Shown here: positions 1 to 64,000 of the stretch, piece after piece
Position numbering within the stretch: the first letter of the stretch is position 1
Layout of the letters: each line of letters opens with the position of its first letter
Assembly: GCF_016904885.1 (NCBI RefSeq)
Contig: NZ_JADWYI010000001.1
Location: forward strand, 6,510,001-6,574,000
Source of the DNA: Archangium primigenium
GTDB taxonomy: Bacteria > Myxococcota > Myxococcia > Myxococcales > Myxococcaceae
DNA: 64,000 nt
Direction: 5' to 3'
Notes under the pieces: model-generated
What the model was told of the DNA's origin: nothing
Databases searched by the model: none
What the model saw: the letters and a program-made list of their open reading frames with translations, nothing else
Position numbers and translations under genes: made by a program

Positions 1-2803
1 TGCCGTCCTTGCCGTACACGATGCCCAGGTTGTAGGCGATGCGCGGCACGTCGGGCCGATCCTTGAAGCGCTTGAGGTAGGCGCGGTAGGCGGCGAGCGC
101 CTTGTCGCTCTCGCCCACGCCCTCCCACCACAGGCCCGCGTTGAAGAGCGCGTCGGACACCCACTTCTCCGACTCGGCGAGCAGCGCGCGGCGCTCCTCG
201 TCACGCGAGCCCGCGGCCGCGTCGGGCGGCGTCTCCGCGGACTCGGCGGCCTCGGGCTTGCCCTTCTTGGCCTTCTTGGCCTGGGCGCGCGCTTCGGCCT
301 TGCGGGCCTTCTGGGACTGCAGCAGGCGCTGGCCCGAGTCCTGGGCGTCCACGAAGGCCGAGTACATGGCGGCGGCCTTGGCGTACTCGGCCATCTTCTC
401 GTAGAGGCGCGCGAGCGTGTAGCGCACCTTGGGCTCGAAGACGCTGCCGGGGTAGTCGTGCAGCAGGCGCTCGCCGGCGGCGATGCCGCGGTCCACCTGG
501 CCCGCCTCCTCGAAGATGACCATGGCGGAGGTGATGGCCCGGTCGGCGTTCTCCGAGCGCGGGTACTCCTTCACGTAGTCCAGGAAGAGGCTGGCGGCGC
601 GCGCCGGCTCCTTCTGCTTCTGGTAGATGACCTCGTGGATCCACTTGTAGCGCGCGCCCTCGGCCACGCGCGCCACGCGGGCGGCGAACTCGGGGTTGGG
701 CTTGATGAGCTTGTCGTTGGCGAGGAACAGCCGCGCCTGCTTGTTGAGCTCGTCCCACTCCTCGCGCGACTCGAGCACGTACATGGTCAGGTCGGCGGCG
801 TCGCGGCTGCGGCGCTCGGCGGGGTACTTCTGGATGATGTCGCCGAAGCGGCGCGCGGCCTCCAGGAAGTGGTGCCGGTCGTAGACGATGAGGGCCGCCT
901 GGTAGCGCAGGTCGATCTCGTCCGGGTTGTCCGGGAAGAGGCGGTTGTAGGTGTCGCACGCGGCGACGAGCTTGTCCTCGTGGCGCGTGAGGGGCTCCTC
1001 GGCCTGGTGGGCGTCCTTCTTGGTGATGCGGCCCTTCTTCTCCACCTGGCCCTTGGACTTGTTCTCGTCCACCTTCTGGCCGTCCTTGAGGTCGCTCTTG
1101 GAGAGCTCCCCGCGCTCGATCTTCACGAGCTTGTCGTAGGCCATGATGGCGGCGAAGGAGGCGCTCTTGCGGTACGTCTCGTTGGAGACCTCGCGCGCCG
1201 AGTCGCGGTCGGGCACCTGGAAGGCGGCCACGGCGTCGTACTGGGTGGCGGCGGCCTCCCACTCCTCCAGGGCCCAGAGGATCTCCGCGTAGAAGAAGCG
1301 CATGTTGAAGGCGGAGTCGGAGAGGAACTCGGGATCCGTGCTGGACGCGAAGGTGTCCACGTACTGCTTGTAGATGTCGCGGGCGAGCCGGTACGTCTCC
1401 ACCTGGCGCGTCTTCTGCGCCTCCTGGTGGTAGTCCGTCACCATGACGCGCATGGCCTCTTCCGTGACGCTGAAGGCGTTGCGCAGGACGGGCGTGTTGC
1501 CCTCGTTGGCCTTCCACCACGCGCTGCCCGGACGGTAGCCGGACACCATGGTCTTCATCTCGGCGCGCACCTTGTCGCGCTGGCGCAGCCCCTCGAAGGC
1601 GTGGACGATGGCCTGCTGGTACTCCGGGGCGCTCGCGCCCATGGGCCGGTCCTGCAGCAGCACGCGGTAGGTCTCGATGGCGCTGTCGTACAGGCCCACG
1701 TCCACGAGCTGCACGGCCATCTTGGAGATGAGGCGCTCCTGGCGCTTCTCCGGGGCCTTGGCCTTGAAGAAGGCGATGCCCTCCTGGGCCTTGTCCAGCT
1801 TCACGTAGAACATGATGAGGTCGTTGAGCGCCTCGGTGCGCAGGTCGCCCAGCTCCTCGCCGCGCTGGCTGGCGAAGTCCACCACCTCGTGCAGCCGGGT
1901 GAGGCCCTCGTCGTAGCCGCCGGCGTTGTAGTCACACCAGGCGAGCTTGTAGACGGCGTAGGCGTAGACCTTGGGCACCTTGGAGGCGAGCGCCTTCTCG
2001 TAGTAGCCGCGCGCCTCCTTGAGCTTGTTGTTCTCGAAGTAGTGGTTGCCCAGCTGGACGTAGGTGTCCGGCACGAACTGGGACTGGGGGTACTTGGCCA
2101 CCAGCTCCAGGTAGGTCTTCACCGCCTCGTCGCGCTTGCCGAGTTCCTGCTGGTTGTAGCCCAGGTAGAAGAGCACCTCGTCGCGCTGGGGCCACTCCGG
2201 GTAGTCGCGGAGGATCTCCTGGTAGAGCGACATGGTCTCCGCGCGGTAGTGCTCGCTCTCGCGGTGATCCTGCTGGGGCGCCTCCAGCTTCTCGCCGCGG
2301 GCGGTGGCCGCGTCGAAGGCCTTCTCCGCCTTGAGGTAGGTGTTCATCTCCTGCTGGTAGAGGTACTTGGACTTCTCCCAGTTGAGCTCCGCCAGACGGT
2401 AGAGCATGTCCGCCTTGCGCGGCGAGCCCGCCTGCAGCTTGGGGATGAGGCGCTTGAAGCCCTCCAGGGCCTCGTCGCGCTTGCGGTCCGCCAGGGCGTC
2501 CTTCTGATCATCCGCGATGCGCGGCGCGTCGCGCATGGCCGCCGGGCTCATGCGCGCGGGACCCACGCGCGTGGGCTCGGGCTCCGGGGCCGCGATGGCA
2601 CCCGGGGCCTGCGCCGCCGCCGCCGCCACCGGGGCCTTGCGAGCCGCGCTGGCGGGCTTCTTCGCCGCCTTGGCGTTCTTGGACGGGGGACGCTTGGACG
2701 CGGCGGCCGTGGGCTTTCGCGTGGGTTGAGCCGCCTCTCCTGTTCCGCCCGTGGTGAGCACCACCCCCACCGCCAGCGCACCGAAACGAAGGACCGACTT
2801 CAT
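1..2803 (-). CDS. Large TPR-repeat exported protein, C-terminus outside window
   Basis: The frame opens with ATG at 2803 and runs off the left edge after about 934 codons. The first 24 or so residues (MKSVLRFGALAVGVVL...) look like a signal peptide, followed by a Lys/Ala/Pro-rich linker to about residue 95. From there on the protein is tetratricopeptide-like helix pairs, with recurring motifs such as YPEWPQRDEVLFYLGY and YPQSQFVPDTYVQLGN. A Lys-rich insertion (KSKGQVEKKGRITKK) lies near residue 600 and an Ala/Lys-rich one near residue 865. It follows the gltC-like gene on the same strand after 327 bases that contain a hairpin, so it may be a separate transcript of the same locus. TPR proteins of this kind act as periplasmic scaffolds, and a role in the gliding envelope complex is inferred from neighbours only. 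Confidence 0.85.
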   Translation of the reverse strand, partial: MKSVLRFGALAVGVVLTTGGTGEAAQPTRKPTAAASKRPPSKNAKAAKKPASAARKAPVAAAAAQAPGAIAAPEPEPTRVGPARMSPAAMRDAPRIADDQKDALADRKRDEALEGFKRLIPKLQAGSPRKADMLYRLAELNWEKSKYLYQQEMNTYLKAEKAFDAATARGEKLEAPQQDHRESEHYRAETMSLYQEILRDYPEWPQRDEVLFYLGYNQQELGKRDEAVKTYLELVAKYPQSQFVPDTYVQLGNHYFENNKLKEARGYYEKALASKVPKVYAYAVYKLAWCDYNAGGYDEGLTRLHEVVDFASQRGEELGDLRTEALNDLIMFYVKLDKAQEGIAFFKAKAPEKRQERLISKMAVQLVDVGLYDSAIETYRVLLQDRPMGASAPEYQQAIVHAFEGLRQRDKVRAEMKTMVSGYRPGSAWWKANEGNTPVLRNAFSVTEEAMRVMVTDYHQEAQKTRQVETYRLARDIYKQYVDTFASSTDPEFLSDSAFNMRFFYAEILWALEEWEAAATQYDAVAAFQVPDRDSAREVSNETYRKSASFAAIMAYDKLVKIERGELSKSDLKDGQKVDENKSKGQVEKKGRITKKDAHQAEEPLTRHEDKLVAACDTYNRLFPDNPDEIDLRYQAALIVYDRHHFLEAARRFGDIIQKYPAERRSRDAADLTMYVLESREEWDELNKQARLFLANDKLIKPNPEFAARVARVAEGARYKWIHEVIYQKQKEPARAASLFLDYVKEYPRSENADRAITSAMVIFEEAGQVDRGIAAGERLLHDYPGSVFEPKVRYTLARLYEKMAEYAKAAAMYSAFVDAQDSGQRLLQSQKARKAEARAQAKKAKKGKPEAAESAETPPDAAAGSRDEERRALLAESEKWVSDALFNAGLWWEGVGESDKALAAYRAYLKRFKDRPDVPRIAYNLGIVYGKDG

Positions 2804-2961
2804 GAGAGCTCCTGTGGTGGGGCCAGGAAAAAGAGGGCACCTTGGCAGCCGAAGCTCTCCCCAGTGGAGCCACTCCGAACCACCCCAACCGCCTCCGTCA
2901 CCACCCACCGTAAGGTACGGGCCAAAGTAGAAACGCGGAGTTGGAATGAGAAGTGCTCTAC

Positions 2962-3015
2962 CCTCGGAGATCGGCAAGGGCTGAACAGCGCCGAGAGGGG
3001 ACCTCGGAGATCGGC
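2962..3015. repeat. 14-bp direct repeat upstream of the TPR gene
   Basis: The sequence CCTCGGAGATCGGC occurs at 2962-2975 and again, identically, at 3002-3015, start-to-start distance 40 bases (about four helical turns). It lies in the 327-base gap between the gltC-like gene and the start of the large TPR gene. Two identical boxes on the same DNA face upstream of a gene would suit a regulator, but chance or a small slippage duplication is possible. Confidence 0.5.
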
Positions 3016-3074
3016 TCGCCCGGCTCCTCGCTCGAAGTGTCCACCACCGGGCAGAGGCGCTCCCGCAAACGAAC

Positions 3075-3102
3075 GCGGCTGGCGGAACGGGCCGCCAGCC
3101 GC
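3075..3102 (-). terminator. Hairpin downstream of gltC-like gene
   Basis: GCGGCTGGCGG (3075-3085) and CCGCCAGCCGC (3092-3102) form a perfect 11-bp stem with a 6-base loop, 28 bases after the gltC-like stop on the minus strand. The following minus-strand bases (GTTCGTTTGC) have only a weak T tract, so termination or 3'-end protection is likely but not certain. Confidence 0.6.
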
Positions 3103-3130
3103 GAGGGGGACAACCGCCCGGAGCGGTGGA

Positions 3131-4669
3131 TCAGGGCTCGGGCCGGGCCGGGCAGCCGCGCTTGAGCGTGTACTGGTAGTAGCCGATCTCGTCGCGCCAG
3201 AACTCGCCCTGGAACTTCCAGTAGTTCCAGTCGGCGCCCGGCATCTTCGGCCGGTAGATGGACTGCGTCTTGAGCAGGCCCTTCTGATCCACGCCCGCGA
3301 GCAGCAGGTCCTTCTCGTCGAGCGCCGTCTGCACGCGGATGATCTCCGCCTGATCCGAGAAGGTGCGCAGGTTCTGGGCGGCCTCCTGGAGCCGGCTCTT
3401 GGCGTAGCGTCCGCCGATCTGCGTGAGGGTGTCGCGCGCCTCCTCCAGGGCGGACACCGTCTCCTGCACGAGCCCCGTGCCGCGCCAGGCGCCCTGCTCG
3501 CTGAGCTGGCGGCGCTCGCCCTCCACGCGCGCCACCATGCGCCGCACGTCCTGGATGCGCTCGTTGTCGTGGATCCACAGGTAGATGGGCTGGGGCAGGC
3601 GCCGGTTCTCCGCCACCACCAGGTTGTAGGCGCTCAGGGGCGTCACGTCCTCGCGGGTGAAGGGCTCGAGCTGCTTCGCCATGGGCTCGTAGAGCGCGTC
3701 ATAGGCGGCGAGCGTGGTCTTCACCTCGTCGAAGAGACAGGAGTAGTAATAGACGGTCGCCTTGAGGATCCACGACTCGGGCTGGAAGGCGTTCTCGAAC
3801 TGGGGGGCGTGCAGGGACTGGAGGCTGCCCAGTGCGCCGCCGAAGTCCTCGTCCTGGAAGCGGGCGAAGCCGTTCTCGAACAGGGCCTGGTCCCAGAAGC
3901 GGCCGTAGCGCGGCACGGACTCGTAGGCGGCGATGGAGGCCGGGTACTCGTGGCGGCCGTAGTGCAGGCGGCCGAGGCCCAGCGGCGCGAGCTGCTCCAC
4001 CTCCTCGCGGCCCGCCTGCTTCGAGTCCCGGAGCGCGTCGCGCGCGGACTGGAAGGCGGCGCGCGCGGCGCTGTCCAGGCGATCGGCCTCGGCGGGACGG
4101 CCCGGGTAGTGCGGATCCGCGAGCACCACGCCCAGCAGGTAGCGCGCGCGGGCGTAGAAGCGGCTGTCGGCGGGCACGGCCTCGAGCAGCGTGCGCGCCT
4201 CCTCGAGCTTGCCGCGGCGGTGGCTGATGGTGGCCAGCTGGTAGTGGACGCGGGCGAGCACGCCGGGCGGCAGCTTCGTCCAGGTGTCGCGCACCTCGGG
4301 CGTGTACGCCTTGTCGAGCAGGTTGGGCACGAGGTTCTGCTCGTTGAGCGTCTCCTGCACGTCCACCAGGCCCTCCAGCGCCTGGAGGTAGGAGGGGTGC
4401 TGGGGCCCGGCGGCCACCACGCGCGCGTAGGCGAGCAGGCCGCTCACCGGCAGCTTCATGCGCACCAGGCTCTGGGCCAGGTAGAACTCGGAGCGGGCGC
4501 GCACGGCGGGGTCGCTCGCGCGCGTGGCCAGCTCCTGGAAGCGCGGCGCGGCGCGCGCCACGTCTCCCGAGTTGAAGGCCGAGAGCGCCTGGTCATACGC
4601 GCCCGCGTCCTGGGCGGACGCGGCCAGCGGCGCGAGGAGGAGCAGCGAGGACAGGAGGAGTCGGTACAT
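3131..4669 (-). CDS. gltC: GltC-like TPR protein of gliding motility complex
   Basis: A 512-residue exported protein with signal peptide MYRLLLSSLLLLAPLAASA. The N-terminal two thirds are TPR-like helices (for example YDQALSAFNSGDVARAAPRF near residue 25). The C-terminal third has coiled-coil-like stretches and ends in a Trp/Tyr-rich segment (NYWKFQGEFWRDEIGYYQ). In Myxococcus xanthus, GltA and GltB are outer-membrane barrels and GltC a periplasmic TPR protein of the Glt machinery; the same three-gene order and sizes are seen here. ATG 4669 lies only 11 bases after the gltB-like stop, so the genes are co-transcribed. The name rests on order, architecture and length rather than on an alignment; a generic TPR protein is the alternative. 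Confidence 0.75.
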   Translation of the reverse strand: MYRLLLSSLLLLAPLAASAQDAGAYDQALSAFNSGDVARAAPRFQELATRASDPAVRARSEFYLAQSLVRMKLPVSGLLAYARVVAAGPQHPSYLQALEGLVDVQETLNEQNLVPNLLDKAYTPEVRDTWTKLPPGVLARVHYQLATISHRRGKLEEARTLLEAVPADSRFYARARYLLGVVLADPHYPGRPAEADRLDSAARAAFQSARDALRDSKQAGREEVEQLAPLGLGRLHYGRHEYPASIAAYESVPRYGRFWDQALFENGFARFQDEDFGGALGSLQSLHAPQFENAFQPESWILKATVYYYSCLFDEVKTTLAAYDALYEPMAKQLEPFTREDVTPLSAYNLVVAENRRLPQPIYLWIHDNERIQDVRRMVARVEGERRQLSEQGAWRGTGLVQETVSALEEARDTLTQIGGRYAKSRLQEAAQNLRTFSDQAEIIRVQTALDEKDLLLAGVDQKGLLKTQSIYRPKMPGADWNYWKFQGEFWRDEIGYYQYTLKRGCPARPEP

Positions 4670-4680
4670 GGCGCGCGGTC

Positions 4681-5742
4681 TCAGAAGAGGTAGGAGAAGC
4701 CGGCGTAGAAGCCGAGGTTGTTGAGCACGTCCGAGGAGGGATTGCCGACCAGGTCCTTGCCCAGCACGATGTCCTCCCGGTAGTTCTTGCCCGTCTTCGG
4801 ATCCACGCCGTCGAACTTCTGGAAGCGGCAGCTGCCGCTCAGGTCCAGCTCGGCGAACGTCTGGCCGCTGCCGCGCGCCTCCTCCAGGAGGCCGAAGTCG
4901 CGCTGGTTGCAGCCGTCCACCCGGTCCACGCGCGCGGTGTAGACCTGATCGCGCACCTCGAGGCGCAGGGCCATGGAGTCGCCGAACTGCACGCGCAGGC
5001 CGCCGCCCACCGAGCCGAGGAACTTGCCGCCCGTGTCCCCGAAGCGCGCCGGCACCACCGAGCCCACGCCGTCCACCTGCTGGGTGACCTCCGGGCGGAT
5101 GAGCACGCGCGTGGAGCCGAAGCCCGCCCCGCCGCTGAGCACCACGCTGAACTGCAAGAGGTGGTTGTCGTAGAAGGCGAACTTGCCGTACAGCGGCGTC
5201 ACTTCCACGCCCGCGAGCGCCCCCCACGACAGGAGCAGCGCCGAGGCCGCCTGGGCCTGCTCGCGCACCTTGTCGATGAGCTCCAGGTTGAAGTCACTCT
5301 CGTTGGCGTACCAGTTGTAGTGCCCGGTCAGCTGCAGGCCGAAGTTCTCCTGCAGGTGGTAGGTGTACTGCAGGCCCGTGCCCGCGTGCCGGGTGAAGCG
5401 GCCGTTGATCTGCGGCACCCCCGGGTAGAGCGTGAACTCGTGCCGGCCCGCGTCCGCGAAGCGCTTCTTCTGCACCACGTGCACGGCGACATTCGGGTTG
5501 TTCAGGGGCGCGCCGTTGATCAGCCGCTGCTGCTCGGCGTTGGCCACGGGCAGGGGGGCGTCCCCGGCCGCGGCGGCCAGGGGCGCGTCGGCGGGAGGCG
5601 CGGGAGGGGCGGGCTCGGCCCGGAGGGGCGGAGACACCTGGGTCTCCGGCCGGACGGGCGAGGGCGGCGTCCCGGTGGGGGATTGGGCCAGGGCGGGCGC
5701 GGCCGCCAGGAGCAACGACGACAAGAGCGCGGTGGATCGCAT
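4681..5742 (-). CDS. gltB: GltB-like outer-membrane beta-barrel, gliding motility
   Basis: A 353-residue protein with signal peptide (MRSTALLSSLLLAAAPALAQ) and a Pro/Ala-rich linker to about residue 60. The rest is amphipathic beta-strands (for example YTYHLQENFGLQLTGHYNWY and GGKFLGSVGGGLRVQFG) ending in the aromatic C-terminal residues FSYLF that the BAM machinery recognises. This matches the myxobacterial outer-membrane beta-barrel family to which GltA and GltB belong. It lies 14 bases after the upstream barrel gene and 11 bases before the TPR gene, a tight operon. The expected role is an outer-membrane anchor of the trans-envelope gliding complex. Which barrel is GltA and which is GltB is inferred from order. 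Confidence 0.75.
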   Translation of the reverse strand: MRSTALLSSLLLAAAPALAQSPTGTPPSPVRPETQVSPPLRAEPAPPAPPADAPLAAAAGDAPLPVANAEQQRLINGAPLNNPNVAVHVVQKKRFADAGRHEFTLYPGVPQINGRFTRHAGTGLQYTYHLQENFGLQLTGHYNWYANESDFNLELIDKVREQAQAASALLLSWGALAGVEVTPLYGKFAFYDNHLLQFSVVLSGGAGFGSTRVLIRPEVTQQVDGVGSVVPARFGDTGGKFLGSVGGGLRVQFGDSMALRLEVRDQVYTARVDRVDGCNQRDFGLLEEARGSGQTFAELDLSGSCRFQKFDGVDPKTGKNYREDIVLGKDLVGNPSSDVLNNLGFYAGFSYLF

Positions 5743-5756
5743 GGGAGGGCGCGGCC

Positions 5757-6572
5757 TCAGAAAAGGAAGGTGTAGCCAAGGTCGAACTGCACGAGGTGCG
5801 TGAATCCCGGGTTGGGCGAGGGCTCACCACTCTCCTGCCCCGCCTCCCAGCGCTCACGGTCCACGTTGACGCGGAACTGGTCCTGGAAGACCCAGTCGCG
5901 CAGCTCCAGGCGCAGCGCCTGGCGCTGGGTGAGGAAGAAGCGCAGCCCCACCGCGGCCGACACCACCGGCGCCACGCGGCTGTCCGTGCGCCAGTAGGAC
6001 TCGGTGGCGGTGGAGGCGTCCGTGGGGTTGGTGCGGTTGTCACAGACGCCCCGCGCCCGATCGACCACGCGCGAGCACTGCACGATGGACTCGCGCCGCA
6101 GCGAGGCGAGTCCGCCGCCCGCCCAGAGGTAGGCCTGGAAGTGCGCCGTCGCGTCCGACAGGAGCGACAGCTTGCCGTAGATGGGCGCCCAGCGGACCCC
6201 CACCACCCCGTGCGCGCCCATCTCCCACATGTCCGACAGCTCGTCGGTGATGCGCTTGTCCTCGCGGTTGAGGAAGCTCTCGGAGAGCGAGCGCGCCAGG
6301 CCCGTGTGGCGGCTGAGCGCGTAGCCGCCGCGCGCCTCCAGGCCGAGCGTGCGGAAGGCGTTGTAGGCCACGCCCACGTTCAGGTTGTAGTGCCCCGTGA
6401 GGTACTCACGCGCGGGCAGACCCACCGCCAGCGAGAGTTCCAGCCGGTTCTCCGGCGAGTAGAGCCGGTGACGCACGGCGGCGGGATCCAGTACCTGCTG
6501 CTGGGCCGACGCACTCAGGGCCGAGAGCACCAGGGCCAGCGAGACGAAACGAAAGGAGATCCGTGGAGTCAT
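5757..6572 (-). CDS. gltA: GltA-like outer-membrane beta-barrel, gliding motility
   Basis: First gene of the operon. ATG 6572 gives a 271-residue product with signal peptide MTPRISFRFVSLALVLSALS, then a single beta-barrel domain whose strands resemble those of the next gene (EYLTGHYNLNVGVAYNAF; YGKLSLLSDA; QALRLELRDWVFQDQFRVNV). It ends FDLGYTFLF, a typical outer-membrane C-terminal signal. The two barrels share the pattern ALRLE(L/V)RD, which suggests an old duplication. The frame stays open to 6641, with ATGs at 6593 and 6641, but no convincing ribosome site separates the choices; 6572 is preferred because the signal peptide starts there. Function is by analogy with M. xanthus GltA. Confidence 0.75.
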   Translation of the reverse strand: MTPRISFRFVSLALVLSALSASAQQQVLDPAAVRHRLYSPENRLELSLAVGLPAREYLTGHYNLNVGVAYNAFRTLGLEARGGYALSRHTGLARSLSESFLNREDKRITDELSDMWEMGAHGVVGVRWAPIYGKLSLLSDATAHFQAYLWAGGGLASLRRESIVQCSRVVDRARGVCDNRTNPTDASTATESYWRTDSRVAPVVSAAVGLRFFLTQRQALRLELRDWVFQDQFRVNVDRERWEAGQESGEPSPNPGFTHLVQFDLGYTFLF

Positions 6573-6730
6573 ATGTCCGTATGGCGCATCCATCTGGGCA
6601 TGCCGCTCCCTAGGATCAAGGGAGCGCGCCTTGCAGGGCACGCGCTTTCATACGGAGAAGAGACCGAGCGCTCTCTGGAGAACGTTTCCCCGGGCACGAG
6701 GGCCGGGGGCCCTTGCCGGGGAAAACACGA

Positions 6731-6764
6731 ACGCCCCGCCCGGTGGGAGACCGGAGCGGGGCGT
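6731..6764 (-). terminator. Rho-independent terminator of rplC
   Basis: ACGCCCCGC (6731-6739) pairs with GCGGGGCGT (6756-6764), and CCGGT/ACCGG extends the stem inward past one bulged base. On the minus strand the stem is followed by GTTCGTGTTTTCC, a T-rich run, about 110 bases past the rplC stop. It separates rplC from the gliding operon. The rest of the 6573-6871 gap should hold the promoter of the barrel operon; no clear box is visible. Confidence 0.75.
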
Positions 6765-6871
6765 CGAGGAGACCCTGTGGCGGTGCCTGGAGGCTCGGTA
6801 GGACGAGATGCCCGGCCCTCGCTCCCGGGAGGGCCCGGGAAGGAGGGAGCACACACAGGGCGGGCGGCGGA

Positions 6872-7549
6872 CTACTTCCCGGCGCGGGCGGCCTTGTGCT
6901 GGGCGCGCATGGCGACCTTGATGCTCGGGCGCACGACGATGATGCCGTCGTTGTGGCCGGGGACCGCGCCCTTGATGAGCAGCAGGCCCTTCTCCACGTC
7001 CACGTCCACCACGGTCAGGTTCTGGGTGGTGACCTTCTCCACGCCGTAGTGACCGGGCAGCTTCTTGTTCGGGTACACGCGGCCGGGCGTCTTACGCTGA
7101 CCGATGGCGCCCGGGTGACGGCGGTACTCGTGGGTGCCGCGCGTGGCCGTCTGCGAGCCCTTGAAGCTCCAGCGCTTCATGACGCCCTGGAAGCCGCGGC
7201 CCTTGGTGATGCCCGTGACGTCCACGAGCTCGCCCTTGGTGAACAGGTCCGCCTTGACGGCGTCGCCCACGTTGAAGCCGGCGGCCTCCTCGGCCGTCAC
7301 GCGGAACTCCTTCAGGTGGCGGCGCAGCGGGGCGCTCGCCTTCTTGAAGAAGCCCAGCTGGGGCTTGTTCACGTTCTTCTCGCGGATCTCACCAAAGCCC
7401 AGCGTGATGGCGGAGTAGGCGTCCTTCTCCGGCGTGCGCTTGCCCACGATGTGGCAGGTGTTGACGTCGACCACCGTCACGGGAACGAGGTTGCCCTCGT
7501 CGTTGAACACCTGCGTCATGCCAATCTTCTTACCGATCAAACCCTTCAC
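6872..7549 (-). CDS. rplC: 50S ribosomal protein L3
   Basis: The 225-residue product begins (M/V)KGLIGKKIGMTQVF, the universal L3 start, and includes KGRGFQGVMKRW, the loop with THEYRRHPGAIGQRKTPGRV, and LLLIKGAVPGHNDG. L3 nucleates 50S assembly and its long loop reaches the peptidyl-transferase centre; the Gln of GAIGQ sits where E. coli L3 is methylated. The start is GTG 7549: a GAGG motif lies 6 bases upstream, and the reading frame before it has no L3 similarity. Unusually, neither rpsJ nor rplD is beside it; it stands alone with its own terminator, whereas rplC normally lies inside the S10 operon. Confidence 0.95.
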   Translation of the reverse strand: MKGLIGKKIGMTQVFNDEGNLVPVTVVDVNTCHIVGKRTPEKDAYSAITLGFGEIREKNVNKPQLGFFKKASAPLRRHLKEFRVTAEEAAGFNVGDAVKADLFTKGELVDVTGITKGRGFQGVMKRWSFKGSQTATRGTHEYRRHPGAIGQRKTPGRVYPNKKLPGHYGVEKVTTQNLTVVDVDVEKGLLLIKGAVPGHNDGIIVVRPSIKVAMRAQHKAARAGK

Positions 7550-7696
7550 GTCGTCCTCACAGCTCGCGCGGCCTCGCGCGAAAACATCAATGAATTCAGC
7601 AAGTTGCGTCCGTTTTGACCCTTCCCCGGACGCCGGGAAGCGGCGCAATGTACCAGTTGCCCCCCCGGGGTCAAGCACCGTGGGCGCGGGCGGCCC

Positions 7697-8470
7697 TCAC
7701 CGGGCGCGATCCAGCCGGGGGTAGAAGGGGGCGAGCTGGGCGTCCGCGATGCGCTGGGCGTACACGTCCTCGCCGAGCAGGAACAGCGCCTGCTCCAGGT
7801 ATTCATCCGCGGCCTTCACCTCGTCTTCCTTCTGGGCGATCGCCGCGTCGTAGTCCGCCAGGGCCTGCTCGAGCGCCTCCTTGCGGGCCGTCATTTGGTC
7901 CTCCATGTCCAGCATGCGCTTGTGGGCCACCAGGCCCGGGGCGCCGGGCTGGCCGGGCTTGGGCGTGAGCGCCAACTCGACCTGCCGCTCCAGGTCCTCC
8001 ACCTCGCGCGTCATGCGCATGGACTGCAGGCGGTTCTTCTTGATGTTGTCGCGGGACATGGCCAGCTTCGAGTCGTCCTGGGTGGTGAGCTCCAGGTCGG
8101 CGTGCTTGGCCTCCATCTTCTTGAGCGACGTCTGCGCGTAGCGCAGGTCGGCCCGGCGGGAGATGAGCGTCTTGCGGATGGTCTTGAGCTGACCCTCCAC
8201 GGCGTCCACCGCCTTCTTCCACTTCTTGACGATCTCCGCCTGGACGGCTCTCCGCTGATCGTACTGGCCGAGGTACTCCTGCCAGGCGGCGTCCTCGTCG
8301 TTCATCTGCTGCTCGAGCGCCGCCAGCTCTTCCTGCCGGGCGCCCAGGGCGGCCTCCGCACGGTAGACGCGGTCCATCGTGCGCGGGCAGTTGGGCTTGC
8401 CCGCGAGGCGATCCCGCGCGAGGTCGCCCAACTGGAAGATCAAATCGTCGTAGGTCTCGGCCTTGGCCAT
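7697..8470 (-). CDS. Coiled-coil protein of unknown function
   Basis: A 257-residue soluble, highly charged protein, almost wholly alpha-helical. Long heptad-like stretches (RQEELAALEQQMNDEDAAW; LEQALADYDAAIAQKEDEV) predict coiled coils from about residue 40 to 235. No signal peptide, membrane segment or enzymatic motif is seen. ATG 8470 sits directly beside a perfect hairpin that would bury its ribosome-binding site. It is the second of two small genes on the same strand (after the 8508-8984 gene). I do not recognise the family. Confidence 0.75.
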   Translation of the reverse strand: MAKAETYDDLIFQLGDLARDRLAGKPNCPRTMDRVYRAEAALGARQEELAALEQQMNDEDAAWQEYLGQYDQRRAVQAEIVKKWKKAVDAVEGQLKTIRKTLISRRADLRYAQTSLKKMEAKHADLELTTQDDSKLAMSRDNIKKNRLQSMRMTREVEDLERQVELALTPKPGQPGAPGLVAHKRMLDMEDQMTARKEALEQALADYDAAIAQKEDEVKAADEYLEQALFLLGEDVYAQRIADAQLAPFYPRLDRAR

Positions 8471-8471
8471 G

Positions 8472-8494
8472 GCGCCTTTTTACGCAAAAGGCGC
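8472..8494 (-). promoter_or_regulatory. Hairpin covering the ribosome site of the coiled-coil gene
   Basis: GCGCCTTTT (8472-8480) and AAAAGGCGC (8486-8494) form a perfect 9-bp stem with a five-base loop. In the minus-strand mRNA the arm nearest the start is AAAAGGCGC, followed by C and the AUG at 8470, so the only Shine-Dalgarno-like bases (AAAGG) are inside the stem. It may attenuate translation, or act as a terminator for the upstream 8508-8984 gene. Confidence 0.55.
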
Positions 8495-8507
8495 GGGCGC
8501 TGTCAGC

Positions 8508-8984
8508 CTACTCGGCGGGGGCGGCGACCTGGACCGGCCGCGCCTCCACGGTTCCGCTCTGGGCGGCGCCCTCGGCCAGGGCGAAGAGCTCCCGGGAGCG
8601 ATCCTGCTCCTCGGTCCGGTTGAGCTCGCACACCCAGGCGCTCGACAGGTCCGCGTGCTGGCGGGCCAGCTCGGCGGTGGACTCGTAGCGGGCGGCGGAC
8701 GCACGGGCGAAAGCCGCCTCGCGCCGCAGTTCACGCACCGTGTCGTCGTCGAGCGTCAGCTCCTCGGGCGGTACGGGCAGGGGACCGCGCCCCAGCGCCG
8801 CCAGACGGGCCAGCAACCGAGAGGCGTGTGCCCGGCAGAACGCGGCGAGGACCATCAGTCGGGCCCGCCCCCGGCTGTCCCCCAACCGTTCGGCGAGCAT
8901 GGTCATGCGCCGTGCGGATACCACTTCGGATTCCCATGCCGCGGCGAGTGCGGCGGCCAATCGGGTATGTCTCGCGCCCATCAT
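8508..8984 (-). CDS. Small helical protein of unknown function
   Basis: A protein of about 158 residues, rich in Ala, Arg and Glu and predicted helical throughout (RLAAALAAAWESEVVSAR; LARQHADLSSAWVCELNRT). The layout of long amphipathic helices recalls ferritin-like or four-helix bundles, but metal-ligand ExxH motifs are not evident. Two tandem ATGs (8984 and 8981) follow GGGGAGGG at once; the second has the better spacing. It precedes the coiled-coil gene on the same strand. Family not recognised. Confidence 0.7.
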   Translation of the reverse strand: MMGARHTRLAAALAAAWESEVVSARRMTMLAERLGDSRGRARLMVLAAFCRAHASRLLARLAALGRGPLPVPPEELTLDDDTVRELRREAAFARASAARYESTAELARQHADLSSAWVCELNRTEEQDRSRELFALAEGAAQSGTVEARPVQVAAPAE

Positions 8985-9042
8985 CCCTCCCCAAGTCCTG
9001 CCCCCTACCCCGTTTCGAAGCTATGAACGGGTTCGCCAGGAT

Positions 9043-10116
9043 TCAACCGATCAACGCGAATGCCCGCTCCACCAACCAATACCCTCCCCCGGCCGCGAGG
9101 AGGAGCGACAGAACGCGCACTGTCCGCTGGTACAACCTGGGGCGTCGGCGCAAGAGCCGCATGACGGGCAGCAGCCCGAGGACGACGAGGGCCTGGCCCA
9201 GCTCCACGCCCAGGTTGAAACCGAACAGCGCGCCCACCACCGAGTCGCCGAGCCCGTAGCCGGCCAGCACGCTCGCGAAGCCCAGGCCGTGCACCAGGCC
9301 GAACAGGAAGGTGAGCCCCACGCGGTGGCCCAGGCCCCGGCCCGTGAGGTTCTCCACCGCCACCCAGAGGATGGACGCGGCGATCGCCACCTCCACCCAA
9401 CCGCCGCTGCCCTCCCCCAGCCGCAGCCAGCCCAGCGCCGTGGCGCCCAGCGTCAACGAGTGCGCCACGGTGAAGGCCGTCACCAGCAGCAGCACCCGCT
9501 GGAGCGAGCCGCCCACCAGCAGCACCGCCAGGAGGAACGCCAGGTGATCCACCCCCTGGAAGATGTGGAACAGCCCCAGCCCCACCCACTCGAGCAGCCC
9601 CGAGGCGGCGCGCTCCTCCATCACCACCGTGGGCTGGGCCGCGTCCGCGAAGCGCTGGCCCCGCTCGCCCTCGGCCAGGCTGCCCAGCACGACCTTGTAG
9701 GAGGGGGGCAGGAGCGCCAGCAGGGAGAAGCGCTGGCGCAGCACCCCGGGGGGGCAGGTGAAGCGCGCCTCCAGCGCCACGTACGTCTCGCGCACCCGGG
9801 CGCTCGTCTCCCCGCGCGCGCAGGGGGTGTCCCCGGCGCTCAGCGGCACGGCGTCCCAGAAGCCCAGGGCCAGGGCGGGCGCGCGCGCGTCGAGGTCCGC
9901 CTGGGTGAGCACCCCGTCGCCGTCCGCGTCCGCGGGGAGGAGCAGCGCGAGGGTGTCGGCCGTGAGGGTGATGCGCTCGCGCACCTCGGCGCCCGCCGCC
10001 TCCGGGCGCCAGAGCTGCGCGTAGAGGATGTCCGCGTCATGCGCCCGTGCCGGGAGCGCGAGCAGGCCCAGCCACACGAGCGGCGCCACCCTCCGGGCTG
10101 TCCACGTCCAGCGCAT
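9043..10116 (-). CDS. HupE/UreJ-like membrane protein with EF-hand loop
   Basis: A 357-residue protein with signal peptide (ending LALPARA), an exported domain of about 150 residues and a C-terminal six- or seven-helix membrane domain from about residue 165. The membrane part has the HupE/UreJ_2 hallmarks: GLGLFHIFQGVDHLAFLLA, TAFTVAHSLTL and LVHGLGFASVL, whose His/Asp residues are thought to bind nickel or a similar metal. The exported domain contains an EF-hand-like loop (DADGDGVLTQADL, acidic ligands at 1, 3, 5 and 12). No urease or hydrogenase genes are near, so the substrate is unknown. ATG 10116 is chosen because the signal peptide starts there. Confidence 0.8.
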   Translation of the reverse strand: MRWTWTARRVAPLVWLGLLALPARAHDADILYAQLWRPEAAGAEVRERITLTADTLALLLPADADGDGVLTQADLDARAPALALGFWDAVPLSAGDTPCARGETSARVRETYVALEARFTCPPGVLRQRFSLLALLPPSYKVVLGSLAEGERGQRFADAAQPTVVMEERAASGLLEWVGLGLFHIFQGVDHLAFLLAVLLVGGSLQRVLLLVTAFTVAHSLTLGATALGWLRLGEGSGGWVEVAIAASILWVAVENLTGRGLGHRVGLTFLFGLVHGLGFASVLAGYGLGDSVVGALFGFNLGVELGQALVVLGLLPVMRLLRRRPRLYQRTVRVLSLLLAAGGGYWLVERAFALIG

Positions 10117-10151
10117 GGGCCGGCAGCCTGCCCTCTTGGCTCCGCGCCCGT

Positions 10152-10712
10152 CTACTCCTGGATGAACACCCACTCCGGGACGTGCGCGCCCTCCGGGCCC
10201 CCGTGCCGGGTGCCACAGCGCGGGCAGAACAGCGGCCCTTCCCAGTCCCAGAGCGCCTTGACGTCCTCGCCACAGCACACGAGCGGCAAGAGCCGCAGGT
10301 CGTCCGAGTCCGGGGACATGGGCCCGGGCATCGCCACCGGCGGCGCGCTCACGAAGGTGGGCCGGGGATTGACCGCCAGCGTGCGCGAGACGTGCGCGAG
10401 CTGCTCGTAGCGCACGTGGTTGGCCCACGAGCGCGCCACGTCCTCCACGTGGGCCTGCTGCGCCGGCGTGAGCCACTCGTCCCCGGCGGCCCGGTGCCCA
10501 CAATAAGGACACCACCCGTCGGGCACGTCCTCGAAGCTCTCGTGCGCGTTCTCGAACGGAAAGAGCGACGCGAGCCGGCGCTGCAGGATGTTCGCGTCGT
10601 GGCGGCACGGCCGCGTCTTGAAGTCCCGCTGGCAGCGCGGGCACTCCCGCCGCACGAAGCCCCCGGCGTCCCGGGGCAGCTCCACGTGGACGACCGAGGG
10701 CGCGTCCTTCAT
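10152..10712 (-). CDS. Zinc-ribbon protein of unknown function
   Basis: A soluble protein of 186 residues with several cysteine pairs suited to zinc ribbons: CPRC near residue 24, CPYC near residue 70, a CC pair near residue 150 and CPRCG near the C-terminus. The middle is helical (TPAQQAHVEDVARSWANH). Its ATG (10712) overlaps the TGA of the upstream small membrane-protein gene as ATGA, so translation is probably coupled. It is separated from the HupE-like gene by 35 bases, so the three may form one operon. No enzymatic motif is seen. Confidence 0.75.
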   Translation of the reverse strand: MKDAPSVVHVELPRDAGGFVRRECPRCQRDFKTRPCRHDANILQRRLASLFPFENAHESFEDVPDGWCPYCGHRAAGDEWLTPAQQAHVEDVARSWANHVRYEQLAHVSRTLAVNPRPTFVSAPPVAMPGPMSPDSDDLRLLPLVCCGEDVKALWDWEGPLFCPRCGTRHGGPEGAHVPEWVFIQE

Positions 10713-10867
10713 GACGCCATGGACCCCCTGCCCCGCTGCGCCAGCGCCAGCGTCAGCGTCACCACGGAGAACAACAGCAGCAGGTGCACCCAGTGGCCCT
10801 CGGTGGAACCCGTCACCGAGCCGAGCACCCACAACAAGAACAGGATCGCGCTCATCGTCCAATACAC
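10709..10867 (-). CDS. Small membrane protein, lmo0937/DUF5670-like
   Basis: A peptide of 52 residues starting (V)YWTMSAILFLLWVLGSVTG with two hydrophobic helices, the second being HLLLLFSVVTLTLALA. The pattern, an aromatic start, LLWVLG and a second helix, matches the short lmo0937-family membrane proteins found across bacteria, whose function is unknown. GTG 10867 is taken as start because AGGAG lies 8 bases before it; the internal ATG at 10855 has no ribosome site. The stop overlaps the next start. Confidence 0.7.
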   Translation of the reverse strand: MYWTMSAILFLLWVLGSVTGSTEGHWVHLLLLFSVVTLTLALAQRGRGSMAS

Positions 10868-11092
10868 GCCGCCCACTCCTCTCCACCCCAGGGCGCCCCG
10901 CACACCTCTCGCGCGCGCCACGCCAGGCCTCGGGCGCAAAGCTGGGGTGCCCCGGGGGCGGGGGCAACCCCTCTTCATCCCCTCCTTTCGACAGGCCCCG
11001 TCCTGGACCCGAGACGCGGGGAACGGGCGTTTTTCCTGGAGGGGATTGTCCTACCCTGGACGCGCTACCCGTGATTCCAGGGAGTTAGCCTC

Positions 11093-11108
11093 TGGCACGT
11101 GGACTGCT
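11093..11108 (+). promoter_or_regulatory. Sigma-54 promoter of lytic transglycosylase gene
   Basis: TGGCACG-TGGA-CTGCT has the invariant GG and GC with exactly ten bases between and departs from the TGGCACGN4TTGCW consensus at one base. It lies 68 bases before ATG 11176. It is within the 308-base gap (10868-11175) that separates two divergent transcripts; nothing else is evident there. Confidence 0.7.
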
Positions 11109-11175
11109 TTGAGGTTCGGCAACTGCCGCAAGGGGACACGCGGCCCAAACGATGGCGCGTGTGGGGGAGAACGGT

Positions 11176-11889
11176 ATGAAGGCGTGGACGGTGGCGCTGG
11201 TGGTGGTGGTGGGTCTGGGGAGCACGATGGCGCAGGCCTTCCAGCCCTACATCCCCGGGGGCAAGAGCGCCGAGATGCGCGAGCTGCGCGCGAAGCTGGC
11301 CGAGCAGGAGGACAAACTGGCGCGCATGGAGCGCGAGGCGGAGCTCTACGCCGAGGCGGAACTCCTGGGCATCGCCGCGGCGGTGCAGGCCTCGCAGCTG
11401 CCCGATCGCCAGCAGCGGCGGCTCGCCATGGCCATCGTGCGCGAGGCGCGCGCCAACGGGCTGGATCCGCTCCTGGTGGTGGCCGTCATCCGCACCGAGA
11501 GCTCCTTCAACAACTACGCGGTGTCCCAGGTGGGCGCCATGGGCCTCATGCAGGTGATGCCGGACACGGGCACCTACCTGGCGGACAAGGCCGGCTTCAA
11601 GCTGCAGCGCAGCACCAACCTGTTCGACTCCGAGCTCAACGTGGAGCTGGGCACCGCCTACCTGGCCAACCTCATCAGCCGCTTCGGCACGCCCGAGCGC
11701 GCCCTGGTGGCCTACAACGCCGGGCCCACCCTGGCGCGCAAGATCCTCGGCCAGACGGACGTGCGCGAGCGCTTCATGGCGGGCTACCCCGCCAAGGTCA
11801 TGCGCGAGTTCCGCCGCCTCAAGACCCAGCCGCCCGCCCGCGAACTCACCCGACTGGACGCGCAGAAGGTCTCCAAGGGCCCGGGATGA
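11176..11889 (+). CDS. Lytic transglycosylase (SLT domain), exported
   Basis: A 237-residue protein with signal peptide (MKAWTVALVVVVGLGSTMAQA), a short coiled-coil segment (MRELRAKLAEQEDKLARME) and then an SLT domain. Catalytic Glu108 lies in VIRTESSFNNYAVS, followed by GAMGLMQVMPDTG, NVELGTAYLANL and VAYNAGP, all typical of family-1 transglycosylases that cleave the MurNAc-GlcNAc bond to give 1,6-anhydromuramyl ends. ATG 11176 follows GGGGGAGA at a good distance; the frame's earlier ATG at 11152 does not fit the signal peptide. A sigma-54 promoter lies upstream, so expression probably answers to an enhancer-binding protein. Confidence 0.88.
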   Translation: MKAWTVALVVVVGLGSTMAQAFQPYIPGGKSAEMRELRAKLAEQEDKLARMEREAELYAEAELLGIAAAVQASQLPDRQQRRLAMAIVREARANGLDPLLVVAVIRTESSFNNYAVSQVGAMGLMQVMPDTGTYLADKAGFKLQRSTNLFDSELNVELGTAYLANLISRFGTPERALVAYNAGPTLARKILGQTDVRERFMAGYPAKVMREFRRLKTQPPARELTRLDAQKVSKGPG

Positions 11890-12092
11890 TGACTGGCCAA
11901 CACTCCGCACGCCCAGTGGCCGACAATGATCCGGGTTTCGCCCACGAGTGACTGCCCTTTCTGGGTTTTCCCGCGCATCTTACGTTCCGTTCCGCTGTGC
12001 GCCGGGGTGGGTGGTTCCACTTCGGGCCGGACGCCCCCGACAGGCGCTGGTTCTCTTCACGAGACGCCGCGAGACGCACGGAGAGACGAGCC

Positions 12093-12419
12093 ATGGTGGG
12101 GCTGGAAATTCAGCAGGAAGAGCGCGCGGGTTGCATGACCCTTCGGTTGAAGGGCACGCTGGACGGGCAGACGGCCCGGCTGCTGCGCAGCTCGCTGGAC
12201 GCGCTGGGAACGACGCGGGAAGTCGAAGTGGACTTCACCCACCTGCGTGAATTCCGGGACTCCGCGGTGGGCGTGCTCACCACCGGGCTCGTGGATCGCA
12301 AGGTGCGGATGCGGGGCCTGGACCGGCACCAGCAGCGCATGTTCCGCTACTTCGGCCTGAGCCTCGGCGAGACGACCCCGTCCAACGCGTACTACCGGCC
12401 CGAAGAAGTCCTCGCGTAG
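12093..12419 (+). CDS. STAS-domain-like protein
   Basis: A small soluble protein of 108 residues. The pattern is beta-strand (CMTLRLKGTLDG), helix (TARLLRSSLDAL), strand (EVEVDFTHLREF) followed by D-S-A-V-G-V-L, then helix and strand, which is the STAS fold of anti-anti-sigma factors. The DSAVGVL segment sits where SpoIIAA-type proteins carry the phosphorylated Ser in a D-S-S/T-G-like motif, though the match is imperfect. ATG 12093 follows GGAGAGA. No partner kinase or sigma factor is adjacent, although a sigma factor gene lies 4.5 kb downstream. Confidence 0.65.
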   Translation: MVGLEIQQEERAGCMTLRLKGTLDGQTARLLRSSLDALGTTREVEVDFTHLREFRDSAVGVLTTGLVDRKVRMRGLDRHQQRMFRYFGLSLGETTPSNAYYRPEEVLA

Positions 12420-12595
12420 TTCGCGGGCCCTGAAGGCCGCTCGAGGCGTACCTCCTCCCCGCCCCGGGAGAAGCGCCTCGCGGTCCCCAGGGGCCCACCA
12501 GTCGGCCTGGCGAGCGTCACGCCGCCGGCCACTTCCCCCGAGCGGGCATCGCGGGGAAGGTGTCGCACCTGCCCAGGATCGCGCTCGGGCTGGAG

Positions 12596-12601
12596 TAGAG
12601 T
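12596..12601 (+). promoter_or_regulatory. Candidate -10 box close to moxR-like start
   Basis: TAGAGT fits the TAnnnT form of a -10 element and ends ten bases before the moxR-like ATG at 12612, which lacks a usable ribosome site. The spacing would give a leaderless or nearly leaderless transcript. The -35 region is not convincing. Confidence 0.35.
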
Positions 12602-12611
12602 GGGCCGCCCG

Positions 12612-13598
12612 ATGAACGCCCCTGCCCGAGCCGACGTCACCCCTCCCGTTTCCGCCGCCACCGCGCGCGCCGCGCTCGAGCGCGTGGCCGCCAACCTGTC
12701 CCTCGCCGTGCAGGGCAAGGAGCGCGAGCTGCGCCTGGCGGTCACCTGCGTGGCCGCCGGCGGCCACCTCCTGCTCGAGGACGTGCCCGGCGTGGGGAAG
12801 ACCACGCTCGTGGAGGCCCTGGGCCGCTCGTTCGGCCTGAGCCTGTCGCGCGTGCAGTTCACCGCGGACCTGATGCCCACCGACATCCTCGGGGCCCAGG
12901 TCTTCCACGCCGCCTCGGCCACCTTCTCCTTCCGGCCCGGTCCCATCTTCCGCCAGCTCGTGCTGGCCGACGAGCTCAACCGCGCCCCGCCGCGCACCCA
13001 GTCCGCGCTGCTGGAGGCCATGGCCCAGGGGCAGGTGTCCCTGGATGGCACCACCCACCCCCTGCCTCGCCCCTTCACGGTGGTGGCCACGCAGAACCCG
13101 GTGGACTTCTCCGGCACCTACCCCCTGCCGGACTCCCAGTTGGATCGCTTCCTCATGCGGCTGTCGCTCGGCCACCCCGCGCCCGAGGTGGAGGCCCGGC
13201 TGCTCACGCAGCAGCGCGACACCGCCTCGTCCGTGGACGTGCTGGAGCCGGTGAGCACGCCGGAGGAGCTCACCGCGCTGAGGGCCCAGGTGGCCGCGCA
13301 GCGGCTGGACACCGCCGTGGCCGAATACGTGGTGCGGCTGGCCCAGGCCACGCGCGCGCACGGGGACATCGAGCGGGGCGCGTCCACGCGCGCGGTGCTG
13401 GCGCTGGGCATGGCGGCCCGGGCCCACGCGCTCTGGGACGCGCGGGACTTCGTGACGCCCGGCGACGTGCGGGCGGTGCTCGGGCCGTGCCTGGCGCACC
13501 GGCTGCTCCTGCGCAGTGGCACGCAAGGGGCCTACACCCGCGACGAGGCCCTGCACCTCGTCGAGGAGGTGGCCCGGAAGGTGCCGGCCCCCCGGTGA
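12612..13598 (+). CDS. MoxR-family AAA+ ATPase
   Basis: A 328-residue ATPase with Walker A GVGKTT near residue 60, Walker B (LVLADELNRAPP) near residue 118, the sensor-1 stretch VVATQNPVDFSGTYPLPDSQ and the C-terminal lid. MoxR ATPases act as chaperones that mature or activate partner proteins, usually encoded with DUF58/vWA proteins. Here the gene overlaps the DUF58 gene (GTGA), and a transglutaminase gene follows, the standard MoxR-DUF58-TgpA arrangement. The start at 12612 is chosen over 12600 on N-terminal character. No vWA-only or BatA-like gene follows, so this is the short version of the cluster. Confidence 0.9.
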   Translation: MNAPARADVTPPVSAATARAALERVAANLSLAVQGKERELRLAVTCVAAGGHLLLEDVPGVGKTTLVEALGRSFGLSLSRVQFTADLMPTDILGAQVFHAASATFSFRPGPIFRQLVLADELNRAPPRTQSALLEAMAQGQVSLDGTTHPLPRPFTVVATQNPVDFSGTYPLPDSQLDRFLMRLSLGHPAPEVEARLLTQQRDTASSVDVLEPVSTPEELTALRAQVAAQRLDTAVAEYVVRLAQATRAHGDIERGASTRAVLALGMAARAHALWDARDFVTPGDVRAVLGPCLAHRLLLRSGTQGAYTRDEALHLVEEVARKVPAPR

Positions 13599-14563
13599 GC
13601 GCCTCCCCCCTGGCCTCCTGGCGGCGCGCGCTGCGCGCCCAGCTGCGGCCCCCGCGCACCCTCAAGGTGACGCGCATGGGGCGCACCTACCTGGTGGTGA
13701 CGTTCGGCGTGGGCCTGGGCGCCCTCAACACGGGCAACAACCTGCTCTACCTGGTGCTCGGTCTGCTGCTGAGCATCATCATCCTCTCGGGCGTGCTGTC
13801 CGAGCGCTGCCTCAAGGATCTGGCCGTGCGGCGCGTGGGCATGGACGGCGCGTTCGCGGGCGAGCCCTTCGCGCTGCGCTGGGGCATCACCCGCCGCTCG
13901 GGGCATGCCTTCGCGCTCACCCTGGCCGAGGTGGACTGCGCGCTGACGGGCGAGGGCGGCGTGGGCTACCTGGCCGCGGGCGCCGAGCACGTGGTGCGCG
14001 CGGACCTCACCGCCGCCCGGCGCGGGCCCATGAAGCTGTCCGGCGTGCGCGTCACCACCCTGTGGCCCCTGGGGCTGTTCGCCAAGACGCGCGTCTTCGC
14101 GCTGCCGGGCACGCTCTTGGTCTACCCCCGGCGGGGCTTCGCGTGCGGTCCTCCGGAGGACGCCGCGGTGGGCCACGTGGGCGAGTCCCCGAGTCCCCGC
14201 CGCCTGGACGGCACGGGAGACCTGGCGGGCCTGCGCGAGCTGGGCGAGCACGAGGACACGCGGCGCGTGCACTGGCTCAAGAGCGCCGCCACCCAGCGGC
14301 TGCTCAAGGTGGAGCGCGAGCGCGAGGAGCGCCGCACCTACGTGCTCTCGGTGGCCTCGGGGCTGGCCCCGGAGGCGCTGGATCGGCGGTGCGAGGAGGT
14401 GGCCGAGCAGGCCCACCGGCTGCTCGAGGCGGGCCACGAGGTGGGCCTGGAGCTGCCCGGCCAGCGGCTGCGTCCGGGCGCGGGCACGGGCCAGGAGCGC
14501 GCCCTGCTCCGGGCGCTGGCGTGGTTGGGTTTCGAGGATCAACGCGAGGAGGAGGCGGCATGA
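13595..14563 (+). CDS. DUF58 membrane-anchored protein
   Basis: A protein of 322 residues with two adjacent N-terminal membrane helices (YLVVTFGVGLGALNTGNN; LLYLVLGLLLSIIILSGVL), a beta-rich region, and then the DUF58 core DGTGDLAGLRELGEHEDTRR followed by HWLKSAATQRLLKVE. That motif is the family signature, related to von Willebrand A domains. The start is GTG 13595, overlapping the MoxR stop by four bases; its own stop overlaps the next ATG (ATGA at 14560-14563). DUF58 proteins are thought to be the client of the MoxR ATPase; the biochemical role is unknown. Confidence 0.88.
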   Translation: MSASPLASWRRALRAQLRPPRTLKVTRMGRTYLVVTFGVGLGALNTGNNLLYLVLGLLLSIIILSGVLSERCLKDLAVRRVGMDGAFAGEPFALRWGITRRSGHAFALTLAEVDCALTGEGGVGYLAAGAEHVVRADLTAARRGPMKLSGVRVTTLWPLGLFAKTRVFALPGTLLVYPRRGFACGPPEDAAVGHVGESPSPRRLDGTGDLAGLRELGEHEDTRRVHWLKSAATQRLLKVEREREERRTYVLSVASGLAPEALDRRCEEVAEQAHRLLEAGHEVGLELPGQRLRPGAGTGQERALLRALAWLGFEDQREEEAA

Positions 14564-16587
14564 CGCGCCCCCTGCGGTTGAGGCTGCTCTTGCGCGACCT
14601 GAGCGTCGCGGCGGCGTTCGCCTCCATGGCGGTGTCCGGCCAGGTGCCCCTCTGGGCCCTGGGCCTCGTGCTGCTGGCGGTGGGGGTAGGCCTCTGGGGC
14701 AAGCGGCCCTTCGCGCGCTACCCGCGCCTGACGTCCGCCCTGCTCGTGCCCGTGGCCGGCGCCATCTACCTGGCCGTGGCCGCCGGCCAGATGGACCTGG
14801 TGGTGGCGGCCTGCTCCTTCGCGGGGCTCGTGGCCGGCCAGCGCGTGCTGTCCCAGAGCTCGCCGGCCACGGATGGGCAGGTGCTGCTCGCGGGCCTGTT
14901 GATGATCGCCGGTGGCGCGGCGCTCTCCGGTGAGCTGCTCTTCGCGGTGTGCCTGCTCGCGTTCGCGGTGCTCGCGTGCCTGTCGCTGGGCCTCGCCGTG
15001 GTGGAGTCGTCGGTGCCCGCGGGTGAGCCGGTGCCGGTGCGCGCGGTGATGCGCCCGCTGGGCCGGGGCACCGTGGTGGCCATGGTGGGCGCCATGGCCT
15101 TCTTCGTCTTCATTCCGCGCCTCAACTGGAACATGGGCGTGCGCCGCGCCAGCCCGGGCCTGGGCACCGCCACCAGCGGCTTCTCCGACACCGTGCGCCT
15201 GGGGGGCTCGGGCACCCTCAAGAGCAACCCCCGCGTCGTGCTGCGCGCGCGCCTCAAGCCCGATCCCCAATCCGAGCGGCTGTCCTCCTATTGGGTGGGC
15301 CGCACCTACGACACCTTCGATGGCGTGGAGTGGACCACCCTGGGCGCGCCCTCGCGCCGCAACCGCACGCGCGTGACGCTGCGTCCGGGCGCGGAGAAGC
15401 AGGTGTACCAGCGCATCGAGCTGTTGCCCGCCTACGGCAGCCGCACGCTCATCGCCCTGGAGACGCCCGCCAAGCTGGGCAACGCGCTGGCGCATACGGC
15501 CACGGGAGACCGCCGCACCCAGCTGCGCGAGCAGGGCGGGGACGAGCTGCGCTTCGTGGACGACGGGCTCGGCTACTCCTACGAGGTCTACAGCGTGCCA
15601 CCCGGCACGGACACGGATCCCGGGAAGATGAACGAGCAGGAGACGGACCAGCTCCTGGCGCTGCCGGAGACGTTGGATCCCCGGGTGGAGGAGCTGGCGC
15701 GGCGGGTGGTGGGCGACGAGAAGGATCCCCTGGCCGCGGCCCAGAAGCTGTCCGCGTGGCTGCAGCGCGAGTACCAGTACACGCTGGAGCTGGGCGGGGA
15801 CGTGGCGGATCCGCTGCGCGACTTCCTCTTCGTGCGCAAGGCGGGCCACTGCGAGCACTTCGCCACGGCGCTCACCGTGATGCTGCGCACCCAGGGCTTC
15901 GAGTCCCGGCTGGCCACGGGCTTCTTCGGCGGCGAGCGCGTGGGCGACGAGTACATGGTGCGCGCCGGTGACGCGCACGCCTGGACGCACGTGCTGGTGC
16001 CCGGCCGGGGCTTCGTCACCGTGGACGCCACGCCCGCGGACTTCCGCACCAACCAGTCCTCCAAGGTGCTCGAGACGCTCGTCTCCCTCTACGAGTCCAT
16101 GGAGGCCATGTGGCGCAACGCCGTGGTCGACTACTCGTTCCGGGATCAGATGGACTTCGTCCGGGGCCTGACGCGGCCGCCGCGCGACCCCAGTGGCAAG
16201 CCCATGGCCCGCTCCGCCCTGCCGCCCTTCCGGGCCTGGGTGACGGCCGCCGCGGTGGGCCTCGCCCTCTACGGCCTGGTGCGCGTGCTGTCCCGACGCC
16301 GGGCGCGCCCGACCCGCCAGGAGGCCACGCGCTTCGTGGACGCGGTGGAGCGGCTGCTCGCGCGCGCGGGCCTGCCTCCGCGCGAGGGCGAGACCCTGGA
16401 GGACGTCTCGGCGCGCCTGTCGCGCGAGGCCCATCCCCTCGCCCCGCTCCTGGCCACCCTCACCCGCCGCTACCTCGAGGCCCGCTTCGGCCAGCGCCCG
16501 CTCGCCTCCGGAGAGAGCGCCCGGCTGCTCGCCGAGCTCAAGCAGGCCCTCGACACCTCGCAGCGTCCCACCGCCCGGGCGTCGTGA
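14560..16587 (+). CDS. TgpA-like membrane transglutaminase-family protein
   Basis: A protein of 675 residues: about six N-terminal membrane helices to residue 200, a beta-rich extracytoplasmic region, the transglutaminase core, another membrane helix near residue 560 (WVTAAAVGLALYGLVRVL) and a cytoplasmic DUF4129-like tail. The core triad is visible: Cys431 in KAGHCEHFATAL, His473 in AHAWTHV and Asp489 in VTVDATPAD. This matches the TgpA family, whose Pseudomonas member is essential and faces the periplasm; its substrate is undefined. GAGGAGGAGG precedes ATG 14560, which overlaps the DUF58 stop, so the three genes form one translationally coupled operon. Confidence 0.9.
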   Translation: MTRPLRLRLLLRDLSVAAAFASMAVSGQVPLWALGLVLLAVGVGLWGKRPFARYPRLTSALLVPVAGAIYLAVAAGQMDLVVAACSFAGLVAGQRVLSQSSPATDGQVLLAGLLMIAGGAALSGELLFAVCLLAFAVLACLSLGLAVVESSVPAGEPVPVRAVMRPLGRGTVVAMVGAMAFFVFIPRLNWNMGVRRASPGLGTATSGFSDTVRLGGSGTLKSNPRVVLRARLKPDPQSERLSSYWVGRTYDTFDGVEWTTLGAPSRRNRTRVTLRPGAEKQVYQRIELLPAYGSRTLIALETPAKLGNALAHTATGDRRTQLREQGGDELRFVDDGLGYSYEVYSVPPGTDTDPGKMNEQETDQLLALPETLDPRVEELARRVVGDEKDPLAAAQKLSAWLQREYQYTLELGGDVADPLRDFLFVRKAGHCEHFATALTVMLRTQGFESRLATGFFGGERVGDEYMVRAGDAHAWTHVLVPGRGFVTVDATPADFRTNQSSKVLETLVSLYESMEAMWRNAVVDYSFRDQMDFVRGLTRPPRDPSGKPMARSALPPFRAWVTAAAVGLALYGLVRVLSRRRARPTRQEATRFVDAVERLLARAGLPPREGETLEDVSARLSREAHPLAPLLATLTRRYLEARFGQRPLASGESARLLAELKQALDTSQRPTARAS

Positions 16588-16596
16588 GCCCCCGCC

Positions 16597-16622
16597 GCGC
16601 CCCTCGTCCTCCGAGGGGGCGC
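16597..16622 (+). terminator. Hairpin after transglutaminase gene
   Basis: GCGCCCCTCG (16597-16606) pairs with CGAGGGGGCGC (16612-16622) apart from one extra G, nine bases beyond the stop. There is no T tract after it, as is common in very GC-rich genomes. It closes the moxR operon. Confidence 0.6.
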
Positions 16623-16851
16623 GCGGGCCCGACCCGGTGACCCTGACATCGCGCCCGTCCCCCATTACCCGTCCCTGTGGGAGGCGGGAGCGATGGCGGG
16701 AAGGCGAGGTGGCGACAATCCCCAGTGCCCTACAGGCTTGGCTGCCCGGAAAGGTTTTTCCTCCCTGTAACGCTTACGGAGGCGCACCCCGGACGCGGCT
16801 ATCCCACAAGCCAAGTGTGCGTGGGGATTGACGAATTTTCGCGTGAAGGTG

Positions 16852-16867
16852 TGGCACGCACGTTGCT
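16852..16867 (+). promoter_or_regulatory. Sigma-54 promoter of the RpoH-type sigma gene
   Basis: TGGCACG-CACG-TTGCT is a perfect match to the TGGCACGN4TTGCW consensus. Transcription would begin about 11 bases downstream, leaving a leader of roughly 80 bases before ATG 16960. The rest of the 372-base gap (16588-16959) is the likely enhancer region; a small inverted repeat GTAA-CGC-TTAC sits at 16767-16777, about 100 bases upstream of the start point. Confidence 0.8.
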
Positions 16868-16959
16868 CTACGCACCCCGCGTCCGGTGGTTGTTGGTCGG
16901 GAACGCGGAACAACCTCTTTTCATCGGCCTCCGCTCGGGAGGCCCTCGGGAGACACCCC

Positions 16960-17850
16960 ATGCAGCTCACCACGGAGCAGTCGTCCAACTCGGGCTCGCT
17001 GGCCATGTACCTCTCGGAGATCAACCAGTACTCGCTGCTGTCGGTCGACGAGGAGCAGGCCCTGGCGCGCCGCTTCCTCCAGGCGGACCTGGCCGCGGGA
17101 CACCGGCTGGTGACCTCCAATCTGCGCTTCGTCGTGAAGGTCGCCTACGAGTACCGCTCCTACGGCATCAAGATGTCCGACCTCATCCAGGAGGGGAACA
17201 TCGGCCTGATGAAGGCGGTGCAGAAGTTCGATCCCGACAAGGGCATCCGCCTCATCTCGTACGCGGTGTGGTGGATCCGCGCGTACATCCAGAACTACAT
17301 CCTCAAGAGCTGGAGCCTCGTGAAGCTCGGGACCACCCAGGCCCAGCGCAAGCTCTTCTTCTCGCTGGCCCGCACGCGGCGCGAACTGGAGAAGTTCGGC
17401 ACGCTGGACGGCTCGGTGGTCAACGTGGACGAGATCGCCCGCAAGCTCAACGTGAAGGCCACCGAGGTGCGCGAGATGGAGCAGCGCATGGGCGGGCGGG
17501 ATCTGTCGCTGGACGCGCCCATGGGCGAGGACGGGGGCAACAGCCACGTGGACTTCGTGGCGAGCGAGACCGCGCCGCAGGACGCCGAGTTCGCCGACAA
17601 GGAGGAGACGGGCCTCATCAACACGCGGGTGCGCACGGCGCTCATGCGGTTGGATCCCCGCGAGCGCTTCATCATCGAGCAGCGCGTGATGAACGAGCGC
17701 CCCATGACGCTCAAGGAGCTGGGCGAGCACTTCGGCTTCTCGCGCGAGCGCGCGCGCCAGCTGGAGATCCGCGCCAAGGACAAGCTCAAGTCGGAGCTGG
17801 CGGCGCTGATGGCCGAGGTGGACCCCGAGGCGACCGAGGCGGTGCAGTAG
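16960..17850 (+). CDS. RpoH-type (sigma-32 family) RNA polymerase sigma factor
   Basis: A sigma factor of 296 residues. Region 1.2/2.1 starts [21 protein letters not shown]; region 2 has [37 protein letters not shown] and [12 protein letters not shown]; region 4 has [22 protein letters not shown]. The stretch [15 protein letters not shown] matches the RpoH box region that distinguishes sigma-32 proteins from RpoD and RpoS. Length agrees with RpoH (about 285-300). Myxobacteria hold several such paralogs, some developmental (SigB/SigC type), so the heat-shock role is not assured and no symbol is given. Its promoter is sigma-54 dependent, which makes a two-step sigma cascade likely. Confidence 0.92.
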
Positions 17851-17868
17851 TCTGCTACAAGGGCGCGG

Positions 17869-20277
17869 GTGAGCCACTCCCCGCCCCCCGTGCCCCATGT
17901 GCCCGCCACTGAATCTCCCGCCGAGCTGACGCCGCGGGGGCTCGTGCTGGGCTCGGTGCTGGGCATCGTGTTCGGCGCCGCGTCGGTCTTCATGTCGGTG
18001 AAGGTTGGCCTGACGGTGTCCGCCTCCATCCCGGTGGCGGTGCTGTCCATCGCCATCTTCCGCGCGTGGGGCCGCTCGAGCGTGCTGGAGAACACCATCG
18101 TGCAGACGGTGGGCTCGGCGGGCGAGTCGCTGGCGTTCGGCGTGGCGGCGGCGCTGCCGGCCCTGCTGCTGCTCGGCTACGACATCGACCTGTGGCATGC
18201 CTTCCTGGTGTCGGCGCTCGGCGGCGTGCTGGGGGTGCTGATGATGATCCCCTTGCGCGAGGGGCTCATCGTCCAGGAGCACGGCACGCTCACCTACCCC
18301 GAGGGCACCGCGGCGGCGGACGTGCTCATCGCGGGCGAGTCGGGCGGAACGAGCGCGCGCACCATCCTCTGGGGCTTCGCGGTGGGGGGGCTCTACAAGT
18401 TCGCCTACGCGGGGCTGCGCCTGTTCAAGGAGGTGGTGGGCATGCCCCTGAGCTGGGTGCGCACCACGGCGGCGGGCGTGAGCCAGCGCGTGGGCTACGC
18501 GGGCGGCTCGCTGTCCCTGGAGGTGAGTCCGGAGCTGTTGGGCGTGGGCTACATCATCGGCCCCAAGGTGGCGGGCATCACCTTCGCGGGCGGCGTGCTC
18601 AGCTACCTCATCCTCATCCCCCTCATCACCTTCATCGGCGCGGGCCTGGACACGCCCTTGTTGCGGCCGGACGGCCAGCTCATCCGGGACATGGATCCGG
18701 ACACGGTGCGCGACGCGTACGTGCTCTACATCGGCGCGGGCGCGGTGGCCACGGGCGGCCTGGTGAGCCTCGTGCGCTCGCTGCCCACGCTGCTGCGCGC
18801 CTTCCGGGGGGGCCTCGCCACGCTCCGGGCCTCGCGCCGCGCCCGGACGGACGTGCTCCACCTGCCCCGCACCGAGCGCGATTTGCCCCTGAGCGTGGTG
18901 CTCGTGGGCAGCGCCCTGCTGGTGCTCGCCATGTGGTGGGCCCCGCCCCTGCACATCAACCTGCTGTCCGCGCTGCTCATCGTCGTGTGTGGCTTCTTCT
19001 TCGTGACGGTGAGCGCGCGCGTCACCGGGGAGATCGGCTCCTCGTCCAACCCCATCTCCGGCATGGTGGTGGCGACGCTGCTGTTCACGTGCCTCGTCTA
19101 CCTGCTGCTCGGCTGGACGAGCGCCGAGGATCGCTTCATGGCGCTCACCACGGCGGCCATCGTGGGCATCGCGGCGTCCAACGGCGGCACCACGGCGCAG
19201 GATCTCAAGACGGCGTTCCTCGTGGGCGGCACCCCGAGGAGCCAGCAGGTGGCGCTCTTCGTGGGCGTGCTCACCAGCTCGCTGTTCATCGGCGGCGTGC
19301 TGGTGGTGCTCAACCGGGGCGCCACGGCCATCCTCCCCGAGCCCCACCCGGGCGAGCGCGTGAGCGTGCTGACGGAGGCGACGCGCACGCAGCAGCGCTA
19401 CCCCTGGGCGGTGTCGGCCGAGTCCCTGGCGGCGCGGGGCGTGACGGCCGAGCAGCTCAAGGGCCCCTTGTGGCGGCAGGGCCTGGAGCTGGGCGCGGCG
19501 CCCAACGGGTGGGAGCTGCGCGGCTGGACGCCGCTGCGGGTGGAGGACGTCGCGGACACGGACGTGCGCCTGCCCTCGGGCGAGAGCGTGAAGGTGGCGG
19601 CGCTGGGCGCGGTGCGCCAGGCGCCCGAGCGCGTCTGGCGCGTGGGGCACGTGCGGGGCGCCGACACCTCGGTGCCGCCGGGCACCTACCTGGTGGACGA
19701 GGCCGAGCGCATCCAATACGTGGTGGACCCCGGCATTGGCGGCCGCGTCACCAGCTACGAGGGCCAGCCGCTCACCCGCTACCCGGCGCCCAAGGCGCAG
19801 CTCTTCGCGCTCATCATCGACGGCATCCTCACGCACAAGCTGCCGTGGGACCTGGTGCTGGTGGGCGTCTTCATCTCGCTGATGCTGGAGCTGTGCGGGG
19901 TGTCCTCGCTGCCCTTCGCGGTGGGCGTGTACCTGCCCTTGTCCAGCAGCGCGCCCATCTTCGTGGGCGGCCTGGTGCGCGCGCTCGCGGACCGGGCCCG
20001 GGGTGGCGCCACCGCTGGAACGGAGAGCGAGTCCGACTTCTCCCCGGGCAGCCTCCTGTCCTCGGGCTACATCGCCGGCGGCGCCATCGCGGGCGTGCTC
20101 ATCGCGGGCGTGGAGATCGCGAGCAATGGGGCCTGGACCCGCGCCCTGGACATCCCCGGCTGGCTGGGGGACACGGCGCTCGCGCACCTCTTCCAGGAGT
20201 CGGATGCCTGGGGCCTGGCCGTCTTCACCGCGCTCACCCTGGGGCTGCTCGTCACCGCCCTGCGGCGGCGGGCCTGA
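17869..20277 (+). CDS. OPT-family oligopeptide transporter
   Basis: A protein of 802 residues with about 14 or more membrane helices. OPT signatures are seen: ELTPRGLVLGSVLGIVFGAA, NTIVQTVGSAGESLAFGV near residue 80, LTYPEGTAAADVLIAGE near residue 145 and the C-terminal SSLPFAVGVYLPLSSSAP. The middle has a hydrophilic insertion of about 170 residues (roughly 500-670) that contains no recognised domain. OPT carriers import oligopeptides or metal chelates by proton symport. The start is GTG 17869, 18 bases after the sigma-factor stop, so the two genes may be co-transcribed although no strong ribosome site is present. Confidence 0.88.
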   Translation: MSHSPPPVPHVPATESPAELTPRGLVLGSVLGIVFGAASVFMSVKVGLTVSASIPVAVLSIAIFRAWGRSSVLENTIVQTVGSAGESLAFGVAAALPALLLLGYDIDLWHAFLVSALGGVLGVLMMIPLREGLIVQEHGTLTYPEGTAAADVLIAGESGGTSARTILWGFAVGGLYKFAYAGLRLFKEVVGMPLSWVRTTAAGVSQRVGYAGGSLSLEVSPELLGVGYIIGPKVAGITFAGGVLSYLILIPLITFIGAGLDTPLLRPDGQLIRDMDPDTVRDAYVLYIGAGAVATGGLVSLVRSLPTLLRAFRGGLATLRASRRARTDVLHLPRTERDLPLSVVLVGSALLVLAMWWAPPLHINLLSALLIVVCGFFFVTVSARVTGEIGSSSNPISGMVVATLLFTCLVYLLLGWTSAEDRFMALTTAAIVGIAASNGGTTAQDLKTAFLVGGTPRSQQVALFVGVLTSSLFIGGVLVVLNRGATAILPEPHPGERVSVLTEATRTQQRYPWAVSAESLAARGVTAEQLKGPLWRQGLELGAAPNGWELRGWTPLRVEDVADTDVRLPSGESVKVAALGAVRQAPERVWRVGHVRGADTSVPPGTYLVDEAERIQYVVDPGIGGRVTSYEGQPLTRYPAPKAQLFALIIDGILTHKLPWDLVLVGVFISLMLELCGVSSLPFAVGVYLPLSSSAPIFVGGLVRALADRARGGATAGTESESDFSPGSLLSSGYIAGGAIAGVLIAGVEIASNGAWTRALDIPGWLGDTALAHLFQESDAWGLAVFTALTLGLLVTALRRRA

Positions 20278-20304
20278 ACACGCCCACGGTCCCGTCATTG
20301 CCGC

Positions 20305-20320
20305 CCTGGCAAGAGCCAGG
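20305..20320. terminator. Short hairpin between convergent genes
   Basis: CCTGGC-AAGA-GCCAGG forms a six-bp stem with a four-base loop between the stops of the OPT transporter (plus) and the pentapeptide-like gene (minus). It could serve both strands; no T tract. Confidence 0.45.
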
Positions 20321-20322
20321 CG

Positions 20323-20883
20323 CTACATGAAGATCCCAGGCGCCCGCTCCAGCGCCACACGCAACGCCTCGACCGTCGTGTCCATCTTCTCGGCCATGGA
20401 GGGCGCGTGCCACGTTTCCGCGACCGTGCCCTTGGGATTCTTCGCGAGTCCTTCAACGAGGAGCCCGACTTGACCGGGCCACTCTCGGCGAGCCAGTTCC
20501 TCCGCGCGCCCGATGGGGTCCATGAAGGTGAAGCACGGCCAGCGCGGAAGGTGAATGGTGCGCATGTCGCAGTTGAAGAAGCGGCAGCCATTGAGGCGGG
20601 CTTCCGAGAAGTCGCAGTCCTCGATGCCGCCGTGCGTCCGCGTGTCGTCCCCCTCCACGCGGAAACCGAAATCGTTTCCGCTGAAGCGTCCCTTGAAGCT
20701 GCATCCCTTCAACCCCAGGGACGTCCAAGGCAGCGTCTTCAGTTCGCCCTTCGCCTGGAGGGTACAGTCGATCAGCTTCCCCGACACCAGGTGAAGCCAC
20801 CGCGCCGAAACGCCGAGAATCAGCGTACAGCCCCTGAGCGTGACGTTCGGCCCGAGCCAATAGATGGCCGTCTTGTCCGTCAA
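20323..20883 (-). CDS. Pentapeptide-like beta-helix protein
   Basis: A protein of 186 residues. The first 120 show irregular five-residue repeats with alternating small or hydrophobic centres (LRGCTLILGVS; LKGCSFKGRFSGNDFGFRV; IEDCDFSEARLNGCRFFNCD), as in pentapeptide-repeat beta-helices. The last 60 are helical. TTG 20883 opens the frame as listed, but the frame runs on upstream with PRQRAKLKRLE directly into an inverted repeat at 20904-20918, so the natural N-terminus may have been cut by a transposition event. The only neighbours on the island are mobile-element remnants. Pentapeptide proteins can be immunity or structural proteins; nothing here decides. Confidence 0.6.
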   Translation of the reverse strand: MTDKTAIYWLGPNVTLRGCTLILGVSARWLHLVSGKLIDCTLQAKGELKTLPWTSLGLKGCSFKGRFSGNDFGFRVEGDDTRTHGGIEDCDFSEARLNGCRFFNCDMRTIHLPRWPCFTFMDPIGRAEELARREWPGQVGLLVEGLAKNPKGTVAETWHAPSMAEKMDTTVEALRVALERAPGIFM

Positions 20884-20903
20884 CTCCAGCCGCTTGAGCT
20901 TGG

Positions 20904-21025
20904 CCCGCTGACGTGGCTCTCCCGCACTTCATGTGCTTCGAAAAGGCAAGCAGGCAGGCGCTCTCGGGCAACCGGCCAACCGCACGCGGGATGCACACAA
21001 ACCGCAGGATAGCCACGTCAGCGGG
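20904..21025. repeat. 15-bp perfect inverted repeat enclosing 92 bases
   Basis: CCCGCTGACGTGGCT (20904-20918) is the exact reverse complement of AGCCACGTCAGCGGG (21011-21025). The 92 bases between have no gene. A third, imperfect copy (13 of 15) is at 22761-22775. The element lies between the pentapeptide-like gene and the IS630 remnant and looks like a small non-autonomous mobile element or the scar of an inversion. No target-site duplication was found. Confidence 0.6.
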
Positions 21026-21027
21026 TC

Positions 21028-21312
21028 ATGCCCATCGTCCTGATGGACAACCTAAGCGCACACATGGTGCGCGGCGTGCGCCAGGCGATTGACGCGGTGG
21101 GCGCCCGCGTAGTGTACCTGCCCACATACAGCCCGGACTTCAACCCCATCGAACTGTGGCGAACCTCAAGCGCCACCCCGGCAGACTCGGGCCTCGTGCT
21201 CTGGCCGAACTGGCTCGGGCTGTGCGGCGGCTCCGCGCCGCGATGCCCCTGTCCAAGCTGTCCGCCTAGTTTCGCCGCTGCCTTTCCTCAGTTCAACTGG
21301 GACTTGCGTTAA
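21028..21312 (+). pseudogene. IS630-family transposase remnant (3' part, frameshifted)
   Basis: The frame reads MPIVLMDNLSAHMVRG then VVYLPTYSPDFNPIELW, the DDE-domain C-terminal half of IS630/Tc1-like transposases, including the D of MDN and the E of NPIE. After the W near 21161 the similarity jumps frame to ANLKRHPGRLGPRALAELAR and on to MPLSKLSA, where a TAG (21267-21269) stands where a Trp codon (TGG) would be expected before FRRC. So there is at least one indel and one nonsense change. The 5' half of the gene and both IS ends are missing. The element cannot be active. Confidence 0.8.
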
Positions 21313-21318
21313 GAACAT

Positions 21319-22470
21319 TTAACTAAAATCCGTTACGACACCTGTCAGAGGAATCTCTTTGAGGGTAAAATCTTGCGCCCCGCGTTCTCGGCGAAATCGT
21401 TCCTTCAGCTTCTCGACGTCCGCCTTCGCGGCTGCCTTGAGCATCTCCCCTGAAAGACAGGCATCATAGCGATGCATGAGTTTTCTTGAATATGGCTTGG
21501 TTGCGTTGGAATCTAACTCTCTCAACTCGCCATGACCACCATCACCGTCCGGCACCCAGACCAGACAATAGAAAGCCCTCCGCCCTTGACCTTTCACGAA
21601 GAAGTTCAGGCGAAACTCTATCAGACCGCCGGGTAATGAGGCCGGTGTCACTGGCGGGCGACTTGCAATGGGAGGAAGGGGGCGTATTGGCACGGGAGGC
21701 AACGATTGCCCGACGGGCAGGGCAGGTTCACGCGATGACGTGCCCGCAGGTAGCGGCTCTGACCTGTGGGGCACCTTGCAGTCGGGAATCTTCAACTGCC
21801 GGGTCCTGTGCGCGAGCAGAGGCAGCTCGGATGTCCACCGCTCTCCGTGCCCGCCGTCCTGGCGCCCCAAAATGTCACGGGCGCTTACCTCAACCACGGG
21901 GGCTCCAAAGATGTCCCGCGAAACCCAGCTTTCATTCATACAGGGCTGCTGGGCGAAGATATCCAGCACTAACAGCATCTGGGAGCCGCGCAAGATGCGG
22001 ATATCAGGTTGTTGCGTCCCCACTCCTCGCTCGCGCATGACCACGCGATCCCCGGGCTGGAAGGTTAGCCGTAGCGCGGGGATACGAGCGACACTTTGTG
22101 CCTGTGATTCCACGCAGCGCGGGCATGGAGCTGCGACGGTAAGCGTTGCCACGCGCGCAACCCCCTTATCGAGGAAGTGCTTCAAATGCAGTAACGCGTT
22201 GAGATGGATAGCCTCTGATCCATCGACTGAGGTCAGTGGGCAGTTGGGGGCAGCCTCGTGGACGAAGGAGTCCGCCTTCTGTGTGCGCTTATGGACGATA
22301 AGCCGGTCTCCGCACCCGTAACACACATACCGGCACTTGCGACGCTCGGAAAGGGACTCCGGAGTGTCGGAGATGTGGATGCTCCGAAGTTCTCTATCCT
22401 CCGAGATGCAGGCCCACGAAACCTGGACTTCGCTGCTGGAACGCCACTGCATGAGTACCTCCAGCCTCAC
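21319..22470 (-). CDS. CoiA-like competence/nuclease-domain protein
   Basis: A protein of 383 residues. The N-terminal third has CYGCGDRLIVHKRTQKADSF followed by VHEAAPNCPLTSVDGSEAIH and NALLHLKHFL. This C-x2-C, His, Cys and E-x2-H layout is that of the CoiA-like family (zinc-binding N-terminus joined to a PD-(D/E)xK nuclease fold). A possible nuclease core follows: QQPDIRILRGSQMLLVLDIF near residue 150, with PD and D-x-F in the right order but Lys replaced by Phe. A Pro-rich linker (residues 250-280) leads to a C-terminal domain I do not recognise. Codon use is less GC-rich than in the flanking core genes, fitting its place on the island. Function in DNA uptake is inferred from the fold only. 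Confidence 0.55.
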   Translation of the reverse strand: MRLEVLMQWRSSSEVQVSWACISEDRELRSIHISDTPESLSERRKCRYVCYGCGDRLIVHKRTQKADSFVHEAAPNCPLTSVDGSEAIHLNALLHLKHFLDKGVARVATLTVAAPCPRCVESQAQSVARIPALRLTFQPGDRVVMRERGVGTQQPDIRILRGSQMLLVLDIFAQQPCMNESWVSRDIFGAPVVEVSARDILGRQDGGHGERWTSELPLLAHRTRQLKIPDCKVPHRSEPLPAGTSSREPALPVGQSLPPVPIRPLPPIASRPPVTPASLPGGLIEFRLNFFVKGQGRRAFYCLVWVPDGDGGHGELRELDSNATKPYSRKLMHRYDACLSGEMLKAAAKADVEKLKERFRRERGAQDFTLKEIPLTGVVTDFS

Positions 22471-22570
22471 GGCTCAGTGGAAGACATCAAAGGAGTCGTG
22501 TGGATGACGCGTCCGTGACCCAAGACCTGTGAAACCACCGGAACAGCCGTCTCGCTAGTCCCAGTAACTA

Positions 22571-22760
22571 CGGCAGACACATGAGGCCCGACCATTCGGC
22601 GTTCCTCTTCACCAGACCCTCCCTCACCGTATAGGCGAGGATGTAGCGCAGCCGCCCCACCAACTCCGTGTCGTCCAGCACCGACTCCGCTGAGTAGCCC
22701 CTCTCCCAAACGCAGCCACTCTAGTCCACCAACCGCATCGTGCACACAAAGTACGGGAGA
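22571..22760 (-). pseudogene. REP-associated (Y1-type) transposase remnant
   Basis: Read on the minus strand, one frame gives ALPYFVCTMRLVD, a stop, then SGCVWERGYSAESVL and ELVGRLRYILAYTVREGLV followed by KRNAEWSGL. The last part matches the IS200-like/REP-associated tyrosine transposase pattern of R.RYIL.N...EGLV.R...WP. The N-terminal catalytic HUH part is absent and a TAG interrupts the frame. The remainder of the gap 22471-22863 shows nothing coding. Confidence 0.5.
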
Positions 22761-22863
22761 GCCGCTGACGTGGATCAGTTCCACGCCCTTGGTGCATGGT
22801 CTCGTCCGTCCGTGCGGACTCTGGACGAACCACAACACCACGCGCTAAGTCACCTACGCAGCT

Positions 22864-23487
22864 ATGACCCAACGAAACAGGCGGCAGTGGGCACGCGCAT
22901 TTCTCAGCGCCAGGCAACAGGGGATTTCCAAGGCGGCAATCTTCCTCTTCTCGCTGGAGGTCTCGCACAAGACGGGTCTCCTCGGGCCGATACTCGTGGC
23001 CTGCCAGATTGCCCGGCGTCGTGAGCGAGCGCCTGGGCGGGACGTGGTGCGTGTCCGGCAGATGATCCGGCTCATAGCCCCGCGCGCTCTGTCGGCTTGC
23101 TGGGTGCCCTGGTGGCTCAGCGTGTGGCCCCCACGCGTGCTCGGCCTACTGGCCGTGGTCCTGTCCGTGACGTTTGTCGTAGCCCGTGTCGAGCGCCCCA
23201 GTGCGTCCGCGCCTCCCCCCACCCGCCTACTGCTGGAGGAACCGCCGACTGACTGGCTGACCCGTGACGGGGGCGGTGGCGTCGCGGTCCCCATGCCGTC
23301 GAGGCGCCTCGACAAGCAGCAGGCCCCGCCGTGCGCGCCAGAGCCGTCCGGAGAGGTGAACATCAACGGCGGCTGCTGGATGGGTGTCGTACGAAGGCCC
23401 CCGTGCGGCCAGTTCTACGAGCACGGGGGCCGGTGCTACGTACCGGTGCGCGAGTCGCCTCGCTCACCTACGAGCGTGGAGTTATAG
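22864..23487 (+). CDS. Membrane protein resembling the tail of a myxobacterial kinase
   Basis: The frame gives 207 residues; an internal ATG at 23062 would give a 141-residue form. One membrane helix (RVLGLLAVVLSVTFVVARV) near residue 92 is followed by a Pro-rich region and the C-terminal module APPCAPEPSGEVNINGGCW, PPCGQFYEHGGRCYVPV. Paired Cys residues around NGGCW and GRCYVPV are typical of the extracytoplasmic tails of many myxobacterial Ser/Thr kinases, from memory of such proteins. No kinase domain precedes it; the residues before the helix do not resemble a C-lobe clearly. It may be a decayed 3' fragment or a free-standing envelope protein. Confidence 0.5.
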   Translation: MTQRNRRQWARAFLSARQQGISKAAIFLFSLEVSHKTGLLGPILVACQIARRRERAPGRDVVRVRQMIRLIAPRALSACWVPWWLSVWPPRVLGLLAVVLSVTFVVARVERPSASAPPPTRLLLEEPPTDWLTRDGGGGVAVPMPSRRLDKQQAPPCAPEPSGEVNINGGCWMGVVRRPPCGQFYEHGGRCYVPVRESPRSPTSVEL

Positions 23488-23506
23488 CCGCCGTGCTTGA
23501 TGATGA

Positions 23507-23746
23507 GCATGTCAGCTCGAGATCTTCAATCCATCGAGCGAGCCGCGGAAGTCCATGCTGGGGAAGCCCAAACCCAAGCCCGTAAGGTCCGATCCCGGCA
23601 CGCCCACCTGAAATGGGTTCCATCAATACATTCCCGCGACGCGCGAACTCATGACATGGACTCAGCGTCAGGGCGAATGGAGGAAGACGGCTCATGGCAT
23701 CGTCCAATGGCTGGATGACCGTCGGTACCACATCGACGAGCGGTAG
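23507..23746 (+). pseudogene. Interrupted ORF, unknown product (stop at 23609)
   Basis: Between a stop at 23504 and TAG at 23744 one frame has good coding character: LGKPKPKPVRSDPGTPT, TGA (23609-23611), NGFHQYIPATRELMTWTQRQ and GEWRKTAHGIVQWLDDRRYH. The second half looks like a real C-terminus with balanced composition. The TGA and lack of a proper start suggest a gene fragment, perhaps the end of a toxin or immunity gene that stood before the lipoprotein. No similarity was recognised with certainty. Confidence 0.35.
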
Positions 23747-23785
23747 TGCTTGCCGTCTCCATCCCCCCTTGCACGCAGGCGCCTC

Positions 23786-24511
23786 ATGTCCTCCAGAGCG
23801 TTGATCTTCGCGGGCGCCCTCGTGCTCGTGAGTTGCGTCCGGATGCCCCAACGGTTCATTGCTCCGACGGAGAACGACACGTCGGTCATCTTCCCGCTAT
23901 CGATCGGCCGGGCGCTTGTCGAGGTGGATGCGCGGCAAGCCACGTATGACCTGGAGGGTGACGTGCTTCAGGCACTCATGATCGCCGGCAACGACTACCT
24001 CCCCTTGGGCGTCGCGCCTTCGTCCTGCTCGACCCGACTCGACTCCCTCGACTACCGGTTCACCCGTCGAGACAACATCATCTTCGTCTACGTGAACGAG
24101 GACTTCGCTCGCTGTGGCGATGACACCCTCCGCCCCATCCACTCGGGCGCGAAGTACGCGATCCACACGGATGGACGCATCCTCCGTCGCATGATCGACG
24201 GGGTCGACGACGATCACACGGTCTGGCGTCTTGGCACTTCCGACGGGGGAACCGTCACCGTCGTCACGGAGCCTGGCGTGCTTCCCGATCCCAGTCACCT
24301 GGATGCACCCGACAGTGGCGTCCTGAAGGTCGTCACGGAGCCCGTAGACATGCCCGGAGTGCTCGTCATCGAGCGGCTGGAGGCGTTTCAACCCGCCCCC
24401 GAGGGACCCGAGAACGCGCTGGGGGCCTCCTCGATGCCGTTCGATGCCGGGACAGGGAGCGTGGATGGAGGCACCACCGGGGCGCCGGACGCCACGTCCC
24501 TGGAGCCGTGA
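23786..24511 (+). CDS. Lipoprotein of unknown function
   Basis: A protein of 241 residues with signal sequence MSSRALIFAGALVLVSC; LVSC is a lipobox-like site with Cys at 17. The mature part has a beta-rich core (ATYDLEGDVLQALMIAGND; RRDNIIFVYVNEDFARCGDD; YAIHTDGRILRRMIDG) and a low-complexity Pro/Asp/Gly tail. ATG 23786 is chosen because the signal peptide begins there. Myxobacterial Sit loci (sitBAI) combine a lipoprotein with a lipoprotein toxin and immunity protein; this gene behind a broken ORF could be a relic of such a cassette, but no toxin domain is seen and the idea is weakly supported. Confidence 0.6.
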   Translation: MSSRALIFAGALVLVSCVRMPQRFIAPTENDTSVIFPLSIGRALVEVDARQATYDLEGDVLQALMIAGNDYLPLGVAPSSCSTRLDSLDYRFTRRDNIIFVYVNEDFARCGDDTLRPIHSGAKYAIHTDGRILRRMIDGVDDDHTVWRLGTSDGGTVTVVTEPGVLPDPSHLDAPDSGVLKVVTEPVDMPGVLVIERLEAFQPAPEGPENALGASSMPFDAGTGSVDGGTTGAPDATSLEP

Positions 24512-24662
24512 CTTGGCGTGCACCCCCGGCGCCCGAAACCCGACTTCCCAGGAAGGCCTGACGACAAGGCGGGCCGCCGGGTCCTTTGGGAGAGAGGCTG
24601 GACGGGAGAAATCGGGGTAGACTGGGCCTCCCCCATCCCCCACCCGCAGCCCTCAGGACTTC

Positions 24663-26426
24663 ATGGCCCAGGTACAGACCGACAGCGCCGCTGCCGCGGC
24701 CCCCGTGGCGGATCCCGCCGCCCAGGAGCGGGTGGAATCCGCGCGCAACTTCGCCTTCCAGTTGCTCAAGGGCATCAAGCAGATCGGCATGTACCGGCAC
24801 AACGAGGCGAAGTTCCCCGAGTTCCTCACCCGCGCGCACGAGGCGCTCCGGGCGCACACGGACAAGCACGGGCCGCTGTACATCAAGGTCGAGCAGCAGA
24901 ACTTCATGTTCCAGGGCGAGCCCCTCTTCACCGAGGACACGCCCCTGCCCTACAAGTTCTTCCGCGACGGCATCCGCCAGCTCATCCTGCGCGCGGGGCT
25001 GCAACTGGAGGAGCTCGTCACCTTCACCCTCATCGCCCTGTCCGAGCCCGAGCGCGGCGCCGAGGACGTGCTCTCGCAGCTGTGGCGCTCGGGCCTGGAG
25101 CACCTCGAGTACGTGGTCGTCGAGGGCTTCCGGATGGACGAGATGGGCGAGCAGGAGGTCGAGGTCGAGGTCGACCGGGTGGTCGGCTACCTCTACTCGC
25201 GCCTCAAGACGAGCTCGGACGACTTCCTGCGCTTCGCGCGCCTGAACACCGAGGACCTGGACTCCAAGCTGGACGGCGTGGAGCAGATGCGCGGCCTCGT
25301 CGTGGCGGGCAACTACGCCTCGGACGACCTCAAGTCCCGGCTGCAGCGGGAGATCTCCGAGGAGGAGGGCTCGCGCCTGTTTCCCAAGCTGGTGAGCGCC
25401 ATCTTCCTCGTCATCGAGGGGGGCGTGGATGACATGGAGCTGCTCGAGGAGGTCTTCGTGCAGCTGCTCGACGCCATGCTCATCCAGGACGACTTCGGCA
25501 CCATCAACCAGATGCTGCTCAAGCTCAAGGCCATGGCCCAGCGTGACACCACGCACCACCTGGACCGGCTGGTGTCCTACTTCACGCTGAAGATGGGGGA
25601 CGAGCAGCGCGTCATCCGCATGGCCGAGACGCTCAAGACGACGCGGCCCAAGAACCCGGTGGACATCACGCGCTACCTCCAGGCGTTGGATCCCTCGGCG
25701 GTGTTCGCCCTGCTCAACGCCCTGGAGACGATCGAGATCTCCGAGAACCGCATGCTCATGTGCGACGCGCTCGCGCGCTTCGCCCAGGACACGCCCCACC
25801 CGTTCGTGCAGCGGCTCGAGTCGGAACGACCGCAGACCGTGCGCGACATGGTCTACATCCTGGAGAAGAGCAACCATCCGGACCGGGTGAAGATGTTCGG
25901 CCTGGTGATGCTCAACAAGAACCTCGCGGTGAAGCTGGAGGTGATGAACATCATCGCCCGGGGCCGCACCCCCGAGGCGCGCAAGCTCATCACCGAGGCG
26001 CTCAACGACGCCGCCCCCCAGGTGCGCATCCTCGCCGCGCGGCTGCTGCCCGAGTTCGACCGGGACAAGGCCTACGTGGATCTGGTGCGGATGATCCGCG
26101 ACGCGGGCTTCGACAAGAAGGCCTTCGAGGAGCGCACGGCCTACTACGTGGCCCTGGGCGCCACGGCGCTGCCCGGGGCCGTGTCCCTGATGCTGCAGAC
26201 GCTCGCGGTGAAGCCCACCCTGCTCAACAAGAAGAAGGTGCTGGAGGACAAGCTGCTGGCCGTGGCGGGTCTGGCCGGCGCCTGCTCCATCCCCTCCTTC
26301 AAGGCGCTGCAGGGCGTGGTGGAGGACAAGGCCCAGCCCGTCGAGGTGCTGACGGCCGCGCGCAAGGCGATGTACCAGACGAAGAAGACGTTGTTCGGTG
26401 AGACCACCCCGGGCGAGGAGGCCTGA
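24663..26426 (+). CDS. HEAT-repeat-like protein with conserved N-terminal domain
   Basis: A soluble acidic protein of 587 residues. An N-terminal domain (about 25-160: FAFQLLKGIKQIGMYRHNEA, KVEQQNFMFQGEPLFTEDT) is followed by helical repeats of HEAT type, clearest around residues 400-470 (ITEALNDAAPQVRILAARLL; HPDRVKMFGLVMLNKNLAVK). No catalytic motif is seen. It ends five bases before the next gene, with which it shares the N-terminal pattern, so the two proteins probably work together, perhaps as a signalling scaffold and its partner. AGGACTTC before ATG is a weak ribosome site. Confidence 0.8.
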   Translation: MAQVQTDSAAAAAPVADPAAQERVESARNFAFQLLKGIKQIGMYRHNEAKFPEFLTRAHEALRAHTDKHGPLYIKVEQQNFMFQGEPLFTEDTPLPYKFFRDGIRQLILRAGLQLEELVTFTLIALSEPERGAEDVLSQLWRSGLEHLEYVVVEGFRMDEMGEQEVEVEVDRVVGYLYSRLKTSSDDFLRFARLNTEDLDSKLDGVEQMRGLVVAGNYASDDLKSRLQREISEEEGSRLFPKLVSAIFLVIEGGVDDMELLEEVFVQLLDAMLIQDDFGTINQMLLKLKAMAQRDTTHHLDRLVSYFTLKMGDEQRVIRMAETLKTTRPKNPVDITRYLQALDPSAVFALLNALETIEISENRMLMCDALARFAQDTPHPFVQRLESERPQTVRDMVYILEKSNHPDRVKMFGLVMLNKNLAVKLEVMNIIARGRTPEARKLITEALNDAAPQVRILAARLLPEFDRDKAYVDLVRMIRDAGFDKKAFEERTAYYVALGATALPGAVSLMLQTLAVKPTLLNKKKVLEDKLLAVAGLAGACSIPSFKALQGVVEDKAQPVEVLTAARKAMYQTKKTLFGETTPGEEA

Positions 26427-26431
26427 GCACC

Positions 26432-27754
26432 ATGGCGGACAACCTGAAAGTCCAGGCGCAGGCCCAGACCGCGGGCGAGAACATCAACGAGGTGGGCCGC
26501 GCCTACTCGGAGAAGCTGCAGACGCTCGCGCGCGGACTCGTCTCGGGCCTCTACATGCTCATCCGATCGGTGAAGATGTACGACCCGGAGAACGCCGTCT
26601 TCGAGAAGCCCCTCTTGCAGCTCCAGGACGTCATCAACCAGATCATCTCCAAGGAAGGCCGCCTGGAGCTGGTGGGCGTCAAGGAGTCCTTCTACCTCAA
26701 CAACATGCTGGTGAAGGTGGACCTCAACTCCATCGACAACCAGCGCTACCTGCTCGGGGAGATGCGCGCCAAGGACGTGGGCGGCATCTCGCTCACGCGC
26801 GCCATCACGGTGCCCGAGCTCAAGAACTTCATCTGGATCTTCAGCAAGGAGCAGACGGGCTCGGCCGAGGAGGACGGGCTGGCGGGCCGCAAGCTGCTCA
26901 ACATGAAGGTGGCCAAGTTCTCGCGCCTGCGCGAGAAGATGAGCAAGGACGAGCACGAGGACAAGAACGACCAGAAGGTGGACCGCAAGAAGTACGCGAT
27001 GACGGTCTACGCCCGCGCGGTCTTCTTCCTCACCAAGTACCTGGAGTCCGTCCAGGCGGGCAAACCGCTCAACACCTCGCGCGCGCTGCGGCTCGTGCAG
27101 GACTTCGTGGACATCTCCTACGAGCAGAAGACGCACTTCCTGGGCATGACCACGATGAAGCGCGAGATCGACTATCTCGTGTACCACCAGGTGAACGTGT
27201 GCCTGATGAGCATCGTGTTCGGCCAGGAGCTGGGGCTCACCAAGCCGCAGCTGCGCGACCTGGGCTACATCGCGCTCTTCCACGACGCGGGCATGGCCAC
27301 CATCCCCGAGGAGCTGTCCACCAAGCGCGGCGCGCTGAGCGCCGAGGAGAAGGCCCTCATCCAGAAGGCGCCCCTCATCTCCATCCGCAACATCCTCATG
27401 GAGAAGGGCTTCTCGCGCTCCACGCTCTTGCGCGTGGTGACCACGTTCGAGCACAAGGCGGACTTCGGCACCGCCGTGCGCGACGCCCAGGGCGACATCC
27501 AGATGATCATCCCCAAGACGAACCTGGGGGCCTACGCGAAGATCATCGCCATCTGCGCCGCCTACGACGCGCTCACCTCCAAGCGCCCCTACCGTGATGC
27601 TTACGGCCCCGAGGTGGCGCTGATGCTCATGTGGACGGAGATGCGCAACAAGTTCGATCCGGAGCTGCTCCAGGTCTTCATGCGCGTCATGGCCATCCAG
27701 CCCGTCAAGGTGCTCAGCCGCCGGCAGCGCTCCATGACGCTCGGCGGCCTGTAG
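26432..27754 (+). CDS. Degenerate HD-GYP-domain protein
   Basis: A protein of 440 residues. The N-terminal domain (GLVSGLYMLIRSVKMYDPEN; ELVGVKESFYLNNMLVKVDL) resembles that of the preceding gene. The C-terminal half follows the HD-GYP plan: YHQVNVCLMSIVFGQELGL, LFHDAGMATIPEELSTKRG, APLISIRNILMEKG and ICAAYDALTSKRPYRDAYGP. Key residues are altered: HDxGK reads HDAGM, the following HP reads AP, and the HHExxDGxGYP stretch is replaced by TFEHKADFG. Cyclic-di-GMP hydrolysis is therefore doubtful; a binding or scaffold role is more likely. It lies five bases after the HEAT gene. Confidence 0.82.
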   Translation: MADNLKVQAQAQTAGENINEVGRAYSEKLQTLARGLVSGLYMLIRSVKMYDPENAVFEKPLLQLQDVINQIISKEGRLELVGVKESFYLNNMLVKVDLNSIDNQRYLLGEMRAKDVGGISLTRAITVPELKNFIWIFSKEQTGSAEEDGLAGRKLLNMKVAKFSRLREKMSKDEHEDKNDQKVDRKKYAMTVYARAVFFLTKYLESVQAGKPLNTSRALRLVQDFVDISYEQKTHFLGMTTMKREIDYLVYHQVNVCLMSIVFGQELGLTKPQLRDLGYIALFHDAGMATIPEELSTKRGALSAEEKALIQKAPLISIRNILMEKGFSRSTLLRVVTTFEHKADFGTAVRDAQGDIQMIIPKTNLGAYAKIIAICAAYDALTSKRPYRDAYGPEVALMLMWTEMRNKFDPELLQVFMRVMAIQPVKVLSRRQRSMTLGGL

Positions 27755-27764
27755 CCCCCACGCC

Positions 27765-29150
27765 TCACGCCCCGGTCAGCGCGCGCCGCGGGGCACACAG
27801 GGGCACGGGGCCCGCCGGGAGGACCGCGGGCGGCGAGGCCGTCAGCGCCTTGAGCAGCAGGCGCGGCGACATGAGCGCCGAGGGCGCCTCGAGCATGTGG
27901 ACCACCCGCACGAGCGTGCGCAGGGCCTCGGCGTCGTGGCCCGCGAGCCGCTGGAAGCGGTCCCCGTACCAGTTCATCAGCCCGAACCCGGGCGGGCGTC
28001 GGCCCTCGACCTCGGGAAAGCGCAGGTCGCCCGAGGTGGCCATGCCCCAGGGCCCCTGGAGCATCTTTCCCGCGCGCTGGTGGTAGCGCCGCCCCACCCC
28101 GGCGAGGCCCTCGCGCACGCACTGGCCGAGGAGCTCCGCCTGCAGGGCCCCCGTCGTCATGCCCTGGCCGTAGATGGGGTTGAACGAGCAGAAGGCATCC
28201 CCCGCCACGGCGAGCCCCTCCGGCATGCGCGCGAGCTTCTCGTAGTGGCGCCACTGGTTGTGGGCGAACGCGTAGCGGTGGATGGGCCCCAGGGGCTCGG
28301 CCTCGCGGATGGCCTCGTACAGGTGGGGCTGGGCAAGCCCCCGGGCGAACGCGAGGAAGGACGCGTCGTCCGCCTCGGGGCCCTCGCCCAGCCAGCCGCC
28401 CAGGAGCACCTGCCAGCGCCCGCCCTCGATCTCCTGGATGATGCCGAGCGCCCGCTCCCGGGGCATCTGGGGCGCGAGCGTGAGGTTGCTCCACCCCGGC
28501 GCGAAGCCCTCGGGCTTGCGGTAGAGGCGACAGGCGTAGACGGTGTTCACGCGGATGGCCGTCTCCTCCACGCGCGGCTGGCCCAGCGCCTCCAGCCACT
28601 GGGGCGTGCGCGAGCCGCGCCCCGTGCAGTCCACCACCAGCGCCCCCTCCAGCGCCTCCTCCTCGCCTCCCCCGGGGGCTCGCAGCCGCACCCCCGTCAC
28701 CCGCGCGCGCTCCGGGCGCGTCAGGAAGCCCGTCACCTCGCGGCCGTCGAGGATCCGCACGTGGGGGATGGCCCGGAGCTGCTCGCGCACCACGGACTCC
28801 AGGAGGAGCCGGCTCACGCTGAAGGCGCGCAGCCCACAGTCCACCCGGGGCCGCCAACCGCCATGGGCGAACCAGCCCTGGTCCGACCCCATGTCGAAGC
28901 GCGGCCCGCCCGCCTCCACCAGCCGCTGCTCCAGCGCGGGGAAGATCTCCTGGAAGACGCGCATGCCCCGCGTGAGCAGGGCGTGGTTGAGCCGCGCCTG
29001 GGGCACGCCCTTGCGCGGCTGGAGCGCGTCCCCGTACACGTCCCGCTCCACCAGCGTCACCCGCGCGAAGTGGCGGGACAACACCCCCGCGGTCACCAGC
29101 CCCACCATGCTGCCGCCATAGACGATGGCGTGCTCCGTCGAAGCACTCAT
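27765..29150 (-). CDS. FAD-dependent monooxygenase-like protein
   Basis: A protein of 461 residues. The N-terminus AIVYGGSMVGLVTAGVLSRH is a GxGxxG-type dinucleotide fold with the first Gly pair shifted, ending in Glu of VTLVERD. The second FAD motif GDAFCSFNPIYGQGMTTGAL near residue 300 is that of class A flavin monooxygenases related to the squalene-monooxygenase and halogenase groups. The substrate cannot be told. No biosynthetic cluster is adjacent: the neighbours are an unrelated convergent HD protein and a secreted phosphoesterase. ATG 29150 precedes the fold directly; the frame extends to 29177. Confidence 0.82.
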   Translation of the reverse strand: MSASTEHAIVYGGSMVGLVTAGVLSRHFARVTLVERDVYGDALQPRKGVPQARLNHALLTRGMRVFQEIFPALEQRLVEAGGPRFDMGSDQGWFAHGGWRPRVDCGLRAFSVSRLLLESVVREQLRAIPHVRILDGREVTGFLTRPERARVTGVRLRAPGGGEEEALEGALVVDCTGRGSRTPQWLEALGQPRVEETAIRVNTVYACRLYRKPEGFAPGWSNLTLAPQMPRERALGIIQEIEGGRWQVLLGGWLGEGPEADDASFLAFARGLAQPHLYEAIREAEPLGPIHRYAFAHNQWRHYEKLARMPEGLAVAGDAFCSFNPIYGQGMTTGALQAELLGQCVREGLAGVGRRYHQRAGKMLQGPWGMATSGDLRFPEVEGRRPPGFGLMNWYGDRFQRLAGHDAEALRTLVRVVHMLEAPSALMSPRLLLKALTASPPAVLPAGPVPLCAPRRALTGA

Positions 29151-29232
29151 GGCGCGGCAGCATAGGGCAGGTGCCACCGCCCCCGCCGCCGCGCCCCGCC
29201 CCCCGGGCCTCAGGGGGGCCCGACGTCACCGC

Positions 29233-31365
29233 CTACGGCCGCGCGAACACCTCGACCTCGGCCAGGGACAGCGGCGTGGCGTCCTGCATCCGCAGCCGCA
29301 CGAAGCGCGCGTTGCGGTTGACGGCGATCGTCGCCTGGGTGCCCACCGTGCCCGAGTGGGTGGCCGCCACCGTCCACGTCTTGTCGTCGTCGGAGACCTC
29401 GACGGTGAAGTTGCCCAGACGCGCCGAGCAGCAGTCGGTGCGGTTGTAGACCACCACGTCCCCCACCGCGCGCACGGACCTCAGGTCCACCTGCCACCAC
29501 GGCCGGACATCGCCGCTCTCCGCGGTGTGGGAGACCGAGCCGTTGAAGTAGTTGCCGTCCCGCGAGCCATCCACCGCGAGCATGGCCCCGCCGCCGGAGT
29601 GATAGGTCGAGGACTGCCAGGCCTGCTTGCCGGCCGCGAGGTTGCGCTGGGGGAAGACCTGGACCTCGGCGAGGCTGAGCACGCCCGCGCCATTGAGCTG
29701 GACCTTGACGTAGCGCGCGACGCGGTTGACGGGGAGCGTCACATAGCCGCCCGCGGTGCCCGGGTGCACGACGGCCGTCGTCCACGAGGCGCCGTTCTCG
29801 GACACCAGCACGCTGAAGTTGCTCAGGCGATCCGAGCAGCAATCCGTCCGGTTGTGGAGCACCACCTCCCCGATGCGCTGCGCGGACTGCAGGTCGACCT
29901 GCCACCACGGCTGGACGCCGCTGTCCGAGGTGTGGGTGACCGAGCCGTTGTTGAAGGCCCCATCGAGCCGGCCATCCACCGCCCGGGCCGCGTCACCGCC
30001 GTACGCGGTGGACGCCTGGCTCGCGGGCTTGCGCAGGGCCAGGTTGGCGCGCAGGCCGTAGCGCGCGAGGCCGGGCTGGGCCGTGCCGTTCTGATCCCGG
30101 CGCGTCACCTGGAGCGCGTCCTGGGTGAACTGCGCATCCAGGTAGGCGCCATTCTTGGCGGCACCCGACACGAAGGTCGGAATGAACTCCGGGCCGGACA
30201 CGCGGTTGGCGGGCCGGTGGAAGGGGACCTTGTAGTTTTCCGAGGCCTCCAGGTGTTTGTGCCCCGTGAAGATGCCCACGACGTTGTAGGCCGCGATGGC
30301 GTCCCAGTAGGCGGTGCGCTGCGCCTCCGTCCACCACTTCTCGCCGTCCTCGCCGATGGAGAAGGAGTCGAAGCCGTAGTGGTGCATGAGCACCACGGGC
30401 CGCCCCGACGCGCCCACGAACATGGCCAGATCCAACTGCAGGAAGGCGAGGCTGTTGTCGGGCGAGGACTGCGAGAACTGCTCGGGCACCGTGCCGTTGC
30501 CCGGATAGAGGTTGAGCTGCACGAAGTGCACGTCCTGCCAGTCCCAGGAGTAGTGCGGCCCCATGCCGAACGTCTTCACCGTGGAGCGCTTGCGGTCGGC
30601 GATGTCCGAGCGCAGCGCCCCGGGATCCACGCACGCGCTGTCACCGAAGTCGCAGGCCGCCTTCTGCCAGAGGGTGGGCTCGACCACGTCGTGGTTGCCC
30701 AGGCCGTCATAGATGAAGCGCGAGTAGCCGCTCAGGGCGTTCTTGTACCAGCTGAACTCGTCCTTGGTCCGGGTGTTCTGGGTCAGGTCGCCCGCGATCA
30801 GGATGCCGCGCACCTGCTGCCCGCTGGAGCGCAGCTGGTTCACCATGGTGCTCAGCGTCTGATTCGCCTCGGCGTTGGGGGAGCCGTTGTCGTACTGGGG
30901 ATCGGCCGTCGCGAGGAACCGCACGTCGCGCGTCGTGGCCCCAAGCCCATAGGTGTTGGCCGAGCTCACCCGCTGGTGGTTCTTGTCGTACGAGTTGCAG
31001 AAGTAGTTGGGCCCCACGCCCAGGGCGGAGCGATCCTCCTGCTCGATCTGCGCGTAGCCTCCGGCCTGCAAGGACACCACGCAGTTGAAGGAGCCCAGCT
31101 CGATCTGCGCGCTGAGCATGGCGTCCTGCGAACCGGAGGGGTTGCAGCTCGTGTCGCTCCAGTGACAGCAGGCGTTGCCCCCGCCGCCGCCGATGTTCGC
31201 CGAGAAGTTGCCCTGCGACACCCGCGCGTTCGCGGTGCCCCCCGTCTGGTTGTAGATGCAGAACGCCGAGGCGGCGCCGGGCAGCAGGAACATCATCGCC
31301 GAGACCGCGGCGCCCACGCCGCCCTGGACCGAGGCGTTCGACCGCCGGAACTTGAAGGGATTCAT
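29233..31365 (-). CDS. Secreted metallophosphoesterase with two F-type lectin domains
   Basis: A protein of 710 residues. Signal peptide to about residue 34 (...SAMMFLLPGAASA), a Cys-rich segment to residue 130, then a calcineurin-like phosphoesterase: ATADPQY (first metal motif, Gln for the usual His), IAGDLTQN, GLGNHDV, VLMHHYG and FTGHKHLE. Two C-terminal repeats of about 135 residues each (F5/8C-type jelly rolls) carry NRTDCCSDRLSNF and NRTDCCSARLGNF. The adjacent Cys pair and RxDx4R are the F-type lectin signature for L-fucose (vicinal disulfide), with His 27-28 residues before (SVTHTS, SVSHTA). AGGAG stands before ATG 31365. A fucose-targeted secreted phosphohydrolase is the simplest reading. 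Confidence 0.88.
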   Translation of the reverse strand: MNPFKFRRSNASVQGGVGAAVSAMMFLLPGAASAFCIYNQTGGTANARVSQGNFSANIGGGGGNACCHWSDTSCNPSGSQDAMLSAQIELGSFNCVVSLQAGGYAQIEQEDRSALGVGPNYFCNSYDKNHQRVSSANTYGLGATTRDVRFLATADPQYDNGSPNAEANQTLSTMVNQLRSSGQQVRGILIAGDLTQNTRTKDEFSWYKNALSGYSRFIYDGLGNHDVVEPTLWQKAACDFGDSACVDPGALRSDIADRKRSTVKTFGMGPHYSWDWQDVHFVQLNLYPGNGTVPEQFSQSSPDNSLAFLQLDLAMFVGASGRPVVLMHHYGFDSFSIGEDGEKWWTEAQRTAYWDAIAAYNVVGIFTGHKHLEASENYKVPFHRPANRVSGPEFIPTFVSGAAKNGAYLDAQFTQDALQVTRRDQNGTAQPGLARYGLRANLALRKPASQASTAYGGDAARAVDGRLDGAFNNGSVTHTSDSGVQPWWQVDLQSAQRIGEVVLHNRTDCCSDRLSNFSVLVSENGASWTTAVVHPGTAGGYVTLPVNRVARYVKVQLNGAGVLSLAEVQVFPQRNLAAGKQAWQSSTYHSGGGAMLAVDGSRDGNYFNGSVSHTAESGDVRPWWQVDLRSVRAVGDVVVYNRTDCCSARLGNFTVEVSDDDKTWTVAATHSGTVGTQATIAVNRNARFVRLRMQDATPLSLAEVEVFARP

Positions 31366-31492
31366 TCGGGTCTTCTCCTGATTCTTGGGGATGCGGAACT
31401 TCTCGGCTTTCATTCCGAAAGCCGGCTCCCAGGAGATTCACGCCGATTAATTCTGGGTTATCGCCCTCCTGCATTTTCCCGTCGGGAGCGGC

Positions 31493-31536
31493 GGCCCCGG
31501 GCTCGGCCCCCGTCGTCGCGGGGAGCACCCGGGGCC
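31493..31536 (-). terminator. Hairpin after the CKX-like gene
   Basis: GGCCCCGGG (31493-31501) and CCCGGGGCC (31528-31536) form a 9-bp stem, with further pairing inside the loop. It begins six bases past the stop of the CKX-like gene on the minus strand. No T tract follows. Confidence 0.6.
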
Positions 31537-31541
31537 TCGAC

Positions 31542-33011
31542 TCACGGGAAGATGCCCTGGCCCGGGGTGAGGACGTTGTCCGGGTCGAACACGCGCTTGA
31601 GGCTGGCGAACTCGAGCCAGCGCACCCCGAAGTGCTCACGCCACTCGGCGGGCGTGCGGGGCCCCTGGCTCACGGGGTAGGCCTTGCCGCCCAGTTGATT
31701 GAGCCGGTCCAGGAAGAGCTGGTTCTTGGCCATCAGCGCCGCCACGTTCTGGGGCGTGCCGGGGTTGGCCGTGCGCAAGAGCGCGAAGAGGAAGGCGTGG
31801 GCGCCCTCGGGCACGCGCACGAAGGGCGCGGTGATCTTGGGTGGCCGGAAGGCGTAGAGCAGCACGGGATCCTGGCCGATCTCCGCCGGGGGCGTGTTGT
31901 CGAGCACGAAGCGCACGAACTCGGCGGCGCACGCCTGGGGCACGAACATGTTGATCCACGGGTGCGGCAGGCCCCAGAGCCCCTGGGCCTTGAGGAAAGC
32001 CACCAGGGGCGCCAGCCGGTTGACGAAGTCGAGGTAGCTCGAGTCCGCCGTCTGGGCCGAGCCCGGCACGAAGGCCAGGCCCGCGAGCAGCGCCGCGTTG
32101 TTGGGCGGCGAGGCCGGGGCGAAGTACTTCACCGCCTCGAGCTGGAAGGTCCGGGTGCCGTCGGCCGCCGTCACCACCGAGCCCTCGACGTAGTCGAAGC
32201 GGCCGTCGTCATCGAGCTTCTTCTGGTCCGCGAGGAAGGCGGGCAGGCTCGTGTACGTGGCCGTGAACGTCCGGGCCTGGGGAGGCACGGACACCAGGCG
32301 CACGCGCGCGCCCACGATGATGCCGAACTGGCCCAGGCCGCCGCGCACCGCGTTGAAGAGCGTGGGGTTGAGCAGCGGCGAGCAGCACACGAGCTCGCCC
32401 CGGCCGGTGACCACCTCCAGTTCCAGCACGTTGTCCACCTGGAGCCCCGAGCGGAACGCCTGGCCGCCGATGCCGCCCACGGACAGGGTGCCGCCGATGC
32501 TCAGCTCCAGGTAGTCCGTGAGCGTGGGCGGGCTCTTGCCCTGGGGCACCGTGGCGGTGAGCAGTTGGATCCACCGCACGCCCGCGTCCACCCAGGCGCT
32601 CGTCGCGCCGATGGAGCGGATGCGCGACAGGCCGGACATGTCGATGACGATGCCGGCGGCCACCTGCGCCTGGCCCAGGGTGGAGTGGCTCTCGTCGTCA
32701 TCGCCCACGCCCCGCGCGCCGGCGATGCGCAGGCAGTTGGCGCGCGCGAAGCGCACCATCTTCACGATGTCCTGCACCGAGCCCGGCACGAGCACCGCCC
32801 AGGGCTTGCGGCTGATGATGTGGCCGTAGTCGTCGGCGGCCTGTGTCCGCGTCGCGTCGTCCAGCAGCAGCTGGCCGTCCAACGTGGGAAGAGGAATGGA
32901 GCCAGACTGCACTTCGGAAGCCCAGCTGCGCGACACGGGGTTGAACGCCGTGACCGCCGCCACCAGGGCTCCCTGCAGCACCGTGCGGCGCGGGAGGAAC
33001 GAGGACGACAT
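31542..33011 (-). CDS. Cytokinin-dehydrogenase-like FAD oxidase, Tat-exported
   Basis: A protein of 489 residues with a Tat signal (SSFLPRRTVLQGALVAAV; the RR pair precedes the hydrophobic run). The flavin-binding half has ARGVGDDDESHSTLGQAQV, GGTLSVGGIGGQAFRSGLQ, VDNVLELEVVTGRGELV and GGLGQFGIIVGARV. The C-terminus EWREHFGVRWLEFASLKRVF then DPDNVLTPGQGIF matches the end of plant cytokinin dehydrogenases very well. CKX enzymes of the BBE/VAO class carry FAD bound through the His of GHS; here that loop reads G-D-D-D-E-S-H-S, longer than the usual GxGHS. Cytokinin or a similar N-alkyl amine is the inferred substrate. Confidence 0.82.
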   Translation of the reverse strand: MSSSFLPRRTVLQGALVAAVTAFNPVSRSWASEVQSGSIPLPTLDGQLLLDDATRTQAADDYGHIISRKPWAVLVPGSVQDIVKMVRFARANCLRIAGARGVGDDDESHSTLGQAQVAAGIVIDMSGLSRIRSIGATSAWVDAGVRWIQLLTATVPQGKSPPTLTDYLELSIGGTLSVGGIGGQAFRSGLQVDNVLELEVVTGRGELVCCSPLLNPTLFNAVRGGLGQFGIIVGARVRLVSVPPQARTFTATYTSLPAFLADQKKLDDDGRFDYVEGSVVTAADGTRTFQLEAVKYFAPASPPNNAALLAGLAFVPGSAQTADSSYLDFVNRLAPLVAFLKAQGLWGLPHPWINMFVPQACAAEFVRFVLDNTPPAEIGQDPVLLYAFRPPKITAPFVRVPEGAHAFLFALLRTANPGTPQNVAALMAKNQLFLDRLNQLGGKAYPVSQGPRTPAEWREHFGVRWLEFASLKRVFDPDNVLTPGQGIFP

Positions 33012-33071
33012 CGGGGGACTGCCTTTCTTGGGGGAGTGCGCCGCCTGCTCGGGGAGCAGGCGGGCGTCCCA

Positions 33072-33109
33072 AGTATAGACCCCGGGGTGATGGCACTGAC
33101 TTGTAGTCA
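33072..33109 (-). promoter_or_regulatory. Promoter -10 box and palindromic operator of the CKX-like gene
   Basis: On the minus strand TATACT occupies 33077-33072, about 60 bases before the start codon. Upstream, TGACTTGTAGTCA (33097-33109) is a perfect TGACT-N3-AGTCA palindrome overlapping the -35 position, where a repressor would block polymerase. The -35 hexamer itself is poor. Confidence 0.45.
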
Positions 33110-33143
33110 ACGCACCTTGTCCCACCCCGATGTCGGGCAGCCG

Positions 33144-33593
33144 TCACTTCACGCCGTCACCCACCAGCGCCTCCTTCGTCTCCAGCGCCTTCTCCTTGAG
33201 GGCCTTGGGATCGATGCTGCCCTTGAAGGAGCCCATGGGGGTGTGGATCATCTGCTCGGTGCGCACCTGGCCCTCCATGCCCACGGGAGCGCACTGGGCC
33301 TTCTGCACGTCCTTGAGCGCCACCACGCCGGCATTCACGGAGACCTTCTCGCGCGAGCTCTCCTTGGCCACGACCTTGTCCTCGCGCAGCAACATGCAGA
33401 AGTCGTCGCCGTAGTACCAGGCGGTGGAGCCCTCACCGAACTCCTGGGCGCGGCTGGGGCCGCCCTTCATGGTCTCCGCGACGCTCGCCGAGGACATGCC
33501 GGGGTAGACCTTCTTGAACCGGCTCTCCGTGGAGGCACAGCCGGCGGAGAGCGCGAGCACCACGGGGACGACGAACACGGACGACAGCTTCAT
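33144..33593 (-). CDS. Small lipoprotein of unknown function
   Basis: A protein of 149 residues with a lipoprotein signal, MKLSSVFVVPVVLALSAGC, Cys at 19 after LSAG. The start of the mature part (ESRFKKVYPGMSSASVAETM) resembles the SmpA/BamE-like or OmlA fold opening, with a GMS..V turn, then a beta region (STAWYYGDDFCMLLREDKVV). That similarity suggests a small outer-membrane lipoprotein, not a firm BamE. AAAGGATCCCCC before ATG 33593 fixes the start. No operon partner. Confidence 0.7.
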   Translation of the reverse strand: MKLSSVFVVPVVLALSAGCASTESRFKKVYPGMSSASVAETMKGGPSRAQEFGEGSTAWYYGDDFCMLLREDKVVAKESSREKVSVNAGVVALKDVQKAQCAPVGMEGQVRTEQMIHTPMGSFKGSIDPKALKEKALETKEALVGDGVK

Positions 33594-33718
33594 GGGGGAT
33601 CCTTTGTCGGGAGTCGGGAGCGGGACACCACCGGGCCTTGGCGCGGCCACGGGCGGCATCCACGACCCGCCTTTCTAGCACCGTGCGCGAAGCGCGTGGA
33701 CCCCCCTGCCCGCTCGCC

Positions 33719-34738
33719 CTAGGTCCGTTCGAGCAGCCTGCGCGCGAGCGCCACGCCACTGCGCCACGCGCCTTCCACGCGCGAGCCCGCGCACCAATCG
33801 CCACACACGCCGAGCCCGAGGCCCGCGTCGAACAAGGCGCCCTCGGAGAGCGCGGACTCCGCCTGGGCATGACGCCAACGGTGCGCCACGGCCTCCACCG
33901 GCGCGACCTTCACCCCCGCCGCCTGGCGCCATGCCTCGACGAGCAGCGGGGCCACGGTCTCCGGCGTCTCCTCCAGGTGCGCGCGGGAGAACTCCGGCGT
34001 CGCGTGCAGCACCCAGCGCTCCCCGGGCGCCCGGCCCGGCTTGGCGCTGTCCCGCGCGGCCCAGGACAGGGGCGCGCCATGCACGAAGGCCCCATCCACG
34101 GCCAGCGGCAACGGCTCGGCGAAGCGGGCCATCACCGCCCAGCAGGGCTCCATCCCCACCCCGGCCACGCGCGCCGCCAGGGCGGGGGCCTCGGCCAGCA
34201 GGGGCACCGCCTGGGGCGCGGGCACCGCCACCGCCACGCGGGCGAAGCGGCCCAGGTCCTCGCCCTTCTCGGACGTGAGCCGCCAGGCGCCCTGCTCCCG
34301 CTGGACCCGCTCCACCCGCACGCCCGTGCGCACGTCCAGGGGCGTGGCGAGGTCTCGGGCCAGGGCGTTCATTCCGGGCACGCCCACGTACCGCACGGGG
34401 TTGTCCGCCTTGGGGGTGAGCACGCCGTGCTCCAGGGTGCCGAAGCGCCCGGTCCACTCGGCGGCGAGCCCCCGGGCCACCCAGGCGTCCACCTGCCGCT
34501 GGAAGTCCGGGTCCCGCGCGGTGAAGTACTGGGCCCCGTGATCGTAGCCGCCCGCCTCGCCCCGGCGCGTGGACATGCGGCCCGCGGGCGCCCGGCCCTT
34601 GTCGAAGACGGTCACGGCGAGGCCCGCCTCGGTGAGCCGGGTGGCGAGCGTGAGCCCGGCCAGGCCCGCGCCGATAACGGCCACGGAAGGAGGAGCAGCG
34701 GAGACGGAGTCCGGAGAGGAGGAGGCCATGGCCTCCAT
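33719..34738 (-). CDS. Renalase-like FAD-dependent oxidoreductase
   Basis: A protein of 339 residues beginning with a Rossmann FAD motif, VAVIGAGLAGLTLATRLTEA, and the acceptor stretch VTVFDKGRAPAGRMSTRR typical of amine oxidase/renalase-like flavoproteins. GYDHGAQYFTARD near residue 65 and CGDWCAGSRVEGAWRSG near residue 315 are characteristic of this NAD(P)/FAD family. The reaction may be oxidation of reduced nicotinamide isomers or an unknown amine. It follows rluD after 13 bases on the same strand. GGAGG lies within the first codons and would favour an ATG at 34729 instead. Confidence 0.85.
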   Translation of the reverse strand: MEAMASSSPDSVSAAPPSVAVIGAGLAGLTLATRLTEAGLAVTVFDKGRAPAGRMSTRRGEAGGYDHGAQYFTARDPDFQRQVDAWVARGLAAEWTGRFGTLEHGVLTPKADNPVRYVGVPGMNALARDLATPLDVRTGVRVERVQREQGAWRLTSEKGEDLGRFARVAVAVPAPQAVPLLAEAPALAARVAGVGMEPCWAVMARFAEPLPLAVDGAFVHGAPLSWAARDSAKPGRAPGERWVLHATPEFSRAHLEETPETVAPLLVEAWRQAAGVKVAPVEAVAHRWRHAQAESALSEGALFDAGLGLGVCGDWCAGSRVEGAWRSGVALARRLLERT

Positions 34739-34751
34739 CTAATCCGGGACG

Positions 34752-35699
34752 CTACCGGCCGCGCAGCACCTTCAGCGCGGCGGTGAAGTCCGGGGGCAGC
34801 GGGGCCTCCAGGCGCAGCACCTTGCCCGTGCGGGGATGGGGAAAGGCGAGCTTCCAGGCGTGCAGGGCCTGACGGCCGACGATGGCCTGCGCCTCGGCGC
34901 CCTGGCCCTTGGGCTTGCGGCCCGCGCCATAGAGGGTGTCGCCCAGCAGCGGGTGGCCCGCCTCGGACAGGTGCACGCGAATCTGGTGCGTGCGGCCCGT
35001 GAGCAGGTCCACCTCCACCAGCGCGGCGCCATCGAAGGACTCCAGCACCCGGTAGTCCGTGAGCGCGGGCTTGCCCTCCTTCACCTTGCCGGTGAAGCGC
35101 TGGCGGTTGACGGGATGGCGGCCGTAGAGCGTCTCGATGCGCGCCTGGGCCGCCTTGGGCACCCCGTGCACGAGCGCCAGGTACGTCTTCTCCACCGTGC
35201 GCGTCTTGAAGGCCTTCTGCAGGGCCACCAGGGCCGTCTCGTGCTTGGCCACCACCAGGCAGCCCGTGGTGTCCTTGTCCAGGCGGTGCACGATGCCGGG
35301 GCGCAGCTCGCCCCCCACGCCCGCCAGGTCCTTCACCCGGTGCAGCAGCGCGTTGACGAGGGTGCCCGACGCATGACCCGCGCCTGGGTGCACCACCATG
35401 CCCGCCGCCTTGTCCACCACCACCAGATCCTTGTCCTCGTGGAGGACCGCGATCGGCAGTTCCTCGGCCACCGGCACCGCCGGCGTGGGCGGGGGGACCT
35501 CGAGGCTCAGCCGCTCGCCGCCCTTGAGCCGCGCCGCCACCTTGGCGGGCTTGCCGTCCACCCGGACGTGCCCCGCCTCGATGAGGCCTTGCAGCCGCGA
35601 GCGCGTGAACTCCGGGAACAGGCGCGCGAGGACCTGATCCAGCCGCTCACCCCGGGACTCGGGAGGGGCCAGGTGCTCGCGCGCGCCGGTCGCTACCAA
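34752..35699 (-). CDS. rluD: Ribosomal large-subunit pseudouridine synthase, RluD family
   Basis: About 315 residues. An S4-like RNA-binding domain at the N-terminus (RLDQVLARLFPEFTRSRLQG) is followed by the synthase domain with HRLDKDTTGCLVVAK, whose Asp is the nucleophile, plus TGRTHQIRVHL and HPLLGDTLYG. E. coli RluD modifies U1911, U1915 and U1917 in helix 69 of 23S rRNA; paralogs RluA and RluC are shorter or differ in the first domain, so RluD is most likely. No good ATG exists; TTG 35699, overlapping the upstream gene's stop, is used. The upstream gene ends in the same place, so the two are translationally linked. Confidence 0.85.
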   Translation of the reverse strand: MVATGAREHLAPPESRGERLDQVLARLFPEFTRSRLQGLIEAGHVRVDGKPAKVAARLKGGERLSLEVPPPTPAVPVAEELPIAVLHEDKDLVVVDKAAGMVVHPGAGHASGTLVNALLHRVKDLAGVGGELRPGIVHRLDKDTTGCLVVAKHETALVALQKAFKTRTVEKTYLALVHGVPKAAQARIETLYGRHPVNRQRFTGKVKEGKPALTDYRVLESFDGAALVEVDLLTGRTHQIRVHLSEAGHPLLGDTLYGAGRKPKGQGAEAQAIVGRQALHAWKLAFPHPRTGKVLRLEAPLPPDFTAALKVLRGR

Positions 35700-35956
35700 A
35701 TCTTCGACTTCACGTGCGCCTTGGAGCGCAGGACGATGTCGTTGATGGCGCGCTCGAAGAAGTTCATGCGCTGGAAGATTTCCGAGCTGACGCGGCTCTT
35801 GTAGAGCTCGCGGCCTTCCTCGAGCTCCTCCTTGAGGACCTCGAAGAGGTTGTCCTGCTCGATGCCCTTGATGATCTTCTGCTCGTTGTAGAGCGAGATA
35901 TCCGAAGCAATCGCGCGGGCCAACCGCATCGCCTTGATCTTTTCTTCTTCCGTCAT
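35693..35956 (-). CDS. Small conserved-looking helical protein
   Basis: A protein of 87 residues, charged and helical, starting MTEEEKIKAMRLARAIASDI and ending RSKAHVKSKIW. No membrane segment, Cys or known motif. Its stop overlaps the putative TTG start of rluD by three bases on the minus strand. The clean coding composition and tight coupling support a real gene. Function not recognised. Confidence 0.75.
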   Translation of the reverse strand: MTEEEKIKAMRLARAIASDISLYNEQKIIKGIEQDNLFEVLKEELEEGRELYKSRVSSEIFQRMNFFERAINDIVLRSKAHVKSKIW

Positions 35957-36048
35957 TTGCGCACTTTCTAGGCACCCCCTCCGGGGGTGTCAACTTCGTT
36001 CACGGGAGGGCTGAACAAGAGGGACCCGGGCCCCGAAGGCCCCGTGCC

Positions 36049-37089
36049 TCAGCGCCGCTTCTTGTCCGTGGAGGACACCAGCTCCATGTAGCTTCGGGAG
36101 ACACGCTGGGGGTCCAGCCCGAGCTCGCGCGCGATGCTCATGAGGATGCCGCGCAGGTACACGCTGGCCGGCAGGACGTCGTAGCGGTCCGCCTCGATGT
36201 TCTCCACGTGCTTCACCGAGATGCGGGTGCGTTCGGCGAGCAGTTGCAGGGACACGCTGCGACCCTCACGCACCTTGCGCAGCAGCTCGCCATTGAACTC
36301 CGCGTCGGCCGGCACATCCACGATCGTCTTGAGGCGGGTGCGCGAGTCGCGCACCTTCATCGCCACCTGGGCGAGCGCCGACTCCGCGGTGGCGATGGCG
36401 GAGGCCTGCGCCAGCACGGGCGCGTCCCCCAGTTGGGGCCCCGAGGACGGCCGGAGCCGCGGCCGATCCCCTTCGGAAGGTCCCGGGGCGGCGGGCCGGG
36501 CGGCCCACTTGCGCGTGGGCAGGGGCGGCGGCACGACGCTCCCTCCGCCGTGACGCCCCACCGGCGCGGACGGCCGGGCATGGACCAGGGGCTTGTTCGG
36601 GAGCGGCGTGGCGGGCTGCACGGCGGGCATGACCGGCGGCGCGGCGGGCTCCGGCTTCACCTCGACCGCCACCTCCTCCAGCACGTCCTGGAGTTGGATC
36701 TCGACGACGGCCTCGACCGGCGCGGGGGTCGGCGCCGCGACGGCCTCGGGCACGGTCTCGGGCTCGGGCAGATCGCCCCCCGCCGCGCGGCGCAGGGACT
36801 CGGCCCGCAGCACCGCCAGTTCCTCGGGCGAGCGCGTCACGCCCAGCGTCCGGTCGTAGTCGAGGCGCTGCTCCAGCGCGCAGAGCACGTTCCTGGCCAG
36901 GGTCAGGCGATCGCGCAGGGCATCGATCTGACCGGGGTCCACCAGCGTGTAGATGGCGACGGAGTCGGGCGAGTACGTCTCCAGCGCGCGCGCGTAGGCG
37001 TCCTCGATCTGCGCCGGGGTGGCGGAGAGGGGGACCTCCAGGAGGTCGTAATACGACTGCTGCTCGAAGGGGCTCATGCCGTGCTCCAT
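36049..37089 (-). CDS. J-domain-like plus RodZ-type HTH protein
   Basis: A protein of 346 residues. Residues 10-80 (SYYDLLEVPLSATPAQIEDA, AIYTLVDPGQIDALRDRLTL, LEQRLDYDRTLG) follow the J-domain pattern YYxLLxV...A..IxxAY to YDR, but HPD is replaced by SPD. A Pro/Ala-rich linker (100-220) leads to a RodZ-like HTH_25 domain: LRKVREGRSVSLQLLAERTR, ISVKHVENIEADRYDVLP, VYLRGILMSIARELGLD. GAGGAG precedes ATG 37089. It begins ten bases after a MinD/FlhG-like ATPase, so the pair acts together, probably linking a polarity or placement ATPase to DNA or an envelope complex (inference). Confidence 0.82.
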   Translation of the reverse strand: MEHGMSPFEQQSYYDLLEVPLSATPAQIEDAYARALETYSPDSVAIYTLVDPGQIDALRDRLTLARNVLCALEQRLDYDRTLGVTRSPEELAVLRAESLRRAAGGDLPEPETVPEAVAAPTPAPVEAVVEIQLQDVLEEVAVEVKPEPAAPPVMPAVQPATPLPNKPLVHARPSAPVGRHGGGSVVPPPLPTRKWAARPAAPGPSEGDRPRLRPSSGPQLGDAPVLAQASAIATAESALAQVAMKVRDSRTRLKTIVDVPADAEFNGELLRKVREGRSVSLQLLAERTRISVKHVENIEADRYDVLPASVYLRGILMSIARELGLDPQRVSRSYMELVSSTDKKRR

Positions 37090-37099
37090 GCCGTGCTCC

Positions 37100-38083
37100 T
37101 CATCGCGTCACACCATCGAGGGACAACAAGCGCTCGGCGATGGCCTGGACTCCCTGGGCCGCGGGAGACTCGGGCTTGTCGAGCACGATGGGACGGCGCT
37201 TGCGCACCGCGCGCCACGCGTCGTCGTCATAACGGATGGCACCCAGGTCATCCATGTCCAGACCGAAGAACTTCTTCCACGCGGACACCACGGCGGCGCC
37301 CACCTTCAGGTCCGCGTCCGAGCGGGCCTGGTTGAGCACCACCTTCACCCGGAACTCCGTCAATTCCTTCTCCAGACGGGCGGCGAGCGTGGGGCTCTGC
37401 TGGCGCACGTGCTGGACGATCTCCAGCGGCGTCTTGTGGGCGCCCTCGCGCGTGGACAGGGCGCGCTCCACCAGCCGCTCGATGCCGTACTCGGACTCCA
37501 CCTGCTGCAGGCGCCGGTAGAAGGCGGCCTTGACGAAGCGGTAGGCGTTCTCCACGGAGGTGGGCTCGGGCAGGAGCACCAGCACGCCATGGTCCGCGAT
37601 GATGAAGAAGTCGAGCGTGTTGAAGCTGGAGCCCGCGCCCAGGTCGAGGATGAGGTAGTCCACCGCGTGGCCCTGGAGGCTGCGCAACAGCCGCTGCTTG
37701 TGGGCGTATTTGATGTTGGCCGCGTCGAGCACGTCCAGCGCCCCGGCGATGAGCGACAGGTTGGGCACGCCGGTGGGGAGGATGACGTCCTCGAGCCGCG
37801 CCTTGGGTTTGAGCAGGAAGTCGGACAGCGTCGCGGTGGGCTGGGGCACGCCCAGGCACGTGTGGAGATTGGCGCCGCCCAGGTCCGCGTCCACCAGCAG
37901 CACCCGCTGGCCGCGCGCCGCCAGGGCCACGCCCAGGTTGGAGGACACGAGCGACTTGCCAATGCCACCCTTGCCCCCGCCCACCGCGATGATGCGGTGC
38001 GGGCGCGTGCGGGCACTGCCCGAGGGCCCCTCGGACGCGGAGGGAGGGAGGGACGGCGCGGTGGCGGAACGAGAGGAGCTCAA
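37100..38083 (-). CDS. MinD/FlhG-like P-loop ATPase
   Basis: A protein of 327 residues. The deviant Walker A, GGGKGGIGKSLVSSNLG, lies near residue 35; VLLVDADLGGANLHTCLG carries the second motif and LILDLGAGSSFNTLDFF the Walker B region. Such ATPases (MinD, ParA, FlhG) dimerise on ATP and place cell structures. A C-terminal amphipathic helix (AQGVQAIAERLLSL) could act as a membrane-targeting segment. The start is TTG 38083, preceded by GGGGA; no ATG suits. The next gene begins ten bases later. In a non-flagellated organism the target cannot be flagellar; a polar or gliding role is plausible. Confidence 0.82.
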   Translation of the reverse strand: MSSSRSATAPSLPPSASEGPSGSARTRPHRIIAVGGGKGGIGKSLVSSNLGVALAARGQRVLLVDADLGGANLHTCLGVPQPTATLSDFLLKPKARLEDVILPTGVPNLSLIAGALDVLDAANIKYAHKQRLLRSLQGHAVDYLILDLGAGSSFNTLDFFIIADHGVLVLLPEPTSVENAYRFVKAAFYRRLQQVESEYGIERLVERALSTREGAHKTPLEIVQHVRQQSPTLAARLEKELTEFRVKVVLNQARSDADLKVGAAVVSAWKKFFGLDMDDLGAIRYDDDAWRAVRKRRPIVLDKPESPAAQGVQAIAERLLSLDGVTR

Positions 38084-38158
38084 GGAGTCCCCATCAAAGC
38101 CCGTCCCGGGCCCGCCGTCGACTCCTCGACCCGGCGCGGCCCTCCCAACCGTTACCCG

Positions 38159-38758
38159 TCAGTCATCCAGCAGCTCCACGTTCCAGTACGAGGCATCCGC
38201 CAGGTTGAGGAAAGGCAACCACTCCCGGTAGGTGACGCGGCGTGACGCTCCGCGAAAAAAGGGCGTCCAGCGCGGGCGCACCGGCGTGCGCAACAGCTTG
38301 ATGCCCGCCTGCTCGGGAGTGCGGCCCCCCTTGCGCAGGTTGCACGGCACGCACGAGCAGACCACGTTCTCCCAGCTCGTCTTGCCGCCCTGGGAGCGCG
38401 GCATCACGTGGTCCAGGTTCAGCTCCGAGCGCGGCAGCTGGCGCGCGCAGTACTGGCACGTGTCATGGTCGCGCGCGTAGATGTTGAGCCGCGAGAAGCG
38501 CACCCGACCGCGGGGCAGGTACTCGTAGGCCGAGAGCACCACCACCCGGGGCACGCGGATGCTGCGATTGATGGTGTGGATGGAATCGTGCGCGGTGGAT
38601 GCACTCAGCGCCGCCCAGTCCTCGAACTCGTACAACCGGTACTGCGAGTCGATGGCCTTGGCCACTCCGAGATACAGCAGCAGCACGGCCCGCTTCACCG
38701 AGGTGACGTGAACGGGCTGGTAGTTACGGTTCAACACGAGAACGGCACTGTTCAGCAT
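38159..38758 (-). CDS. HNH endonuclease family protein
   Basis: A protein of 199 residues. N-terminal LNSAVLVLNRNYQPVHVTSV is the usual start of this HNH family. The nuclease motif is visible around residues 98-150: CQYCARQLPRSELNLDHVMP, then RSQGGKTSWENVVCSCVPCN with LRKGGRTPEQAGI. CxxC pairs bind zinc, and the DH with the Asn gives the HNH site. Its ATG overlaps the selA stop by seven bases (ATGCTGA), so it is read from the selA message. Such stand-alone HNH proteins are frequent in myxobacteria and their target is unknown. Confidence 0.88.
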   Translation of the reverse strand: MLNSAVLVLNRNYQPVHVTSVKRAVLLLYLGVAKAIDSQYRLYEFEDWAALSASTAHDSIHTINRSIRVPRVVVLSAYEYLPRGRVRFSRLNIYARDHDTCQYCARQLPRSELNLDHVMPRSQGGKTSWENVVCSCVPCNLRKGGRTPEQAGIKLLRTPVRPRWTPFFRGASRRVTYREWLPFLNLADASYWNVELLDD

Positions 38759-40149
38759 GGTTGCCTTCCCTGCGAAGCCCTGGCGACGGCATCGGCGACC
38801 GGCTCGAGGTCCTCCTCCGCCAGACAACGAACGTCGAGCACCACCTCTCCGTCCGAGATCCGCCCGATCACCGGAACCGGTGCCCGGCGAAGACATTCCA
38901 GAAAAACAGCGGGCTCCTCGAAGTTGAGGACGCACGCGAAGGACGGCAAGCGCGCCAATGGCATCGCTCCTCCCCCTACCTGTCCGGAAACGGGAGACAC
39001 CCGGGCGTGTATGTCTTTGCGACTCAACAGGGTGAGCAATCGCTGGGCACGGGCCTCGAGCACCGCGCCCGGCCAGGAGAGCATGCGCCGGGTGGGGATG
39101 GCGTCCGCGCACCCGTCCCGGTACAGCTCGAGCGTGGCCTCCAGGGCGGCCACCGTCAGTTTGTCGACACGCAGGGCGCGCGTGAGCGGATGCGCGCGGA
39201 TGCGGGCCAGCAGCGCCGAGCGGCCGACGATGACGCCCGCCTGGGGCCCGCCGAGCAGCTTGTCCCCGGAGAAGAGCACCACGTCCGCGCCCGCGGCCAC
39301 GGTGGCCGGCACGGTGGGCTCGGGGGTGAGCCCCTCCCCTTCCAGCGGCAGCAGCGCGCCCGAGCCCAGGTCCACCATCACCGGCACGCCCCGCTCGCGG
39401 CCGAGCGCCGCCAGGGCCTCCACCTCCACCTCCTCGGTGAAGCCCACCAGGGCGAAGTTGGAGCGGTGCACCTTCATCAGCACGCCCGTGTCCGGCGTGA
39501 GCGCCTGGGCGTAGTCCGCGCGCCGGGTGCGGTTGGTGGTGCCCACCTCCACCAGCCGCGCCCCGGACTGCCGCATCACGTCCGGCACCCGGAAGCCGCC
39601 GCCAATCTCCACCAGCTCGCCGCGCGAGACGAGCGCCTCGCGGCCCGCCGCCAGCGCCGCGAGCCCCAGCAGCACCGCGCCCGCGCAGTTGTTCACCACC
39701 AGGGCGTCCTCCGCGCCGGTGAGCGCGCGCAGCAGCTCCACCACGGGCGCGTAGCGGCTGCCCCGCTCGCCCTCGTCCAGGTCGTACTCCAGGTTGCTGA
39801 AGCCCCGCGCCACGCTCGCCACGCGCGCCACGGCCTCGGGGGCCAGGGGCGCGCGGCCCAGGTTCGTGTGCAGCACCACCCCGGTGGCGTTGAGCACGGG
39901 CCGCAGGTTCGGCGTGGCGAGCTCCCGCAGCGCCTCGTCCACGTCCGCGTCCTCGAAGGCGCGCTCCGCCCCGGCGAGCAGCCGCTCGCGCGCGGTGGCC
40001 ACCGCCAGCCGCAGCGCCGCCACCGCCCGGGCGCGCGGCAGCGAGGCCAGACGCGCGTGCAGGGAGGGACGATTCAACAGCTGCTCGATGGAGGGCAGCG
40101 CGCGCAGCCGCGCGTTCTTCCCTCCGTCGCTGGTCGAGGGGGCACCCAT
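38752..40149 (-). CDS. selA: L-seryl-tRNA(Sec) selenium transferase
   Basis: A PLP enzyme of 465 residues. Motifs of SelA: LLNRPSLHARL near the N-terminus, RPVLNATGVVLHTNLGRAPL, the PLP site FSGDKLLGGPQAGVIVGR with Lys297, and RRAPVPVIGRISDGEVVLD near the C-terminus. SelA makes selenocysteinyl-tRNA(Sec) from seryl-tRNA and selenophosphate, so selB, selC, selD and at least one selenoprotein are expected elsewhere. TACACT (40162-40157) lies seven bases before ATG 40149 and no ribosome site is seen, so the mRNA may be leaderless. No selenoprotein gene was found nearby. Confidence 0.93.
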   Translation of the reverse strand: MGAPSTSDGGKNARLRALPSIEQLLNRPSLHARLASLPRARAVAALRLAVATARERLLAGAERAFEDADVDEALRELATPNLRPVLNATGVVLHTNLGRAPLAPEAVARVASVARGFSNLEYDLDEGERGSRYAPVVELLRALTGAEDALVVNNCAGAVLLGLAALAAGREALVSRGELVEIGGGFRVPDVMRQSGARLVEVGTTNRTRRADYAQALTPDTGVLMKVHRSNFALVGFTEEVEVEALAALGRERGVPVMVDLGSGALLPLEGEGLTPEPTVPATVAAGADVVLFSGDKLLGGPQAGVIVGRSALLARIRAHPLTRALRVDKLTVAALEATLELYRDGCADAIPTRRMLSWPGAVLEARAQRLLTLLSRKDIHARVSPVSGQVGGGAMPLARLPSFACVLNFEEPAVFLECLRRAPVPVIGRISDGEVVLDVRCLAEEDLEPVADAVARASQGRQPC

Positions 40150-40334
40150 GAAGACAAGTGTAAAAGCCCGGGCGGGCCTTCGCCATCCCACCGCGCGCGC
40201 CTGTCCACCGGCCATCATCGGCCGCCGGTTCCATTGCCAGCCCCGCCCGTTTTCCCTAGATTCCCGGTCCTTTCCACTTGCTGGACCGTGGGAAGTCCGG
40301 CGTCATGGGCCGCCTCGGCGAGGAGGAGAATGCA

Positions 40335-40481
40335 ATGGGAGTGATGGCGGTGTCGCTGATCGGAATCGTGGCGTTCGGTGGGGCCTTCCTGCTCTTGGGC
40401 GGCGAGTGGTGGAGCTCGAGCCGCGGAACCCTCAAGGAGAAGAAGTCCACGCCGAAGGAGCCCCCGAAGAAGCAGGAGTGA
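40335..40481 (+). CDS. Small single-helix membrane protein
   Basis: A peptide of 48 residues: one membrane helix (MAVSLIGIVAFGGAFLLLGG) and a Lys/Pro-rich tail (KEKKSTPKEPPKKQE). AGGAGGAG lies six bases before ATG 40335, an excellent ribosome site. The frame is open upstream to 40278 but without a site. It stands alone between selA and the Slt70-like gene. Function unknown. Confidence 0.7.
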   Translation: MGVMAVSLIGIVAFGGAFLLLGGEWWSSSRGTLKEKKSTPKEPPKKQE

Positions 40482-40548
40482 GCCGGCGGGCTCCGGCGTC
40501 GTCGCGCGCACCCGCGACGACGCCCAATGCCAGACACGCGCGCCCGCG

Positions 40549-42963
40549 CTACCGGCTCGCCGCCTCGATCGCGGGCGCCTGGGGCGGCTGGGCGTACAGG
40601 AGCTGGTAGGTGTTGTACGAGCGCAGCACCCGCTTGATGTAGCCGCGCGTCTCCGCGATGGGCACTTCCTCCACCCACGCGTCCAGCGGCATGCCGGGCC
40701 GGTCCGCGCGCCACCGGTCGATGGCCAGGGGCCCCGCGTTGTAGCTGCCCACCGCGTACGCCGTCTGGCCGGGGAAGCGCTTGAGGAGCGAGCCCAGGTA
40801 GGCCGCGCCGATGCGGATGTTGAGGTCCGGCTCCAGCAGGGCCTGCGGGGTGGGCACGCGCAGCTTGAGCTGCCGGGCCACCGCCTGCGCCGTGGTGGGC
40901 ATGAGCTGGGTGAGCCCCAGCGCGCCCGCCCACGAGAGCGCCTTGGGGTCCAGCGCGCTCTCCTCGCGCATGAGCGCCTGGAGCAGGTCCGGCTCCACGC
41001 CCGCGGCCTTGGTGTGCTTCTCGATGAGCTCGCGGAACGCGTTGGGGTAGGCCACCTCCCACAGGGGCCGCGTCTGGGGGGTGATGGGGCCGCTCAGCTC
41101 GCGGCGCAGCGCGATGCGCGCCACGCCGTGCGCCCCGCGCTCGTCTCCGGACAGCGCCAGCAGGTGCACGAGCAGCCGCAGGTTCTCCGAGGGCAGGCCC
41201 ACCCGGTTGACGGCGAGCAGCTCCGAGGGTACCGCCTCCGGAAAGCCCAGGCGGAAGAGCTCCACCGCGGCGGTGAAGTGCGGATCCTTCTCCATCGTGC
41301 CCGCGTGCAGCGGCCAGGGCGCGCGGCGCTCCTGCTTCGTGAAGTCCAGCTGCGGCACGAGCAGCCGCAGGCGCACCGGGTCCATCTCCTCCAGGCGCGA
41401 GCGCGAGATGAGCCCGTAGTAGGTCGCCGGGAACTCGAGCGCGAGCGACTCGAAGAGCATGGCGGCCTGCTCCTTCTTGCCCTGCTCCTGCAGCGTCCGC
41501 GCGCGCCAGTAGCGCGCGCGCTCCACGTCGTTGGTGTCGTCCGCCTCGGCGAAGCGCTGCTCGATGCGCTCGAGCGTGGGCAGGCCCCCGTCCGCGGCCT
41601 TGAGCGTGCGGGAGATCCAGTAGTCCTTGAACAGCGCCTCGCCCAGGTAGTCACCCTGCGGGTAGAGCTGGGCGAGCGTGCGCAGCCGCTCGGAGGCCTG
41701 CTCCAGGCGGCCCGTCTTCACGTAGAGGTCCGCGGCGAAGAAGAGCGCGTCATCCGCGAACGAGTGCTCGGGAAAGTCGCGCGCCAGCCGCTCGTACGTC
41801 TCCGGGCCCTTCACCTGATCCACGATGGAGCGCGAGGAGCCGAGCACGTAGAGCACGCGGGGCAACAGGTCGCGGTCCTGGCACGTGTTGGCCACGGGGG
41901 TGAGCGCGGCGATGGCGCGCGTGTGCTGGCGCTCCTTGCGCTGGGCCTTGCCGTAGGCGAAGTGGGCCCGGCACGCGAGCGCGTCCGGCATCTTGAGCGC
42001 GGGCAGCAGGGGCTCGAGCAGCTCGATGCCCTGGCGGTTGCGGTGCAGCTCGATGAGCTGCTCGGCCCGCACCACCTTCATGTCCAGGGGCGGCTGTTGG
42101 CCCTTGAGCCGCGCCTCGGCCTGCCTGGCCAGGGGCGTGAGCGGATGGGCGGCCCACAGCCGCCAGAGGAAGTCGCGCTCGCGCGTCTTGTCCTTCTTCT
42201 CCGCGGCCAGGTCCGCGCTGGCCAGCAGGGCCTCGGCGGCGACGTTGCGGCCCCACGAGGGCGAGGTGCGGCCCGCCAGCGGCGCGAGCGCGGCGAGCGC
42301 GCCCTCGGTGTCCTTGGCCTTGCGCAGCACGCGGCCGAGCGCCAGGCGCGCATCCGCGTACAGGCGCGAGGTGTCGGGCACCTCGGCGAGCACCTGGGCC
42401 GCCTCGGCATGACGGCCGAGCGACTCCAGGGCCACGCCCGCGTGGGTGAGGCACCGGTCGCGCAGCGCCGGGTAGTCCTGGGCCAGGGCGCGCATCTCCT
42501 CGGCGGCGCGCGCCGAGTCCCCACCGCGCACGGCGCTCAGGGCGCGCAGGTAGCGCACGGGGGGCGCGTCGCCGCTGGGGGCGAGCAGCTCCCGGGCCCG
42601 GCTGTAGAAGCCCTTGTCGAAGGCCTCCTTGGCCTGCTGGAGCGGGCCGCTGGCGAAGTACGGCGCGAGCTCGTCCAGGCCATAGGCGCGGCCGGGCGAG
42701 GCCACGGGGGCCAGGGGCGGCGCGGGCGGCGGCTCACCCGGGAAGGCCGGGTTGAAGACTTCCACGTAGCCCGGCGGGATGACGACCTTGTCCGCGTCCG
42801 GGGGCGGCGAGAGCTGGGCCTCGGGCGGCGCGGTGCCGGTGAGGGCACGGGGGGGCGCGCTCGGCCCCTCGGACGCGGAGGCCGGAGGGGTGGCGGGAGC
42901 CTGGGTGAAGGCCAGCGAGGTGGCGGCGGCGGCGGCGACGAGCAGGGGGAACAAGGCTTTCAT
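40549..42963 (-). CDS. Slt70-like soluble lytic transglycosylase
   Basis: A protein of 804 residues with signal peptide (MKALFPLLVAAAAATSLAFT), a Pro-rich linker to about residue 95, a large helical superhelix with TPR-like pairs (residues 100-600) and a C-terminal SLT domain: LLQALMREESALDPKALSWA with the catalytic Glu near residue 660, GALGLTQLMPTTAQ, NIRIGAAYLGSLL and YAVGSYNAGPLAIDRW. This is the E. coli Slt70 plan, the enzyme that degrades uncrosslinked nascent peptidoglycan. A second transglycosylase of different size lies at 11176. It is divergent from the sensor kinase gene, with 99 bases between. Confidence 0.9.
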   Translation of the reverse strand: MKALFPLLVAAAAATSLAFTQAPATPPASASEGPSAPPRALTGTAPPEAQLSPPPDADKVVIPPGYVEVFNPAFPGEPPPAPPLAPVASPGRAYGLDELAPYFASGPLQQAKEAFDKGFYSRARELLAPSGDAPPVRYLRALSAVRGGDSARAAEEMRALAQDYPALRDRCLTHAGVALESLGRHAEAAQVLAEVPDTSRLYADARLALGRVLRKAKDTEGALAALAPLAGRTSPSWGRNVAAEALLASADLAAEKKDKTRERDFLWRLWAAHPLTPLARQAEARLKGQQPPLDMKVVRAEQLIELHRNRQGIELLEPLLPALKMPDALACRAHFAYGKAQRKERQHTRAIAALTPVANTCQDRDLLPRVLYVLGSSRSIVDQVKGPETYERLARDFPEHSFADDALFFAADLYVKTGRLEQASERLRTLAQLYPQGDYLGEALFKDYWISRTLKAADGGLPTLERIEQRFAEADDTNDVERARYWRARTLQEQGKKEQAAMLFESLALEFPATYYGLISRSRLEEMDPVRLRLLVPQLDFTKQERRAPWPLHAGTMEKDPHFTAAVELFRLGFPEAVPSELLAVNRVGLPSENLRLLVHLLALSGDERGAHGVARIALRRELSGPITPQTRPLWEVAYPNAFRELIEKHTKAAGVEPDLLQALMREESALDPKALSWAGALGLTQLMPTTAQAVARQLKLRVPTPQALLEPDLNIRIGAAYLGSLLKRFPGQTAYAVGSYNAGPLAIDRWRADRPGMPLDAWVEEVPIAETRGYIKRVLRSYNTYQLLYAQPPQAPAIEAASR

Positions 42964-43045
42964 ACGGGCGGGGCCCTCGGGGCGGGGGCCAAGACAGCGG
43001 AGACAACGGGCAGCAGGGGAAAAATTTCCGCGACGCCAGGAAGGT

Positions 43046-43051
43046 TAGACT
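43046..43051 (+). promoter_or_regulatory. Candidate -10 box at sensor kinase start
   Basis: TAGACT (TAnnnT form) ends 11 bases before ATG 43063. The only purine-rich run, AGGAAGG at 43039-43045, is too far from the ATG to serve as ribosome site, so a leaderless mRNA is suggested. The -35 is not clear. Confidence 0.35.
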
Positions 43052-43062
43052 CTTCGACCCGC

Positions 43063-45285
43063 ATGGACATCCGGACACAGAGCGCGCTCCTCGCATCCAT
43101 CATCGGTCTGGCACTGGGCGTGTCCATGTTGTTGAGGGCCGCACGTCCGCGCGTCCTCACGCTCTACTCCGTCTTCGCGTTGACGGTGAGCGGCTACTAT
43201 CTGTCCATCTCCTTCCATAGCCTGTTCGCGTCGGCGGGCTATCCCTGGGTGGCGCGGGTGGCGGTGGGTGCCACCATTCTATCGGCTTCGCTCGTCCCTG
43301 GCGCGGCCGTGTCCTTCTTCCTGGAGTTCCTCGGGGTCAGCAAGGGCACCCACCTGCTCGGCCGGCGGCTCGCCTTCCTGTCGGCCATCTTCGGCCTGGC
43401 CGTGGCCGTGTCGCCCCTGGCCCAGAAGCCCTGGGCCCGGGTGGCCGTGGGGACGTGGGTGCTCGGCGCCCTGCTCGCCTCCGTGTCCCTGCTCCTGCGC
43501 CGTATGAGCTCCACCGAGTCGCGCATCGAGCGGCTGCGGCAGATGTACCTGGCCATCGGCGCCGGCGCGGCCATCCTCTTCAGCGCCCTGGACCTGCTCG
43601 AGCGCGTGGGCCTGCCCTTCCCCACCCCGCTGGGCCCCGTCTTCACGACGCTCTACCTCTTCTTCCTCGCCCAGACGCTCTTGCGGCTGCGGCTGATGGA
43701 CCTGCACGAGCTGCTCGGGAAGATCGTCTCGCAGACGGTGCTCGCCACCCTGGTGGCCGCGGTCTTCACCGTGCTGACCATGTGGGTGGACAAGAACAAC
43801 ACCTCGCTCTTCGTCTTCAACACGGTGGTGGCCGCCTTCGTGCTGCTCATCCTGCTCGAGCCCCTGCGCGCCAAGGTGGAGGAGCGCGTGGTGGCGCTCT
43901 TCTTCCGCGAGCGCTTCGAGCTGCTGCGGGTGCTCAACGCCACGCGCGCGCGCATGGCGGGCGTCATCGAGATCTCCGAGCTGGCGCGGCTGGTGCTCGA
44001 CGCCCTGCACGAGTCGGGGCGCATCACCCACGCCTCGCTCTACCTGCTGGCCGAGGACCGGCCCGGCTACCGGCTCCTGGGCGCGCGGGGGCCGGCGCCG
44101 GTGCCCTTCCTGGACACGGGCGCGGCCCGAGGCGTGCTCTTCGCGGTGGCCTCCGGCCAGAAGGCGGTGCTCCTGGAGAACGTGGAGCGGCGCAGCGCGG
44201 TGATGCGGCAGCAGGCCGTGGAGGGCAAGCGCTTCCGCGACGAGCTCAAGCGGCTCAACGACACGCGCGCGGCGCTCGTGCAGATGAAGGCCGGCATCAC
44301 CGTGCCGCTGTTCGGCGGCGACCGGGTCATCGGCTTCCTCAACCTCTGGGACGAGCGGGTGCCGGAGGCGTACGCCTCGGACGAGATCGCCCTCATGCTG
44401 GAGATGGCCGAGCGCCTGGCCACGGCGCTGGAGAACTCCAAGCTCTACGAGACCATCCGCGAGCGCGACCGCCTGGCCGCCCTGGGCGAGATGGCCGCGG
44501 GCCTGGCCCATGAAATCCGCAACCCCCTGGGCGCCATCAAGGGCGCGGCGCAGTGCCTGGACCCCCAGCGCATGCCGGGCGAGGAAGGCGAGTTCCTCGA
44601 GGTGATCGTCGAGGAGGTCAACCGCCTCAACGGCGTGGTGTCCGCGTTCCTCGACTACGCGCGGCCACTCAAGCAGACGTTCGGTCCCACGGACCTCAAC
44701 GAGGTGGTGACGCGCACGGTGCGGCTCATCCAGAACGAGATGCCCCGGGGGCTCGAGTTCAAGATGGAGCTGTCGGACGCCCTGCCCCGGGTGGAGGCGG
44801 ACGCCGAGCAGCTCAAGCAGGTGCTCATCAATCTGGTGCAGAACGCCATGCAGGCCCTGGGGTCCGAGGCCGCGGGCAGCATCACGGTGAAGACGGTGCG
44901 GCCGGACCGCTTCAACGACTTCCGCCCGGCGGGAGACTCGTTCGTCGAGGTGCACGTGTCGGACACGGGCCCGGGCGTCCCCGTGGAGCAGCAGCAGCAC
45001 ATCTTCGTCCCCTTCTATACGACGAAGCAGAAGGGCACGGGCCTGGGCCTGGCCATCAGCCAGCGCATCGTGAAGAACCACGGCGGCACGCTCGCCGTGC
45101 GCAGCAAGCCGGGCGAGGGCGCCACCTTCATCATCCGCCTGCCCGCCCCCCACGCCGAGCCCCCCCTGCTCCCGGAGCCCGCGCCGCTGGACCGGAGCGC
45201 CGAGGCGCAGGCCTCCGAGGGCACCGCCCGGCCCTCCAAGCCCGAGCGGAAGTCCCGCAAGGAGAAAAAGCGCCGGGCGGTGTGA
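43063..45285 (+). CDS. Membrane-bound sensor histidine kinase with GAF domain
   Basis: A protein of 740 residues. About eight N-terminal membrane helices (to residue 275), a GAF-like domain (about 290-465), then the kinase: His483 in GEMAAGLAHEIRNPLGAIKG, N-box LINLVQNAMQAL, G1 DTGPGVPVEQQ, F box PFYTTK and G2 GTGLGLAIS. A Lys/Arg-rich tail (KPERKSRKEKKRRAV) ends the protein. The H-box HEIRNPLG is that of the NtrB-like HPK4 group that often regulates sigma-54 activators. No response regulator is adjacent, so this is an orphan kinase; its partner may lie elsewhere. Confidence 0.92.
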   Translation: MDIRTQSALLASIIGLALGVSMLLRAARPRVLTLYSVFALTVSGYYLSISFHSLFASAGYPWVARVAVGATILSASLVPGAAVSFFLEFLGVSKGTHLLGRRLAFLSAIFGLAVAVSPLAQKPWARVAVGTWVLGALLASVSLLLRRMSSTESRIERLRQMYLAIGAGAAILFSALDLLERVGLPFPTPLGPVFTTLYLFFLAQTLLRLRLMDLHELLGKIVSQTVLATLVAAVFTVLTMWVDKNNTSLFVFNTVVAAFVLLILLEPLRAKVEERVVALFFRERFELLRVLNATRARMAGVIEISELARLVLDALHESGRITHASLYLLAEDRPGYRLLGARGPAPVPFLDTGAARGVLFAVASGQKAVLLENVERRSAVMRQQAVEGKRFRDELKRLNDTRAALVQMKAGITVPLFGGDRVIGFLNLWDERVPEAYASDEIALMLEMAERLATALENSKLYETIRERDRLAALGEMAAGLAHEIRNPLGAIKGAAQCLDPQRMPGEEGEFLEVIVEEVNRLNGVVSAFLDYARPLKQTFGPTDLNEVVTRTVRLIQNEMPRGLEFKMELSDALPRVEADAEQLKQVLINLVQNAMQALGSEAAGSITVKTVRPDRFNDFRPAGDSFVEVHVSDTGPGVPVEQQQHIFVPFYTTKQKGTGLGLAISQRIVKNHGGTLAVRSKPGEGATFIIRLPAPHAEPPLLPEPAPLDRSAEAQASEGTARPSKPERKSRKEKKRRAV

Positions 45286-45425
45286 GAAGCCCACGCCTCA
45301 TTCGCCTCGGCGCGCTTCGACCAATGGACAGCGCGCGGCGCACCAGACTTGCAAGGTGGAGACACGCCACAGGGGAGGCGTGACGAGCGCCTCTCCGGTG
45401 GCCATTCCACTGAAGGAGTCACGAG

Positions 45426-46568
45426 ATGTTCAGTCGTTGCACCTGGTCGCGCGCCCTGGCGCTGACCGCCGTCCTGGCGTGCGCGAGCGCCCCCGCCACC
45501 ACCATCAACCAGAACACGTCCTGGACCCTCCAGCGCCCGGGGTCCTCGAAAACCTTCCGGGTCGTGGCCTACGGGGACTCGCTCTACGCCGGCTACAACG
45601 GCAGCCTGTTCAGCGTGGCCAAACGCGCGGCGCCGCTCGTGGACGGCGAGTACCTGGCGAGCGAGTGGAAGGCGAGCGTCGAGGTCGTGCGCCGCGCCCG
45701 CTCGGGTGCCCGGGCCGATGACGTCTACACGAACAAGATCCTCGCGGAGAAGTCGTTCATGCAGGCGAGCAACACCCGGGGGGTGACGTTCGAGATGTGT
45801 GGCAACGACTATCTCCAGGCCCGCACGGCGCTCACGGGCCAGCGGGGCACCTGCGACTTCGGCGTGCTCGACACCGCCCTGGCGCAGTGCACGCTGTACA
45901 CGGAGAAGGCCATGCAGGCCATCAACCAGTACGCCCCCTCGGGCGCGTTCAAGGTCGTCGCCAACCTCTATTACCCGGGCTTCGCCGCGGACGACGTGCC
46001 CACCACCTGCACGGACACGCAGAAGAAGAAGCCCGTCAACAAGCGCGCGCGCTTCCTGCCCTACCTCGTGCGGAGCAACTGGCGCACGTGCCACCTGGCC
46101 GAGCAGTACGGCTTCGCGTGCGCGGACGTGTTCGCCGAGTTCATGGCCGCCGACACCGACACCAACGGGGATGGTCGGCGCGACAGCGAGGCCCTGCGCT
46201 ACGTGCCCGGAGAGAGCGAGTCCGCCTACGTCACCCGCATCACCCAGACGCTCGGCGCCACCCTGCGCGACGCCAACACGCACCTCGTCGACGCGACCAC
46301 CAGCTACGACTACCTCCAGTCGGACGACGTGCACCCCACCCACTACTCCTCGGCCAGCATCTCGCTGGGTTTCCTCACGGGCACCGGCTCGGGCGCGGGC
46401 GCCCCGGACTTCGCGGACACGCGGATCGTCGACGGGAAGAACCCCCAGTGGAACGCCTGGGGCCACGAGCGCATGGGCTGGAAGCTGTCGGACGTCACGC
46501 CAGGAATCGCGCCGCGAGCAGCGACAGCGAGCCCGCGTAGTACAGCACCGCGCACCCCACTTCCGTGA
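45426..46568 (+). CDS. Secreted SGNH/GDSL-type hydrolase
   Basis: A 380-residue product with signal peptide (MFSRCTWSRALALTAVLACA). The SGNH blocks are present: VVAYGDSLYAGYNGSL near residue 45, the Asn block FEMCGNDYLQAR near residue 125, and DDVHPTHYSSASISL near residue 300 with the catalytic Asp and His. Such enzymes are esterases or lipases acting on lipids or acylated polysaccharides. AAGGAG precedes ATG 45426. The reading frame ends in a tail (GIAPRAATASPRSTAPRTP) that overlaps the convergent next gene by 74 bases, suggesting loss of an earlier stop codon. Confidence 0.85.
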   Translation: MFSRCTWSRALALTAVLACASAPATTINQNTSWTLQRPGSSKTFRVVAYGDSLYAGYNGSLFSVAKRAAPLVDGEYLASEWKASVEVVRRARSGARADDVYTNKILAEKSFMQASNTRGVTFEMCGNDYLQARTALTGQRGTCDFGVLDTALAQCTLYTEKAMQAINQYAPSGAFKVVANLYYPGFAADDVPTTCTDTQKKKPVNKRARFLPYLVRSNWRTCHLAEQYGFACADVFAEFMAADTDTNGDGRRDSEALRYVPGESESAYVTRITQTLGATLRDANTHLVDATTSYDYLQSDDVHPTHYSSASISLGFLTGTGSGAGAPDFADTRIVDGKNPQWNAWGHERMGWKLSDVTPGIAPRAATASPRSTAPRTPLP

Positions 46569-47373
46569 AGCGCCGCACGCCCCGCGCCTGGTCCGGCCTC
46601 ACCCAGGTGGCGCCCAGGGCCAGCGCCTCCGCTGGCAGCCGCCAGAGCGTCGCGTAGAGCACCAGCATCGCGATGAACGACACCCAGTAGGTGAAGAGAC
46701 TGCCCAGGTAGGGCCCGAGCCCGTACATCTGGTACTGCGCGAACGGCCCGCCATAGGTGATGTACTGGTCCGCCCGGAACATGATGCCGCCGGGCAACAG
46801 CGGGAACAGGACGAACTGGAGCACCCAGAGGCCCACGCCCGGCCGGAGGACCGTGGCCCGGGCATGCGCGAACGCGGCGAGGGGCTGGCGCGCCACCTCG
46901 CGCGCCTCGGGCAGGTGCCGTCCGAGCGCGGCCAGCACCGGCAGCGGATCCTCCACCCGCAGGCCCACGCCGAGCGAGCGCCCCGAGCGCAGGCGCACCG
47001 ACAGGCCCGCCGCCAGCCAGGGCAGACGCCACACGCGCACGGCGGCCACCGACGCGACGGGAACCTCCAGCCGCTCGCCGGGCCGCTCGAGCACGAGGCG
47101 CTCCGGCTCCACGTCGAGGGTGGCGGCGGTGAGGCGGCGCACGAGCCCCTCGGCGCCGAGCCACAGGGCCGACACCAGCGCGAGCACGCCCGCGAGCCGG
47201 GGCGGCCGGGGGTTGGCGACCCCGGTGAAGGTGAACTCGGCGACGACCACCGCCGCGAGCAGCAGCGTGAGCAGGGCGAGCCCCCGGAACACGGCGCTCG
47301 CGAGCCGCGCGGCGGGGGTCCAGGCATGCAGGTGGAAACGCGGTGCGTCAGCCGGAGGGGACGGGGGGCTCAT
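46495..47373 (-). CDS. Membrane protein of unknown function
   Basis: A protein of 292 residues with about four or five membrane helices: SAVFRGLALLTLLLAAVVVA near the N-terminus, AGVLALVSALWLGAEGLV, and a C-terminal pair near residues 225-285. Between the helices a soluble stretch (LDVEPERLVLERPGERLEVP; VRVWRLPWLAAGLSVRL) resembles a PH-like domain. ATG 47373 is the only start that gives the N-terminal helix without a long basic lead. It converges on the SGNH gene, whose 3' end overlaps it by 74 bases. Family not recognised. Confidence 0.75.
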   Translation of the reverse strand: MSPPSPPADAPRFHLHAWTPAARLASAVFRGLALLTLLLAAVVVAEFTFTGVANPRPPRLAGVLALVSALWLGAEGLVRRLTAATLDVEPERLVLERPGERLEVPVASVAAVRVWRLPWLAAGLSVRLRSGRSLGVGLRVEDPLPVLAALGRHLPEAREVARQPLAAFAHARATVLRPGVGLWVLQFVLFPLLPGGIMFRADQYITYGGPFAQYQMYGLGPYLGSLFTYWVSFIAMLVLYATLWRLPAEALALGATWVRPDQARGVRRFTEVGCAVLYYAGSLSLLAARFLA

Positions 47374-47436
47374 GGGGCGGATTGCCGGGGCGGCGAGGGC
47401 TCCGTAGCATACGCAGCCCGAAGAACAGGGGCGACA

Positions 47437-48042
47437 ATGGCCGCGCGGCCTCCCATTCACGAGCGACAAGTCGATTCAGACGGTGTGGTCCGCATCCCGA
47501 AGCAGCGCACGGGCCCGAGGGCATGGCTCGTGGGCCTGGCGCTCGGCTTCACCGTCCTGTGCGTGGGCCTGAGCCTGTGGCTGCGTGCCGAGCCCCCCGC
47601 CTCACCGCCCCCGCCTCATGAGCCCCAGGCGCCCCGTGTCGTGGCGCCCGAGCCCCCCGCGCCCACGCGGCCGGTGCGGGGCGCGCCCACGGCCTCGCCC
47701 GACGCGCCACCGCCGACGCTGGGCTCGACCATGGCCGAGGCCCCCCGGGAGGGCGTCGACCTCTACCGGCCGGGCACCAAGCCGCTCAAGCAGGGCCTCG
47801 TGGTGCCCGAGGACTTCGAGCTGCCGCCCGGCTACGTGCGCCACTACCAGGCCACGGACGATGGCGAGCGCGTGCGGCCCATCCTCATGTTCCATCCGGA
47901 CTACAAGCCGCTCGACTCGCGGGGCGAGCCCGTGGAGCTGCCCTCCAACCGGGTCGTGCCTCCGGAGATGGCGCCCCCGGGCCTGCCCCTGGACGTGCTC
48001 GAGTTGCCCTCCGGGCCCGAAGGGGTGGAGCCCATTCCATGA
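47437..48042 (+). CDS. Single-pass membrane protein, Pro-rich
   Basis: A protein of 201 residues: short cytoplasmic head, membrane helix (AWLVGLALGFTVLCVGLSLW) at residues 29-48, a Pro/Ala-rich linker and a C-terminal segment (LVVPEDFELPPGYVRHYQAT; PILMFHPDYKPLDSRGEPVE) with no catalytic motif. Its stop overlaps the lnt ATG as ATGA, so the two are co-translated and it may support lipoprotein maturation (inference from coupling). No clear ribosome site before ATG 47437. Confidence 0.72.
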   Translation: MAARPPIHERQVDSDGVVRIPKQRTGPRAWLVGLALGFTVLCVGLSLWLRAEPPASPPPPHEPQAPRVVAPEPPAPTRPVRGAPTASPDAPPPTLGSTMAEAPREGVDLYRPGTKPLKQGLVVPEDFELPPGYVRHYQATDDGERVRPILMFHPDYKPLDSRGEPVELPSNRVVPPEMAPPGLPLDVLELPSGPEGVEPIP

Positions 48043-49675
48043 GTCCGCTCGCGGCGCGCGCGCGCCAGGCGGGCCCCGTGCTCCTGGGCATTCTCGGCGC
48101 CCTGGCGAGCGCCGCCCTGGTGGCGGGGTTCTCCCAGTTGGAGGCGCGCTGGGTCGCCGTGTGCTGGGTGGCGCTCGTGCCGTGGCTGGCGGTGCTGGAC
48201 CGCGTGCGCTCCTGGCGCGAGGCCGTGGGCGCGGGCGTCGCGTTCGCCCTGGCCTTCACCGCCGCCGTGTTCGGCTGGTTCCCCGAGGCCCTGCACAGCT
48301 ACTCCCAGGCGCCCCTGGCGGTGTGCTGGCTCGCGCTGCTCGTGCTCGCGCCCTTCATGGAGGCGCAGCTCCTCGCCTTCGCGCTCGTGCGCCACCACCT
48401 GCGGCGCACCGTCACCCGGGGCGCCGCGTGGAAGGTGCCCCTGCTCGGCGCGCTCGTGTACGTGGGCACCGAGGCGCTCTGCCCCAAGCTCTTCGCGGAG
48501 ACGCTGGGCCAGGGCTTCTTCCCCTCCCCCGCCCTGCGCCAGGTGGCGGACCTCGCCGGCGCGCATGGCCTCACGCTGCTCCTGTTGCTCGGCAACGAGT
48601 GCGTGCTCGCGGCGCTCACGGCCCTGGGGCGTCGCCAGGGCGCGCGGGCGGTGCTCACCCCGGTGGCGGTGCTCGCGGCGCTCGTGCTCGGGGGCCTGGG
48701 CTACGGCACGTGGCGCCTCGAGCAGGTGGCGCGCGCCGCGGCCCGCGAGCGGCCCGTGGTGGTGGGCGTCGTGCAGGCGAACATCACGAAGTACGAGAAG
48801 CTCGCCGCGGAGGTGGGCACCTACGACGTGGTGCGGATGATCCTCGACACGCACTACGCGCTATCGGACGCGCTGCTCCAGGGCCCCCGGCCGGTGGATC
48901 TGCTCATCTGGCCCGAGACGGTGTACCCGACGACCTTCGGCTCGCCCAAGAGCGACGTGGGCGCCGAGTTCGACGCGGAGCTGGCGGACTTCGTCTCCGA
49001 GCGCCGCGTGCCCCTGCTGTTCGGCACCTACGACCTGGAGCACGGGCACGAGTACAACGCCGCCATGTTCCTGGGTCCCGGGAGGGAGGGGACGCTCACG
49101 CGTTCGGCCTACCGCAAGACGATGCTCTTTCCGCTCACGGAGTGGGTGCCCGAGCCCCTCGACTCGCCCTGGCTGCGTGAGCGCCTGCCGTGGACGGGCT
49201 ACTGGAAGCGGGGGCCGGGACCGCGCACGCTCGACGTGCGCCTGCGCGATGGTCGGCCGCTCTCGCTCGCGCCGCTCATCTGCTACGAGTCCATCTTCCC
49301 GGGCTACGTGGCCGAGGAGGCGCGCCAGGGCGCGGAGCTCATCGTCACGCTGTCCAACGACTCGTGGTTCCAGGGCACGCCCGCGCCGCGACTGCACCTG
49401 ATGCACGCGGGCTTTCGCAGCGTGGAGACCCGGCTGCCCCAGGTGCGCGTCACCAACTCGGGCATCTCCGCGCTCATCAGCGCCACGGGCGAGGTACTCG
49501 CCGAGGTACCGGATGCCCACCGCGCGAGCCTCGCCCTGACGGTGCCCCCCACGCCCCACCTGTCCACGGTGATGATGGCCTGGGGCGACTGGTCGCGGCC
49601 CACCGCGCTCGGCATGGCCCTGGTGTGGCTGCTCGCGCCGGGCCTGCTCGCGCGGTGGCGCGCGCGCAAGGCGGC

Positions 49676-49694
<19 letters not shown>
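48039..49694 (+). CDS. lnt: Apolipoprotein N-acyltransferase
   Basis: A protein of 551 residues: N-terminal membrane helices to about 215, a nitrilase-fold periplasmic domain and a C-terminal helix. The catalytic triad is seen: Glu293 in LLIWPETVYP, Lys360 in AYRKTMLFPLTEWVP and Cys415 in PLICYESIFP. It N-acylates the lipid-modified N-terminal Cys of lipoproteins in the inner membrane, the last step before sorting. It is somewhat longer than E. coli Lnt (512). It overlaps the upstream membrane protein by ATGA and the 3' end of the convergent dipeptidase by 19 bases. Confidence 0.92.
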
Positions 49695-50920
<1,226 letters not shown>

Positions 50921-51025
50921 GGCCCTCCGCTTAGCCCCTTTTCGAGGCAAGGGGCGAGCGGCGATGAATAAAGTCCAGGGCAGGCGCGTCCACACGCCAA
51001 GGTCACAGGTTAGCGGAGAGATGTC

Positions 51026-52114
51026 ATGACGCCTCGATGGTTGCTGTGCGCGATGATTGGACTGGCGGCCCCGGTGGTCCACGGTCAGACCAACCCCACC
51101 TACTCGCAGGACTACGACGACTCGCAGGGCTACGACGACTCGCAGGGCTACGACGAGTCGGGTGAGGACTACGCCCCGATGGCGCCCTCGGCCCCCCCCG
51201 CCCTGCCCCGCGAGGCCGCCTCGTCCCGTCCCTACGCGGACGCGGTGTGGACCTCGGGTCACTGGTACTGGGATGGCGGCCAGTGGCGCTACAAGCAGGG
51301 CGGCTGGATCGCCTCCATGCCCGGCTACCAGTTCGTCAACGGCTACTGGCAGCAGCAGGGCCCCTCCACGTGGGCCTGGGTCTCGGGCGGTTGGGCCCAG
51401 CCCGGCTCCACCCAGGTGGAGATCCCCGTCTCCGTGACCGACGAGGACGTCATGACGGCCCAGGCCCCGCCCGCCATCCAGGCGGAGACGCGGCCGCTGG
51501 CGCCGGACCCGAACTACACCTGGGCCCCGGGCTACTGGTACTGGACGGGCAGCACCTACACCTGGATCGACGGCTCGTGGATCGCCCCGCCCCGTGCCGG
51601 CCTCATCTTCGTCTCCCCGCGTTGGTACCAGCGCGGCCGCTCCTGGCACTTCATGGGCGGAGGCTGGGCGATGCGCGGCACCACCCGCATCGTCGTGCCC
51701 GAGTACCGCTACGCCCACGTGAACGTGGGCTGGGGTCGGCCGAGCTACTTCGTGCACACCTGGCGCAACTACGCCGTGGTGCACCCCTCCCGCTACTCCG
51801 GCTACCGCCACGCGCCGCGCTACTACTGGGACTCGCGCGCCTACCGCCCGGCGCCCTACCGGCCCGGCCCGCGCCACTCCGCTCCTCCCTCCCGGGGTGG
51901 CGGCTGGGAGCGGGGTCCCAATCGCGGCCCCAACCGGGACTACGATCGCGGCCCTGACCGGGGCCACGACCGCGGCCCCAACCGGGACCACGACCGGGGC
52001 CCGAACCGCGGCCCGGACCGGGGCTCGGACCGCGGGGGCGGCTGGGACCGGGGCGGGCATGACCGGGGCGGCCACTCCGCGACGCCCGTGAACGACCGGG
52101 GCGGCCGGCGCTAA
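51026..52114 (+). CDS. Exported YXWGXW-like Trp/Tyr-rich repeat protein
   Basis: A protein of 362 residues with signal peptide (MTPRWLLCAMIGLAAPVVHG). After a short acidic repeat (YDDSQGYDDSQGYDES) come Trp/Tyr-rich units resembling YXWGXW repeats: ADAVWTSGHWYWDGGQWRYK, GWIASMPGYQFVNGYWQQQG and NYTWAPGYWYWTGSTYTWID. The last third is basic (RYAHVNVGWGRPSYFVHTWR) and ends in degenerate NRGP/DRG repeats. GGAGAGATGTC lies before ATG 51026. Such proteins are common in myxobacteria and may coat the cell or bind polysaccharide; the role is not known. Confidence 0.8.
   Translation: MTPRWLLCAMIGLAAPVVHGQTNPTYSQDYDDSQGYDDSQGYDESGEDYAPMAPSAPPALPREAASSRPYADAVWTSGHWYWDGGQWRYKQGGWIASMPGYQFVNGYWQQQGPSTWAWVSGGWAQPGSTQVEIPVSVTDEDVMTAQAPPAIQAETRPLAPDPNYTWAPGYWYWTGSTYTWIDGSWIAPPRAGLIFVSPRWYQRGRSWHFMGGGWAMRGTTRIVVPEYRYAHVNVGWGRPSYFVHTWRNYAVVHPSRYSGYRHAPRYYWDSRAYRPAPYRPGPRHSAPPSRGGGWERGPNRGPNRDYDRGPDRGHDRGPNRDHDRGPNRGPDRGSDRGGGWDRGGHDRGGHSATPVNDRGGRR
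51900..52080 (+). repeat. Degenerate GGCCCnnACCGGGnC tandem repeat within coding region
   Basis: Imperfect units of 12-18 bases (for example GGCCCCAACCGGGAC, GGCCCGGACCGGGGC) encode the R-G-P-N/D-R and D-R-G-G peptide repeats at the C-terminus of the YXWGXW-like protein. Unit length is a multiple of three, so slippage changes repeat number but keeps the frame. Confidence 0.6.
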
Positions 52115-52135
52115 GGCGCCCCGGGGGTCTCCGCC

Positions 52136-54100
52136 TCAAAGCGAGGCGGAGGCCTCGGCCAGCTTCTCCTGGGCCGTCTCCCACCGCGCGTAGAGCGATT
52201 CCAGCTCGGTCTTGCCATCGCGGTGGGCGTCCATGAGCGGCTTGGCCTTGGCGAAGTCGTTGTAGAGCACCGGATCGGCCAGCTGCGCCTCGCGCTCCTT
52301 CTGGGAGGACTCGAGCTTCGCGATGGCCTCCTCCAGCTTCGCGATCTCCTTCTTGAGGGGCCCCTCCACCGTGCTGCGCCGCTGCCGGGCCTCGGCCTCC
52401 AGGCGCTTGCGGTCCTTCTCCGAGGGCGCCGCGACCGCGCCGCCCCGGCCCGAGGGGCTCTCGCCCTGGCCCGCCGCCTCGGCCTCCAGCCGCCGCTGCT
52501 CCTGGTGGTAGAGGTAGTCGTCCAGGTTGCCCGAGTGCGTCTCCACCTTGCCGCCCACCACGTCCCAGACCTGCGTGGACAGGCCGTTGACGAAGCTGCG
52601 GTTGTGGGACACGAACAGCAGCGTGCCGCCGTAGCCCTTGAGGGCCTCGATGAGCATCTCCGTCGAGTCCAGGTCCAGGTGGTTGGTGGGCTCGTCCATG
52701 AGCAGCAGGTTGGAGGGCACGAGCAGGAGCTTGGCCAGCGCCACGCGCGCCCGCTCACCGCCGCTGAGCACGCCCACGGGCTTGTCCACGTCGTCCCCGG
52801 AGAACATGAACGCGCCGAGCACGCCGCGCACGAAGCTCTCCGGCTTGTCCGCCGCGAGCGGGCGCACCTCCTCGATGATGCTGTTGCGCTTGTCGAGCTT
52901 GTCCGCGTGGTGCTGGGCGTAATAGCCCATGACCACGTTGTGCCCGAGCGTCACCGTGCCGCCCTCCGCCGCGAGCTCCCCGGCGACGATCTTCAGGAGC
53001 GTCGTCTTGCCCGCGCCGTTGGCGCCCACCACGGCGATGCGCTGGCCGCGCTCCACCCGGCCCGACAGGCCCGAGTACACCACCGCCTCGCCGTAGCGCT
53101 TGTGGATGTCCTCGAGCGTCACCACGTCCCGGCCCGAGCGCGCCACCTCGGGGAAGCGGAAGTGCATGGTGGCCCGCTCCTCGAGCACCTGCACGTCCTC
53201 CAGCTTCTCCAGCATCTTCGCGCGGCTCTGGGCCTGGCGGGCCTTGGTGGCCTTGGCGCCGAAGCGGTCGATGAAGCCCTGCAGCTCGGCCTTGCGCGCC
53301 TCGACGCGCTCGGCCTGGGCCTGCAGCTGCAGCTTCTCCTCGGCGCGCTGGCGCTTGTAGTCGTCGTAGTTGCCCGAGTACGAGCGCAGGCCCTCCAGCT
53401 CCAGGGCCAGCACCCGGCTCACCTGCCGGTTGATGAAGTCCTTGTCGTGGGAGATGAGCACCACGGCCTTGTTCGAGCGCTTGAGGAAGCCGTCGAACCA
53501 GGCCTGGGTCGGCACGTCCAGGTGGTTGGTGGGCTCGTCCATGAGCAAGAGGTCGGGGTCCTGCAGCAAGAGGCCCGCGAGCGCCGCGCGCATGCGCCAG
53601 CCGCCGCTCAGCGCGCTCGTGGGCTTGAGCAGGTCCGCCTCGCGAAAGCCCAGCCCCTTGAGGATGCGCTCGGCGTGGTGGCGGCCGTAGTGGTCGTCGA
53701 AGTGGTCCAGCTCCGTGTGGAGGTCCGCCAGCGACTGGGCCAGCTCCAGCTGCTCCTCCTCCGAGGCGGACTGGGCGAGCGCGGCCTCCGTGTCACGCAG
53801 GCGCACTTCCAGTGAGTCCCGCCCAGGCACGGTGCTCAGCACCGCGTCCACCACGGAGCCCTCGGGCAAGCCCGCCAGCTCCTGGGGCAGGTAGCCGATC
53901 CGGGCTTTCCGCCGAAAGACGAGTGTCCCCGAGTCGGCGTGCTGCACGCCGGCGAGGATCTTCATCAAGGTGCTCTTGCCCGTGCCGTTGGCCCCCACGA
54001 GGCCGACACGGTCCTTGGGACCGAGGGAGAAGCTCTCCTCGTCGAAGAGAACCTTCTTCCCATAGGAGAGGCTGATGTCCTGCGCGATGACGAGACTCAT
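52136..54100 (-). CDS. ABC-F family ATPase (YheS/Uup-like)
   Basis: A protein of 654 residues with two ATPase domains and no membrane segment. Domain 1: Walker A GANGTGKST, signature ALSGGWRMRAALAG, DEPTNHLD; domain 2: GANGAGKTT, VLSGGERARVALAK, DEPTNHLD. The linker between them is Lys/Arg-rich and helical (KATKARQAQSRAKMLEKLED), as in ABC-F proteins that act on the ribosome E site. The C-terminal coiled coil (KKEIAKLEEAIAKLESSQKE) matches the Uup/YheS branch. Either translation relief or a DNA-related role as for Uup is possible. It is divergent from the Ser/Thr kinase gene. Confidence 0.92.
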   Translation of the reverse strand: MSLVIAQDISLSYGKKVLFDEESFSLGPKDRVGLVGANGTGKSTLMKILAGVQHADSGTLVFRRKARIGYLPQELAGLPEGSVVDAVLSTVPGRDSLEVRLRDTEAALAQSASEEEQLELAQSLADLHTELDHFDDHYGRHHAERILKGLGFREADLLKPTSALSGGWRMRAALAGLLLQDPDLLLMDEPTNHLDVPTQAWFDGFLKRSNKAVVLISHDKDFINRQVSRVLALELEGLRSYSGNYDDYKRQRAEEKLQLQAQAERVEARKAELQGFIDRFGAKATKARQAQSRAKMLEKLEDVQVLEERATMHFRFPEVARSGRDVVTLEDIHKRYGEAVVYSGLSGRVERGQRIAVVGANGAGKTTLLKIVAGELAAEGGTVTLGHNVVMGYYAQHHADKLDKRNSIIEEVRPLAADKPESFVRGVLGAFMFSGDDVDKPVGVLSGGERARVALAKLLLVPSNLLLMDEPTNHLDLDSTEMLIEALKGYGGTLLFVSHNRSFVNGLSTQVWDVVGGKVETHSGNLDDYLYHQEQRRLEAEAAGQGESPSGRGGAVAAPSEKDRKRLEAEARQRRSTVEGPLKKEIAKLEEAIAKLESSQKEREAQLADPVLYNDFAKAKPLMDAHRDGKTELESLYARWETAQEKLAEASASL

Positions 54101-54228
54101 GGCGGGGCGGAGGTGTAACAGCCCCCTCGCGCGACGGGAACGGGCAAGAAGCCCGCCTGCCTCCTCGCCCCCGGGGAATCCGCCCTCGCGGTCCGTCAGG
54201 CCCCCTGCCCCACGCCGCGCGGCTTGCC

Positions 54229-54234
54229 TATACT
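54229..54234 (+). promoter_or_regulatory. Candidate -10 box at kinase start
   Basis: TATACT ends nine bases before ATG 54244. There is no ribosome-binding site between, so the transcript may be leaderless. A TTG-like -35 is not clear in the GC-rich flank. Confidence 0.4.
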
Positions 54235-54243
54235 CCCGAGCCC

Positions 54244-56031
54244 ATGGCTTCCCCCTGCCCTCATTGCGGTAGCACCGAAGGTCCCGATCATCTCTGTGGC
54301 GCCGCGCAGATGGCGCTCATTGGCCAGGTGCTCGACGGCCGCTATCAGATCGAAGACGTGCTCGGCCAGGGCGGCATGGGCATGGTCTTCCGCGCCACCC
54401 AGACGTCCGTGCACCGGCCGGTGGCGGTCAAGACGCTCAACCCCTCGCTCGCGGCCGCGCCGCAGTTCTTCGAGCGCTTCCGGCGCGAGGCGGAGACGGC
54501 CAGCCGGCTGCGCCACCCGAACGTCATCACCATCTACGACTTCGGCCGCTCCCAGGACGGCACCTGCTACTACGTCATGGAGCTCTTGGAGGGCGAGAGC
54601 CTGCGCGAGCTCGTCAAGCGCGAGGGGCCCATGACCCTGCGCCGCGCGCTGGACGTCATCGAGCAGGCGAGCCGGGGCCTGGCCCACGCGCACGAGCAGG
54701 GCGCCATCCACCGCGACATCAAGCCGCACAACATCATGGTGCAGCAGCTGGACGGGCGCGACTTCGTCAAGGTGCTGGACTTCGGTCTGGTCAAGGCGCT
54801 GGAGCAGGAGGAGGAGATGCAGCTGACCTCCACCGGCCAGGTGCTCGGCACGCCCCAGTACATGCCGCCCGAGCAGGCCGGGGGCGATCACGTGGACCAC
54901 CGCTCGGACCTCTACTCCATGGCGGGCGTGCTCTATTACTGCCTCACGGGCACCTCGCCCTTCGGCGCCAACACGGTGCGCAAGGCGCTCACCGCCGCGC
55001 TGACCCAGACGCCGCCCAAGGTGGCCGCCAAGCGCCAGGGCGCGCCCATTCCCCCGGCCCTGGAGGACTTCCTCCAGAAGGCGCTCGCGCGGGAGAAGGA
55101 GGATCGCCACCAGAGCGCGTCGGAGTTCCTCGACGCCATGCAGGACGCGGTGGCGGACGCGAGCGATCAGGAGCTCGACGCCGTGCCGGCCAACTCCGTG
55201 CCCGAGGCCGGCGGGGGCAGCAAGCCGAGCCAGCGCAGTGTGTCGCGCCCGGGCCGCTCCTCGCCGAGCGCCGTGCGCAACCGCCCCGCCGCCGCTGGCG
55301 CGGCACGCGGCTCCACGCCCTCGCCCGCCGCGGCCCGGAGCGGCGGCTCCCAGCCGTCCGGCGTGAGGCCGACGGGAGCCCGCCCGGCCCAGGGCTCGGG
55401 CGCGTCGCGTCCCGGGAGCCCCTCGGCCTCGGGCGTCCGCCAGCGCACGCCGCGCCCGGCCCCCGCGCCCGCCATGGTGGCGCCGCCCGAGGAGCTGGTG
55501 GAGGAGCCGCGCGGCGGGGGCTCGGGCAAGAAGATCGCGCTCATCGCCGTGCCGCTGGTGCTCTTCGCCGCGGGAGGCGCCCTCGTCGCCCTGCGGCCCT
55601 CGCATCCCGAGGCCACTCCGCCCGCCCGGGTGGAGATGAAGGCGCGGCCCGCGGCCCCGGCGCCGTCCACCACGACCGCCGCCCCGACACCGGCCCCCAC
55701 GGCCGCCGCCCCGGCCACGGACGAGCTGCTGCTGCACATCCACTCCACGCCTCCGGGCGCCGCGGTGTTCATCGGCGACATGCAGATCGGCACCACGCCC
55801 ACGGTGCGTCGGCAGAACCGCAACGAGCCGGTGGAGCTGTCCTTCCGGATGACCACGTACCAGGGCGCCACGCGCAAGCTGGACTTCAAGGGCAGCGCCT
55901 CGAGCGAGGAGACGGTGAACGTCACGCTCTCGCCCACGGTGAAGCCCGCGGCCGAGCCCACGTCCCGGCCCGCCCGGCCCGCGTCCCGCCCCACCAAGGA
56001 CAAGGACGACTCCATCACCATCTTCGAGTAG
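54244..56031 (+). CDS. Membrane Ser/Thr protein kinase with zinc-ribbon and PEGA domain
   Basis: A protein of 595 residues. A short Cys motif (CPHCGSTEGPDHLC) opens it, then a Hanks-type kinase (residues 30-295): GQGGMGMVFRATQ, VAVKTLNP, HRDIKPHNIM, DFGLVK and GTPQYMPPEQA are all intact, so it should be active. A low-complexity Ser/Pro/Arg/Gly linker (310-420), a membrane helix near residue 435 (IALIAVPLVLFAAGGALVAL) and a PEGA domain (HIHSTPPGAAVFIGDMQIGT) follow. PEGA domains face outside and often bind surface polymers. The gene stands alone, divergent from the ABC-F gene. Confidence 0.92.
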   Translation: MASPCPHCGSTEGPDHLCGAAQMALIGQVLDGRYQIEDVLGQGGMGMVFRATQTSVHRPVAVKTLNPSLAAAPQFFERFRREAETASRLRHPNVITIYDFGRSQDGTCYYVMELLEGESLRELVKREGPMTLRRALDVIEQASRGLAHAHEQGAIHRDIKPHNIMVQQLDGRDFVKVLDFGLVKALEQEEEMQLTSTGQVLGTPQYMPPEQAGGDHVDHRSDLYSMAGVLYYCLTGTSPFGANTVRKALTAALTQTPPKVAAKRQGAPIPPALEDFLQKALAREKEDRHQSASEFLDAMQDAVADASDQELDAVPANSVPEAGGGSKPSQRSVSRPGRSSPSAVRNRPAAAGAARGSTPSPAAARSGGSQPSGVRPTGARPAQGSGASRPGSPSASGVRQRTPRPAPAPAMVAPPEELVEEPRGGGSGKKIALIAVPLVLFAAGGALVALRPSHPEATPPARVEMKARPAAPAPSTTTAAPTPAPTAAAPATDELLLHIHSTPPGAAVFIGDMQIGTTPTVRRQNRNEPVELSFRMTTYQGATRKLDFKGSASSEETVNVTLSPTVKPAAEPTSRPARPASRPTKDKDDSITIFE

Positions 56032-56043
56032 GGCCGCCCGGGC

Positions 56044-56772
56044 TCAGTCGAAGACGGCCAGGCGGGGGAGCACTTCCCCGCTGCGGCCCTGGACGAAGTG
56101 GTGGAAGCGGTCCGTGTTGTCCGCGGGGTCGGCGTTCACCAGCCACGTGCGTCCGCCCACGCCGCGCGCGCCATCCACGAAGCCGGCCGCGGGCCACACC
56201 GCGCCCGAGGTGCCCACCGCCAGGAACACCAGCCGGGTGTCCCCGCGCAGCAGGAAGTCGCGCACCTGGCGCAGGTTCTCCTCCTCCAGCATCTCGCCGA
56301 ACCAGACGATGTCCGGGCGCAGCAGGCCCCGGCACTCGTCGCACCGCTCGAGGTGGCCCACGGGGTAGACGGTGCGGTCCTCGAAGGGCTTTCGGGTGCA
56401 GTGGGCGCAGCGGGTGCGGAACAGGCTGCCGTGCAGCTCCACCACGCGCTGGCTGCCCGCGCGCTGGTGCAGCCCGTCGATGTTCTGCGTCGCCAGGAGG
56501 AAGCGCTCGCCCAGCCGACGCTCCCACTCGGCCAGGGCCCGGTGGCCGGCGTTGGGCTCGCACGCACCGGCGGCGGCGCGGCGCTCGGAGTAGAAGCGCC
56601 AGACGAGCCGGGGGTCGGCGGCGAAGCCCTCGGGGGTGGCCACCTTCTCCACGGGCTGATCCTCCCAGAGGCCATCGGCGCCCCGGAACGTCCGGATGCC
56701 GCTCTCGGCGGAGACGCCCGCGCCCGTGAGGACGAGGAGCCGGGTGTTGTCATCCAGGTGCAGGCTGTCCAC
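56044..56772 (-). CDS. Sir2-family NAD-dependent deacylase (sirtuin)
   Basis: A protein of 242 residues: LTGAGVSAESGIRTFRGADG, LATQNIDGLHQRAGS with the catalytic His in VVELHGSLFRTRC, a zinc ribbon (CAHC and CDEC) and VGTSGAVWPAAGFV. FYSERR gives the Y-x-x-R pair that in CobB and SIRT5 binds acidic acyl groups, so desuccinylase or demalonylase activity is likely beside deacetylation. GTG 56772 is the start: GGGAGG lies seven bases before it and the sequence upstream has no family similarity. It converges with the kinase gene after 12 bases. Confidence 0.92.
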   Translation of the reverse strand: MDSLHLDDNTRLLVLTGAGVSAESGIRTFRGADGLWEDQPVEKVATPEGFAADPRLVWRFYSERRAAAGACEPNAGHRALAEWERRLGERFLLATQNIDGLHQRAGSQRVVELHGSLFRTRCAHCTRKPFEDRTVYPVGHLERCDECRGLLRPDIVWFGEMLEEENLRQVRDFLLRGDTRLVFLAVGTSGAVWPAAGFVDGARGVGGRTWLVNADPADNTDRFHHFVQGRSGEVLPRLAVFD

Positions 56773-56872
56773 GTGTTGCCTCCCAGGTATCGCGGTCGGG
56801 CCGGGTTCGGGATACACCTGCGCCTCCGCCGGAGCCATCCCCCTTCGGCGCGCGTGTCGAGGAACCACCACC

Positions 56873-57364
56873 ATGGCTGAAGTCACCCTGGATCTGCGCG
56901 GCCAGCCCAAGGCCGAGGCCTACGCCGAACTGGAGCAGCACGTCGAAGCCGTCCTGGAGGGCATCCGCGACGAGGTGGCCGCCATGGCCACCATGAGCTG
57001 CCTGCTGCACCATGCCTTCGGCCACCTCTGGACGGGCTTCTACCGGGTGGTGGAGCCGGGCCGGCTGCTGCGCGTGGGCCCCTACCAGGGCACGCTCGGG
57101 TGCCTGGAAATCGCCTTCGGCAAGGGCGTCTGCGGGACCGCCGCCGCCGAGGGCCGCACCGTCGTCGTCGAGGACGTGCACGCGTTTCCGGGCCACATCA
57201 CGTGTGATGGGCGCTCGGCCTCGGAGATCGTCGTGCCCGTCTTCGGGCCCCAGCGCGAGCTCATCGCCGTGCTCGACATCGACTCCGAGCACAAGGCCAC
57301 CTTCGACGAGGTGGACCGGCGCGCCCTGGAGAAGCTCCTGGGGTGGTTCTCCCGGCGCGCCTGA
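56873..57364 (+). CDS. Free methionine-(R)-sulfoxide reductase (GAF domain)
   Basis: A protein of 163 residues, one GAF domain. It contains the family's three Cys: GCLEIAFGKGVCGTAAAE near residues 83-95 and FPGHITCDGRSASEIVVPVF near residue 115, equivalent to Cys84, Cys94 and Cys118 of the E. coli enzyme, and ends near VLDIDSEH. It reduces free Met-(R)-O with thioredoxin. GAGGAACCACC before ATG 56873 is a fair ribosome site. It is divergent from the sirtuin gene, 100 bases apart, and converges with the glycoside hydrolase gene. Confidence 0.9.
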   Translation: MAEVTLDLRGQPKAEAYAELEQHVEAVLEGIRDEVAAMATMSCLLHHAFGHLWTGFYRVVEPGRLLRVGPYQGTLGCLEIAFGKGVCGTAAAEGRTVVVEDVHAFPGHITCDGRSASEIVVPVFGPQRELIAVLDIDSEHKATFDEVDRRALEKLLGWFSRRA

Positions 57365-57373
57365 GGCCCCGCG

Positions 57374-58639
57374 CTACGGCGTGCCGCCGAAGACGTCCAC
57401 CTCGAAGAGCGAGTAGCCGTAGCCGCTCGAGCGCTTCGTGCCATAGAGGCGCAGGTAGCGCCCGGTGGCGGACAGGTGGGTGAACTCGTCCACGCCCCCG
57501 TCCCCGTTGGTCACCGTGGTGACCGTGGTCCAGGTGGAGCCGTTGCCGGACACCTGGAGCTGGTAGTCCTTGCCGTAGGCGGCCTCCCACTGGAGCTTCA
57601 CGCCGGTGATCTTCTTGGTGGCGCCGAAGTCCAGCACCAGGGACTGCGGATCCGCGAAGGCGCTGCTCCAGCGGGTGCCCAGGTTGCCGTCGATGGCCTT
57701 GTCGGGACCCGTGCCGGCGTTCTCACTGGAGGACGCCGTGGCGCTCACGGGCGTGAGCTTGCCGGCGGTGGGCGGCTGCGTGCCGCCCCCACTGCCCGCC
57801 TCGGGCAGGCTCACGTACAGTCGGCCCAGCTCCGTGAGCTGCCCGGAGGCGCCCAGCAGGTTGATGTGGGGGATCTCGTTGTTGCGGCCGGAGAACCACG
57901 CGTAGCGGAAGACGGCGGGCTCGTTCTCCAGGTAGTCGACCGCCTCGGTCATGTACTTCTTCTGCACGTCCAGGGTGATCTGATCGTGCGGCCGGTCCCC
58001 ACAGGCGAACTCGGTGAGCCAGATGGGCCGGTTGTACTTCTTGAACAGGCCGACGTACCACTTGAGCGCGCTCAGGTCGCACGCGTACCAGTGCACGGCG
58101 ATGTAATCCACCTGGCACGTCTTGCAGGCGGCGAAGAACGCGTCCAGGTAGACGACGGGATCGGTGAACTTCACGCCGCCCTCGGAGACGCAGTCCCCGC
58201 AGTAGTTGACCGCGGGGGACACGAGCTTGAGGTTCTTGCGCCGGGCCACGTCCTCCAGCACCGGCCAGAGCGCCGCGGCCTGGGAGGGCGTCTTGTTCGC
58301 CTGGTAGAGGAAGTTGGGCTCGTTGAAGCCCAGCAGGTACTGCGCCCCGGTGGGGATGGACGCGGCGAGCTCGTCCGCCTTGGGGGTGCCGCCCCACACC
58401 ATGGGCACGAAGGACACGCCCACCGTCGGCGCCACGCTCGCGGCGGTCGTCTCGGGCTTGGGCGACCAGTTGTACCACCAGCTCATGCCGCCCGAGAGCG
58501 CCCGCATGTCGTCGGCGGAGTGGTAGCCATAGCCCAGGCCCCGCTTGGCGCTCTTGGCCTCCGCCGGCGTGGACACGCCGGCGAGGCACAGGGACACCAC
58601 CAGGGACACCGCGAAGCGCGAGGGAGAGAAGAGGGTCAT
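57374..58639 (-). CDS. Secreted GH128-like glycoside hydrolase with discoidin domain
   Basis: A protein of 421 residues with signal peptide (residues 1-28). The catalytic TIM barrel (30-275) has LLGFNEPNFLYQ (acid/base Glu) and PIWLTEFACGDR (nucleophile Glu), as in GH128/Glyco_hydro_cc beta-1,3-glucanases. A C-terminal F5/8C/CBM32-like domain (295-420: ATASSSENAGTGPDKAIDGN, RYLRLYGTKRSSGYGYSLFE) should bind sugar. The likely substrate is beta-1,3-glucan as in fungal walls, fitting the predatory habit of myxobacteria. It ends ten bases after the convergent reductase gene. Confidence 0.85.
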   Translation of the reverse strand: MTLFSPSRFAVSLVVSLCLAGVSTPAEAKSAKRGLGYGYHSADDMRALSGGMSWWYNWSPKPETTAASVAPTVGVSFVPMVWGGTPKADELAASIPTGAQYLLGFNEPNFLYQANKTPSQAAALWPVLEDVARRKNLKLVSPAVNYCGDCVSEGGVKFTDPVVYLDAFFAACKTCQVDYIAVHWYACDLSALKWYVGLFKKYNRPIWLTEFACGDRPHDQITLDVQKKYMTEAVDYLENEPAVFRYAWFSGRNNEIPHINLLGASGQLTELGRLYVSLPEAGSGGGTQPPTAGKLTPVSATASSSENAGTGPDKAIDGNLGTRWSSAFADPQSLVLDFGATKKITGVKLQWEAAYGKDYQLQVSGNGSTWTTVTTVTNGDGGVDEFTHLSATGRYLRLYGTKRSSGYGYSLFEVDVFGGTP

Positions 58640-58688
58640 GGGACGCGGACCCTAACACCTCTTTCCCCGTGAAACAGGCAAACCGGGA

Positions 58689-59387
58689 CTATTTGCCCGG
58701 CGGCCGGGCCATCCGGTCCAGGATGGCCTGTTCGAGCGTCTGGACGACCTCGGACAGGGGCAGCTCGGTGGAGTCCACCCGGAGGGCGTCGTCGGCGGGC
58801 TTGAGGGGCGCCACGGCGCGCGAGGTGTCGTCCTGGTCGCGCTTGACCTGATCCGTCAGCACGTCGTGGAGCGAGCGGTCCACGCCCTTCTGGAAGAGCT
58901 CCTCGAAGCGGCGGCGGGCGCGGATCTCCGGGTTGGCCTCGAGGAAGAACTTGGCGTCGGCGTCCGGGAACACCACGGTGCCGATGTCCCGGCCCTCCAG
59001 GATGGCGCCCTTGGGGGCCTGCAGCGCCAGGCGCCGCTGGAGCGCCAGCAGGCCCTCGCGCACCACGGGGCGGCTGGACACCTGCGAGGCCGCCATGGAG
59101 TTCTCCGGCGTGCGGATCTCCGCGGACACGTCCTCGCCGTCCAGGAAGACGTGGTTGTCCTCGCCCACCACCTCGAAGGACACGCGCACCCGGCCGAGCA
59201 GATCGCCGAGCTTCCCGTCGTCATCGAACGCGATGGACTCGCGCCGGGCCTTGAGCGCCACGCAGCGGTAGATGGCGCCGGTGTCCACGAGCGCGAAGCC
59301 CAGGCGGCGCGCCAGCACCTTGGACACGGTGGACTTGCCCGCGCCGGCCGGGCCGTCGATGGCCACGATGAAGGGTCTCTGTGACAT
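58689..59387 (-). CDS. cmk: Cytidylate kinase
   Basis: A protein of 232 residues: Walker A AIDGPAGAGKSTVSKVLA, DTGAIYRCVALKA, EGRDIGTVVFPDADAKFFL and the CMP-binding region. It phosphorylates CMP and dCMP to diphosphates, needed for nucleotide and phospholipid precursors. Its start (ATG 59387) lies 15 bases after the accA stop, with GGGAGCAC before it; the two genes are likely one operon. Length matches the family. Confidence 0.95.
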   Translation of the reverse strand: MSQRPFIVAIDGPAGAGKSTVSKVLARRLGFALVDTGAIYRCVALKARRESIAFDDDGKLGDLLGRVRVSFEVVGEDNHVFLDGEDVSAEIRTPENSMAASQVSSRPVVREGLLALQRRLALQAPKGAILEGRDIGTVVFPDADAKFFLEANPEIRARRRFEELFQKGVDRSLHDVLTDQVKRDQDDTSRAVAPLKPADDALRVDSTELPLSEVVQTLEQAILDRMARPPGK

Positions 59388-59402
59388 GCGTGCTCCCTGG
59401 CC

Positions 59403-60371
<969 letters not shown>

Positions 60372-60468
60372 GGCGCGGGAGCCCTATCACCCGCCGCCCG
60401 GCCCTGACAACGCGCAACGTTTTACGCGGTGCGCGGAATTCCCACCTCCCCCACCCGTCCAAGCCCCC

Positions 60469-61137
60469 ATGAACGCCCTGCCCCTGCTGCTGACCCTGTG
60501 GATGAGCGCCGCGCCCCCGCCCTCGGCCGCCACCCTCAACACCGAGGGCTTCCGCCTGTACCAGGCGGGCCGCTACGAGGACGCCCTGGAGAAGTTCCGC
60601 GCCGCCACCCGGGCCAACCCCCGCATGGCCCTGGCGCACTACAACGTCGCGGCCACCCTGGGGGTGCTGCGCAAGCGGGGGCAGGTGTGTGAGGCGGAGG
60701 CCTACCGGGAGACGATCGTCCAGTACCTCCAGCGCGCGGTGGCGCTGGACAAGCGCCGGCTGGCACGGGCCCGCGAGGACGCGGACCTGGACGTCATCCA
60801 CGACACGCTGGCCTGGCAGGAGCTCCAGGGGCGCTCCCCGGGCCGGATCGCGGACGTGCCGGAGATCCTCCAGCGGGTGACCTGGTCCCAGCTCACCGCG
60901 GGCGGCGTGGCGCCCCGCGTCACCCTCACCTTTCCCGCGCCCGGGCAGGCCCTGCTCACCACGGTGGGCGTGGACGGGAGGCGGGAGGAGCGCGGCACCT
61001 ACACCCTCCGGGGCCGCGCCGTGACGCTCACCCTGCCCCAGCGCGCGCCCGTCCGGGGCAGCCTGACGGACAAGGGCGCCCTGAAGCTGGGCGCGCTGGG
61101 GACGTTCGTGGACAACCCGCCCGAGTGCGATGCATAG
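60469..61137 (+). CDS. Exported TPR-containing protein of unknown function
   Basis: A protein of 222 residues with signal peptide (MNALPLLLTLWMSAAPPPSA). One TPR pair, NTEGFRLYQAGRYEDALEKF and RANPRMALAHYNVAATLGVL, is followed by a helical region and a C-terminal beta-rich domain (LTFPAPGQALLTTVGVDGRR; ERGTYTLRGRAVTLTLPQRA) resembling a small lipocalin-like sheet. ATG 60469 is chosen because the signal peptide starts there. It lies 75 bases before the next small gene on the same strand. Function unknown. Confidence 0.78.
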   Translation: MNALPLLLTLWMSAAPPPSAATLNTEGFRLYQAGRYEDALEKFRAATRANPRMALAHYNVAATLGVLRKRGQVCEAEAYRETIVQYLQRAVALDKRRLARAREDADLDVIHDTLAWQELQGRSPGRIADVPEILQRVTWSQLTAGGVAPRVTLTFPAPGQALLTTVGVDGRREERGTYTLRGRAVTLTLPQRAPVRGSLTDKGALKLGALGTFVDNPPECDA

Positions 61138-61211
61138 AACGCTTCGCCCGGCGGCGGACTTGGCGACCCGGAAGCCCCTGCGCACCCTTCAATTCAGGGA
61201 GGTGCCGGGGG

Positions 61212-61676
61212 ATGGTGAGACTCGAGGGTCGGCAGTGGGGGTTGGTGGCACTGGTGGCGTTGACGCCCTTCTTCTTCGCCTTCGTGCTGGCGGGCGCGAT
61301 GCCGGAGCTGGTGGAGCCGGTGCTGGGCACGGTGCTCGGCGGCGCGAGCTGGACGCTGGCGGCGCTGCTGGGCCTGGTGGGCGCGGCGCTGTTCGCCGGG
61401 TGCCTGAGCACGCTGTCGGCGGCGTCCGGGGCCGAGGCCTCGCGCACGCGCCGGGCCCTGGATCTGACGGCCGCGTCGCTCGTGCCCGTGGCGCTCTGCC
61501 TCATTCCCGCGCTCTGCCTGCTCTTGTCGGGGCCGGTGCTCGCGCTGCGCCTGGAGCGCGGCACCGAGGTCGTCCGCGAGGAGCCGACGCGCTCGGCCCC
61601 TCAGCGGCTCATGGAAGGCCTGCTGTCGCAGCTGCCGCGGCTGCTCCCCGCGGTGAAGGGCCTGCAGCTGCGCTGA
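61212..61676 (+). CDS. Small membrane protein of unknown function
   Basis: A protein of 154 residues with three membrane helices: LVALVALTPFFFAFVLAGAM, TLAALLGLVGAALFAGCLST and ASLVPVALCLIPALCLLLSG. The C-terminal 40 residues are basic and soluble. GGGAGG lies nine bases before ATG 61212. It ends one base before the stop of the convergent ArsA-like gene. Family not recognised. Confidence 0.75.
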   Translation: MVRLEGRQWGLVALVALTPFFFAFVLAGAMPELVEPVLGTVLGGASWTLAALLGLVGAALFAGCLSTLSAASGAEASRTRRALDLTAASLVPVALCLIPALCLLLSGPVLALRLERGTEVVREEPTRSAPQRLMEGLLSQLPRLLPAVKGLQLR

Positions 61677-61677
61677 C

Positions 61678-63690
61678 TCAGGCCGCCTTCGTCTTCGCGG
61701 TGGCGCTCAGGGCGTACCAGGCGGTCCGGAACGCCTTGAGCTCGCGCAGGCCCGCCGGGTGACGGCCGAGCGCCGGCGCCACGGTGACGGGCAGGCCGAT
61801 CTGCTTCTCGATGACCTTGGCCGCGTTGAGCTCGTTCTTGCGCCGGTTCTCGCACTTGGGGCAGTCCGCCTTGGGCCCCACGCGGTTGACCAGCACGCGC
61901 TCCACCTGGAGCTTGCGCTCCTTGAGGTACTCCACCAGCCGCGCCGAGCGCTCGGTGGCCAGCTCCTCGCCGCGCGTCACCACCACGAAGCGCGACTCGG
62001 TGGGCGAGGCCAGGGCTTCCTCGAAGCGCTTGATGTGCTTGATGAAGCCGGCCATGTCGTCGGACAGCTCCCCGAGCCCCTTGGCCTTGTGCTTGGAGAG
62101 CACGGAGTGCAGGGCGCTGAACCAGCCCTTGGCGATGCCCGCCAGCTCCACCACCCGCAGGTTGGACACCATGGGGGCGCCGTCCACGACGATGCGCTTG
62201 AAGCGCTCCTGCACCAGGGCGTCCGTGAGGCAGGACAGGGCCGCCAGCTCGTCGATGCCCGGGGGCGCGGCGTCCAGGAGGTTGCGGAAGAGCAGCAGAT
62301 CCACCGGCACGTCGTTGCCCGTCTTGGGCGCGCCCTCGAAGGCCTTCTCCGCCTTCTCCTTCCAGCGCTTGCGCAGGGCGGTGAACCAGCCCGGCACGTC
62401 CAGCTCGCGCGCGTAGAGGCCCTTGGTGCCCTTGACCTGCGTCTCCACGTCCGTGAGCCGGCTCTGCAGCACGTCCGAGAGCGAGTGCGCCGTGTCCGTG
62501 GAGATGAGGAGCACGGGCCCCTCCTTCTCGGTGAGCGTCACCGCCGCGGCGGCCGCGCACGAGCTCTTGCCCACGCCGCCCTGACCCACGAAGAAGATGA
62601 GCCGGGTGGGCGGCAGGGGCGGCGCCGCGATGGGCGGCATGGACGGGGCGCGCACCAGCGCGGGCGGGCCCTCGGCGGCGGCGAACTCCAGCGCCTTGGT
62701 CTCCTTGCCGCTCGCCCACTCCTGGGCGAAGGGCTTGAGCAGCTCCAGGCCCCGCGGCGCCACCTCGCGCTTGCAGACCAGGTGCACGGGGACGTTCTTG
62801 TCCAGCGCCTGGTACTTGCGCACGTGCGGGGCTTGCAGTCCCCGGCGGCCCTGGCAGGTGGGACAGCCTTCCCGGTCCTCGACCTGGTTGACCACCACCT
62901 CGACCACGGGGATGCCGCGCTCGCGCAGCTGGGTGAAATACATGCGCGTCTGGGCCTCGGGCACCGGCTCCGCCAGCGTCACCAGGTGGAAGGCCGAGCG
63001 CGCGCCGTCCTTGAGCAGCCCGAGCAGCTTCTCCGCCCGCGCGAGCTGCTCCTCGAGGAAGGCCTGCTCCTCGGACACGGCCGCCGCCTTCTTGCCCTTG
63101 CCGCCCGCGGCCCGGTCCCCGCCCGCCTTCACGATGCCCAGGAACTTGCGCAGCGCCACCGGCATGTCGAACAGCCGCAGCGTGTGGCTGGTGGGCGCCG
63201 TGTCCACGACGACGCGGTCGAACTCCCCCGACTCCACCAATTCCGCCACCTGCCAGAGCGCCAGCAATTCCTCCAGCCCGGGCGTGGCCTGGCTGTACAA
63301 CTTTCCGAGCTCTTCCTCGGACAGGTGCGTGCCCTTCACCGCCGCCTTCTGCAGCGCGGGCAGGTACTTCTGCAGGAAGGGCTTGGCGAGCGCGGCCGGC
63401 TCCAGCTCCATGGCCCACAGCCCCGCCTCCCCCTTGCCCGCCTTGGCGCCCTTCTTGACCTTGGGCTCCGGCTTGGGCTCCGCGCCCTCCTCGGCGTCCA
63501 CACGCGAGGGCCTGGCCGTCAGGGGCTTGCGCAACAGGTCCGACAGGGATCGCACTGGATCCAACGAGACGAGTAGAACCCGCTCCTTGGGCGCTTCATC
63601 CACCAGCCGCAGGGCGTATGCCGCCGCGAGCGTGGTCTTGCCCACCCCGCCCTTGCCGCCGAAGAAGTGAAGAACTCGCGCGTCGCTCAT
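61678..63690 (-). CDS. Tandem ArsA/GET3-like ATPase
   Basis: A protein of 670 residues made of two homologous halves. Half 1: FFGGKGGVGKTTLAAAYALR with VLLVSLDPVRSLSDLL and VVVDTAPTSHTLRLFD. Half 2 (from about 345): IFFVGQGGVGKSSCAAAAAV with VLLISTDTAHSLSDVLQ and IVVDGAPMVSNL. Each half ends with a Cys pair, CPTC near residue 275 and CPKC near residue 620. The family covers arsenite-pump ATPases and tail-anchored protein targeting factors; no arsB, arsR or arsD is near, so the targeting type is more likely. ATG 63690 is preceded by AAGGAAGG. Confidence 0.85.
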   Translation of the reverse strand: MSDARVLHFFGGKGGVGKTTLAAAYALRLVDEAPKERVLLVSLDPVRSLSDLLRKPLTARPSRVDAEEGAEPKPEPKVKKGAKAGKGEAGLWAMELEPAALAKPFLQKYLPALQKAAVKGTHLSEEELGKLYSQATPGLEELLALWQVAELVESGEFDRVVVDTAPTSHTLRLFDMPVALRKFLGIVKAGGDRAAGGKGKKAAAVSEEQAFLEEQLARAEKLLGLLKDGARSAFHLVTLAEPVPEAQTRMYFTQLRERGIPVVEVVVNQVEDREGCPTCQGRRGLQAPHVRKYQALDKNVPVHLVCKREVAPRGLELLKPFAQEWASGKETKALEFAAAEGPPALVRAPSMPPIAAPPLPPTRLIFFVGQGGVGKSSCAAAAAVTLTEKEGPVLLISTDTAHSLSDVLQSRLTDVETQVKGTKGLYARELDVPGWFTALRKRWKEKAEKAFEGAPKTGNDVPVDLLLFRNLLDAAPPGIDELAALSCLTDALVQERFKRIVVDGAPMVSNLRVVELAGIAKGWFSALHSVLSKHKAKGLGELSDDMAGFIKHIKRFEEALASPTESRFVVVTRGEELATERSARLVEYLKERKLQVERVLVNRVGPKADCPKCENRRKNELNAAKVIEKQIGLPVTVAPALGRHPAGLRELKAFRTAWYALSATAKTKAA

Positions 63691-64000
63691 GAAAACGTGG
63701 CCTTCCTTGACGCCCCCAAGCGTGGCTGAACTCCGTCCACCGACCGGAGTGCCACGGAGGCAACACGCCGATCGTCTTCCCCGACTGGGGACAGACAACA
63801 CCGGCTGCCTCGTGGGTTTGTGTGACCAGAAGGATCGCCCGCCGCGACCCCATGAGTCAAGCGGAGACGGGGTGCTCCCTCGCCCGTCCGACGCGCCGCA
63901 TCATGTTTTCCCCTCGCGAGGGACATCCGCACCCAGAGCCGTCCCGCGGCCACCGGGCGTGAAACTTCCGCCCCCGCTCAAGCGACCTGACAGGTGGGCT
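63691..64000. other. Right-end gap without a recognisable gene
   Basis: These 310 bases upstream of the ArsA-like gene have no frame with coding character longer than about 40 codons. The promoter of the ArsA-like gene must lie here; no clear boxes are visible. Stem-forming GC palindromes are present but unremarkable. Confidence 0.6.

Follow-up and report, generated by a model that had tools for sequence, protein, structure and literature searches.

In the RpoN-RpoS cascade of Borrelia, sigma-54 and one activator together make a second-tier sigma factor. A sigma-54 promoter is also said to precede rpoH of E. coli, where Janaszak et al. reportedly described it in 2007, and the site that we find there, TGGCACAGTTGTTGCT, has one mismatch and is located 56 nt before the ATG. 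For rpoH of Salmonella, a perfect sigma-54 site, TGGCACGGTTGTTGCT, has been described (PMC3844500). In Myxococcus xanthus, sigma-54 acts together with activators (Nla28, ActB and others) to drive sequential developmental genes (PMC7910581, PMC9765219), and its gene rpoN does not tolerate deletion (PMC12316311). This organism has the sigma-32 homologs SigB (MXAN_3357) and SigC (MXAN_6209). Upon induction with glycerol, rpoN responds early (class I) and sigB and sigC later (class II), by 50.5-fold and 140.5-fold, respectively, and the authors tie sigB to spore maturation (PMC2875238). The same article, from 2010, takes the view that development of M. xanthus runs on non-sigma regulators, as opposed to the sigma cascades of Bacillus. 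The main texts of the Nla28 and natural-product sigma-54 papers make no mention of sigB or sigC, and the literature that we searched yielded no sigma-54 promoter for either gene in myxobacteria; the original papers of 1990 and 1993 may report one.

Here, we analyzed a gene for a sigma-32-type protein from Archangium primigenium that very likely has a sigma-54 promoter of its own. As in enteric rpoH, the sigma-54 site lies shortly before the sigma-32 gene. In the enteric bacteria, however, the heat-shock factor has several promoters, of which this is one, whereas here it is the sole promoter recognized, and it is found order-wide, before two or three paralogous genes in a genome, which have different upstream boxes. 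The Borrelia cascade likewise leads from sigma-54 to a second-tier sigma factor, but there the second tier is RpoS, encoded in a single copy, and here it would consist of sigma-32-type paralogs. While the named targets in the enhancer-binding protein cascade of M. xanthus are other activators and developmental loci, the predicted target here is a sigma factor. SigB and SigC are further counterparts, as sigma-32 homologs whose genes rise late in induced sporulation.

The predicted promoter element and the gene that follows it

All positions refer to the window, that is the whole 64,000-nt stretch of DNA that was analyzed (contig 1, bases 6510001-6574000; genome size 9.49 Mb); coordinates prefixed G000:C1 are those of the genome. 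The string TGGCACGCACGTTGCT (Table 1), for which the original prediction had claimed a perfect sigma-54 promoter, indeed agrees at all fixed bases with the consensus as printed, TGGCACG-N4-TTGC(T/A) (PMC9765219). It contains TGGCAC-N5-TTGC with GG and GC correctly spaced, and a pattern scan of the window found this zero-mismatch match only. The distance of 93 nt between position 16867 and the ATG at 16960 had also been given correctly. We consider the sigma-54 promoter call very likely right. The transcription start was placed with the start-distance rule for sigma-54 promoters, at a position that agrees with the original prediction. In the stretch that separates the promoter from the preceding gene, we noticed an imperfect inverted repeat with 23-nt arms (16642-16700), perhaps the transcript end of that gene.

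Table 1. Predicted features at the sigma-32-type locus, with positions in the window
Feature	Position	Strand	Remarks
Near-palindrome GTAACGCTTAC (GTAA-N3-TTAC), candidate enhancer site	16767-16777		Centre at about -106 from the predicted start
Second, weaker conserved stretch	16811-16835	+	CCAAGT...GGGGATT here; ortholog profile CAAcCCC..GGGGAA
Sigma-54 -24/-12 promoter element TGGCACG-CACG-TTGCT	16852-16867	+	Consensus match, conserved in orthologs
Predicted transcription start	16878	+	12 nt after C16866, taken as -12
Sigma-32-family sigma factor (P0001), 296 aa, probable SigB ortholog	16960-17850	+	Assigned with family models; orthology probable

The assignment of the gene product to the sigma-32 family stood as well. 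With the NCBIfam model NF005143 for the sigma-32 subfamily, the protein scored 321.1 bits, which is above the cut-off of 241, and with the RpoH equivalog model TIGR02392 it scored 322.7 bits, just below the cut-off of 323.1 (its paralogs reached 316.5 and 314.9). Because the latter cut-off was not reached, the protein was filed as a member of the sigma-32 family and not as an RpoH equivalog. Its fold is not in doubt, and its best solved relative is 8hkc, with a chain named RpoH. Identity to E. coli RpoH extends to 117 of 284 residues, and the sequence QRKLFFSL differs by one change from QRKLFFNL in the E. coli protein, a motif that we take to be the 'RpoH box'.

Map position and elimination suggest that the gene is most likely the ortholog of sigB. 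Two close relatives and a third one with 44% identity were found in M. xanthus strain AM003. In the window and in AM003 alike, the upstream neighbor on the same strand is transglutaminase-like and the downstream neighbor is oligopeptide-transporter-like (both named by eye), and the M. xanthus ortholog (L081) also has the sigma-54 site. In an 8.97-Mb genome (G023), the ortholog is found at 44% of the map and the 76% identical paralog at 83%, places that lie near those implied by the gene numbers 3357 and 6209. The 76% paralog (L226) has a divergent neighbor, as does sigC, in contrast to the same-strand upstream neighbor of the window gene. A literature search for the gene order around SigB (MXAN_3355, 3356, 3358 and 3359) gave nothing.

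Chance expectation, conservation and spread of the site

Taken alone, the string is weak evidence, because both strands of the genome hold 64 copies of the pattern at no more than one mismatch and 33 copies of the reversed pattern. The search of the window at up to two mismatches found seven sites where 6.02 were expected and did not exceed chance, a result in favor of the reading that the conserved string is a chance match or the site of some other protein. The genomic setting of the copies is what speaks against this reading. The genome encodes three close sigma-32-type proteins (100, 77 and 77% identity), and all three genes have a sigma-54 site, with 0, 1 and 1 mismatch and at 108, 83 and 94 nt before the start of the match, where the genome rate predicts about 0.004 sites for three upstream stretches of 400 nt. 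The other 30 of the 33 Sigma70_r2 genes of the genome served as control. Within 450 nt upstream, none of these 30 sigma-70-family genes had a site with one mismatch or less, and a single one had a two-mismatch site, at 307 nt. The next sigma-32-type relative in the genome (L004, 44% identity), which also scores above the sigma-32 subfamily cut-off, lacks a sigma-54 site upstream, and no sigma-factor gene was seen by eye next to the two further sites of the genome that match the consensus exactly (L009 and L011).

Relatives were collected as 147 loci picked by protein similarity and not by the presence of the site. At least 250 nt of upstream DNA were available for 146 of them, comprising 128 distinct regions; many of the sampled genomes are close relatives, and the counts are not independent events. 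A site with two mismatches or less was present in 122 of the 128 regions, as compared to a mean of 2.5 and a maximum of 14 regions for 60 permuted motifs and to six regions on the reverse strand. The best match per region had no mismatch in four cases, one in 73, two in 45, three in two, four in three and five in one. By group, the site was found at all 50 orthologs, at 49 of the 50 family paralogs and at 23 of the 28 other loci of the order; its absence from six of the 128 regions indicates that the link can be lost. TGGCA and TTGC were invariant in the 49 distinct orthologs, and the flanks have diverged. As the presence of GG and GC was a condition for the selection of the profile sites, the invariance of these four bases is built in, unlike that of the others. 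Information content averages 2.0 bits per base over the nine core positions of this profile and 0.38 bits in the flank between -200 and -20. Between the site and a fixed codon, the distance in orthologs ranges from 283 to 333 nt. Conservation of the GG/GC pair in relatives, which the original prediction had named as a check, was borne out by 49 of 49 profiled orthologs as well as by the unrestricted scan, with its full count of orthologs at two mismatches or less.

In a maximum-likelihood tree of 115 proteins, the site-bearing genes fell into one clade with support of 100/98. Inside this clade the site was present in 78 of 89 rows and outside in one of 26, on a very long branch (L274). The clade includes the family, Anaeromyxobacter and uncultured families of the order; in A. 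oryzae, an Anaeromyxobacter, two genes have the site (L136/L150 and L153). Lineages inside the clade that are devoid of it include L128/L247, L137/L251, L129 and L142. One of the 17 loci sampled in other classes of the phylum had a site within two mismatches. The sigma-32-type gene L274 itself comes from another class (G067) and has its own one-mismatch site at 86 nt. The distribution suggests a probable single origin of the wiring near the base of the order, or else widespread loss elsewhere. The element is conserved position by position, with exact GG/GC spacing, in different genes, genera and families. Given the permutation controls, the ortholog profile and the tree, a chance match or another protein's site is very unlikely, indeed close to negligible.

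Two loci in the collection (L087 and L109, on BNCN01000021.1 and BNCN01000022.1) are titled 'Comamonas sp. KCTC 72670' and are Myxococcus-type sigma-32 genes with 89 and 77% identity. This assembly is probably mislabelled or mixed.

Upstream boxes and the predicted relay

Enhancer sites are usually located around the distance at which the near-palindrome GTAACGCTTAC lies from the predicted start, and we regard the box as a candidate activator-binding site for the promoter; it could also belong to another kind of regulator. When a range of 60-110 nt was considered, 46 of 48 distinct orthologs had it within one mismatch, at 83-87 nt before the TGG (permuted mean 0.2, maximum 12). In a wider range, 48 of 49 distinct orthologs had it within one mismatch; ten of the 49 deviated by one base and L094 had no box. 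By eye, it is unlike the Nla28 half-site CT(C/G)CG(C/G)AG. The idea that the palindrome is common to many promoters was dropped, as GTAACGSTTAC occurs a single time in the genome and its pairing with a sigma-54 site is likewise found once. Nor is it shared by the paralogs, since only 12 of 50 family paralogs have it within one mismatch. At its position, the family paralogs carry GTAAAAACNNCC, in 44 of 50 cases within two mismatches, a soft count in view of a permuted maximum of 35. The ortholog form of the second stretch, CCAANCCC, was present in 33 of 49 orthologs, close to the permuted maximum of 34, and the paralog counterpart GCAA...CC...ATTCA, at 41-43 nt, in 45 of 49, with a permuted maximum of 11. 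It thus seems that the paralogs have sigma-54 in common and use different enhancers.

The fixed-spacing box bears on the question whether the sigma-54 holoenzyme, instead of initiating transcription, could occupy the site chiefly to block another promoter. A study that puts forward a repressive class of RpoN sites in E. coli includes rpoH in its list of RpoN sites (PMC8743547). However, an activated promoter requires just such a box at a fixed distance upstream, and our admittedly weak scanner saw no overlapping promoter. We consider the blocking function quite improbable.

The genome encodes one match to PF04552, that is a single rpoN, and 47 PF00158 activator domain matches, of which 42 exceed 70 bits. 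Together with the order-wide conservation and the fixed upstream box, these findings lend support to the two-tier relay claimed in the original prediction, which is also our best reading. In this relay, sigma-54 RNA polymerase would transcribe the gene from the element in Table 1, while an enhancer-binding protein would occupy a site some 100 nt upstream, for which the near-palindrome is the most likely candidate, and with ATP would open the closed complex, so that RNA starts around 16878. The sigma-32-family product is then expected to guide polymerase to a second group of genes. The probable ortholog sigB would serve late development or spore maturation, and not heat shock, in relatives that form fruiting bodies. 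Judged jointly, control of the sigma-32-type gene as a second tier by sigma-54 polymerase and an enhancer-binding protein appears to us quite probable, to the point of good confidence.

The sister genes would belong to the same tier. The three paralogs of the genome have in common the segments that presumably read the DNA and which we take to be region 2.4 and the region 4.2 helix. The two motifs occur in 126 and 137 of the 146 clade proteins, respectively, and in none of 23 outside rows, counts that are descriptive and not a test, as the motifs were written after the sequences had been viewed. This suggests that the paralogs may have overlapping targets.

A strong enhancer-binding protein match (G000:C1:6574547-6575047) is located about 550 nt past the end of the window and 47 kb downstream of the sigma gene; we saw no sign that it is the partner of this gene. 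Outside the window, G000:C1:8811725-8812724 contains a sigma-54-like string with one mismatch in four identical copies, spaced at 328 nt, which suggests a tandem array of units of this length. The array lies about 1 kb from an enhancer-binding protein domain match (8813687-8814187).

The sigma-54 promoter might also be real but auxiliary, with other promoters dominating and with a product that acts as a general stress sigma factor, heat and envelope stress included. The enteric genes offer precedent, as the E. coli gene has its own sigma-54 site before the ATG and encodes a protein with the above-mentioned degree of identity to ours, and Salmonella rpoH is bound by sigma-54 without its reporter being lower in an rpoN mutant, for which the authors blame sigma-70-type promoters (PMC3844500). 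Upstream of our gene, a weak scanner detected no sigma-70-like promoter. Although it has to be kept in view, we regard the auxiliary role as rather unlikely, also in light of the heat-shock evidence that follows.

Heat shock, development and the origin of the wiring

According to the title of their 2001 article, Ueki and Inouye reportedly found SigB, SigC and SigE of M. xanthus not to be needed for heat shock and to be needed for multicellular differentiation. In the present genome, hrcA was identified at G000:C1:1518373, and a CIRCE box with one mismatch lies 82 nt before groES-groEL (L281 1501-1527; G000:C1:7206823-7206849). The two may offer another means of heat-shock gene control, and like the 2001 title they argue against a general stress factor behind an auxiliary promoter. 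The doubt that the original prediction had cast on the heat-shock label fits both lines of evidence; its inference from promoter to function fails, since E. coli and Salmonella rpoH, both heat-shock factors, have sigma-54 sites and the promoter thus gives no argument against heat shock. With regard to development, an RNA-seq study of M. xanthus in eLife names rpoN and sigC as developmentally regulated and, in the parts of the article considered here, does not name sigB (PMC6791715).

The tie that had been drawn between the sigma-54 promoter and development proved too narrow. Anaeromyxobacter is not known to form fruiting bodies and is wired alike, so that development is unlikely to have been the original purpose. 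As most Myxococcota sampled outside the clade have no site, the distribution also speaks for independent origins of the myxobacterial and the enteric wiring. Going further, we tentatively put forward, as a possibility that we would not favor outright, that throughout the order sigma-54 and different activators drive two or three sigma-32 paralogs with near-identical DNA-reading segments, so that different signals would converge on one regulon through parallel relays older than fruiting and later co-opted by it.

A sigma-54 site before a sigma-32 gene is thus common to enteric bacteria and Myxococcales, with most other sampled lineages of Myxococcota lacking it. With one conserved 11-bp box, present in the genome as a single copy, the search for the activator becomes tractable. 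If the relay is used, a sigma cascade would be built into the development of M. xanthus after all, with sigma-54 on top.

What the first reader, a model, noticed from the sequence alone, without database searches (positions are those of the whole stretch)
29233..31365. Secreted phosphoesterase carrying two fucose-lectin domains
Each C-terminal domain shows RTDCC(S)xR with a His about 27 residues before, the F-type lectin site for L-fucose. Linking it to a calcineurin-like enzyme would direct phosphate release to fucosylated surfaces of prey or of the own matrix. The first metal motif has Gln for His, an added oddity.
Basis: partly seen in the sequence, partly recalled or inferred. Interest (0 to 1): 0.65.

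Follow-up and report, generated by a model that had tools for sequence, protein, structure and literature searches.

The report
Secreted phosphoesterase with two fucose-lectin domains
A bacterium, probably a predatory myxobacterium, carries a rare gene for an exported phosphate-cutting enzyme with two sugar-grabbing domains of the eel fucose-lectin type; since this genome shows neither known route for making activated fucose, the enzyme is probably aimed at other organisms' surfaces, a sensible but mostly unsurprising enzyme-plus-lectin fusion.

Summary
The gene lies on the minus strand (window 29233-31365, 710 aa). It encodes a Sec signal peptide, an unclassified all-beta domain, a calcineurin-like phosphoesterase and two F-type lectin domains. 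Both lectin domains match solved F-type lectins (E 5e-27 and 3e-23) and keep His, Arg-x-Asp, the Cys-Cys pair and the closing Arg. The Gln in metal motif I is not a defect: it is kept in all four orthologues and most relatives, and a Gln at the same motif position is functional in ADPRibase-Mn (Q27). Orthologues (about 57-60% identical) turned up in 3 of 194 other genomes of the phylum, with one or two lectin domains and no shared neighbours. The gene's own genome and two of the three other carriers lack GDP-mannose dehydratase (gmd), and no carrier has a fucose-salvage enzyme, GH29 or GH95 fucosidase. That argues against binding to the own matrix and against fucose feeding, and favours foreign fucosylated surfaces. 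Best reading: a secreted, glycan-anchored, di-metal phosphohydrolase for digesting prey or scavenging phosphate. Substrate and fucose binding are untested. Ordinary in kind; the least known part is the N-terminal domain, which has no Pfam family and no clear fold match.

The parts
29233..31365 (-). whole gene, 710 aa plus stop codon
   Evidence: orthologues in three other genomes
31374..31379 (-). AGGAGA, Shine-Dalgarno-like, 8 bases before the ATG at 31365
   Evidence: read from the sequence
31264..31365 (-). Sec-type signal peptide, residues 1-34 (RR n-region, hydrophobic core, ASA cleavage motif)
   Evidence: sequence reading; no signal-peptide predictor was available
30961..31266 (-). N-terminal all-beta domain, residues 34-135 (FCxYN, CChW, CNPSG motifs)
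   Evidence: no Pfam family over its cut-off; AF2 pLDDT 93.4; no clear PDB fold
30076..30930 (-). calcineurin-like metallophosphoesterase domain, about residues 146-430
   Evidence: Pfam PF00149; fold matches Lmo2642, Rv0805, PAP, ADPRibase-Mn, SMPDL3A at Z 18-21
30895..30903 (-). metal motif I, D155-P156-Q157 (Gln in place of the usual His)
   Evidence: aligned with D-T-H of GpdQ
30787..30792 (-). metal motif II, G192-D193
   Evidence: invariant in 12 relatives
30688..30699 (-). metal motif III, G223-N-H-D226
   Evidence: invariant in 12 relatives
30379..30381 (-). metal motif IV, H329
   Evidence: invariant in 12 relatives
30253..30264 (-). metal motif V, G368-H-K-H371
   Evidence: G and first H invariant, second H nearly so
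29650..30048 (-). F-type lectin domain 1, residues 440-572
29827..29850 (-). RTDCCSDR of lectin domain 1 (residues 506-513); its His is residue 478
29242..29646 (-). F-type lectin domain 2
29419..29442 (-). RTDCCSAR of lectin domain 2 (residues 642-649); its His is residue 613

Best explanation
The protein is exported through Sec and acts outside the cell. The tandem F-type lectin domains tether it to fucosylated (or fucose-like) glycans on foreign material such as fungal, algal, protist or bacterial prey surfaces. The di-metal phosphoesterase domain, with Gln157 as one metal ligand, then hydrolyses phosphoesters or phosphoanhydrides there, releasing phosphate or nucleosides during prey digestion or phosphate scavenging. 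Shown by computation: the domains, intact lectin-site residues, intact metal motifs apart from the Gln swap, conservation in orthologues, absence of gmd and fucose-salvage genes in this genome. Inferred: export, binding to fucose, catalysis, and the foreign target.
For: Both lectin domains match F-type lectins of known structure and keep His, Arg-x-Asp, Cys-Cys and the closing Arg in all six domains of four orthologues, although domain 2 is on a fast branch. All metal motifs are conserved in orthologues, and the predicted fold matches active phosphoesterases. Gln in DxQ binds metal 1 in a docking model of ADPRibase-Mn, which is active (PMC4334965). The gene's own genome and carriers G010 and G030 have no gmd above cut-off, and no carrier has a fucose-salvage enzyme, GH29 or GH95. 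In G010 and G030 the next gene on the same strand encodes a GH18 (chitinase-type) protein, which fits extracellular digestion.
Against: No binding or activity data. In carrier G150 gmd is present, so a self target is possible there. The GH18 neighbour is seen in one genus only and not in this window. Patchy presence means the function is dispensable. F-type lectins can differ in ligand preference.
Confidence: 0.55

Rival explanations
1. The lectin domains hold the enzyme on the producer's own surface or matrix polysaccharide, making it a matrix-bound phosphatase for nutrient uptake or matrix remodelling.
For: Related F-type lectin domains occur in other secreted proteins of genus g23, whose sampled genomes do encode gmd, including carrier G150.
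Against: No gmd above cut-off in this genome, its three genus mates, G010 or G030, and no fucose-salvage enzyme, so L-fucose by known routes is not expected in their own glycans. Other fucose-like sugars are not excluded.
Confidence: 0.17
2. It is a phospholipid- or sphingomyelin-directed phosphoesterase that acts on membranes of glycosylated eukaryotic prey, a lectin-aimed membrane-degrading enzyme.
For: Sequence and fold similarity to the SMPDL3/acid sphingomyelinase group; lectin targeting would suit membrane delivery.
Against: SMPDL3 proteins themselves are better known as nucleotide phosphodiesterases (general knowledge); equal or better matches to Rv0805, purple acid phosphatases and others.
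Confidence: 0.12
3. The phosphoesterase domain has lost catalysis (Gln for His) and the protein is only an adhesin.
For: One metal ligand differs from the superfamily consensus.
Against: Gln is fixed in all four orthologues and present in 10 of the 12 aligned sequences; human ADPRibase-Mn with Gln at this motif position is active and loses about 11-fold efficiency on its main substrates when it is changed to His (PMC4334965); every other metal motif is intact.
Confidence: 0.06
4. The C-terminal domains have the F-type fold but bind something other than L-fucose (another sugar or a general surface ligand), so the targeting is different.
For: H to R spacing is 27-29 instead of 24-26, a longer loop after the His; the cation motif of domain 1 ends in Arg rather than N, D or S.
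Against: His, Arg, Asp, Cys-Cys and Arg of the fucose site are all kept in six of six domains.
Confidence: 0.1

Closest known systems
F-type lectin domains (eel agglutinin AAA 1k12; FBP32 3cqo; S. pneumoniae fucolectin-related 2j1r; Sm-hPAF 3le0), listed in CAZy as CBM47 (from memory)
   Same: Sequence match to E 1e-39 with a profile of the six domains, site residues, Cys-Cys in the same place as the first domain of FBP32, tandem arrangement
   Different: Insertion of 1-3 residues after the site His; attached to a phosphoesterase
Calcineurin-like metallophosphoesterases: Lmo2642 (2xmo), Rv0805, purple acid phosphatase, GpdQ, SMPDL3A
   Same: Fold (Z 18-21) and metal motifs GD, GNHD, H, GHxH
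   Different: 12-19% identity; motif I is DPQ instead of DxH; extra N- and C-terminal domains; substrate unknown
[quoted passage not shown]
   Same: Gln at the third position of motif I (D[V/I]Q); fold match Z 19.2, rmsd 3.4, 241 residues aligned
   Different: 16% identity only; ADPRibase-Mn has family-specific regions around the active site that were not looked for here; the lectin and N-terminal domains are extra
Bacterial F-type-lectin fusions to enzymes (Bishnoi et al. 2015, as summarised in PMC5712786)
   Same: F-type lectin domains joined to glycoenzymes, lipases and other enzymes are already reported
   Different: The passages read name no phosphoesterase fusion; the original paper could not be read

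Membership tests
F-type lectin domain | sequence similarity to solved F-type lectins | tested here: met
F-type lectin domain | fucose-site residues His, Arg-x-Asp, closing Arg/Lys | tested here: met
   present in both domains and in orthologues
F-type lectin domain | literal published spacing HX24RXDX4(R/K) | tested here: inconclusive
   spacing is 27 and 28 here, but the solved fucolectin 2j1r itself has 26 (counted on the alignment), so the literal number does not define the family
F-type lectin domain | cation motif h2DGx with x small hydrophilic | tested here: inconclusive
   AVDGR in domain 1 departs, AVDGS in domain 2 fits
F-type lectin domain | binding to L-fucose | not testable with these tools
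   needs a glycan array or calorimetry
Calcineurin-like metallophosphoesterase superfamily | Pfam PF00149 above curated cut-off | tested here: met
   27.9 bits, cut-off 21.5
Calcineurin-like metallophosphoesterase superfamily | motif I written DX[H/X] in PMC4334965 (His usual, other residues allowed) | tested here: met
   DPQ: the Asp is present and the third residue is Gln, as in ADPRibase-Mn
Calcineurin-like metallophosphoesterase superfamily | motifs GD, GNH[D/E], H, GHxH | tested here: met
Calcineurin-like metallophosphoesterase superfamily | fold | tested here: met
   Z 18-21 to solved members; model pLDDT 76, lower in some loops
ADPRibase-Mn-like family | family-specific regions (s2s3, h2, h7h8) and substrate set | not tested
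   only motif I and overall fold compared; not claimed as a member
Purple acid phosphatase | Tyr ligand giving the Fe(III) charge transfer | not tested
   whether Y158 could take the PAP Tyr position was not checked; not claimed as a member

The most novel reading that the evidence does not exclude
A glycan-guided extracellular nucleotide or nucleotide-sugar hydrolase used against fucosylated eukaryotic prey, whose N-terminal beta domain is a new structural or targeting module shared only with a Phycisphaerae phosphoesterase and, weakly, with a few other secreted proteins of related genomes.
Probability: 0.2. Interest if true: 0.5.

Novelty: new variant of a known kind. Interest (0 to 1): 0.33.

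Why it matters
It would add a phosphate-releasing enzyme to the set of lectin-aimed bacterial enzymes. The absence of the fucose-making gene gmd in this genome turns 'own or foreign target' into a testable question. The DPQ motif also points to a group of secreted Gln-type phosphoesterases in these genomes for which no characterised close relative was found here.

Tried and rejected
Viral contigs: no relative of the enzyme part or of the lectin part. Plasmid records: only partial, under 60% identical matches, none with the full architecture. Pfam on the N-terminal domain: nothing over its cut-off. Fold search of the N-terminal domain: best Z 7.9 (PepT2 extracellular domain, rmsd 2.7, 82 aligned) and 7.6 (AlgF N-terminal domain, rmsd 2.3, 71 aligned), within the range the tool gives for models without a clear match, so not used. 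An anti-phage phosphoesterase profile (DS9_1, 11.6 bits against a cut-off of 420) was rejected. Neighbour-based function was rejected: the flanking FAD-oxidase genes are not shared with orthologues, and in sister genome G001 the nearest homologue of the downstream gene (64% identical) has none of the other window genes around it. The fold search against viral models gave only general phosphoesterase matches. The scan of genome contigs (one genome per species) used six exact 8-residue patterns and is insensitive; it found only 3 distant relatives, and none shows an F-type lectin domain in the frames read. The 2015 survey of F-type lectin architectures is not held, so earlier mention of this fusion cannot be ruled out.

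Full report
What is there. The gene is on the minus strand, window 29233-31365, 710 aa. The ATG at 31365 has AGGAGA eight bases before it; a second in-frame ATG at 31413 has a poorer upstream site. The product starts with a Sec-type signal peptide ending ASA, followed by FCIYN. No signal-peptide predictor was available, so export is a reading of the sequence.

Lectin domains. Pfam files both C-terminal domains under F5/8-type C. The finer question is settled by solved structures: every PDB sequence found with the whole protein or with domain 2 alone is an F-type lectin, and a profile of the six domains of the four orthologues reaches FBP32 at 1e-39, the pneumococcal fucolectin at 1e-35 and eel agglutinin at 5e-20, with glucanase/chitosanase-type modules far behind at 7e-5. 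The site residues His, Arg-x-Asp, Cys-Cys and the closing Arg are kept in all six domains. The His-to-Arg spacing is 27-29, longer than the published 24 (PMC5712786) and the 26 of 2j1r (counted on the alignment).

Enzyme domain. PF00149 matches above its cut-off. An AF2 model of the N-terminal domain plus enzyme (pLDDT 76) matches Lmo2642 (Z 20.8, rmsd 3.8, 258 aligned), Rv0805 (Z 20), purple acid phosphatases (Z about 20), ADPRibase-Mn 2nxf (Z 19.2, rmsd 3.4, 241 aligned), SMPDL3A (Z about 18) and GpdQ (Z about 18). Metal residues D155, D193, N224, H225, H329, H369 and H371 are invariant in the five closest sequences, and all but H371, which is nearly so, in the wider set of 12. Gln157 takes the place of the His in D-x-H, as the alignment with GpdQ shows. 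Of the 12 aligned sequences, 10 have Gln (nine DPQ, one DCQ) and two have His. In ADPRibase-Mn the same motif position is Gln, which contacts metal 1 in the docking model; changing it to His lowers efficiency 11- to 13-fold on the main substrates (PMC4334965). The oddity is therefore a known functional variant.

N-terminal domain. Residues 34-135 form an all-beta domain predicted with pLDDT 93. No Pfam family reaches its cut-off, and no PDB match rises above the background range. In 195 genomes of the phylum it was found strongly only in the four carriers, and outside in one Phycisphaerae phosphoesterase without lectin domains. Two longer secreted proteins carry a weakly similar start, AYCIWN...ACCNW.

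Distribution and evolution. Orthologues about 57-60% identical lie in G010 (two lectin domains), G030 (one) and G150 (one). The single domain of G030 groups with domain 1 of G010 and that of G150 with domain 2 of G010, both well supported; the two domains of this window group together with moderate support, and domain 2 is on a long branch whose place is unsure. Lectin copies have thus been gained or lost more than once. Neighbours are not shared: none of the eight flanking window genes tested matches around the orthologues in G010 or G030. In those two genomes, of one genus, the next gene on the same strand encodes a GH18 family protein.

Self or foreign target. Gmd, needed for de novo GDP-L-fucose, is above its cut-off in all seven sampled genomes of genera g23 and g26, including carrier G150, but not in this genome, its three genus mates, or any of the six g8 genomes including carriers G010 and G030. 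The fucose-salvage family PF07959 is absent from all four carriers. GH29 is absent from all 17 genomes and GH95 from all four carriers. With a 98.6% complete assembly, L-fucose in this strain's own glycans by known routes is unlikely, and the protein is not part of a fucose-feeding pathway of the usual kind. A foreign ligand is the simpler reading. Caveats: a small part of the genome may be missing, other routes may exist, and the lectin domains may prefer other sugars.

Verdict. It is a new domain combination of known parts plus one unclassified domain.

Noticed in passing
L011:4250-5734 (-) and L012:4807-6231 (-): Next to the orthologue in two genomes of one genus, same strand, lies a GH18 (chitinase-type) protein with a DUF7910-like stretch in its N-terminal part.
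   Followed up: partly
L059-L068: Other secreted proteins of genus g23 carry one to three F-type lectin domains, several fused to a Vps62 domain.
   Followed up: partly
L007, L015, L016, L018, L026: A wider set of secreted phosphoesterases in related genomes also carries DPQ in metal motif I, with other N-terminal domains (Cys-rich repeats, PPC).
   Followed up: partly
L074:1300-2826, L076:1207-2937: Secreted Cys-rich proteins start with a sequence weakly similar to the N-terminal domain (AYCIWN...ACCNW).
   Followed up: no
window 31542-33125 (-): FAD oxidase with a cytokinin-dehydrogenase-type C-terminal domain (PF09265, E 2e-37).
   Followed up: no
G000-G003, G010, G030, G102-G105 against genera g23 and g26: Gmd splits cleanly by genus: present above cut-off in all sampled g23 and g26 genomes, absent in g1 and g8.
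   Followed up: partly
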